DNA of 32,259 bases from a virus, in IMG/VR virus record IMGVR_UViG_3300007639_000009, positions 1 to 32,259 of that record. One strand, given 5' to 3'. This document shows, piece by piece, positions 1 to 32,259 of this stretch. Position 1 is the stretch's first letter; every line of letters begins with the position of its first letter. The translations under genes and the position numbers were made by a program. The notes under the pieces were generated by a model. The model was not told the DNA's origin. It worked only from the letters and a program-made list of their open reading frames with translations, and searched no databases.

Positions 1-3000
1 GCAGCTTCATCTAAGTTTTCGCCAACAGTATCAATTTTTTCTGCAGCACCAGTAATAACTTCCTTTGTACTTTCCGCTGCTTTATTTAATTCTTCTATAG
101 GTTTTTGTATTGTGCTAATATCACCTTTAAATAAATCAGCAGCAGATTGTGAAATTTTACTTTCGGCCAACAATTCTTCTAATGAATACTTTGCACCAGT
201 TTTCATATTTTTAGTTTTTAACAATTGCTGAACTTTATATTTTGTTGCTGACGCTTCTGTTGCACCAACATTCATTTCCGCAACACCAGAAGCCGCTTTA
301 CCAGAAGCATCCATGGCGTTATATCCAAGATTTCTTACACTTTTTGCGTATACATCAGCTAAAGCATAAGGAGCAATAGATTTGGCTGTTGCCGATTGCT
401 TGGCCATATTTCCTGCCCTAGCTGCCTCACCAAAAGATGACACACCCTTACTTGTTTTTGCATCTAGTGAACCATATACCGCACCTGAATCGTCTGCAAA
501 CATCTTTTTAATATTCTTAAACCTATGCGCAGCACCTTTCTGCATTTTACTTAATGACTGTTTTGTTTTCTTATTGACTCCATCTAATTCTAATTTTAAA
601 GATTTCATCACTTCGTCAATTTGCTCTGCAGGAACTAGGCTATTGATAAGGCCGCTCATTGCCCCCGGAACATCATTTAAAGTACTCCTCATCATTGCTG
701 CAATAGCTTTAATTTCTTTAGGGTTGCCCTTGGCTGAAACCTCAAAATCATTAATAGCTCTAAGCATTAATTCTTTATAAGTAACTACTTGTCTCTTAGT
801 TGAATCAACCATAGATGAGACTGGGTTAAGAATACCGCCTGGCCCTTTATCAAACCCAGGGATTCCTCCGCTTACAGGAACTGAATCACCAGCAGGAACC
901 ATAAAGGCAATATTTGGTCTTCTTGGGCGCGGAACCGTTCTTGCGGTTGATTGGCTAGCTGCAGGGCTAACTGCTTTAAGCCTTTTATTCAAATTAGTTA
1001 ATTTTGTTTGAGCCCTTCTAAGGTCTTTATTAACTTGGGTTTGACTGTGATCTATGGTTTCAGTTATTCCATTTAAAGCGTTAAATGTTTCAGCGCTTTT
1101 AGCTGTTTCAATTGCTTCTTTTGCAAGTCTCTTTATATTATATTTAGTCTTCCGTATCTCTGCCTTAATCAGATCTCTTTGTTCAACAATTCCTCTTTTA
1201 GGTGATGCTATAAGAGGAGTAGGCTCCCCAGTTCCCATTGGTATAGTGCCTCTACGAACACGCACCCCCCTATTGCTTTTAGATGCCCTAAGAGCATCCC
1301 GTGCAGTTACTCCGCGCTGATATTCTTCTTTTTGCTTTATAATTTTTTCAATATCTGCAGCTTTCTGAACATCAGTCCTGAGTTTTACAGCTACGTCATC
1401 TGCTTTCTTTACAGCCCTTTTTGAAGCTTTTTTTGTTTCTTGGGCTAAAAGCTCTGCTTCTTCTTTTGCTTCTTGACGAGCTTTAGATGCTTTTGAAAGC
1501 ATGGTGCTAGTCTGTTTAGGCTTTCTTTTTTTAGGAGCACCCTTGTCTGCTTCTCTCTGCGCATCTACCTCATCCATTCTTCTTTGAGCTGTTTTCCTAG
1601 CAGTATCGGCTTTTTTAAAATTTTCAATTTCTTTTTTAAGATCTTCTTCTGTCCCCCCGAAATCTCGCATGTAATCGCCCATTAGTTCCGCACTAGGGTT
1701 AGGAGTTGTAGACAATCTTCTTAGCGTCAGAACTTTCTTTTCCCTTAACTCAGCAGCTGCTGCCTGTTTTGCTGTTAAAGGAGTTTGCCCAATAAGTTTT
1801 CCATCTTTATCAAATTTTGCTTTATAGCGTTTTATAGGGGCAGACGAAGTACCTCTTCCAGTTTTTTTGATCTCTCTATCACTTACTACTTTTGCAGATT
1901 CTGCTAATTCTTCTGCAGTCAATCTATGTTCTTGCGCAACTCTTAAAAGGTTTCTATCTAGGGCTTCAGAAAAACGTTTAGCTTTTTCGGCTTCAAGTTG
2001 TTGAATTTTTTTGGCAATATCAGGATTAGTTGCGGCACCAGGAAGTTTTTTTGTTTTTGCAATTTCACCCCCCAATGGCTTGACTTCATTCTTTGCTCTT
2101 TCTGTAGCAAGATCATAACCTTCACGAGCGGTAATACTTCTTGCGCCTGAAGATTCGGCATTGCGAATTGCAGACTCTATTCTTGTCCTTCTTACTTCTG
2201 TTGTTTGTTTTAATTCACTTTCAAGACCTCTTATTTGTGTGTCAATAGCCGTACCAGTAACAGCATCCGGGGCCATCAATAGAGCTTGGCTTGTACTAAG
2301 ATCTTTACCTTTCTTAACTCTGTCGCTTATTGTTTGTCTTTCTTTTAGCAACTGATTGAGATTTTTTTCAACCAACCCAACCTCGGCATCTTGAGCAAGT
2401 CTTGAATTTACTATTCTCTCAAACTCTGTAAGAGTAAGTTTTCCAGGAATAGTTTTATTAGACCCCAACCCAAGATTTGTTTTTGGAAGCATTTTTCCAG
2501 ATTGCCCTTCGTTGAAAACTTCCATAATGTCATCAACCGTTTGCGTTGGATACATTTGACTTGTTATATTTGCAAAAAGTTCTCTAACGTCACCAGCAGA
2601 TTGCTTGCTGCCATCAAATATTCCTGTAGGAACACCTAACTTCCCAATAGCATTTGCTTTTTGACTAAGAGCAACAATTTCTTCAACAGCCTTTTTACCT
2701 TTTCCAACAGTCATCTTGGAAACTAAATTACCCCCTTCGGATATGTTTTTAATTATTGAAGCTTTTGTTGGAGCAGGGATTTTAAACGTTTTACCGCCAG
2801 CAAGGTTTGAAATATCTTTTAGTTCTTCAGGAATCGCTCTTCCAAAAGAAGTATAAAATCCCGCTATTTCTTTTCCAGTTATTTCAACTAAATCTTTTTT
2901 ACTAGATTCAAGAACCCCAGCAAGTGCCATTAATTGTGATGCTGATGAAACCTTGCCTAAAACACCGCTTCCCCCCATAGGAATATTGAAAACTGGTTTA

Positions 3001-6000
3001 CTAACAGACTTATTAATAATTTCTTGTGGTTTGAATACAGGCAGAGCAGGTGTTTTTGGTAAAGTTTTCCCAGACGGAAGAACTACTGGTGCAGTAGGTG
3101 CAGGAATTGACGCTAATTTATTTTTTGCGGCAATTAAATCGTTTACTGTTTTTAAACTTGCCTTGTTCCAATTTTGAAAACCCGCGTCTACATTTGGGTT
3201 TGTTAAAGATTTTAAAAGTTCTGTTCTTCTTTCAATAAGCTCATCAAGATTCATTGATGATGGAAGCTTGTTTACCGGCAACCCTCTTGGGCCGAGTTGT
3301 GGTAGTACCTGCGATCCGGGAGTTAATTCCTTACTAGGATTAACTGGTATAGCTGGGCGATTTTTGTCAGCAGTTTGTTTAGGGGGGCCGCGAGGAGATG
3401 TCCCGCCAGTAGAAGGAGAAGACGGCCCAATCCCCTTGCCACCTGGACCAAATTTGCCGCCTGTGCCGCCTGTAAATGTGTTTCCTACAAAAGTATTATT
3501 TTGAAATATTGAGCCAATAGTTTTTGCAACTTTTGAAAGAGCCCCTTTTGTTCCATCAGCCAAAGTTTTAACACCCTTGGCTGAACTTTTCTCAACAGAA
3601 TCAGTTATTTTCTTTGCAGCTTCCGCAGCAGTTTTAGCTTTAGTACTTTCATTTGACATCAGAGTAGACAACAGCTCAGATGTAGATGGAGCTTGCTCTC
3701 TACGATCCCTTAAAAACTTTTTTGCCATGCCCATCGGACTTGCCAATGTTGATCTACTTTGATTTGGAAGAATATTTGATTGCCTAAGAACATCTAGAGA
3801 AGAAGAATCCAAACCGGATACATCTAAAGGCCTTTTCCCACCTAAACCAAATGGAAGCCGACTTGCCCTGCTTGAGCCTTGAACCAAAAACCCTTGGCTT
3901 CCTGGTAACTGAGTAACAGCTTTTGCGCCTCTAAGTAAATTAGGGTTATTAATAATATCCATCAAGCTAACGGCAGAAACTCTTGCTTTCCCAAACCCAA
4001 GAGTTAATCTCCCTAAAGCTTGAACAACACCACCAAACAAAACTCTAACAGTTCCAAAAGCCAATGTTAAAGGACCAGTAACTGCCATGAGAAGCATAAA
4101 TGCGCCAACAACTTTCTTTACATAAGTTGGCATATCTTGTATAGCTTTTGCAAATTTTTGAAAAAACGGAAGAACAAATTTTACAAGATCATCTATAATG
4201 GGAACAATTGCTACACCCATAGCAACAATTGAAGCTTTGAGTGAATCGTATCTAACCTTTGGAGTATTGCGACTTAACTCCAACTCCTGTTCAGTTATCT
4301 TGGCAGCATAATTCTCAACATCAAAACCCATAGACAGATAAACTTTTGAAAACTCTGTTGCTGTTTCAGAAATAAAGTCAATACTTTTACCGTTTGCTAA
4401 AGCAATCTTTTGCAATTCTGATTGCGCATCAATTTGACCTTGCTTAATCAGTGCGGCCCTACGGGTTAAACTACTATTTGTTGCAGAAATTTGCTCATTA
4501 GCACCACGATGTAGTTTTCCTATATCCTCAATACTGCGTACAGTAATTTGTTCTAACCCCGCAGACTTTAGCCTTAAGTTAACATTTCTTTCAAGAGCTT
4601 GAGCAATTTTGTATTCTTCAGTAACAATTCCTGACGCATAACCTTTTGATTGATCTTGCCCAGGACCTTTTAATGACTCTTGAAATTGCCCCATTTGGTT
4701 TAATGTTGTTGCCATTCTTGGCCCTTGACGGACACCAAACATTCTTGATGCTAATTCAAGAGTACCCTGCTTCCCCTTGGCTTTTTCCAAAGCAAGGAAA
4801 CTATTAGTCAAGTCATTTAAGTTTTCAATACCAATACCAGCTGCATATTTAAAATTAGGTCCAAGTTCCTCATTCAACCCAGCAATTATTTGTGTGTTCT
4901 GTTTTGTTTGAGCAACCATTCTTTGCAAAGAAACTTTTACAGAGTTAGCTGAAGCTCCGACTTGAAAACCGGTTGCAATCATCGGAACAACCATAGCAAT
5001 AGCTTCAGTCATATTTAAACCAAACATAGTTGCAGCAGCAGAAACTTCAGGAAACGCTTCAGCAATGTTTCTTAATGACATAACCGTTTTGTTTTCAACT
5101 ATGTTAAACATTGCCATCTGACCACGAAGCTCCGCCCCTATCTCGGCAGCAACTTGCGCATCGTTAACCTGAACACTTCTACCTAGTTCTCTTCTAACAG
5201 CCAATATATTTTGATACATCGCTGAAACAAATTCTTGCGAAGCGGTAATATCAAGATTACCGAGTTTTTCCATCTCGGCAGTCATTGCTGTCAAGTTGTA
5301 CAACATCTGTTCACTTTCTATTGTTGAATTACTGATCCCGATACCTAACTCAGCAAAATCTCCGGCAATTGACTGAACAAGAACTCTAGACACGCCCCAC
5401 TTAGCAGTAATCTTATCTAAAGATTTTCCAAGCATATCAACTGCGGCTCTAGCTTGTACCTGGCTGGAAACAAACTTACCATTAGCGTCAACGGTAGACA
5501 TGAAGTTATCATTTAAAAGTTTTGTAATTCTAACATTTTGAGTTTCTAATTTACTAAATTGAAAAAACGCTTCCCTCAACCCCATAATAATTGGAGCAGA
5601 AAAATTTCTAGTAAAAAGATACCCTGATTGCTGAGCAGCTGTACCCAGACCCGATACCTTTTTCCCATAATTTATTAATTCATTTCCACGAATTAAACGA
5701 GAAAATGAACTTTGAGCGCTAATAGCGCTATTTAAATGCCCTGTTGTTTGAGCAAAGGCTTGATTGAATTTTGCACTTCCGCTTGCCGCTCTGTTTAAAT
5801 TAGAATATTCTTTATTTAATAATGCTAAACTCTTTCTAGCTTGTTCTATAGAAGCAGCCAGTAAATTATTGTTTTTAGATAAAGAAAAAGTAACTTTTGA
5901 AGCATTAACCGCACCAGTAGTGGTCAGCCCTAATGCTTTATTTAAAGCACTTGTTGAATTACCTAAAGAAACTTGCCTACTTGCTAAACTAGCAATACTA

Positions 6001-6110
6001 TTAGCTAAATTATTTAATTCATTAGCAATTATGGCTGTAGCAGAAGTAGCGTTGTCCGTGACAACGGCATTTATCCTAATAGATTCATCACTTCCGCTAA
6101 TATCAGACAT
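1..6110 (-). CDS. Tail tape measure protein (3' end cut by window edge)
   Basis: This is the tail tape measure protein, which sets tail length and leaves through the tail tube during DNA ejection. The frame is open from ATG 6110-6108 to the window edge, giving 2036 visible codons. The N-terminal 150 residues are Asn/Ser/Ala-rich and helical. Residues about 220-470 resemble the TP901/PhageMin_Tail core, for example MFGLNMTEAIAMVVPMIATG and the later 'LASRMFGVRQGPRMATTL'. A hydrophobic stretch lies near residues 660-700 (VKKVVGAFMLLMAVTGPLTL). A Gly/Pro-rich linker is near residues 880-950, and long Lys/Glu/Ala-rich coiled-coil-like stretches follow between about 1300 and 1650. It sits directly downstream of the gpG/gpGT-like chaperones, the canonical position. 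The stop codon lies outside the window, so the full length is unknown. Confidence 0.93.
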   Translation of the reverse strand, partial: MSDISGSDESIRINAVVTDNATSATAIIANELNNLANSIASLASRQVSLGNSTSALNKALGLTTTGAVNASKVTFSLSKNNNLLAASIEQARKSLALLNKEYSNLNRAASGSAKFNQAFAQTTGHLNSAISAQSSFSRLIRGNELINYGKKVSGLGTAAQQSGYLFTRNFSAPIIMGLREAFFQFSKLETQNVRITKLLNDNFMSTVDANGKFVSSQVQARAAVDMLGKSLDKITAKWGVSRVLVQSIAGDFAELGIGISNSTIESEQMLYNLTAMTAEMEKLGNLDITASQEFVSAMYQNILAVRRELGRSVQVNDAQVAAEIGAELRGQMAMFNIVENKTVMSLRNIAEAFPEVSAAATMFGLNMTEAIAMVVPMIATGFQVGASANSVKVSLQRMVAQTKQNTQIIAGLNEELGPNFKYAAGIGIENLNDLTNSFLALEKAKGKQGTLELASRMFGVRQGPRMATTLNQMGQFQESLKGPGQDQSKGYASGIVTEEYKIAQALERNVNLRLKSAGLEQITVRSIEDIGKLHRGANEQISATNSSLTRRAALIKQGQIDAQSELQKIALANGKSIDFISETATEFSKVYLSMGFDVENYAAKITEQELELSRNTPKVRYDSLKASIVAMGVAIVPIIDDLVKFVLPFFQKFAKAIQDMPTYVKKVVGAFMLLMAVTGPLTLAFGTVRVLFGGVVQALGRLTLGFGKARVSAVSLMDIINNPNLLRGAKAVTQLPGSQGFLVQGSSRASRLPFGLGGKRPLDVSGLDSSSLDVLRQSNILPNQSRSTLASPMGMAKKFLRDRREQAPSTSELLSTLMSNESTKAKTAAEAAKKITDSVEKSSAKGVKTLADGTKGALSKVAKTIGSIFQNNTFVGNTFTGGTGGKFGPGGKGIGPSSPSTGGTSPRGPPKQTADKNRPAIPVNPSKELTPGSQVLPQLGPRGLPVNKLPSSMNLDELIERRTELLKSLTNPNVDAGFQNWNKASLKTVNDLIAAKNKLASIPAPTAPVVLPSGKTLPKTPALPVFKPQEIINKSVSKPVFNIPMGGSGVLGKVSSASQLMALAGVLESSKKDLVEITGKEIAGFYTSFGRAIPEELKDISNLAGGKTFKIPAPTKASIIKNISEGGNLVSKMTVGKGKKAVEEIVALSQKANAIGKLGVPTGIFDGSKQSAGDVRELFANITSQMYPTQTVDDIMEVFNEGQSGKMLPKTNLGLGSNKTIPGKLTLTEFERIVNSRLAQDAEVGLVEKNLNQLLKERQTISDRVKKGKDLSTSQALLMAPDAVTGTAIDTQIRGLESELKQTTEVRRTRIESAIRNAESSGARSITAREGYDLATERAKNEVKPLGGEIAKTKKLPGAATNPDIAKKIQQLEAEKAKRFSEALDRNLLRVAQEHRLTAEELAESAKVVSDREIKKTGRGTSSAPIKRYKAKFDKDGKLIGQTPLTAKQAAAAELREKKVLTLRRLSTTPNPSAELMGDYMRDFGGTEEDLKKEIENFKKADTARKTAQRRMDEVDAQREADKGAPKKRKPKQTSTMLSKASKARQEAKEEAELLAQETKKASKRAVKKADDVAVKLRTDVQKAADIEKIIKQKEEYQRGVTARDALRASKSNRGVRVRRGTIPMGTGEPTPLIASPKRGIVEQRDLIKAEIRKTKYNIKRLAKEAIETAKSAETFNALNGITETIDHSQTQVNKDLRRAQTKLTNLNKRLKAVSPAASQSTARTVPRPRRPNIAFMVPAGDSVPVSGGIPGFDKGPGGILNPVSSMVDSTKRQVVTYKELMLRAINDFEVSAKGNPKEIKAIAAMMRSTLNDVPGAMSGLINSLVPAEQIDEVMKSLKLELDGVNKKTKQSLSKMQKGAAHRFKNIKKMFADDSGAVYGSLDAKTSKGVSSFGEAARAGNMAKQSATAKSIAPYALADVYAKSVRNLGYNAMDASGKAASGVAEMNVGATEASATKYKVQQLLKTKNMKTGAKYSLEELLAESKISQSAADLFKGDISTIQKPIEELNKAAESTKEVITGAAEKIDTVGENLDEA

Positions 6111-6160
6111 AGTTTGTACTATAAATTATCGCACAATAGAGAGAATTAAGCAATGCCGTA

Positions 6161-6547
6161 TTACTTGTCAGCATACAACTCAGGGAAAGCTTGTCTTCTA
6201 TCTTCATCAGTTGTAGCCCCCATACCGAAACCAGAAATGCCTTTAGATTTCATCTCCATCGCAGATGCTGGCTTCTTCGGTTGAACAGGAGCAGGGTCAT
6301 ACCAATCATCGTCAAAATCAACATCTGCGCCTTGAGCGGCAGCAGCAATTTTCATGTTCATTGAAGTTTCATTTGCACAAGCACGATACAACAAAAACAA
6401 CTCATTTAATGTCAGTTGGCTTTCTAATTCATATAAGTTCAACCATGAACCTGTTTTTACAAACAATTCCGATTCATACTTGAGGAGAGGAATATCCTCC
6501 CAACTGAGAGGCTCACCATCCTCTCCGCTTACAAGGAAGGGTCTGAC
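6161..6547 (-). CDS. Frameshift extension of tail assembly chaperone (gpT part of gpGT)
   Basis: This second chaperone frame is open from 6568 (after a TGA) down to the TAA at 6163-6161 and overlaps the 3' end of the upstream chaperone frame in the -1 phase. It has no ATG or GTG start with a ribosome site; the only early candidate is a TTG at 6466-6464. It is therefore most simply made as a -1 frameshift product. Slipping on the GGGG run at 6547-6550 (ATG GGG TCA) would join 99 upstream residues to 128 residues from this frame, a 227-aa fusion. The visible part contains WEDIPLLKYESEL, 'SQLTLNELFLLYRAC' and an acidic 'DVDFDDDWYDP' stretch. By the lambda gpG/gpGT model the fusion recruits the tape measure protein and tail tube subunits. 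The exact slip site is inferred. Confidence 0.75.
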   Translation of the reverse strand, partial: VRPFLVSGEDGEPLSWEDIPLLKYESELFVKTGSWLNLYELESQLTLNELFLLYRACANETSMNMKIAAAAQGADVDFDDDWYDPAPVQPKKPASAMEMKSKGISGFGMGATTDEDRRQAFPELYADK

Positions 6548-6843
6548 CCCATTGCGGCTGACATAACTTCACCGAACGAACGCAAGTCAAGAACATCTTC
6601 AAGAGCTTCTTTGTTAGAAGCTAAAACTGGATCAACAACCGACAGGGCAATACCTGCAGCTTCAACCATGATGTCAATGTCAGCGTCAGTCAATGTATCT
6701 TCAGTTTTAAGATCCTTAACAACTTTCATAAACTTACGAAGACTACGAATTGTCAATGGCTTAATTACACGAACTTTACCATCTGCAAATAGAATTTCTC
6801 TACCTGCCAGAATATCATTATTTTTATCACTCAATTTAATCAC
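6529..6843 (-). CDS. Tail assembly chaperone, short form (gpG-like)
   Basis: A 104-aa protein between the major tail protein and the tape measure gene, where lambda gpG-type chaperones sit. It starts at GTG 6843-6841, preceded by an AAAGGAAC ribosome site. The N-terminal half is small and beta-rich (ILAGREILFADGKVRVIKPL) and is followed by helices (SLRKFMKVVKDLKTEDTLTD and the segment from DIDIMVEAAGIAL). It stops at TAA 6531-6529. An overlapping -1 frame continues and would give the longer gpGT-like form. The call rests on position, size and the frameshift arrangement, because chaperone sequences are poorly conserved. Confidence 0.78.
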   Translation of the reverse strand: MIKLSDKNNDILAGREILFADGKVRVIKPLTIRSLRKFMKVVKDLKTEDTLTDADIDIMVEAAGIALSVVDPVLASNKEALEDVLDLRSFGEVMSAAMGSDPSL

Positions 6844-6868
6844 CTGTTCCTTTTGTTTGAGAAGAAAG

Positions 6869-6914
6869 CAAAAAGCCCCTTCACAATAAGTTTACCACAT
6901 ATTGTGTCGGGACT
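6869..6914 (-). terminator. Rho-independent terminator after the major tail protein gene
   Basis: On the minus strand the arms AGTCCC/GGGGCT (6914-6909 and 6879-6874, one G-U pair) and CACAATA/TATTGTG (6906-6900 and 6888-6882) stack around a 2x2 internal mismatch and an 11-base loop. A TTTTT run follows at 6873-6869. The hairpin sits in the gap between the major tail protein stop and the chaperone gene. It would make the tail tube transcript more abundant than the chaperone and tape measure transcript. Confidence 0.85.
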
Positions 6915-6946
6915 TCAAGCTTTACAAACTATATTTTATTTAAATA

Positions 6947-7516
6947 TTAGTCTTGGTCAACGATCTTGCCGTATTCATAACCACTGTCTGCAATGGTTGG
7001 AAGAATGCGGAAACCTACCGTAAACATCGTTGCCTCTGCACGCTTCATTGAAATCATTGACGATTCCATTGAAACAGCACGCTTTGCGTAGAATTTACGA
7101 GTCTTAATCGCTACAGCACTTGAACCTGGTGCTGAACCAGTTACAACAACACCCTTCTCATTTGGGTACACTGATTGTGTTCCAAACATGAAAGTATGAG
7201 TGTTAGCTCCATCTGGAGCATTCACAACGATGTCGCCATCGTCATAGTTCCAAGCTGTTGTCAAGTTAGTCAAAGTTCCTTCTGCAAGGGTTGTCTTCAA
7301 CATAACCTTAACTTTTGATTGAATCAACTTAGCTGCATCGCCAAACTGATCTACCTCAATGTCAACAATTTCTGGTTCCCATGAAATTTCAACACCGTTT
7401 GTTGTTGCACCTACATCTGTAAAGCTGTTCATAGCTGTGATGCTAGTTGCGTTTGCGTTGGTGCCAAGCTTAATTGTTGCTTCGCCAACGACTATATTTG
7501 CTACTGTTACTGCCAT
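6947..7516 (-). CDS. Major tail protein (tail tube subunit)
   Basis: A 189-aa protein likely to be the tail tube subunit that polymerises around the tape measure protein. It is rich in beta-strand, Val, Thr and Ala, and contains VGEATIKLG, GVEISWEPEIVDIEVDQFG, a central KVKVMLKTTLAEGTLTNL segment and a C-terminal MFTVGFRILPTIAD strand. These features are typical of siphovirus tube proteins. It starts at ATG 7516-7514 with a near-perfect AGGAGG site eight bases upstream. A terminator follows it, then the gpG/gpGT chaperones and tape measure gene, which is strong positional support. Ribosome site quality and the terminator fit high expression. Confidence 0.82.
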   Translation of the reverse strand: MAVTVANIVVGEATIKLGTNANATSITAMNSFTDVGATTNGVEISWEPEIVDIEVDQFGDAAKLIQSKVKVMLKTTLAEGTLTNLTTAWNYDDGDIVVNAPDGANTHTFMFGTQSVYPNEKGVVVTGSAPGSSAVAIKTRKFYAKRAVSMESSMISMKRAEATMFTVGFRILPTIADSGYEYGKIVDQD

Positions 7517-7532
7517 TTTAAATCCTCCTGAT

Positions 7533-7727
7533 TTAATCTAATCGGAATATCTTCCGACCTTTTTTATCGCGCCATTGCGCAATCTTCTTTGAATCTTCAA
7601 TACCGATTTCGTTTTCACGCTTACCGATACCTAAACCCTTCATCCATTCAAAATCGTATACCTTGCCCGAGATTTTTACCACGAAGCCAGGTTCTTTTCC
7701 AATGTATGTAATTGTAGTGTATACCAT
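7533..7727 (-). CDS. Small basic protein of unknown function
   Basis: A 64-aa lysine-rich protein beginning MVYTTITYIGKEPGFVVKIS and ending KKIAQWRDKKGRKIFRLD. It has no signal peptide or membrane segment. It lies between the tail terminator-like gene and the major tail protein gene. I do not recognise the family; a small tail or capsid accessory role is only suggested by position. No Shine-Dalgarno site precedes the ATG, but a TATAAT box ends five bases before it (7738-7733). The gene may therefore be translated from a leaderless mRNA that starts at or next to the ATG. Confidence 0.6.
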   Translation of the reverse strand: MVYTTITYIGKEPGFVVKISGKVYDFEWMKGLGIGKRENEIGIEDSKKIAQWRDKKGRKIFRLD

Positions 7728-7732
7728 ATTTT

Positions 7733-7738
7733 ATTATA
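7733..7738 (-). promoter_or_regulatory. -10 box (TATAAT) adjacent to the 64-aa gene start
   Basis: A perfect TATAAT on the minus strand, followed by AAAAT and then the ATG at 7727. Normal -10 to start-site spacing would place transcription initiation on or beside the ATG. No clear -35 is seen; the best hexamer at 16-base spacing is TTAGGC. A short GCGC-CTAA-GCGC inverted repeat lies just upstream at 7753-7764. Confidence 0.5.
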
Positions 7739-7782
7739 ACACAATCTGTTAAGCGCCTAAGCGCAATATAGAGTATACCACA

Positions 7783-8199
7783 TTAATAATCAACATTTTT
7801 AATTTTAAAATCAAGGTTCATTCTGTACCAACCCTCTTTCTCTATTGGGGCTGTCAAGCTAGAACCCACCATATAAGAGGCCAAAGGCCTTACTTCTGAA
7901 GGAGATATCCCCCCACTTTGACCAACTTGATCACCTATTGATAATAAATTAATTATTCGCTCAGACAACGAAAACAGCCTAGAAGCATCTGTGTCAAAAA
8001 TAGAATACCGAATGTAATCGCATCTTATCCAATACTGCTCAACATCCGGAACCCGAGGCTGATACAAATATGTGACAAACGGGGCAGCCTCATTGTTGGT
8101 AGCTATTACAGGAAAAAAACTCATAGTTTTACCAGCTAAAGAAATCAATGTAGCATCACTAATTAGTCTTGAGTTAACATCATAAATACTAATACCCAC
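7783..8199 (-). CDS. Probable tail terminator / tail completion protein
   Basis: A 138-aa protein in the slot after the stopper and gp10-like genes and before the major tail protein, where tail terminators (lambda gpU-like or DUF3168-like) normally lie. The sequence has an N-terminal helix (MGISIYDVNSRLISDATLIS), central strands (APFVTYLYQPRVPDV and YWIRCDYIRYSIFDTDASR), a helix (LFSLSERIINLLS) and a C-terminal strand (WYRMNLDFKIKNVD). This matches the alpha/beta layout of that fold. It starts at GTG 8199-8197, overlapping the upstream TAG by one base, so translation is probably coupled. The family assignment rests mainly on size and order. Confidence 0.55.
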   Translation of the reverse strand: MGISIYDVNSRLISDATLISLAGKTMSFFPVIATNNEAAPFVTYLYQPRVPDVEQYWIRCDYIRYSIFDTDASRLFSLSERIINLLSIGDQVGQSGGISPSEVRPLASYMVGSSLTAPIEKEGWYRMNLDFKIKNVDY

Positions 8200-8483
8200 T
8201 ACACCCCCCTTGTTAATTTAATAAATGATTCCCTAAAAGTTTCTTTAAAAAATTCTTTAGCATCATCACTAACATCATCAACATCCCCAACATTACTTGC
8301 TGTTATCAAAAAGGTATCGTTATCATTTTCTAAACGCACTACACCGTATTCGGGGTTAATTTGTTGCAATTTTAGTACAGTTGCCTCAGCTGCTTCAGCC
8401 ATAGCAGTTTGTTGATCAAGACTTATTTTGTTTAATTTATCAATATAATTATCAACATTTCCGGAAATAATAAATTTTATCAT
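8199..8483 (-). CDS. HK97 gp10-like head-tail joining protein (tentative)
   Basis: A 94-aa protein located between the stopper-like and tail terminator-like genes, the usual place for HK97 gp10-family proteins. It begins MIKFIISGNVDNYIDKLNKI and has an amphipathic helix (QQTAMAEAAEATVLKLQQIN) and a C-terminal helix (AKEFFKETFRESFIKLTRG). The layout of short strand, long helix, strands and helix fits that family. It is shorter than the usual 110-150 residues, so the call is tentative. The ATG overlaps the upstream stop by four bases (ATGA). Confidence 0.45.
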   Translation of the reverse strand: MIKFIISGNVDNYIDKLNKISLDQQTAMAEAAEATVLKLQQINPEYGVVRLENDNDTFLITASNVGDVDDVSDDAKEFFKETFRESFIKLTRGV

Positions 8484-8869
8484 TGCGGCTCCACAACTCT
8501 TTTTAGCATAACCAAAGTATGATGTTTTTTACCAGAAAAACCAAATTTAGGTTGTATCCCTATAATTTCATAAATATCAGAATTAATAGCATTACCGTAT
8601 CTATCTTTCACTTCCCCAATTCTGTTTGCAAAAATTAAATACTCATCATACTTTAAGGGAACGATTGCTTCATAGTAAGATATGTTTTCATTATATGGAG
8701 CGATTCTTTTTTCGCCTCCAGTTGAAGAAAGCGTAGGTGTTTGAAATTGGAAATTAATTACACCAGCACTTGTAAACGTTGGATACTTTTGACCTGCAGC
8801 ATTTGTTGTAATACTTTTAGTAAAAACAACGCCGTTGTGAGTAAAACGAAAATATGTACCATAGGACAT
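8480..8869 (-). CDS. Probable head-tail stopper (head closure) protein
   Basis: A 129-aa beta-rich protein next to the head-tail adaptor, in the position of SPP1 gp16-like stoppers that close the filled head. It begins MSYGTYFRFTHNGVVFTKSI. It contains 'ISYYEAIVPLKYDEYLIFANR', a strand pair of the kind seen in stoppers, and ends with IYEIIGIQPKFGFSGKKHHT followed by a basic tail. It starts two bases after the adaptor stop and overlaps the next gene by four bases. Function is inferred from order, size and predicted beta structure. Confidence 0.5.
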   Translation of the reverse strand: MSYGTYFRFTHNGVVFTKSITTNAAGQKYPTFTSAGVINFQFQTPTLSSTGGEKRIAPYNENISYYEAIVPLKYDEYLIFANRIGEVKDRYGNAINSDIYEIIGIQPKFGFSGKKHHTLVMLKRVVEPQ

Positions 8870-8871
8870 AA

Positions 8872-9798
8872 TTAGACCACATAATCCATAATGAAAATTG
8901 TGTAGTCCATAAGTAAAATGTCGGCATCAATATTGCCGGTTGATTCATAAAATGAATCCTTTGTATCATACTTAATAATGTCCATATCTACACTCTTCAT
9001 CCCGTGCCTTCTATATTCGGAGTCTCCCGTCATCATGTCTGCAAGAAGCAAATTTGTTGCCTGCTCAATGTTATTAGGAACAAATTGCCAGCCAAAATCT
9101 CCTTGAACTTTATAGTCATCTGAAGCGTTAAATTTATTACTAACAACAATCACCTGAACACTGTCTAGGAATGAATTCTTAAATTGAATCCAATTACCGG
9201 ATTGAAAGTTAAATGGCTCTCTTGATTTTTCAATATTGTTTATTGAGTTATTTGTTGAATCATGCAGCAATGTTTCGTCATCATCACCGACATTCATAGT
9301 TACCGAATAAAGATTAACTATTGGTAATGGGAGAGGTAAAGTACTTTTATTGTTACCATTTAAAATAAAAAATTTATTTGAATAAAATTCAAAAGATTGT
9401 CCACAAAATGTATTAATTATATTACGAACTCTTTTCTCATAAGAATCAAATTTGTCATAAAAATCATTTTCTAAATCAGGGTATTCTTCAAAAAACAAAT
9501 CAATATCACAATACGGTGTATAAACATTTATATATTGTGATTGCGTATATGATGTACCGCTTACTGTGTAAGTAAAATCTACACGATGTCTGCCTGCTGA
9601 ATTAAGAACATAGATGCCAGAAGCTTGTTGACCATATGTAATCGTATAAACACCAGTTCCGGTTCTTGTTGCATTAGTTGGGCCGCTAACAAGTGAACCG
9701 AACTCGTGGTAAAGACTTGTAGAAACAACATTGGATGCAGGATCACTTGGCAAAGTTAAAGTAAGTGTTTTACTTGTGTTAATTTTTACATCATCCAT
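8872..9798 (-). CDS. Head-tail adaptor with extra N-terminal beta domain
   Basis: A 308-aa protein. The C-terminal two thirds look like a head-tail adaptor (gp6/gp15 connector type): helical segments around 'CDIDLFFEEYPDLENDFYD' and 'EKRVRNIINTFCGQSFEFY', a strand 'PLPLPIVNLYSVTMNVG', then FGWQFVPNNIEQATNLLLAD, the typical adaptor helix ending in MM. Residues 1-95 are different: a beta-rich, Thr/Ser-rich segment (LTLTLPSDPASN, TGVYTITYGQQASGIYVL, HRVDFTYTVSGTSYT) resembling an Ig-like fold not needed for adaptor function. The protein heads the connector gene string, followed at once by the stopper-like gene. A TATAAT box nine bases upstream suggests its own promoter. Confidence 0.65.
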   Translation of the reverse strand: MDDVKINTSKTLTLTLPSDPASNVVSTSLYHEFGSLVSGPTNATRTGTGVYTITYGQQASGIYVLNSAGRHRVDFTYTVSGTSYTQSQYINVYTPYCDIDLFFEEYPDLENDFYDKFDSYEKRVRNIINTFCGQSFEFYSNKFFILNGNNKSTLPLPLPIVNLYSVTMNVGDDDETLLHDSTNNSINNIEKSREPFNFQSGNWIQFKNSFLDSVQVIVVSNKFNASDDYKVQGDFGWQFVPNNIEQATNLLLADMMTGDSEYRRHGMKSVDMDIIKYDTKDSFYESTGNIDADILLMDYTIFIMDYVV

Positions 9799-9807
9799 GA
9801 TATATTA

Positions 9808-9842
9808 ATTATAACAGAGAACGCCTTCTAAGCCTTAGAAGG
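9808..9842 (-). promoter_or_regulatory. 19-bp palindrome plus TATAAT box at the fibre/connector boundary
   Basis: A near-perfect palindrome at 9824-9842 (arms CCTTCTAAG/CTTAGAAGG, one-base centre) overlaps the stop codon of the 73-aa fibre gene. It is followed on the minus strand by TATAAT at 9813-9808, nine bases before the adaptor ATG. It could be a weak terminator for the fibre block plus a start point for the connector and tail transcript, or a regulator site over a promoter. No good -35 is visible. Confidence 0.5.
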
Positions 9843-10056
9843 TTTGCATCGCCAAAGACACTTCTAGGTCACTAACCTGAGCATCTAATTCAGAAACACC
9901 AGCCCCGCCACTAATGTCAAAAGAAACAATAGCATTGCTAGAGTTTTTATAAAACAAAATTTGATCGGCATAGTTGATAGCAATTTCCCCATATTCCAAA
10001 GAAGTTGGAGTGTTCGTAACTGTGCCTGAGTTTTTTATTTTTATAACATTAGCCAT
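9835..10056 (-). CDS. Short fibre-type N-terminal domain protein
   Basis: A 73-aa protein that begins MANVIKIKNSGTVTNTPTSL and carries the pattern 'LEYGEIAINYADQILFYKN'. The next gene upstream has the same pattern in longer form (SLENAELAFNEADNILYYGT). This motif, a basic first strand then P-SL-GE-A-N-AD--L-Y, is common at the N terminus of phage fibre-like proteins. The C-terminal 20 residues form a short helix (SELDAQVSDLEVSLAMQ). It may be a minimal virion-attachment domain without a distal fibre. It has an AAGAGG ribosome site, and its stop lies in a palindrome. Confidence 0.6.
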   Translation of the reverse strand: MANVIKIKNSGTVTNTPTSLEYGEIAINYADQILFYKNSSNAIVSFDISGGAGVSELDAQVSDLEVSLAMQTF

Positions 10057-10068
10057 TTTGCCTCTTAA

Positions 10069-10956
10069 TTAAAATGTTCCGCCATCATATGTAGCTGTAT
10101 TAGCTGCAACATTAGAAAGGAAAGAACTAAATGCCTGAACATCTGTACCAATAGCAAGACCTAATGCAGTTCTTGCAGTTCCGGCAGATGTTGAACCAGT
10201 ACCACCGTAAGCAAGACCTACAGCAGTACCTTGCCATACACCTGTACCAATTGTTCCAACCGAAGTAAGACTTGATGTAACAACACTTGAAGCAAGAGTT
10301 GTATTAGAAAGAACAGCTGAACCACCAATATAAAATGATTTACCCGCAACAATATTAAAATGCTCAGAAGATGTCCATGCGTCTGTTGCATCAATCCAAT
10401 TCAAAGTCTTATCCGTTGTTCCTTTAACCGTAATTCCTGCGCCATCGGCTGTTGTGTCATCAGGAGTTGCGACTTGAGCAATAACAACATTTTTATCTTC
10501 AACAACCAAAGTAGATGTATTAAGAGTTGTTGTATTGCCTTGAACCAACAAATCTCCCGTTACAGTCAAATTACCTGGAGTAACAACATTAGCAGCGAGC
10601 GCTACTGTGCCAGATGTGTAAGTAATTTGATTCTCTGTCCCAGACAGAGTTGGAAGTGAACTATCAACATATGCTTTTGTAGCAGCATGAGTATTTGCAC
10701 TTGGTGTTGGAACAATGACTGTCCCCGAAAATGTTTTATTCCCAGTAATAGTTTGAGATGTACCCAGTGTAGTGTATGCACCATAACCACCGATTGCGAG
10801 AACAGATGTCGCACTACCGCCAGCTCCGCCAGTTCCTGTACCGTAATACAAAATATTGTCTGCTTCGTTAAATGCTAGTTCCGCATTTTCTAAACTTGTT
10901 GGTGCACCCGCTGCTCCAGCAGATGACCTTCTTTTAATTCTCAGCGTATTTGCCAT
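10069..10956 (-). CDS. Tail fibre-like protein
   Basis: A 295-aa fibre-like protein. Residues 1-45 carry the LRIKRRSSAGAAGAPTSLEN...NEADNILYYGTG attachment-type motif. A Gly/Thr-rich stretch follows, then fibre repeats: QTITGNKTFSGTVIVPTPSA, then 'HAATKAYVDSSLPTLSG', 'GNLTVTGDLLVQGNTTTLN' and 'VEDKNVVIAQVATPDDTTADG'. The last segment and 'TWQGTAVGLAYGGTGSTSAG' type repeats are widely seen in phage tail fibres. No enzyme or chaperone domain is visible. It starts at ATG 10956-10954, overlapping the previous stop (TAATG), with a GGAGG site. It probably forms a thin trimeric beta-structured fibre. Confidence 0.75.
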   Translation of the reverse strand: MANTLRIKRRSSAGAAGAPTSLENAELAFNEADNILYYGTGTGGAGGSATSVLAIGGYGAYTTLGTSQTITGNKTFSGTVIVPTPSANTHAATKAYVDSSLPTLSGTENQITYTSGTVALAANVVTPGNLTVTGDLLVQGNTTTLNTSTLVVEDKNVVIAQVATPDDTTADGAGITVKGTTDKTLNWIDATDAWTSSEHFNIVAGKSFYIGGSAVLSNTTLASSVVTSSLTSVGTIGTGVWQGTAVGLAYGGTGSTSAGTARTALGLAIGTDVQAFSSFLSNVAANTATYDGGTF

Positions 10957-11195
10957 TAGTAGTTTCCTCCATCCATTAATAAATTAGCTGCACTATGGAC
11001 ATGATCTGCCCTAGCCGCCAACTGACTAGTTCCAACAATGCCAGCCCTTGCAATATCAGTGACCGTTGTAGCTAGACTTAAACTTGCTAAATTAATTGTA
11101 CCACTTGATTGATTTAACACCGTAATATCTGTAGTTACAGCAACATTTGAAACATCCGTTGTTGTTACTTGAACCGTTGTAATATCAGCTGTCAC
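10956..11195 (-). CDS. Short fibre/baseplate protein with ARADHVH motif
   Basis: A 79-aa Thr/Val-rich protein whose C-terminal part carries GTSQLAARADHVHSAANLL. The A-R-A-D-H-V-H signature is common in phage tail fibre and collar proteins. The N-terminal half is a beta-type TTDVSNVAVTTDITVLNQSS repeat. The GTG start overlaps the upstream gene by 11 bases, and the stop overlaps the next ATG by one base, so it is probably translated by coupling with its neighbours. It may be a small adaptor between virion and fibre. Confidence 0.55.
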   Translation of the reverse strand: MTADITTVQVTTTDVSNVAVTTDITVLNQSSGTINLASLSLATTVTDIARAGIVGTSQLAARADHVHSAANLLMDGGNY

Positions 11196-11523
11196 GAGTT
11201 ACATCCCCAACTACCGTGCAAACACCAGCTATCAGAGTTGTTATTGTTGCCCCGTTAGTTTCTTGAAAGTCATAAACATAAGACCCGGCAGCGATATTTG
11301 CTGTATTGGATGCGGTTAAAGACATTACTACAACCCCGTTTGCGGCATTAGTCAAGGTTGACGAAAAAGTAGCAGCAACAGTAACAGAATTTTTTTTCTT
11401 GCGAATTTGGCCGCTATATGTTCTGCTCGTGATGTTCACATTAGCATTAGCGCTGTCTTTTACACGCAATTCATGAGCATAAGTATCGCCTTGATATATC
11501 GTGATATTTCTTGATCCAGCCAT
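11185..11523 (-). CDS. Small Ig-like baseplate or fibre-anchor protein
   Basis: A 112-aa protein beginning MAGSRNITIYQGDTYAHELR, with a pattern of strands (QGDT---L-VKD----NI--RTY-GQIRKK, then 'GVVVMSLTASNTANIAAGSYVY'). This resembles BppU-type N-terminal domains and similar small beta-sandwich proteins found before fibre genes. It starts at ATG 11523-11521 with an AGGAGAA site. A TATAAT box at 11546-11541 lies 17 bases upstream and may start the small-fibre transcript. Role as a structural anchor is inferred. Confidence 0.5.
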   Translation of the reverse strand: MAGSRNITIYQGDTYAHELRVKDSANANVNITSRTYSGQIRKKKNSVTVAATFSSTLTNAANGVVVMSLTASNTANIAAGSYVYDFQETNGATITTLIAGVCTVVGDVTRDS

Positions 11524-11540
11524 ATGTTCTCCTATAAGAT

Positions 11541-11546
11541 ATTATA
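11541..11546 (-). promoter_or_regulatory. -10 box upstream of the small fibre genes
   Basis: A TATAAT on the minus strand, followed by ATCTTAT, an AGGAG ribosome site and the ATG at 11523. It lies between the endolysin stop and the next gene. The -35 is poor (TTTGCT at 16-base spacing), so this is a moderate candidate. Confidence 0.4.
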
Positions 11547-11555
11547 CTAATTTTC

Positions 11556-12404
11556 TTAAGAGAGCAAAGCCGCCCATGTATCTCTATCAACAACACCAGT
11601 AACTGGAAGTTTATTTTTTTCTTGAAACTTCTTGACCATACCTTCGGTCACGTTACCAAAATCACCATCAGCTCCCGCAGCAAAACCTTTTTTAGTCAAT
11701 AGATTTTGCAATCTCTTAACAGCGTTTCCTTTATTCGGATTAGAAATTATTGGCAGTGACGCTGGGTCAACACTAGGGCTTCCTTCCTTAACAACTTCTT
11801 GTTTATTTTCAGCTACAGACTTTTGCTCGGTTGTCGTACCAAAAATACTTGCTGGTTTTGGATTAAGCAAAAGCCAATCCTTAACAGCTTGAGGAACCGC
11901 ATCACCCTCTGTATAGCGAATATGCCATGGTTCGCTCGGAACCACTTCCCATGAAAATCCAAATTTTAAAACATTAGCAATAAGCCATTTCAAACGCTTT
12001 GGTTCCCCAGCAGTGTGAATATCTACAGCCAAACCCAAATTATGCTGACTCTTGCCTGGTGTAGCCAACATAGCCATACCTTTTTTAAGGTACCAAGTTT
12101 TGCCTTCAAAAGTTTTTGTACTCTGATTAGTGATTGGTTGTAGTTGATATCTTTGCAAGAACCCAGCTTTCTGAGCGTCATAACTTCTATAAGTATCTCC
12201 CGAACTAGTCGGCTTCAATTCAACACCATCTTTTTTAGCAGCATCCACCATCGCATTCCATGCATCAGCAGCAAGGTAATGTAACTTACCTCCCTGCGGA
12301 ATATCACGGAGTAGCGATGGGTGGAGTTTGCCAGGTTCTACATTTTTTAAACTAATTGGTAATTTAACCGGAACAATGATGTCCCATTCAACTTTTTTAC
12401 TCAT
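11556..12404 (-). CDS. Endolysin: M15 VanY-type peptidase with peptidoglycan-binding domain
   Basis: A 282-aa endolysin that should cut peptide links of the host cell wall at lysis. Residues about 40-175 form a VanY/M15 D,D-carboxypeptidase-type zinc domain. The SxHxxGxAxD motif is SQHNLGLAVD, with H121 and D128 as metal ligands. The last histidine is H161 in EPWHIRY, and E153 or E158 is a likely catalytic acid. 'DTYRSYDAQKAGFLQRY' (70-86) is the usual upstream motif. After a linker (about 182-218), residues 222-282 form a PG_binding_1 domain (NPNKGNAVKRLQNLLTKKG, then DGDFGNVTEGMVKKFQ and 'TGVVDRDTWAALL'). There is no signal peptide, so release depends on a holin. Two holin-like genes lie just upstream. 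Confidence 0.92.
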   Translation of the reverse strand: MSKKVEWDIIVPVKLPISLKNVEPGKLHPSLLRDIPQGGKLHYLAADAWNAMVDAAKKDGVELKPTSSGDTYRSYDAQKAGFLQRYQLQPITNQSTKTFEGKTWYLKKGMAMLATPGKSQHNLGLAVDIHTAGEPKRLKWLIANVLKFGFSWEVVPSEPWHIRYTEGDAVPQAVKDWLLLNPKPASIFGTTTEQKSVAENKQEVVKEGSPSVDPASLPIISNPNKGNAVKRLQNLLTKKGFAAGADGDFGNVTEGMVKKFQEKNKLPVTGVVDRDTWAALLS

Positions 12405-12423
12405 GTAGACTCCTTAATTTAAA

Positions 12424-12621
12424 TTATTTACCGCGACCAAAAGCTGGATCGTTTGGATTCAGCCATCGCATAATTACTGGAACTAAACCAGCAAGTGCCG
12501 CTGTTGCGATATCTTTTGGACTTGTGTTTCCTGTCATATAAACTGCAAGACCTGCTCCAACACAAGATCGTGCATAAGACGCTAACATTTTCTTATTATT
12601 CTCATTCAATAAACTAGACAT
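12424..12621 (-). CDS. Small holin-like membrane protein
   Basis: A 65-aa protein with two hydrophobic stretches, residues about 13-30 (MLASYARSCVGAGLAVYM) and 37-52 (DIATAALAGLVPVIMRW). A polar tail follows, ending LNPNDPAFGRGK. Size, hydrophobic pattern and position immediately upstream of the endolysin suggest a holin. The tail NPNDPAFG recurs in small phage membrane proteins as I recall it, but I could not search. It has a strong AGGAGG ribosome site and its own promoter candidate at 12658-12686, the best-formed promoter in the window. It follows the nested holin-like domain at the end of the 955-aa gene. Confidence 0.65.
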   Translation of the reverse strand: MSSLLNENNKKMLASYARSCVGAGLAVYMTGNTSPKDIATAALAGLVPVIMRWLNPNDPAFGRGK

Positions 12622-12657
12622 TGATCATCCTCCTAACACCCATTGGTGCCGACTATC

Positions 12658-12686
12658 ATTATACAACACCAGACATTAAAGGTAAA
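12658..12686 (-). promoter_or_regulatory. Promoter for the holin-endolysin pair
   Basis: On the minus strand a TTTACC -35 (12686-12681), a 17-base spacer and a perfect TATAAT -10 (12663-12658) lie just after the stop of the 955-aa gene and before the holin-like gene. An AGGAGG ribosome site follows. This is the most complete sigma70-type promoter visible in the window. Confidence 0.6.
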
Positions 12687-12881
12687 TTAATCGGTATCGT
12701 TTTTGAATATTTGGTGTAGATAATGGATTACACAAGCAGTTATCGTAGAAAATAAAGCAATCTTTTGCGTCATACCAGAAAGTGTGTAATAAACAACAAC
12801 GCTTCCGGCAATTGTAAAAGCCAAACCAGCTGTTATATCCCAAAGTTTTTTAACAAACCCCAACCAATCAAATTTTTTCAT
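12687..12881 (-). CDS. Nested holin-like protein, in frame within the 955-aa gene
   Basis: An in-frame internal ATG at 12881-12879 (Met892 of the 955-aa protein) is preceded by a perfect AAGGAGG site (12896-12890) with an eight-base spacer. The host gene itself has only a weak ribosome site. Translation from here gives a 64-aa protein beginning MKKFDWLGFVKKLWDI, with a basic N terminus, two membrane helices (about 15-33 and 39-57, split by SGMTQK) and a short C-terminal tail NDTD. This is the layout of a class II holin. It lies beside another small membrane protein and the endolysin. I infer a separately made holin or antiholin; loss of an old stop codon between two genes would be an alternative explanation. 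Confidence 0.65.
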   Translation of the reverse strand: MKKFDWLGFVKKLWDITAGLAFTIAGSVVVYYTLSGMTQKIALFSTITACVIHYLHQIFKNDTD

Positions 12882-15554
12882 CTCTATACCCTCCTTAACA
12901 GAATACTTGAAAATGCTATTTTTAGCATAATTTGTATCATCATCATCTCCGCCAGATATTTCTCCAGCCATCTCTTGCTCTTCTTCTTTTCTTGCAGCAC
13001 GATTAGAATCTCCACTAGGACTTCCCCCACCAGAACTTCCGCCAGAACCATTTGAACCAGAACCACCAGCTACAGCGTTTGCAGCAATAGTGGCAACTGC
13101 TGCCGCTGCTGCAATCAAAGACCTACGATCACCAGTGTCAACTGCTGAACCAACAGCAATATAAGTATCAAACACTCCAGCAAAAACATTTATTTCTTCT
13201 TCAAATGATTCTTTAACTTCAACAGGTGCGTCTATAAGTGCTTCAGATATAGCCGCTCCATCTTCTGCCGAAACTTCGGAAACAACAACTGCAGCAAAAA
13301 CTTCTGTTGCTTGTTCACCGTCAATGCTTTCAAGAACTTTGGGACTAGTTGCCAGCTCTGTTGCTTGGTCACTAGGAATACCACCTTCCTGTTCAATTAC
13401 CAATGTAACAACTTGCCCAACTTGCTCGCTTGTAATTGATTCTGATTCTAAAACATCAACAATAACCTCAAGTGATTCTTTGTTAAGTTCGTTGCCCAAG
13501 ACAGCAGTAAAGGTTTCAATCAAAACCTCAGTACTTACTTCTTCGTCAAAGACTGCACCAAGAGCAGCACCTAAATTGTCTGCGGTTAGACCGTCTTTCA
13601 ATACATCAACAATGAGGTCAATGGTTTCTGCATCGGAAAGATCTGCATCAAAAACGCTGTCAAATACTGCTTCTGTTTCTGCTTGACTGAGATTTGTTTC
13701 AAGCAAGTCGCCAAGCACTTCCATAGTGTCCTCAACAGAAATGTCCTCATCAAACACAGCTTCCATAACTTTGTCTAAATCGCCAGAACTAATTGGGCCA
13801 TCAAAGATTGATTCCAAAGCCGCCACCATATTCTCAGCAGAAGTATCTTCCGAGAACGCAGAATCCAAAACTGCTATAAGTTGTTCGCTAGTTATGTCCG
13901 CATCTAGCATTGTTGTCAGTGCTTCGGTGAATACATCTGCCGAAACATCTTCGGTAAACACGGCTTCTAAAACATTGTCAAGCTGAGTATCAGTAAGTTC
14001 CGCCCCAAGAAGTGTGTCAAGAACAGCACCAACTTCCTCAACAGTAATTTCAACGCCAGGCGTAAATGTATCTTCAAGAATGTTATCCAGTATGGCTGTC
14101 GTGATTGGCTCGTTGTCTTCTACATCGGTGACGGTATACTCATCTGGTGGAATTATTACTACTACCGTTTCAGGTTCTGTTTCTACTGGTCCAACTTCTA
14201 TTGTCGGTAGTATCACTGTTGTTTCTGTTTCTTCGGGAAGCGTCACTACAATGGTTGTTTCTGTTTCTTCTGGCTGAGTGTATTCTGGTTCTGTGGGCGT
14301 GGTTGGCAATACAACGGGTTCAGAAGGGCCTGTAGAGCCTCCTGGTTGATTTTCTACAGGGATTACTGGTTCTGGCACTGTAGTGGTGTTATTTATAAAA
14401 ACAGTCGTTGTTGTTTGAGGCGGAGTATAAGGCGCTTCGGTTGTAGTAGTTGTACTAGTAGTTGTAGTAGTTGTACTAGTAGTTGTAGTAGTTGGAACAG
14501 TTGTTGTAGTTGTTGTGGAAGTCGTTGTAGTGGTGGATGAAGTAGTGGTAGTTACTGGAGTTGGATCAAGAACAGTTGCATCAACAGTTACTTCAGGACC
14601 GTACACACACGGTCCTACGCCCTGATTAGAAAAACAACTTTGATTTCCCGCTTTGATACCAAAACGGACAGGTCCGTATCCAGTCGTGACAGGATTGCTG
14701 CCAGAGAACATTCCAGTGCTTAACGAGTAGTTAGTTCCTTGATTGGTCCAAACTCCCCAGCCACCCGATGTTGTCCCACCAATTTCGTCAAGGTCGTAAA
14801 AACTAACACCGTAAGCATATATGTCAACATTGCTTGATGTTGGTGCATCCCAATCAAGGTCAACACTTCCATCTGCGTTTGCAACAGCCGTTAGATTTGT
14901 GACTGCATTAAGGTATGGGGCAACTGTTGTTGTTGTTGTAGGTGGAACTGTAGTAGTAGTGGTAGTTGTACTCGTAGTTGTACTTGTAGTAGTGGTGGTA
15001 GTCGGTGTGGCAGATTCACTTGTCTTTGTGAACCATGATTCAGGAACTGGTACATAGGAACCACCAACCAAGTAATTCAATTTTACCCAGTTGCCACCAC
15101 CATTTTCGTAATACCAAACAAGCAATTTCTGTGGAACTCCAGCAACAAAATATATTTCTGTGGTTCCGCCAGCGTTCCCTGAGTCATACCATGCGTCCAC
15201 CCTGAGTACATCATCCAGATAAAGTTTTACACCGTCATCTCCGTGCAGATACAGCGTGTATTGCCCAGTGGTTGGGGCGGTTATGTAGCCTTCGTACTTA
15301 ACTATAAAGTCGTCATACAGTCCACAAATATTATTGCCAAATTGTTGGTCAATAGATAGATATGTAGTCGTGCATTGAACTGGCCTGCCAGACACGGTGG
15401 GCAGAGGAGGGGCGTTGTTGTATCCGTAGTTATTGTAAACAGTAACATTTAGTCCTGGCTCTACAGCTGCTTGAACCGAAACTAATGGCATAACCATTGA
15501 TAAAACAAAAGCGGGGACAATGACCCACCACCCTTTTCTAAAATTTATTTTCAT
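12687..15554 (-). CDS. Giant exported PA14-domain protein with Thr-rich linkers and C-terminal membrane anchor
   Basis: A 955-aa modular surface protein. Residues 1-29 are a Sec signal peptide (hydrophobic VIVPAFVLSMVMPLV, cleavage after VQA). Residues about 32-165 resemble a PA14 carbohydrate-binding domain (YEGYITAPTTGQYTLYLHGD, then DDGVKLYLDD). Two near-pure Thr linkers (181-211 and 333-375) flank a fibronectin-type-III-like domain (213-325). A Pro/Glu/Thr region (376-485) precedes acidic helical repeats of about 17 residues (485-735). A conserved-looking segment 736-800 (PSDQATELATSPKVLESID), a hydrophobic stretch 811-829, a Gly/Ser linker and two membrane helices (907-923, 932-947) complete it. 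A signal peptide argues for action in the host envelope rather than in the virion. It resembles surface proteins of planktonic Actinobacteria, so host origin is likely. Confidence 0.75.
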   Translation of the reverse strand: MKINFRKGWWVIVPAFVLSMVMPLVSVQAAVEPGLNVTVYNNYGYNNAPPLPTVSGRPVQCTTTYLSIDQQFGNNICGLYDDFIVKYEGYITAPTTGQYTLYLHGDDGVKLYLDDVLRVDAWYDSGNAGGTTEIYFVAGVPQKLLVWYYENGGGNWVKLNYLVGGSYVPVPESWFTKTSESATPTTTTTTSTTTSTTTTTTTVPPTTTTTVAPYLNAVTNLTAVANADGSVDLDWDAPTSSNVDIYAYGVSFYDLDEIGGTTSGGWGVWTNQGTNYSLSTGMFSGSNPVTTGYGPVRFGIKAGNQSCFSNQGVGPCVYGPEVTVDATVLDPTPVTTTTSSTTTTTSTTTTTTVPTTTTTSTTTTTTSTTTTTEAPYTPPQTTTTVFINNTTTVPEPVIPVENQPGGSTGPSEPVVLPTTPTEPEYTQPEETETTIVVTLPEETETTVILPTIEVGPVETEPETVVVIIPPDEYTVTDVEDNEPITTAILDNILEDTFTPGVEITVEEVGAVLDTLLGAELTDTQLDNVLEAVFTEDVSADVFTEALTTMLDADITSEQLIAVLDSAFSEDTSAENMVAALESIFDGPISSGDLDKVMEAVFDEDISVEDTMEVLGDLLETNLSQAETEAVFDSVFDADLSDAETIDLIVDVLKDGLTADNLGAALGAVFDEEVSTEVLIETFTAVLGNELNKESLEVIVDVLESESITSEQVGQVVTLVIEQEGGIPSDQATELATSPKVLESIDGEQATEVFAAVVVSEVSAEDGAAISEALIDAPVEVKESFEEEINVFAGVFDTYIAVGSAVDTGDRRSLIAAAAAVATIAANAVAGGSGSNGSGGSSGGGSPSGDSNRAARKEEEQEMAGEISGGDDDDTNYAKNSIFKYSVKEGIEMKKFDWLGFVKKLWDITAGLAFTIAGSVVVYYTLSGMTQKIALFSTITACVIHYLHQIFKNDTD
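13350..14102 (-). repeat. Coding region of tandem acidic helix repeats
   Basis: Residues about 485-735 of the 955-aa protein are a chain of related helices of about 17 residues. They follow the pattern hydrophobic-L/V-D/E-x-hydrophobic-F/L then D/E-x-S/T-x-E/D, for example LDNVLEAVFTEDVSAD, LIAVLDSAFSEDTSAE and LDKVMEAVFDEDISVE. The units have diverged, so the repeat shows better in protein than in DNA. Confidence 0.7.
14430..14558 (-). repeat. Second Thr-rich low-complexity coding repeat
   Basis: This encodes residues 333-375 of the 955-aa protein, almost all Thr with Ser, Val and Pro. The DNA is a string of ACx codons with an exact local duplication of the GTTGTAGTAGTTGTACTAGT type on the plus strand. 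It is prone to length change by slippage. Confidence 0.8.
14922..15014 (-). repeat. First Thr-rich low-complexity coding repeat
   Basis: This encodes residues 181-211 of the 955-aa protein, a Thr/Ser linker with a VPP break between the PA14-like and fibronectin-like domains. ACN-codon runs make it a slippage-prone minisatellite-like tract. Confidence 0.75.
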
Positions 15555-15555
15555 T

Positions 15556-15801
15556 TTATTCTTCTATGAAAATACATTCACCTGGGCAATCTTCAGCCGC
15601 ATCAATAACATCGGCTAGCCTATCGTCTGCGAAAGAAGCCAACCCACTTGCGCCTTCTGGGTTCCCTCGCAGCTTTGAATATACTTTCCCATTCTCTTGA
15701 ACATACGCCAACCCATCCTCCAGCATGATGAACACATCTGGGGCTATCTCTGCACACAGTCCATCGCCAGTACATAAGTCTTGGTCAATCCAAACCTTCA
15801 T
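15556..15801 (-). CDS. Single-cluster ferredoxin
   Basis: An 81-aa ferredoxin, a small soluble electron carrier. Cys10 and Cys16 sit in CTGDGLC and Cys72 and Cys76 in DCPGECIF. Position 13, where a 4Fe-4S protein has the second Cys, is Asp (CxxDxxC). This is known for 3Fe-4S and Asp-ligated 4Fe-4S ferredoxins and common in the ferredoxins that serve actinobacterial P450s. The region 'CAEIAPDVFIMLEDGLAYV' matches that subfamily. It overlaps the nuclease-like gene by one base (TAATG) and ends one base before the 955-aa gene. A partner enzyme is not obvious in the window. The clean cluster ligands argue for a functional gene. Host redox support during infection is an inference. Confidence 0.88.
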   Translation of the reverse strand: MKVWIDQDLCTGDGLCAEIAPDVFIMLEDGLAYVQENGKVYSKLRGNPEGASGLASFADDRLADVIDAAEDCPGECIFIEE

Positions 15802-16205
15802 TACTTCTTTCCATTTCTCTTCTTTAAAAGCGCATCAAAGTCTTTAACTTTTGTTTCGCCCATATAGCCCCACGCATAACCTTCATCAATCAATGTTTGA
15901 TTGATAGATACTTTGTTGTCATCAAGAAATACCCAACCCAAAATACGACCATACTTTTCTGAACTGTCTGGCTTTTCGGTTTTGATAACAATATTTGTTG
16001 CAGCATCAATTGCTTTTTTCAATCTGTCTTTTACTTCCAACCCCAAAACTTTTTCGGCTTTATCTGTTGTACGAGATTCAGGTGTATCAATACCGGCAAG
16101 ACGAACACGTTGTGAATAAGAAATATCAAAACCCAAATCAATGTCAACATCAATCGTGTCCCCGTCAACAACTTTCAAAACTTTTTTTACGCGATACTCG
16201 TACAT
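15801..16205 (-). CDS. Staphylococcal-nuclease-like (thermonuclease) protein
   Basis: A 134-aa single-domain SNase-type nuclease without a signal peptide. It carries the family motifs VVDGDTIDVDI (12-22), RVRLAGIDTPESR (34-46) and KYGRILGWVF (84-93). The catalytic set appears intact: calcium-binding Asp residues (D14/D16 and D40), R36, E43 and R87. It would cleave DNA or RNA near the 5' phosphate in the presence of calcium. Lack of a signal suggests action in the cytoplasm, for instance on host nucleic acid, or packaging in the virion. It overlaps the membrane protein gene upstream and the ferredoxin downstream by one base each, so the three are probably co-translated. Confidence 0.88.
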   Translation of the reverse strand: MYEYRVKKVLKVVDGDTIDVDIDLGFDISYSQRVRLAGIDTPESRTTDKAEKVLGLEVKDRLKKAIDAATNIVIKTEKPDSSEKYGRILGWVFLDDNKVSINQTLIDEGYAWGYMGETKVKDFDALLKKRNGKK

Positions 16206-16516
16206 TATTTATTCTCCAAATGGTCTGGGATTCCATTGCCGTCTTTATCTTCATCAGATTTTTTTGATTTCATGCCATTAGACATAACCAAACCGCCAAG
16301 ACTTCCTGTTAAGAAAACAGTAAGCGTTTTGAGCAAATCAATGAAAGCGGAATCGTTTGGCGATTGTTGACCGATTGGCTGTGTAACAAACATTAAAGCA
16401 TAAACAAAACCAATAACCGTGATAGCAAAAACTGCTGCCAAAATAATTGCGACACCAAAAATCATTCGGGCATGCAGCTGTTCTGCTGTATATCGTTCTT
16501 TATTAAAGAAACTCAT
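16205..16516 (-). CDS. Two-helix membrane protein, possible holin, with EF-hand-like tail
   Basis: A 103-aa membrane protein, starting at ATG 16516-16514 because an AAGGAGG site lies just upstream; a longer frame to 16549 has no such site. It begins MSFFNKERYTAEQLHARMIF. Helix one is about 18-44 (GVAIILAAVFAITVIGFVYA), helix two about 61-79 (LLKTLTVFLTGSLGGLVM). The C terminus DEDKDGNGIPDHLENK contains a DxDxDG calcium-loop pattern (D88, D90, D92, D98) like thrombospondin type 3 repeats. Size, helices and company of a lipoprotein and lysis genes suggest a holin or other membrane-lysis factor. The start overlaps the lipoprotein stop (TAATG). Confidence 0.6.
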   Translation of the reverse strand: MSFFNKERYTAEQLHARMIFGVAIILAAVFAITVIGFVYALMFVTQPIGQQSPNDSAFIDLLKTLTVFLTGSLGGLVMSNGMKSKKSDEDKDGNGIPDHLENK

Positions 16517-16716
16517 TATGGGGCCTCCTTGATCAAGTCCTCTGTGCATGTGCCACTAGGCACACAAATTGGTGGATTACATTCCGGGTTTTCCCAGTTC
16601 TTATACTCTTGACATGAATAGCGGTAACTACCGTCATACCCACAAGAAGTGAGGAACATTATGGCAAGAAAAGTAAATAAAAATATATAAATCCGGGTTA
16701 TTTTTTTCACCCTCAC
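16516..16716 (-). CDS. Small lipoprotein
   Basis: A short lipoprotein. The hydrophobic run IYIFLFTFLAIMFL is followed by LTSC, a lipobox for lipidation of the Cys. The mature part contains four further cysteines (YRYSCQEYKNWENPECNPPI, then CVPSGTC) that may form disulphides outside the membrane. The frame starts at GTG 16716, but TATAAT ends directly before it, so a leaderless start at the second GTG (16710-16708, 64 residues) is more likely. The Y-R-Y-CQ---NWE-PECNPPIC--SGTC pattern recurs in small phage lipoproteins as I recall it. Position beside a two-helix membrane protein suggests a lysis or exclusion role, which is inferred. Confidence 0.65.
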   Translation of the reverse strand: MRVKKITRIYIFLFTFLAIMFLTSCGYDGSYRYSCQEYKNWENPECNPPICVPSGTCTEDLIKEAP

Positions 16717-16722
16717 ATTATA
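16717..16722 (-). promoter_or_regulatory. -10 box (TATAAT) directly before the lipoprotein gene
   Basis: TATAAT on the minus strand is followed by GTGAGG and then GTG AAA AAA. A start of transcription six to seven bases after the box would fall on the second GTG, giving a leaderless message. No convincing -35 is seen. It is placed at the change from oxygenase genes to the envelope and lysis block. Confidence 0.5.
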
Positions 16723-16731
16723 GTTTAAAAT

Positions 16732-17403
16732 TTATTTTTTAGATAAATACTGCTTAACTTCTGGCAAATACAAAATTTCGCGAAAATCTGTTCTCCCAGC
16801 TTCCCCATGCCAAAAAGTATTAAAAGCCAAACTAACTCTATTTTCCGAAAAAATTTCTGGAACACCGTGTGGTAAGTACGATGGGAACAATAATAGTGAC
16901 CCCTGAGTAGCTGGCACCCACCAGCTCATAGAATTAAATGGATTAAAATCAGCATGTTGAAATGTTGAACTCATTTGTGGGCATGGATTAGTAAACATAA
17001 TTTTATCTTCATCGGAAGATTTTATATAAAAAACTCCACTAAAAATACTGTTTGGATGAGTATGATTTTTTGATCCACCACCAGATGTCGCCGCATTCAA
17101 CCAGCTTTGGGTTATATAAAATTTTGTTTTAGAAGTAATATCCAAAACTGCGTAAGCAAAATGATGTATAGCGTCAGTACAAAATTCTTTAATATTTTGA
17201 AGTTCAGGTTTATCTAGAACGTAATTATTTGCAGAGCCATGGCTGTTTTGATTATTGTAATTATTAGTCGCACTTATATCAATGTCTAGCTCTTTGTTTA
17301 TGCACTCAATTTCTAAATCATTGAGTTCCTCTATGTAGTTATAGCGAACAACCGGTACTGGAAAAAGCCCATTGATTTCGGGCGAATTGTTTACCGAGGA
17401 CAT
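16732..17403 (-). CDS. 2-oxoglutarate/Fe(II) oxygenase (TIGR02466-like)
   Basis: A 223-aa oxygenase of the 2OG-FeII_Oxy_5/TIGR02466 type, known from cyanophages and aquatic bacteria. The sequence shows the family's core: NHTHPNSIFSGVFYI at residues 113-127 (iron ligands likely among H114/H116), GSLLLFPSYLPHGVPE from 168 with H179 as the second His, and R189 in NRVSLAFN, which should bind 2-oxoglutarate. The substrate is unknown. The family uses oxygen and 2-oxoglutarate to hydroxylate proteins or small molecules. It ends a run of three different oxygenases with a sulfotransferase-like gene upstream, and it overlaps the preceding gene by 13 bases. Confidence 0.85.
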   Translation of the reverse strand: MSSVNNSPEINGLFPVPVVRYNYIEELNDLEIECINKELDIDISATNNYNNQNSHGSANNYVLDKPELQNIKEFCTDAIHHFAYAVLDITSKTKFYITQSWLNAATSGGGSKNHTHPNSIFSGVFYIKSSDEDKIMFTNPCPQMSSTFQHADFNPFNSMSWWVPATQGSLLLFPSYLPHGVPEIFSENRVSLAFNTFWHGEAGRTDFREILYLPEVKQYLSKK

Positions 17404-17942
17404 GTGATGTTTATATTAACAACTCTACGCATTATCGCGTCAGTTGGCAACCCTCCAGAATGCTCTATGTCCGCAGAAAATATTAACAAACTGTCTGCTA
17501 TGGATGGGTTCTTTAGAAAAGGAACACGTTTGTCATCATAAAGTGTCGTGCACCCATTAGTGTCATCCATGTAGTAGATAGCCGTATATTGCATATGTTC
17601 TTCATTTTCTGTTTTGGGCACATCCAAGTGCGGCTCCCCAACATACTCTATATTGTGATTAAAAATCATATTGACATGCAAGCTGTCAATTGAAAGAATT
17701 GGTTTAGAAATTATCTCTGAAACTTTCCAAGCAATTGGTAAAAATAAATTTGTATGCGAGGATTGATTAACTCCATCAAAAATCAAGGTGTGTCTGAAAC
17801 CGCTGTTTTTGAATTCGGTAGGCAAAGATCCTGTTTGAGTATTTGCATAAAAAAACCAAGGGAATTGACCAGGTGCTTCTATCTTATCCAGTAGATAATT
17901 TAAAAAATAACTACCAAAAACATTGTCAACTTTTTTATACAT
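17391..17942 (-). CDS. 2OG/Fe(II)-type oxygenase, second member
   Basis: A 183-aa protein with the start chosen at ATG 17942-17940 (MYKKVDNVFGSYFLNYLLDK), five bases after the previous stop, with GGAAG upstream; a longer frame to 17975 overlaps that gene. The double-stranded beta-helix oxygenase signature is visible: EPHLDVP gives H105 and D107, 'YTAIYYMDDTNGCTTLYDD' is the following strand, ADIEHSGG gives H161, and R172/R173 in MRRVVNINI would bind 2-oxoglutarate. It is distinct from its two neighbours in sequence. Hydroxylase function is likely, but the substrate is not visible. Confidence 0.75.
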   Translation of the reverse strand: MYKKVDNVFGSYFLNYLLDKIEAPGQFPWFFYANTQTGSLPTEFKNSGFRHTLIFDGVNQSSHTNLFLPIAWKVSEIISKPILSIDSLHVNMIFNHNIEYVGEPHLDVPKTENEEHMQYTAIYYMDDTNGCTTLYDDKRVPFLKNPSIADSLLIFSADIEHSGGLPTDAIMRRVVNINITCPR

Positions 17943-17947
17943 AACAG

Positions 17948-18598
17948 CTACTTCCAGCGAGGCCCAAGAACCCAACCAACAAGAGACTTGCGGGTTCCCT
18001 TGGTTATTGTACGCACTCTGTGACGAGTACGAGAATCAAACAATATAAGGCATCCTTGTGTTTTCGGCGCAATATAACTCTCACCTGACTCGTTGATAAG
18101 TTCAAGCTCACCACCTTCGTAATCTTCTGGGTTGGAAAGTTGTAACGAAAAAGAAAGTTTTCTGACAAGTTCTTTGTTTTGATTTACAAAATCGTTGCCC
18201 ACACCATCGGTAGAATTACCAACAAATTGTGGTTTATAAGAAGTTGTTAAACCGCCATCGTTATGCCATTCATAATACTCACCCTTGTCATAAATGGTGT
18301 ACTGAATGTGTTCGCTATCCAGTCCTTTTAAATCATACAAAAAATTTTCTCTGTTTGCACGTTCAATATAGTGCCATAAAAAACCACCCATCCAATGGGA
18401 ACTTCTAACCCATGAATGCTTTGCCTTTCGCACTTCGTTGAACCCGTCCCCAACGTAAAGATTCACTGGTGAGGATTTAATATCTTTTTCAAAATCTTTC
18501 AGTAATTCTTTTTCCATAATTTTTATAACTTCATCAGGCAAACCAGTAAAAAACCAAATTGACTGAAATGCCGTATTTGTTCTATCACTCATCATCAT
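17948..18598 (-). CDS. PKHD-type 2OG/Fe(II) oxygenase
   Basis: A 216-aa prolyl-4-hydroxylase-like (2OG-FeII_Oxy_3) enzyme. The iron triad is clear: H112 and D114 in EYYEWHNDGG and H193 in RTRHRVRTITKG, with R203 as the 2-oxoglutarate anchor. 'RKLSFSLQLSNPEDYEGGEL' is the typical central strand of this family, and the C terminus is SLVGWVLGPRW. The family hydroxylates proline or other side chains and, in PiuC-like forms, other substrates. The start lies in ATGATGATG overlapping the sulfotransferase-like stop, so translation is coupled; any of the three ATGs may be used. Confidence 0.88.
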   Translation of the reverse strand: MMMSDRTNTAFQSIWFFTGLPDEVIKIMEKELLKDFEKDIKSSPVNLYVGDGFNEVRKAKHSWVRSSHWMGGFLWHYIERANRENFLYDLKGLDSEHIQYTIYDKGEYYEWHNDGGLTTSYKPQFVGNSTDGVGNDFVNQNKELVRKLSFSLQLSNPEDYEGGELELINESGESYIAPKTQGCLILFDSRTRHRVRTITKGTRKSLVGWVLGPRWK

Positions 18599-19169
18599 CC
18601 ACCATATCTGCTACTAAATCTACAAAAATCTTATACATATTTTCTGCTTCGTCAAATAATTTTTCTTTTTGAATTTCTTCATAAAATTTTGTTTTGCTAT
18701 GTGTATGAGCATGAGGGTGATGAAGCGGATAGGTTGTTTTAACAAATTCATCAATCTCCACCATGTGTACCCACTCGGGATCTTGTAAATTATATTTTTG
18801 AGAATATTCAAACATCGCCCGATTGGGGTGTTTTCTGAGTTGATTTAAGGTTGTACAAAAAATGTTTGATTCTATGGCTTTGTTAGCAAACCTAATATAA
18901 AACTCAAGTCTTTCTGCTGCCGACCAATATCTAGGAGGGTCTGCTTCTTCTCTAAGGTCTGTTGTCATCCAAGAAGAAATGCATTCTAAAGGTTCCCTAA
19001 AAATACAAATTACATTTGGGCATTGCGTCATTGGTGTCAAACGATGCTGAGTAAGAGCAATTTGTAATCCTGGAAAAGCAAAACCTAATGTTGCCTCTAG
19101 GGTTCTTGTCCCAGTTCTTGGATAACCAACAGGTGTTAGTCTTCCCACCTCTGCTGCTCTTCGTTCCAT
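18585..19169 (-). CDS. Sulfotransferase-like P-loop protein
   Basis: A 194-aa protein with the two PAPS-binding signatures of sulfotransferases: VGYPRTGTRT (14-23), the 5'-phosphosulphate loop, and FREPLECISSW (57-67), the 3'-phosphate region with R58 and S65/S66. The middle is helical. A His-rich stretch (YPLHHPHAHTHSK, 147-159) is unusual. The length is below the 250-300 residues of full enzymes, so it may be a compact form. It would move sulphate from PAPS to a hydroxyl group. The start ATG overlaps the preceding MAHYA gene by 34 bases with AGGA upstream; a GTG at 19148 is an alternative. It precedes three oxygenases that could create hydroxyl acceptors. Confidence 0.72.
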   Translation of the reverse strand: MERRAAEVGRLTPVGYPRTGTRTLEATLGFAFPGLQIALTQHRLTPMTQCPNVICIFREPLECISSWMTTDLREEADPPRYWSAAERLEFYIRFANKAIESNIFCTTLNQLRKHPNRAMFEYSQKYNLQDPEWVHMVEIDEFVKTTYPLHHPHAHTHSKTKFYEEIQKEKLFDEAENMYKIFVDLVADMVDDDE

Positions 19170-19516
19170 ACAAAATATCCTACCATATCTGGATGAGCGA
19201 TGGGCGCTTCCCAGTCAACAGTGTCTGCATTAAAAACCCAAGAAGGATAAGGTTTTGGGGGTATAAAAACATCTAATTCTTCGCTGTAAGTATGACCAAT
19301 TGCAGCAAAACGCTTTCGGATATTGTTATTGTACGAAGTTCGTTTACAGATCAAACCTTCAAACCACGGTCTAGAAGAATAAAAATTTTCCCATGCCTCT
19401 GACGAGCCTCCAACAACCGTACCGTCCAAATCAGTCTGGGTTTCGTTCTCATCAATGCCTGTAATAACATCAACAACAATAGAACTACTGCTATCAATAA
19501 GTGCGTAATGTGCCAT
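19136..19516 (-). CDS. MAHYA-family fibre-associated protein, copy A
   Basis: A 126-aa protein with a clear paralogue at 29658-30029. Shared features are MAHYA, the KRTSYN core, 'AAIGHTYSEELDVFIPPKPY' against 'AGIGFKYDATLDAFYAPQPY', PSW-----D---WEAP-A-P, and a WNEE-Q-W terminus. This family is widespread in cyanophage-like and other aquatic phages and often lies next to fibre genes; its role (minor structural protein or fibre assembly) is not established. Here, as in the other copy, it directly follows a glycine-rich adhesin gene, with a TAATG overlap, suggesting the two act together. Confidence 0.7.
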   Translation of the reverse strand: MAHYALIDSSSSIVVDVITGIDENETQTDLDGTVVGGSSEAWENFYSSRPWFEGLICKRTSYNNNIRKRFAAIGHTYSEELDVFIPPKPYPSWVFNADTVDWEAPIAHPDMVGYFVWNEEQQRWED

Positions 19517-20421
19517 TATGCGAAACTTATCAATCCACTACCAGAAGTAAAACTATGTCGTTTAAAACCTCCGCTAGTAGTACCTGCGCTATGACCCAAG
19601 CCAGCGCCAACAGTAATTGTTAAACTGTCTGCGTAGCGAACCATTACAATTCCTGAACCGCCAGCATTGCCTGTTTTCCCACCATATTGCCAAGAACCAC
19701 CACGACCAGCACCACCGCCGCCTCCTGTATTACCACTTGCTGCAGAACCTACAGGTGGACCGTCATATGTTGGGTCATACAAACCTGCACCACCGCCACC
19801 ACCAGCGCCACCACCGCCGACAGAACCACCACAATAGTTACATGGGTTGTTTGGTGCTTGGCTAACACCGCCACCACCGCCACCAAAATATTCGTTACTT
19901 CCTCTAATTGAAGTTAGTGTTCCATTACCACCTGTGTAACCTGAGTTGGTTGCGCCGCTTCCACCACCTGCTTGAAAAGAGCCATTAGCACCAAAATTTA
20001 ATCCAGCATTACTGGTAGCACTACCGCAACACAATCCACCAGAAGCAGTATAAGAAGCAAATTGGCTGGTTCCGCCTGTGGCACCACCGCCACCACCGCC
20101 ACCAACAGTAACTTGGAGTTGCTGACCGCTTGTCACATCCAAAGCACCTAAATTAGCAGTTGCTCCTCCAGAATTTTCAGCACCAACACCACCAGCCCTA
20201 TAACCGCCACCTTGACCACCAGGACCAATTGCGTAATTACCTCCGTAACCAGAAGCACCGCCACCACCAGCAATAAACGCAAACGAAATTGGAAGACCTG
20301 ATGCGCCACCGCGAGAATATGCATCAACCTGAAATGTGCTGTTATTGCGTTTAGTGTTAGGAGCAAGAGAGCCTCCGCCAACAGCTTTACCGCCAGTAGT
20401 GTTTTTCCTAATACGAGACAT
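19516..20421 (-). CDS. Glycine-rich receptor-binding adhesin, copy A
   Basis: A 301-aa protein about one third Gly, one of four paralogues in the window (others at 24908, 25732 and 30091). The N terminus 'FQVDAYSRGGASGLPISFAF' leads into IAGGGGASGYGG, a central run of GGGGG blocks with Cys pairs (CNYC, CC), and a conserved C-terminal module: GSGIVMVRYADSLTITVGAG, then 'SGGFKRHSFTSGSGLIS'. The layout resembles glycine-rich phage tip adhesins built from polyglycine-II helices (as in S16 gp38) and Gly_rich_2-type domains. It is probably the host receptor tip of a fibre. Its neighbours are a MAHYA protein downstream and a 123-aa beta protein upstream. Confidence 0.75.
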   Translation of the reverse strand: MSRIRKNTTGGKAVGGGSLAPNTKRNNSTFQVDAYSRGGASGLPISFAFIAGGGGASGYGGNYAIGPGGQGGGYRAGGVGAENSGGATANLGALDVTSGQQLQVTVGGGGGGGATGGTSQFASYTASGGLCCGSATSNAGLNFGANGSFQAGGGSGATNSGYTGGNGTLTSIRGSNEYFGGGGGGVSQAPNNPCNYCGGSVGGGGAGGGGGAGLYDPTYDGPPVGSAASGNTGGGGGAGRGGSWQYGGKTGNAGGSGIVMVRYADSLTITVGAGLGHSAGTTSGGFKRHSFTSGSGLISFA

Positions 20422-20424
20422 GGC

Positions 20425-20796
20425 TTATGCTGTGATTCGGTTAACGTATCCTGACAACGAAATAACGTTTGTAGTACCAGCTGCTGCACGGATTGTCAAA
20501 GCTGCTGAAGCATTACCTTTAAGAATCAAACCAGGAACTACAAGATACAAACCACCCTTAGTCTTTATTGTATATTCAATAATATCATCAGGATCTGTTA
20601 CCCCACCAAAACCAAGCCGCAAAGCAACATCTGCTGAGTGGTTATTTTGTGCATAAATCCAAACTTCTTCAAATGTTGACGCTGTTGAAGAACCGGTATG
20701 AATCAAAGTTGGTGATGTACCAATCGCTGTTGCAACCACCTTAATTGCGCGTCCATCAGTACTTGCTGAAAGAAGTTGTTTACTAAATGTTGCCAT
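20425..20796 (-). CDS. Beta-rich fibre companion protein, copy A
   Basis: A 123-aa protein paralogous to 26695-27066. Shared elements are NNHSA, FGGVT-P-D-I--T, GL-LVV-GL---GNA and a C-terminal GYVNRI. Predicted all-beta, jelly-roll-like, no signal peptide, no enzyme motif. In both copies the next gene downstream encodes a glycine-rich adhesin, so it may be the base or collar piece that joins that adhesin to the virion. It has an AGGAG ribosome site. Structural role is inferred. Confidence 0.6.
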   Translation of the reverse strand: MATFSKQLLSASTDGRAIKVVATAIGTSPTLIHTGSSTASTFEEVWIYAQNNHSADVALRLGFGGVTDPDDIIEYTIKTKGGLYLVVPGLILKGNASAALTIRAAAGTTNVISLSGYVNRITA

Positions 20797-20813
20797 TACT
20801 ATCTCCTATATAA

Positions 20814-21299
20814 TTAAAATACCTGTGAAGCCAAAATTACTTGATCATCACTTTCATTAAATTTTTGCCAAATAGCAGTTGTGCCATTTGATGTCAATAA
20901 AAATTGATTTGTACCAATTGCTATCCTACCTAGAGTATCATTTGCAGTACCGATAAGCAAATCTCCGGCTGCATCTATGACTGCATTAGTTGACCATGCA
21001 GCTGTTGCTATTTTTACAGCAGTGACAGCGCCATCAGCAATATCTGCTGTAATAACCGCATTGGCAGCAATTTTTGCTGTAGTGATTGAGCTATCTTGGA
21101 GCATCGCTGTTGTAATTGTATTTGCAGAAATTACACCATTATATGCGCCATAAGCCAAAGAATTCCATGCCGTGGAACCATCACCAACTTTATAATAAGT
21201 AGTATCTGTTTCTAACCCCAATTCTCCAGCTGCCAAAACCGGGTTAGCAGATGTCCAAGCAGCTGCTGTATCTCTGCGCATTTGAATTTGAACTGCCAT
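20814..21299 (-). CDS. Mtd-N-like fibre protein with TAKI-type repeats
   Basis: A 161-aa fibre protein. Residues 1-48 (VQIQMRRDTAAAWTSANPVL, then GELGLETDT, KVGDGSTAWNSL) match the N-terminal domain of major tropism determinant-type fibres, a virion attachment module. Residues 58-98 are repeats of the type 'SSITTAKIAANAVITADIAD', which build thin beta shafts. Residues 110-160 (AAGDLLIGTANDTLGRIAIG, then TSNGTTAIWQ) form a common fibre tip segment, also seen in the 256-aa protein at 31251. It overlaps the next gene by one base (TAATG). Confidence 0.78.
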   Translation of the reverse strand: MAVQIQMRRDTAAAWTSANPVLAAGELGLETDTTYYKVGDGSTAWNSLAYGAYNGVISANTITTAMLQDSSITTAKIAANAVITADIADGAVTAVKIATAAWSTNAVIDAAGDLLIGTANDTLGRIAIGTNQFLLTSNGTTAIWQKFNESDDQVILASQVF

Positions 21300-21505
21300 T
21301 AGCCTAATGCACCTCCTCCACTAACAGTGGTAATGCCTCCATAAACTGTAGAAGCAGTACCCCCGTCTAGATTATAAGAACTACCTGTTGATATTAATGA
21401 AACCCCAAGCAATGTCCAACTAGAACCATTATACAACCATGTTTTCCCCGCAGCAATAAAAGTATCGTTTACGCTTGGGGAGTTTGGGAAATCTATAGCA
21501 GTCAT
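21299..21505 (-). CDS. Short W-GS-W module protein, copy A
   Basis: A 68-aa protein. Residues 1-34 (TAIDFPNSPSVNDTFIAAGK, then TWLYNGSSWTLLG) are the small N-terminal module that also opens the proteins at 24597, 27091 and 27613. The rest is a Ser/Gly-rich beta tail (SYNLDGGTASTVYGGITTVS). The module looks like a small domain for attachment to the virion or to another fibre. This copy has almost nothing attached to it. It starts five bases after the 920-aa structural gene. Confidence 0.65.
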   Translation of the reverse strand: MTAIDFPNSPSVNDTFIAAGKTWLYNGSSWTLLGVSLISTGSSYNLDGGTASTVYGGITTVSGGGALG

Positions 21506-21510
21506 AACAA

Positions 21511-24273
21511 TTAAGCTTGTGCCTCAGTCCAGGATAATCTTCCGAACACCGTAGAAGATGAACCACCAAGGTTACGCACCATGATGGTAAGAACATCGGG
21601 ACCATCTGGAAAAATATTTGTTGTTGATGTTGCACCAGTTCCGCCACCGAGAATGGAGTTACCAAGGTCTCGCACGGCTCCAAGGTCAATTGAGTTTGCT
21701 CCAGTACCTACAAAGAAACCTCCAGTGACTTCACCACCAGTGTTTGTTGTAGTAGTTGTGCTATAGTCAGCAACTTGTGCAAGACTTGAGGTTGCACCAG
21801 CAGGTCGGTTCCAGTTTTGACCAGTGGATACGGTTCCATTAAGAACAGCGGTAATCAGCAAGTTAGAGCTAGCCGTTGAGGTCGTAACATCCAATGCACG
21901 AAGAATCAACTGCATTCTGTTAACCAACTCTCTTGTCCCAAACACACCGCCGACTCCATTATCCGCAGATGGCGCTACCCTGATTGAAAGAAGAGCATTT
22001 GTTGCTCCGGCAGCTACAGCAATTGAACCAGTAGTGCCATAAGTAAACACAAGAGATTTGTCATCATCAAAACGACCATCCATGATCACTGAAGTTCCCC
22101 AATGAGAAATAGAACTTGCATAAGTTGGATATGCTTGCTCTACAACCACAGGTGATGTTGCCGAATACGGGAACGAAACAGCAGTTCCTGAACCAAGCGC
22201 AGGTACGATAACAGTAGGGTTAGCACCAGTTGCTGCTTGACTCAATGTTAATGTTGTTCCAACAATATTAGAAATAAATGTTCCTTCAGGAATATTTGTT
22301 CCAATAACTCTCTGACCAATCTGCAAGTTAGAAGCAGATGACACTGTTGCAGAGTTTGAACCAGAAGCAATGGTTAAAGCCAATGAAGTGCTACCACTTT
22401 GCCCTCTAGTTAAACCAGTAAAGGTTGTAGCGGTCAATCCTGTATAATTGATAAATTCATAACCATGTGCTGCATGGCGAACACATAGGGTTCCTGAAGT
22501 AGGAAAACCAGAAGTACTTGCAACAGTAATTGTTGTATCACCACTATTAATAGTTGTGGTGGTATTTGTAAATGGGACAACTGTGCTTGATTCGTATCTT
22601 GCACACATGTTTCCAGAACGCATCCACGATTCTGAGTTGACGTTGTTATTGGGTACTTTATGACAATAAACAACATCTCCGTTAGTAGCTCTCATTCCCC
22701 AACGAATAAAACCAGCACCATACCAAGAATAATCAATATAAAACATTTGCATTTTTGAAAGATCAACATTGTACCCAGAAGGTCCTGTCCCATCAAGTTT
22801 GTCAAGATTCCATGTTGATTGAGCATAACGGGTTTCAATTGTTTTTGTAACAATTGCATATGCAGCATTAGCCCCACGATACGAAGGGCTTATAGTAAGA
22901 GATGTATCGCTTGCAATATCTGTAACGCGATATGATGCTCCGCGAATTACAATATAATCACCAATATTGAGTTGTCTTGAAAATACAGTTGGGAAAGAGG
23001 AATCTGTTTGAGTTACCGTATTTTGCCCAGATGTTACAGAAATTTTACCAGCAAGTTGAAACACAGAAGATCTTCTTACCGCATTAAGTGTTTGACCATC
23101 AAATTCAAAAAATACACCGTTTTGTTGATCAAACAATCCAAGTCTATTTGCACAACCATGCCAGCTATTTATTGCTACATAAATAGTTCCTCCTGCTGGT
23201 GTTTGAGAAGGAGAAGATGTTGGCACATATGTAAATGTATTAAAACCAGTAACATTTGTAATAGTATATGTTCCATTATAATTTGCATCCGATGCACCAG
23301 TTACAGTTACTGTAGATCCTGGTAGAATATTATGTTGTTCTTTTGTTTGTACAGTAACTACGCCTCCAGAAAAAGAAAGAGAATCAATTTGAAAATTTGG
23401 TTTTAAAATAGTTCCCGAACTTACTTGTACACCTTTACCTGATTGATAACGAAAATAACGGCGTGTCTGGCGAATTGCACTGCAATAGTTTGATGTCCCA
23501 TTAGATGAGAAAATAACTCCACCATCAAAAGGCCTGTGCAAGAATTGCGATTGCGGTCTTACATAAACAGCAGCAGAACCAAAAGATAAAGTTGCTGTTG
23601 GCACAGCGTTAGCGTAATAAACAAACACTGTGTTGCTCAAAATTTGAGCAACAAAAAACGAACCGTTTGGAGGGTTTGCACCTGTTGTTGTAATACCAGT
23701 GACAACAACTTCGTTGCCAATAGAAAGCCCATGAGGAACTGTTGTTGTAACAGTTACCTTAGTAGTAGTTCCATCAATTACAACTGATGATGGCGCTGCT
23801 CCAATTGCAGCACCAGAAAAAATAAAACCAATATAAATAGCTGTTTTGTTTGAATCAAAAATTGCTTGAACAGCTGTGCTATTAACAGCTTGTGCTGTAT
23901 ATGTAAAACTTACGTTTGTGGATACTGATTCAACAATAAAATTACCATTAGCCGGGCTTAAAAAAGTATCATAAACTGAAATTGGTGTGCCAACTGCAAT
24001 GCCTGTGGTTGACGGAAGAGATACGGTTACTGTCCTTGAGTTGGTATTAAAAGCAATAGCTGTAATACCAGAAATGGGAGTCTGTGATGAATATACATAT
24101 GGTCTGTTATCAATTAGGCCAAGATTTTCCCATTTTGTTTGTTGTGTACCGTATTCAAAGTCGGTATCAATCAATGATTGAGGTTGAGATACACGAAGTC
24201 TGTTAACCGGATCATTAAATAGTTCCGAAGGTTTAAATGTTGTTTCCCCAGTAGGTAATTGTTGAATTGCCAT
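21511..24273 (-). CDS. Large virion structural protein (fibre/baseplate type)
   Basis: A 920-aa protein. Its N-terminal region has the VSQPQSLIDTDFEYG...TKWE signature (28-48) known from large structural proteins of cyanomyoviruses and other aquatic phages. The middle contains repeated beta modules, one near 66-140 and one near 165-230 (NEVVVTGITTTGANPPNGSF) and another near 300-365 (LPGSTVTVTGASDANYNGTY). These read as tandem beta-sandwich domains with a V-V-G--D--YNG-Y/F-V--V motif. Residues 560-720 repeat a similar pattern. There is no enzyme motif or membrane segment. It is probably a trimeric fibre or baseplate periphery protein. Confidence 0.72.
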   Translation of the reverse strand: MAIQQLPTGETTFKPSELFNDPVNRLRVSQPQSLIDTDFEYGTQQTKWENLGLIDNRPYVYSSQTPISGITAIAFNTNSRTVTVSLPSTTGIAVGTPISVYDTFLSPANGNFIVESVSTNVSFTYTAQAVNSTAVQAIFDSNKTAIYIGFIFSGAAIGAAPSSVVIDGTTTKVTVTTTVPHGLSIGNEVVVTGITTTGANPPNGSFFVAQILSNTVFVYYANAVPTATLSFGSAAVYVRPQSQFLHRPFDGGVIFSSNGTSNYCSAIRQTRRYFRYQSGKGVQVSSGTILKPNFQIDSLSFSGGVVTVQTKEQHNILPGSTVTVTGASDANYNGTYTITNVTGFNTFTYVPTSSPSQTPAGGTIYVAINSWHGCANRLGLFDQQNGVFFEFDGQTLNAVRRSSVFQLAGKISVTSGQNTVTQTDSSFPTVFSRQLNIGDYIVIRGASYRVTDIASDTSLTISPSYRGANAAYAIVTKTIETRYAQSTWNLDKLDGTGPSGYNVDLSKMQMFYIDYSWYGAGFIRWGMRATNGDVVYCHKVPNNNVNSESWMRSGNMCARYESSTVVPFTNTTTTINSGDTTITVASTSGFPTSGTLCVRHAAHGYEFINYTGLTATTFTGLTRGQSGSTSLALTIASGSNSATVSSASNLQIGQRVIGTNIPEGTFISNIVGTTLTLSQAATGANPTVIVPALGSGTAVSFPYSATSPVVVEQAYPTYASSISHWGTSVIMDGRFDDDKSLVFTYGTTGSIAVAAGATNALLSIRVAPSADNGVGGVFGTRELVNRMQLILRALDVTTSTASSNLLITAVLNGTVSTGQNWNRPAGATSSLAQVADYSTTTTTNTGGEVTGGFFVGTGANSIDLGAVRDLGNSILGGGTGATSTTNIFPDGPDVLTIMVRNLGGSSSTVFGRLSWTEAQA

Positions 24274-24581
24274 TATGCTGACTCCATTCCGCTAATATGA
24301 AAATTAACTGTAGCAGCAGAAGCTCCACCGGTAATTGTTTTAGTTGTTGCTAAAGCTTGTTTTACATCAATGGTTACAACACCACCGGCAGGAATGGAAA
24401 CTCCTGGAAACAAAGAAACGCTATCTAAAGCTAAAGTGTATGAAGCAGCTGCAGATAAATTAGTGTTCACAACAACAATGTTTGTCACAACAGTTACGGT
24501 TGATGCCGGCACTGTATAAAGAACTGTATTTGTAGTAGTTGTTGCAGCACCACGAAATAAAGCTTTTGCTATATTAGCCAT
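24273..24581 (-). CDS. Small beta-rich structural protein
   Basis: A 102-aa protein made of strands (TNTVLYTVPASTVTVVTNIV, then 'NTNLSAAASYTLALDS', 'VSIPAGGVVTIDVKQAL') ending VNFHISGMESA. The same ending and layout appear in the incomplete gene at the right edge (VTFTVSGVEYA), and it is more distantly like the 117-aa and 123-aa beta proteins. It probably is a small fibre or collar component. It overlaps the 920-aa gene (TAATG), so their products are probably made together. Confidence 0.55.
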   Translation of the reverse strand: MANIAKALFRGAATTTTNTVLYTVPASTVTVVTNIVVVNTNLSAAASYTLALDSVSLFPGVSIPAGGVVTIDVKQALATTKTITGGASAATVNFHISGMESA

Positions 24582-24596
24582 TTAAACCTCTAGACA

Positions 24597-24869
24597 CTAG
24601 TAAACCCCCATAATAAAAGGTATTTCAACATCACTACCTAGTTTAGCATAAGTAATTGAATTATCCATTATTTTAGCAGTAGTAACAGCATTACTAGCTA
24701 ACTTAATAGCAGTAACAGAAGTATCTGCTAAGGCAAGAGTTCCAATTGTTCCATTGGCTGTTGATGTTATTGATTTTAGTGTCCAATTAGAACCTGTAAA
24801 ATACCATGTTTTGCCATTTGCAGTAAACTCATCATTAGTTGATGGTGTGTTTGGAAAATTGATTGCCAT
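24597..24869 (-). CDS. Short W-GS-W module protein, copy B
   Basis: A 90-aa protein. It opens with AINFPNTPSTNDEFTANGKT and WYFTGSNWTLK, the shared small module, and continues with beta-shaft repeats 'TSVTAIKLASNAVTTAKIMD'. It ends EIPFIMGVY, a short aromatic tail. It thus looks like a minimal fibre: attachment module, thin shaft, no tip domain. It has an AGGAG ribosome site and is followed by the small beta protein. Confidence 0.65.
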   Translation of the reverse strand: MAINFPNTPSTNDEFTANGKTWYFTGSNWTLKSITSTANGTIGTLALADTSVTAIKLASNAVTTAKIMDNSITYAKLGSDVEIPFIMGVY

Positions 24870-24907
24870 ATAACTCCTATAATACTTCTTTAATAATTAA
24901 TTTGCAA

Positions 24908-25732
24908 TTAGACAGTTATATTTCCTGTACCTGCGGTAAATTGATAAACTTTATACCCGCCTGAAGTTACTGGGCCGGTGTAAGTAAGTCCAACACTAAT
25001 AGAACCTAGATCGGGGAATGTATCTGCATAACGAATAACAACCACACCACTACCGCCGTTACCACCACCGCCACCACCACGATTTGCTGTACCTCCTCCA
25101 CCAGCACCAGCACTTCCGGCGCTAACACCAGAACCATATTCATACAACGCAGCACCACCGCCACCACCTGCATAAGTTATAGATGTTCCAGTGATGCTTG
25201 AAGCTGTTCCTGCACCACCATTACCTCCAGAACTAAAACTTCCACCACCACCGCCACCAGAAGCACCACCACCGCCACCTGCGGTATAACGACCATCGCC
25301 AGGGACAAAGTTTCTACCACTACCGCCAGCATTTCCTTGCCCAGCAGTTCCTCCACCGCCACCACCAGGAGAGGAATTGTAAACACCGTCACCACCACCG
25401 CCTGACCCCCCTGAGTTTCCAGAAGCACCACCCCAACCGTAACCGCCGCCTTTACCGCCACCAATTGCTGTAACGGCACCAATTACTGAATTACTTCCAT
25501 TAGACCCACTACCACCACCACCAACAGTAATTGTAGTTAAAGCAACAGTCAACGTCATTGATGATGTTAAAAATCCACCACCACCACCGCCACCACCGCC
25601 ACTTGCCCCACCACCGGCAACGACAAGATATTCAATAGGAATAGAAAATGTTGTTGTACCCAGACCACCAAACCCGCTATTGAGCCAAGCACCAATTCTA
25701 GTATTAACGCGAGAACGGTTTCTTTTACTCAT
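24908..25732 (-). CDS. Glycine-rich receptor-binding adhesin, copy B
   Basis: A 274-aa glycine-rich protein. It begins SKRNRSRVNTRIGAWLNSGF with GGLGTTTFSIPIEYLVVAGG, close to the N terminus of the 318-aa neighbour (IGTWLNIGLGGLGTTAF). The core has long GGGGGGG blocks broken by FSSGGNGG and AALYEYGSG. The end carries the conserved module GSGVVVIRYADTFPDLGSIS and 'TSGGYKVYQFTAGTGNI'. It overlaps the 318-aa gene by one base. Two adhesins in tandem with alike N and C termini but different glycine cores suggest duplication and tip diversification. Confidence 0.75.
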   Translation of the reverse strand: MSKRNRSRVNTRIGAWLNSGFGGLGTTTFSIPIEYLVVAGGGASGGGGGGGGGFLTSSMTLTVALTTITVGGGGSGSNGSNSVIGAVTAIGGGKGGGYGWGGASGNSGGSGGGGDGVYNSSPGGGGGGTAGQGNAGGSGRNFVPGDGRYTAGGGGGASGGGGGGSFSSGGNGGAGTASSITGTSITYAGGGGGAALYEYGSGVSAGSAGAGGGGTANRGGGGGGNGGSGVVVIRYADTFPDLGSISVGLTYTGPVTSGGYKVYQFTAGTGNITV

Positions 25733-26688
25733 TAGAAAGTTATAATTCCTGTTCCGGCTGTAAATGAATAAATTTTATAACCGCCTGTATTACTAAGCGA
25801 GTAAGTAAGCCCAGCACCGATAGAAACTATGTCAGGAAATGTATTTACATAACGCAAAATGACTATACCGCTACCACCGTTACCACCTATAGTGCCTGTG
25901 CTAAAACCTGGGTCAGTGTTTGTCTTACCGCCACCTCCACCGCCAAGATTTGCTGTGCCTGCCGTACCCGATGAAGGAACTCCAGCACCGCCTGCACCAC
26001 CACCACCAGCACCACCACCGCCTGGGGTGTTTTGCGAGTCACCAGGTCTAAATCCTCCACCACCGCCTCCGCCTCTTTGGACAGAAGAACCAGTAATACT
26101 TGAAGATGAACCTGCACCGCCAACACCACAAACTGAAGCACCGCAGTTCCCGCCAATAGCAGCAGCGCCACCTCCTCCGCCACAACCACGACCAAGACTA
26201 GATCCGCCATTGAAGCCTTGAACTGGTGAAGCCGTGCGAGCTCCTCCTGCAAATGTACCTTCGCCAACACCGCCACCACCAGAACCACCACCAACACCAG
26301 CACTAGAACCACCAGCACCACCGCCACCACCTGTTGATGTAACTGACCCTAAAACAGAGTTGGTTCCACTACCACCAACAGCACCGTTAGTTGAAGATGA
26401 TGTTCCTCCAGCGCCAACAGTAACCGTATACGCATCTCCTGCAGTAATGCCAAGAGCAGACTCTAAAGTTCCATTGCCACCTGTTGCAGTTACCGTGCTA
26501 CGCAACCCGCCAGCACCACCACCACCACCACCGTAAGTATTATTGCTACCAGCACCACCGCCAGCGAGAACAAGGTAATCAACTGTTGGTGTAGCAAATG
26601 CTGTTGTACCCAAACCACCCAAACCGATATTAAGCCAAGTACCAATATTTGTATTGTTTAATGATCGCATGTCATATAAACGACCCAT
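25732..26688 (-). CDS. Glycine-rich receptor-binding adhesin, copy C
   Basis: A 318-aa protein, the longest of the four glycine-rich paralogues. The N terminus NTNIGTWLNIGLGGLGTTAF leads to VDYLVLAGGGAGSN and then to several GGGGGGAGG blocks, with Cys pairs at RGCGGGGG and NCGASVCGVGG. The C-terminal module GSGIVILRYVNTFPDIVSIG, then 'NTGGYKIYSFTAGTGIITF', is shared with the other copies. ATG 26688 has a moderate AGG site; a second ATG six codons later is possible. A beta companion gene lies upstream. Function as a fibre tip is inferred from the family. Confidence 0.75.
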   Translation of the reverse strand: MGRLYDMRSLNNTNIGTWLNIGLGGLGTTAFATPTVDYLVLAGGGAGSNNTYGGGGGGAGGLRSTVTATGGNGTLESALGITAGDAYTVTVGAGGTSSSTNGAVGGSGTNSVLGSVTSTGGGGGAGGSSAGVGGGSGGGGVGEGTFAGGARTASPVQGFNGGSSLGRGCGGGGGAAAIGGNCGASVCGVGGAGSSSSITGSSVQRGGGGGGGFRPGDSQNTPGGGGAGGGGAGGAGVPSSGTAGTANLGGGGGGKTNTDPGFSTGTIGGNGGSGIVILRYVNTFPDIVSIGAGLTYSLSNTGGYKIYSFTAGTGIITF

Positions 26689-26694
26689 ATGAAC

Positions 26695-27066
26695 CTATAC
26701 CGCTATACGATTGACGTACCCAAAAATTGAAATTTGGTTTCCTGTTGCTGCAAAAGCACGAATAACTTTCGGAACAGCATTACCCTGAATTACTAAACCA
26801 GCAACAACTAAAACTAAACCGTTTTGAGCAGTAAGCGTTTGCTTTATTACATCTTTTGGAGCAGTTACCCCACCAAATTCAATTGTTAAAAGAATAGATG
26901 CTGAATGGTTATTATAAGCATACAACCAAATTTCATCAACCGTTGTTGTAGTTGCGCTAGCTGTATGAATTGTTGTACCAGCAGTAGCTGTGTTGGCTAC
27001 CAAAATACCCAAACCATCTCCGGTAGTGCCGGCTGGCTGCAATGCTAATTTACTTAATGTTGGCAT
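26695..27066 (-). CDS. Beta-rich fibre companion protein, copy B
   Basis: A 123-aa paralogue of 20425-20796, the same length with the same NNHSA, FGGVT-P-D-I, GLVLVVAGL--QGNA and GYVNRI elements. It again lies just upstream of a glycine-rich adhesin gene (25732). It is predicted to be all beta and has no signal peptide. An AGGAG site precedes ATG 27066. A role as the connecting piece for the adhesin is inferred from the repeated gene order. Confidence 0.6.
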   Translation of the reverse strand: MPTLSKLALQPAGTTGDGLGILVANTATAGTTIHTASATTTTVDEIWLYAYNNHSASILLTIEFGGVTAPKDVIKQTLTAQNGLVLVVAGLVIQGNAVPKVIRAFAATGNQISIFGYVNRIAV

Positions 27067-27090
27067 AATTTTCTCCTATGTTTATATATA

Positions 27091-27567
27091 TTAACCCCAT
27101 ACTTGCGTTCCTATAAAAAATTGATCACTAAAAGCATCAACACCACTTTGCCCTGATGAAGCCGAAGTAATCCGGCCTTGAGCATCCACAGTAATGTTCG
27201 TAGCTGTGTAAGAACCCGATACTACTGCTGTATTAGCAAGTTTTGTTGCTGTAACTGCAGCATTTGCAAGTTTACCAGTAGTTACATTTTCATCTAGAAT
27301 CTTAACAGTTGTTACAGCATCAGAAGCAATCTTGGCAGCAGTTACGTTAGCATCCAAAATTTTTGCTGTAGTTACAGCATTGCTTGCGATATCACCCGCA
27401 ACAATTGTTCCATCAAGAATTTTTGCAGATGTAATGCTATTATCTGCAACGCTTACAGTGACACCAGTACTTACAACTGTCCACCTAGAACCACTATACG
27501 CCCAGGTTCTACCTGCGGTTGTAAATGTTTGCCCTACGGTTGGAGAATCTGGGTAATCTATTGCCAT
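27091..27567 (-). CDS. Fibre protein with W-GS-W module and TAKI repeats
   Basis: A 158-aa fibre. Residues 1-35 are the shared module (AIDYPDSPTVGQTFTTAGRT, then WAYSGSRWTVVS). Residues 40-118 are at least eight near-identical units of the type NAVTTAKILDANVTAAKI, which form a thin beta shaft of about ten-residue rungs. Residues 119-158 end in YTATNITVDAQGRITSASSG, a common fibre motif, and a short tail FFIGTQVWG. It has no visible ribosome site close to the ATG, so coupling to the upstream gene or an unusual start is possible. Confidence 0.72.
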   Translation of the reverse strand: MAIDYPDSPTVGQTFTTAGRTWAYSGSRWTVVSTGVTVSVADNSITSAKILDGTIVAGDIASNAVTTAKILDANVTAAKIASDAVTTVKILDENVTTGKLANAAVTATKLANTAVVSGSYTATNITVDAQGRITSASSGQSGVDAFSDQFFIGTQVWG

Positions 27568-27612
27568 ATACTATCTATGATATCCTTTTATTGGTGATTG
27601 AGCAAGTTGCTT

Positions 27613-29658
27613 TTATGACAATCTGCTTCTTAAATAAGCGCACTCAAGAGCCAAAGCCTCTTCGTAACGGATTCCATACCTATTCCCAGCGGCTTCAAAT
27701 TGTTGCACAACCCCTACACCTTCTTCAATTTTTTCTTCTTGCTCTTCCCACTCATCATAACAAAGAATACCGTATGCAAAAGGATCAACACCTTCAGCCT
27801 CAAATGCTTCCTTAACTCTCTGAGCAACCAACCCGATATGCCATCTAGCCCCGTCACCTTTTTTTACAACAGCATCTTTAAATTTAAACTGCTGATATTC
27901 AACATTACCCCAAGCCCGCAAAACTGCTTCATTGATGTCGCCAATTTGTTCTTTTTCTCTTTCATCAGATGTGTTAATAGTTCCTGTTGTTGCATAAACA
28001 ATTGTCCATCTGCGTGATGGGCCTCCAAGAGTATATTCGTCATCAGTTCTTGGGCGTAAAGTTTGTGTATCAGTATTAGAAGCAAAGAAAGTTACTGTTG
28101 CGGTTCCGTCAGTAGTTGTACCTCCGGTTGCTTGAATTCTTGCATCATAATCGTTTACCGCCTCAGCATTACCTGAAGTATGGAGATCCATATACCAAGT
28201 TGCCGCGGTGTTTTGTTTACCAAGCTCCATTGTTCCATCGGCACGAATAAGTGCTGAACGCTGACTAGAAATATATGCGTCAATAACATTTGTGCCGCCT
28301 GTATAATACAAAGCAGTATCTGCATCATCTACTCTTAAGCCCACAAAACCAGAACCACGAGCTACAAAGAAACTTTGAATTTTATATGTACCAAGATTTA
28401 CAGCATCAAAGCCCCACGCATAATGTGATCCGCCAGTTGCTGCCGTTGATGCTTCCTTATTATCAACAAGACCCAATTCAAAACCAGTCATTGCTGATGC
28501 ATGCGATGAAGCATCCATTAAAACATTTGCATTATGTGCCCACACTTTTGTGAATGGGTTTACATAAGCAGTCGCTGAACCAGATGGTGTTGAAGCAGAC
28601 TGGACTGTGCCGTTTGCCAAATACCAACCTTCAACTGTAATACTTGTACCGTTAGCAGCCCAATCAGTAATAAATCCACTAAACTTTGTCGGACTATGAG
28701 CAGTATCAATAATCATTCCCTTACGCAATAGTTTTATGTTTGCTGCACTGATTGCGGAAGCAGGAACAACTGTTGTTGCCGTATACGTTGCAGCAGCAAG
28801 AGTTAATGTTGGTGGTGGTGCTAATACATCTGCAAAAAAAGAAACAGCATCTCTATCTGTATAGACGGAAATATCTGTTTCATTAGAAACACCTAAAACT
28901 TCAGCAGCACTATTAAAATCAGAACCGCTTGGGTAAAGTCTTACTGCAAAACCTGTTGCACTATCTTCGTTGCCGTAAGGAGCTGACATAATTCTTTGAC
29001 CCTCACGAAGAAGATCTCCATTTAAATTTTCTGGGTTAAGGATTTTTGCTCCTCTATCTAATACCCAAACAACTTCTCTACCACCGGTATCTACAAGACT
29101 TGAAAGCACATAGTTGCCATCAGGAACAGTAACAAAAACACAATTAGCTCTTAAAATTCCATTATCAGTATATGTAACAGCACCAGTTCTTGCTTGTGCT
29201 GCATTAGAGAAAGCTGTTGTGTTGTCAGTAACACCGTCACCAACAGCGCTATAATCAGAAACAGAAACAGGCAAAGATGTTTTGCTTACTTTAGCGTTGA
29301 TTTGGGTTTGAATAGCCGAAGTAACACCATCAAGATAACTAATTTCAGTGTTTGAAACATTACCAACAGAAGTAGTACTTGGCAATACAACTGTTCCAGT
29401 AAATGTTGGAGAAGCAATATTGGCAGGTGTATAGCCTATGTTGGTTACAGCAGCGCCAGAGGCGATCTTTGCAGAAGTAACAGCACCAGTAGCAAGTTTT
29501 GCTGTTGAAACAGAACCATCTGTAATATCATTTGAAGCAATAGTATTTGATGCTACAGAACCATTTAATGTCCAAGCACTCCCATCCCATGAATAAATTC
29601 GGGAATTGACAGTATATACTTGATCAAGGGTTGGTGAGTCTGGAAAATCTATAGCCAT
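27613..29658 (-). CDS. Tail spike with pectate-lyase-like domain and S74 self-cleaving chaperone
   Basis: A 681-aa spike. Residues 1-33 are the shared W-GS-W module (AIDFPDSPTLDQ, YSWDGSAWTLNG), then short TAKLATGAVTSAKI shaft repeats. DYSAVGDGVTDNTTAFSNA (135-153) is the hallmark of pectate_lyase_3/beta-helix spikes. The middle is a long beta-rich region with Ala/Thr strands. Residues about 555-681 are a peptidase S74 intramolecular chaperone: S564 and K569 in TSDEREK fit the Ser/Lys self-cleavage dyad, and 'WHIGLVAQRVKEAFEAEGVD' is the usual second motif. The chaperone guides trimer folding and is then removed. The beta-helix may bind or cut a surface polysaccharide; catalytic residues were not identified. 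It overlaps the upstream stop (TAATG). Confidence 0.87.
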   Translation of the reverse strand: MAIDFPDSPTLDQVYTVNSRIYSWDGSAWTLNGSVASNTIASNDITDGSVSTAKLATGAVTSAKIASGAAVTNIGYTPANIASPTFTGTVVLPSTTSVGNVSNTEISYLDGVTSAIQTQINAKVSKTSLPVSVSDYSAVGDGVTDNTTAFSNAAQARTGAVTYTDNGILRANCVFVTVPDGNYVLSSLVDTGGREVVWVLDRGAKILNPENLNGDLLREGQRIMSAPYGNEDSATGFAVRLYPSGSDFNSAAEVLGVSNETDISVYTDRDAVSFFADVLAPPPTLTLAAATYTATTVVPASAISAANIKLLRKGMIIDTAHSPTKFSGFITDWAANGTSITVEGWYLANGTVQSASTPSGSATAYVNPFTKVWAHNANVLMDASSHASAMTGFELGLVDNKEASTAATGGSHYAWGFDAVNLGTYKIQSFFVARGSGFVGLRVDDADTALYYTGGTNVIDAYISSQRSALIRADGTMELGKQNTAATWYMDLHTSGNAEAVNDYDARIQATGGTTTDGTATVTFFASNTDTQTLRPRTDDEYTLGGPSRRWTIVYATTGTINTSDEREKEQIGDINEAVLRAWGNVEYQQFKFKDAVVKKGDGARWHIGLVAQRVKEAFEAEGVDPFAYGILCYDEWEEQEEKIEEGVGVVQQFEAAGNRYGIRYEEALALECAYLRSRLS

Positions 29659-30029
29659 TAGATTTCAATTTTATCCCAATTTTGGTTCTCTTCATTCCAA
29701 GAGTACGCGCCCTCCCCTGATGGGTAAGCAACAGGTGCTTCCCAAACACAGGTGTCTTCATCAAGAATCCACGATGGATATGGTTGCGGGGCATAGAAAG
29801 CGTCTAATGTTGCATCGTACTTAAAGCCAATGCCTGCATAGTTTTTACGATATGGGGTACCACCATTGTTGTGTTGACCACCATAAGTGTTGTATGAGGT
29901 GCGTTTGCATGTTTGACCACGAAACTCCCCATACCATTGCTCCCAATCAATACCGTCTTCACCCTCGTTTTTACCAACGATGACTTCGGTAACAATATTT
30001 TCGGGATCTAGAAATGCATAATGTGCCAT
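29658..30029 (-). CDS. MAHYA-family fibre-associated protein, copy B
   Basis: A 123-aa paralogue of 19136-19516, sharing MAHYA, CKRTSYN, AGIG--Y---LD-F-AP-PYPSW, D---WEAP-AYP and WNEE-Q-W. It has a GGAGG ribosome site. It follows a glycine-rich adhesin gene (30091), as copy A follows another, and precedes the S74 spike. Consistent pairing suggests a role in assembly or attachment of the adhesin; the family's function is not established. Confidence 0.7.
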   Translation of the reverse strand: MAHYAFLDPENIVTEVIVGKNEGEDGIDWEQWYGEFRGQTCKRTSYNTYGGQHNNGGTPYRKNYAGIGFKYDATLDAFYAPQPYPSWILDEDTCVWEAPVAYPSGEGAYSWNEENQNWDKIEI

Positions 30030-30090
30030 GTTTATTTTCCTCCGTTGTATATTTTACATTGTTTATTGATGAGATTTGATTCATTATTCA

Positions 30091-30894
30091 TTATGCCCAA
30101 CTTACGTTTCCTGTGCCAGCGGTAAGTGTTGTTGTTTTAAAACCCCCAGATGGAGCCGCTGTCGTACCTGTTAAACCTGCACCGATAGTAATCGTCTTTG
30201 AATCTGGATATGTCAAAATAACTACACCTATAGAGCCATTACCTCCTCCAGCAGTGGGGGTCTGACATGATGGACCACCAGCACCACCGTTGCCTTTTCC
30301 TGAAGCAGACGCTCCTGTTTGGCTATTCGGACCTGCAGATGCTCCTGCTCCGTAAGTTGTTGTTCCATTACCATTTCTTAAACCATTATGTCCACCTGCA
30401 TTGTTGTAGTCGCCACTTGTATATGCTGCAGTTTGTCCAACATAATTCGTAGTAACGCTTACTGACCCAGTAGTAACATTTGTCCCACCGATTCCACTCG
30501 CTCCAAAACTCAGTGAGTTACCACCTTGCCCGCCACCAGCAGAAGATGAGGAAAAAATAGAGTCCCCTCCTTTTCCAACAGTTCTATGGTCTGAGTTGTT
30601 ACAGGCAGTTTGCCCTGCCCCAGCAACACCAACAGTTGTTGAATAATTCACAGAATCTGCTACTAAAAAATCTGCAACTAAATAGCCTCCGCCACTACCA
30701 CCGCCAGCCCATTGTGAATTACCAGTACCACCGCCTCCACCGCCGCCCAACAAAGTTACTGTTGCATTAAAAGGAACGTTTGGCCAGTTGCTTGCACCTT
30801 TTTCTCTTTGTTGGTCACGGATAGCCCAAATACCAGACGCAGCAGAAGTACTTACCGTCTTCTTCCCTCCGATAATTCCGCCGTTAGAACGCAT
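30091..30894 (-). CDS. Glycine-rich receptor-binding adhesin, copy D
   Basis: A 267-aa glycine-rich paralogue, the most diverged. The N terminus MRSNGGIIGGKKTVSTSAAS is followed by SNWPNVPFNATVTLLGGGGG and then glycine-rich blocks rich in Ser, Thr and Asn. The C-terminal module GVVILTYPDSKTITIGAGLT and 'SGGFKTTTLTAGTGNVSW' matches copies A-C, with Tyr-Pro replacing Arg-Tyr. It overlaps the 117-aa beta gene by one base and is followed by MAHYA copy B. This is the third copy of the order beta protein, glycine-rich adhesin. Confidence 0.72.
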   Translation of the reverse strand: MRSNGGIIGGKKTVSTSAASGIWAIRDQQREKGASNWPNVPFNATVTLLGGGGGGGTGNSQWAGGGSGGGYLVADFLVADSVNYSTTVGVAGAGQTACNNSDHRTVGKGGDSIFSSSSAGGGQGGNSLSFGASGIGGTNVTTGSVSVTTNYVGQTAAYTSGDYNNAGGHNGLRNGNGTTTYGAGASAGPNSQTGASASGKGNGGAGGPSCQTPTAGGGNGSIGVVILTYPDSKTITIGAGLTGTTAAPSGGFKTTTLTAGTGNVSWA

Positions 30895-31247
30895 TAGGCA
30901 ATAATCTCATAACTGCAAACTGCTTCTAATCTTGTATTTGCACTTGCTGTTAAACGGAGAGTGTCGCCCTCCTCTAAATAAATGGATTTAGAAATAACAT
31001 CCAATGTTGCATCTGCTGGAACCGCAACAGTTTTGGCAATATGATAAGCAGTAGAAGAACGGAATATATCTACGTTTACATCAGCCGTATTTGTGCCGTC
31101 AACATTTGATACATACAGAGCATTAACTTTTAATACCTGTCCGCTTGCAGCACTGTTCGTAACGATTGCTGTTGCAGAAGTTGTTACAGCAAGGACCGCT
31201 GTTTTGCCTGTGATTGTTGCTACGTTTACTATATTTGGTGCTGCCAT
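30894..31247 (-). CDS. Beta-rich fibre companion protein, copy C
   Basis: A 117-aa all-beta protein (TGKTAVLAVTTSATAIVTNS, VLKVNALYVSNVDGTNTADV, 'YLEEGDTLRLTASANTRLEA'). It is the counterpart of the 123-aa proteins in position, directly upstream of a glycine-rich adhesin gene, but more diverged in sequence. Features such as Y-SN-DGTN-ADV-VDI and EGDTLRLTAS are common in small aquatic-phage structural proteins. GGAGG precedes its ATG. Structural role inferred. Confidence 0.55.
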   Translation of the reverse strand: MAAPNIVNVATITGKTAVLAVTTSATAIVTNSAASGQVLKVNALYVSNVDGTNTADVNVDIFRSSTAYHIAKTVAVPADATLDVISKSIYLEEGDTLRLTASANTRLEAVCSYEIIA

Positions 31248-31250
31248 GAT

Positions 31251-32021
31251 TTATCCTCCGAACACTATTGACATTGCTATTGCTTTACCTGTCGTTACAC
31301 CCGCACTCCACTTTAACCCAGTGGCAGTACTTGTGTCAACAGTAAGCACTTGATTGTTGACTGCAGAAGATGATAATTTTGCAATAGTGTTATTAGCTGT
31401 TCCAACAAGCAAATCACCTTTAGCATCAATTGTATTTAATAACACATCAAAAGGTGCTTGACCAATTTCAACCCAAGCACTATCGTAATAAACATAAGCA
31501 GCCCCAGATGATGAATTAAACCAAATTTGTCCAGCCGCTGGTGCTGACGGTGCAGTATCTGAAATTACAGCAATACTTCCACCGCCACCAATTTCAATCC
31601 AATGAGAATCATAATAAATACTGGTAGCAGCAGCTGATGAATCAAACCATATTTGACCAGCAACAGGGCTTGATGGAGCAGAATCTCCAATATTTATAAC
31701 AGAAGGTTGCGCTCCAACTTCAATCCATTGACTTGAAGATCCATCTGCATAATAAACATAAGTCCCGCCGGTTGATGAATTAAACCAGATTTGACCAGAT
31801 ACAGGACTAGATGGAACTGTATCAGAGATAATAGCAGCAGTTCCTGATGTACCAATTTCAATCCAGTATGAGTCATAATAAACAAATGTTTGTGCTGTAT
31901 CTGAATTAAACCAAACCTGTCCAGCACTAGGTGAAGCCGGAGCATTACTGGAAATTGTTGCTCCACTTGCAACCGCTACATCAACTAAAGTTTGGCCGGT
32001 AAGATTAGGCATATTCAACAC
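31251..32021 (-). CDS. Fibre-like protein with four tandem GQIWF repeats
   Basis: A 256-aa protein. Residues 24-57, 66-103, 112-145 and 154-187 are four repeats of the pattern SDTAPSSPVAGQIWFNSSSG then YVYYDSHWIEIG, one with a small insertion. Each repeat looks like a small beta module with a conserved W and YYD, reminiscent of the W-GS-W module. The C terminus DAKGDLLVGTANNTIAKLSS then TGLKWSAG is a fibre segment also seen in the protein at 20814. The frame begins at GTG 32021, but ATG 32012 (fourth codon) is an alternative; neither has a clear ribosome site, so coupling to the upstream gene is likely. Confidence 0.72.
   Translation of the reverse strand: MLNMPNLTGQTLVDVAVASGATISSNAPASPSAGQVWFNSDTAQTFVYYDSYWIEIGTSGTAAIISDTVPSSPVSGQIWFNSSTGGTYVYYADGSSSQWIEVGAQPSVINIGDSAPSSPVAGQIWFDSSAAATSIYYDSHWIEIGGGGSIAVISDTAPSAPAAGQIWFNSSSGAAYVYYDSAWVEIGQAPFDVLLNTIDAKGDLLVGTANNTIAKLSSSAVNNQVLTVDTSTATGLKWSAGVTTGKAIAMSIVFGG
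31461..31952 (-). repeat. Four tandem approximately 40-codon coding repeats
   Basis: Four copies of a 34-38-codon unit lie within the 256-aa gene, separated by 8-residue linkers. Key residues are P--P--GQ-WF-S at the start and YY----WIEIG at the end. DNA identity is high enough to see, for instance repeated AAACCA-ATTTG-CCAGC and CATAATAAA blocks on the plus strand, so unequal recombination could change the copy number. Confidence 0.75.
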
Positions 32022-32259
32022 CGCTGACTGTAAATGTTACAGCATTGGCTGTTACCTGGTCTACATGTAATTTACTGTTTGCCGGGATGACTACTGAAGT
32101 GTTATAGAACACAACATTATTTGACAACACACTAACATTGCTCAAAATTTTATTATTAGCCGCAGGGGAAGCAGCACCTACAAGAATATGAATACTGCAC
32201 ACAGCGTTAGAGCCGGTTGTATTACAAAGGTTAATGTTTTTGATAATTGAATAATTTCC
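32005..32259 (-). CDS. Small beta-rich structural protein (5' end beyond window)
   Basis: The frame is open from the right edge to TAA 32007-32005, giving 84 visible residues; an internal GTG at 32202 is not likely to be the true start. The visible sequence starts GNYSIIKNINLCNTTGSNAV and ends VTFTVSGVEYA, with 'NVVFYNTSVVIPANSKLHVD' between. It is like the 102-aa protein at 24273, which ends VNFHISGMESA. It is probably a small fibre or collar protein belonging to the same family. The start codon lies outside the window. Confidence 0.6.
   Translation of the reverse strand, partial: GNYSIIKNINLCNTTGSNAVCSIHILVGAASPAANNKILSNVSVLSNNVVFYNTSVVIPANSKLHVDQVTANAVTFTVSGVEYA

Follow-up and report, generated by a model that had tools for sequence, protein, structure and literature searches.

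A 32,259-base IMG/VR virus record (IMGVR_UViG_3300007639_000009; the whole of this stretch is called the window, and all positions refer to it) raises the question of why a phage would carry, directly behind a gene pair for a Gly-rich putative adhesin and a MAHYA-type protein, a sulfotransferase-like gene and three genes for 2OG/Fe(II) oxygenases. The original prediction had answered with a two-step modification pathway, in which the oxygenases create hydroxyls that the sulfotransferase then uses as acceptors, on the fibres themselves or on host surface glycans. The main genes of the window all lie on the - strand, and in the direction of transcription the order is Gly-rich, MAHYA, sulfotransferase-like, then the PKHD-like, second and third oxygenases (Table 1).

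Table 1. Coordinates of the enzyme genes, the fibre-cassette genes and related features of the window.
Feature	Position	Strand	Evidence and remarks
Gly-rich putative adhesin, 301 aa, 32% Gly	19516..20421	-	Composition; weak phrog_2295; within run of tail-fibre genes
MAHYA protein (phrog_7759), 126 aa	19136..19516	-	phrog_7759, 5.3e-34
Sulfotransferase-fold protein (predicted), 194 aa, first enzyme gene	18585..19169	-	AlphaFold2, Foldseek, VIA-align; starts inside MAHYA gene, 34 nt overlap
PKHD-like 2OG/Fe(II) oxygenase, 216 aa, HND/H/R	17948..18598	-	PF13640, phrog_61
2OG/Fe(II) oxygenase-like (second), 183 aa from likely ATG, HLD/H/R	17391..17942	-	phrog_274, sub-cut-off PF13640, motif positions
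PF13759-type 2OG/Fe(II) oxygenase (third), 223 aa, HTH/H/R	16732..17403	-	PF13759, phrog_81
PA14-domain Thr-rich (mucin-like) protein, 955 aa	12687..15554	-	PF07691, 7.5e-12; hydrophobic C-terminal segments; downstream of set
Second MAHYA copy	29658..30029	-	53% identical to first; behind another Gly-rich gene (30091-30894)

Four consecutive - strand open reading frames were found as predicted (16732-17403, 17391-17975, 17948-18598 and 18585-19169), and their position directly after the MAHYA and Gly-rich genes of the fibre cassette was likewise confirmed. All four are kept in IMG/VR relatives at 74-100% identity, indicating that they are not chance reading frames. The genes had also been described as overlapping, which holds at the other junctions (14, 13 and 34 nt) but not between the second oxygenase and the PKHD-like gene. 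Conservation of the second oxygenase with phage locus L005 begins at the ATG at 17942 rather than at the TTG at 17975, suggesting that the TTG start is probably wrong and the ATG the true one, in which case the gene would begin 5 nt after the PKHD stop without overlap. Just downstream of the oxygenases lies a 4Fe-4S ferredoxin gene (15556-15801; PF13459, 5e-17), whose protein is 100% identical in the relatives covering the region, and the same gene run includes a staphylococcal-nuclease-like protein (15801-16205; PF00565, 5.3e-15; phrog_452).

The sulfotransferase-like protein has no Pfam or PHROG match and no meaningful sequence match in the PDB. It did not match PF13469 (Sulfotransfer_3, curated cut-off 27 bits), and a distant homologue in L008 matches that family at 5.2e-5 and 24.0 bits, under the cut-off. 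Searches of a phage collection with the protein and of 84,980 prokaryote genomes with its family returned no match and no relative, respectively, a sequence profile of the family found no sulfotransferase in the PDB, and when the window family (A3) was set against the classic phage sulfotransferase family (A4) profile to profile, the 3'-PB segment alone aligned, at a probability of 21%. The AlphaFold2 model (pLDDT 74.7, pTM 0.74) found SULT1C3, SULT2A1, StaL and TPST2 as its best solved matches in Foldseek (top E 1.4e-3, probability 1.00), and upon re-alignment with VIA-align 50 of the 50 best entries were sulfotransferases (Z 8.6-10.2 over 164-179 residues). By its predicted structure, the window protein is thus a member of the PAPS sulfotransferase superfamily at the level of fold. 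SULT1C3, TPST2 and heparan sulfate 2-O-sulfotransferase tie in the structural match, so the fold does not reveal the acceptor.

The cofactor motifs point in the same direction. The protein contains a PSB-type loop, GYPRTGTRTLEA, with R18, and a 3'-PB-type segment, VICIFREPLECISSWM, with R58 and S66 at the spacing of 8 found in SULTs; the 5'-phosphosulfate loop pattern (PxxGTxxL, K or R) reads PRTGTRTL in the window and PRCGTTYL in L008. In a nine-row alignment of the window protein with IMG/VR relatives at 83-100% and at 32-33% identity, R58 and S66 are invariant throughout, and the PSB loop, the 3'-PB Arg and Ser and the QHR of a TQHR motif are invariant across the two clades, which are about 32% identical; the PAPS-binding residues, whose loss would have spoken against the original prediction, are therefore retained. 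H42 in TQHR is a candidate catalytic base by sequence order only. Compared to known PAPS-dependent sulfotransferases (PF13469, PF00685; SULT1C3, TPST2, HS 2-O-ST, StaL), the window protein shares, by prediction, their fold along almost its full length as well as the PSB loop and the equally spaced 3'-PB Arg and Ser, but it is shorter (194 aa versus about 250-300), lacks a Pfam match and is encoded in a phage fibre cassette. The assignment as a putative sulfotransferase rests on fold and motifs, the protein itself matching no Pfam family, and it would be expected to be catalytically active with host PAPS. No APS kinase was found in the six phage records searched, implying that PAPS would come from the host.

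The predicted enzyme classes were borne out for all four proteins by fold and motifs for the sulfotransferase-like one and by Pfam/PHROG matches and motifs for the oxygenases. The PKHD-like protein matches PF13640 (1.7e-12, 48.6 bits against a cut-off of 27) and phrog_61 (5.5e-35) with HND, H and R present, is related over its C-terminal part to the PKHD hydroxylase PiuC (1.2e-5), and is 56% identical to proteins of the cyanophages S-SM2 and Bellamy. The third oxygenase matches PF13759 (1.9e-18, 67.2 bits against 27) and phrog_81 (9.1e-39), has solved relatives in 3bvc and 2rg4, and carries HTH in place of HxD/E at the metal site, followed by H and R. The second reaches PF13640 at 7.6e-4 and 20.8 bits, below the cut-off of 27, with HLD, H and R present, and is, judging by sequence, 2OG-like without being filed in that family. 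Its best PHROG match, phrog_274 (1.4e-27), bears the label 'DNA endonuclease V'. This label is probably wrong, given that cyanophage proteins labelled 'DNA endonuclease' score as 2OG oxygenases (phrog_61, 1.2e-18), and the 'DNA endonuclease' and 'DNA endonuclease V' labels of many cyanophage records are probably wrong as well. Besides the window gene, the cyanophage loci L092:7782-8300 and L093:7618-8133 illustrate how these two families, phrog_274 and phrog_2297 ('DNA endonuclease'), give 2OG/Fe(II) oxygenase scores.

A gene for a MAHYA-type protein after one for a Gly-rich putative adhesin is a frequent arrangement in phages, present in most of about 80 loci fetched with MAHYA. Gly-rich segments have been reported in the S16/T2-type fibre-tip adhesin gp38 (PMC12892980), which the window protein resembles in composition only. 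The AlphaFold2 model of MAHYA (pLDDT 91) gave no match with E under 0.001 among solved structures, and a profile search of the PDB was empty. Its best structural likeness, a weak N-terminal one, is to the Mu tail-fibre assembly chaperone Tfa (Z 2.7), which likewise lies directly behind a fibre-like gene; this likeness is too weak for assignment, and MAHYA is possibly a partner of the Gly-rich protein acting as a fibre assembly factor. The slot directly behind MAHYA, occupied by the sulfotransferase gene in the window, holds GT2 (with TPR) or GT4 glycosyltransferases in L020 (5490-7229), L042 (414-1478) and L056 (447-1508), and oxygenases in L071. Relatives of the PKHD-like protein are frequent in T4-like cyanophages (332 phage records, with 56% as the best identity). 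The 2OG clusters of such phages belong to the same families as the window oxygenases (phrog_61, phrog_81, phrog_274, phrog_2297) and adjoin tail-fibre genes in S-SM2 and Bellamy; in S-SSM5 and S-CAM8, five 2OG genes stand together with MAHYA and a Gly-rich gene. These clusters differ from the window in that a sulfotransferase is absent.

Gene order was then compared among relatives. The linkage of the four genes is conserved, as the original prediction anticipated, in all close relatives (≥83% identity) covering the region, which keep the order MAHYA-ST-2OG-2OG(-2OG), with one extra PF13759-type gene in L003 and L005 and other genes replacing the third oxygenase in L006. In L008-L011, which hold the distant homologues (31-33% identity), the sulfotransferase likewise begins at MAHYA, but different genes come after it, none of them an oxygenase, the PF13640 gene of the L008 phage lying about 25 kb away; the link to MAHYA is therefore deeper than the link to the oxygenases. 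Small sulfotransferases of the window type come after MAHYA in L008-L011, L031 and L091. The L005 phage carries a second module at 3593-6159, comprising a Gly-rich gene, a classic PF13469 sulfotransferase, MAHYA and an Asp/Asn beta-hydroxylase (PF05118), and through the L005 protein at 4444-5214, phrog_27463 ('unknown function') can be identified as a PF13469 sulfotransferase family (1.3e-50 and 1.4e-17).

A survey with the PF13469-type phage family yielded 78 sulfotransferases. MAHYA lay within two genes of 51 of the 78, a rate biased upward because three of the five survey seeds came from MAHYA loci. When the sequences were clustered at 70% identity, 24 of 43 clusters had MAHYA next to the sulfotransferase, compared with 4.4% for other genes of the same loci, a value that 0 of 20000 simulations reached; clustering at 50% identity gave 6 of 14 (control 3.0%). 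A tree of 80 sulfotransferases requires at least 14 changes among three states (gene ahead of MAHYA, gene behind it, MAHYA absent), mostly by swaps within a single large linked clade in which adjacency persists (quick tree method, some long branches). An unselected check was provided by the few and partly redundant sulfotransferases of PKHD-fetched loci (two in L191, the others in L183, L200 and L204): each comes after a Gly-rich gene, with or without MAHYA in between, and one of those in L191 belongs to a Gly-rich-ST-2OG-PKHD block. Sulfotransferases of several kinds thus recur beside the fibre pair in many other aquatic phages, and a place at the fibre cassette is common to several lineages of phage sulfotransferases. 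Among the independently seeded cyanophage and single-cell-virus sulfotransferases, scanned with a narrower alignment because a diverse one was too variable, adjacency to MAHYA or a Gly-rich gene was seen in 0 of 23 clusters; those of cyanophages and OM43 phages (S-SKS1, S-SRM01, S-SCSM1) are phage-encoded like the window gene but differ in being 260-280 aa long, PF13469-type and not MAHYA-linked. A sulfotransferase adjoins MAHYA in 4 of the approximately 80 MAHYA-fetched loci, and the fibre cassette works without one in most phages. Cyanophage-type sulfotransferases in L251, L252 and L094 lie near phrog_19111 proteins instead of MAHYA, possibly another family of surface or fibre proteins.

We tentatively prefer to read the set as a block of accessory enzymes that closes the fibre cassette at its 3' end and would decorate the fibre/adhesin module. 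This reading builds on the gene content, the predicted sulfotransferase fold, the PAPS-type and 2OG motifs and the recurrent linkage of sulfotransferase and fibre pair, all directly supported, and takes the fibre as the presumed acceptor. The glycosyltransferases and oxygenases that fill the slot behind MAHYA elsewhere, and the gene groups of S-SSM5 and S-CAM8, also speak for it. Against it stand the unlinked cyanophage-type clade, the many cassettes that have no sulfotransferase, the unchanged Ser and Thr contents of neighbouring Gly-rich proteins and the oxygenases of PKHD-fetched loci, which adjoin MAHYA no more often than control. The leading gene would code for a PAPS-dependent sulfotransferase of minimal size, and the other three for 2OG/Fe(II) hydroxylases that were acquired separately. 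All would be produced during infection alongside the Gly-rich adhesin and its partner MAHYA. The module would receive sulfate on side chains that bear hydroxyls or on sugars attached to it, and hydroxyls on its side chains, and this decoration would alter its charge, stability or receptor binding; nothing in this makes the sulfotransferase dependent on the oxygenases. Published work counts phage sulfotransferases among the auxiliary metabolic genes and calls their function unclear (PMC10580990), and the open-access literature searched yielded no paper that places such a gene at phage fibre genes. The recurrent link to the fibre pair offers a concrete substrate hypothesis, the modification of phage adhesins, which, if true, would give phages a means of varying receptor binding in addition to changes in the adhesin sequence, and some of the genes called 'auxiliary metabolic' would then serve virion maturation. 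A bolder generalization, which we regard as rather unlikely, is that aquatic phages keep a swappable 'decoration slot' beside the Gly-rich adhesin-MAHYA pair, in which sulfotransferases, hydroxylases or glycosyltransferases modify the virion's receptor-binding fibres, fibre sulfation diversifying host binding.

Two serious rivals to fibre decoration were considered. The sulfotransferase, and perhaps the oxygenases, could act late in infection on glycans or proteins of the host surface, hiding receptors so that superinfection is blocked or progeny are freed, with phages swapping an adhesin and its matching surface-modifier together. Bacterial polysaccharides are common sulfate acceptors, sulfotransferases and glycosyltransferases share the slot behind MAHYA, and the S-SRM01 sulfotransferase is found among glycosyltransferase and nucleotide-sugar genes, all of which would fit. 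We nonetheless consider this account unlikely, since the genes stand in a structural run and overlap a fibre-cassette gene, such that their products should be made with virion parts, and an informal look at the four proteins noticed no signal peptide or membrane anchor.

Slightly more doubtful is a reading in which unrelated genes simply collect at an insertion hotspot, the fibre end of the operon, the sulfotransferase and the 2OG oxygenases acting separately on host metabolism, for example by shifting 2-oxoglutarate levels or affecting DNA repair, as work on cyanophages has suggested. Cyanophage 2OG oxygenases are indeed usually ascribed to host metabolism or DNA repair (PMC3037559, PMC9602691, PMC2984593), one sulfotransferase clade is located elsewhere, and the oxygenases of PKHD-fetched loci adjoined MAHYA in 1 of 22 clusters, not above control. 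A hotspot leaves unexplained both the repeated adjacency of sulfotransferase and MAHYA in changing order and the several kinds of transferase in one slot.

The two-step pathway of the original prediction is very improbable despite the strict gene order in all relatives covering the block, the independent block in L191 and the sulfotransferases near Asp/Asn hydroxylases in L005 and L191, given that linkage of sulfotransferase and oxygenase is not obligate, as seen in the distant homologues and in the 46 of 51 MAHYA-linked sulfotransferases with no oxygenase inside four genes (5 of 51 have one), and that hydroxyls are already available on Ser, Thr, Tyr and sugars.

Composition tests of Gly-rich and Thr-rich proteins gave no sequence signal identifying an acceptor. 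The Ser and Thr contents of Gly-rich proteins near sulfotransferases were no different, and Tyr was marginal (p = 0.058). An excess of Pro in Gly-rich proteins near oxygenases, a candidate signal of prolyl hydroxylation (p = 2.8e-14 overall), vanished within lineage (0.081 versus 0.075, p = 0.18) and was rejected as a lineage effect, and collagen-like Gly-x-y fibres were dismissed as hydroxylation targets, long triplet runs occurring in only 5 of 273 Gly-rich ORFs. A Thr-rich protein as acceptor (12 of 48 versus 8 of 74 loci, p = 0.047, by a statistic that ignores relatedness) was also too weak to retain, leaving the Thr-rich PA14 protein of the window as a weak rival acceptor. Other phages repeatedly encode similar Thr-rich proteins after a MAHYA or sulfotransferase gene.
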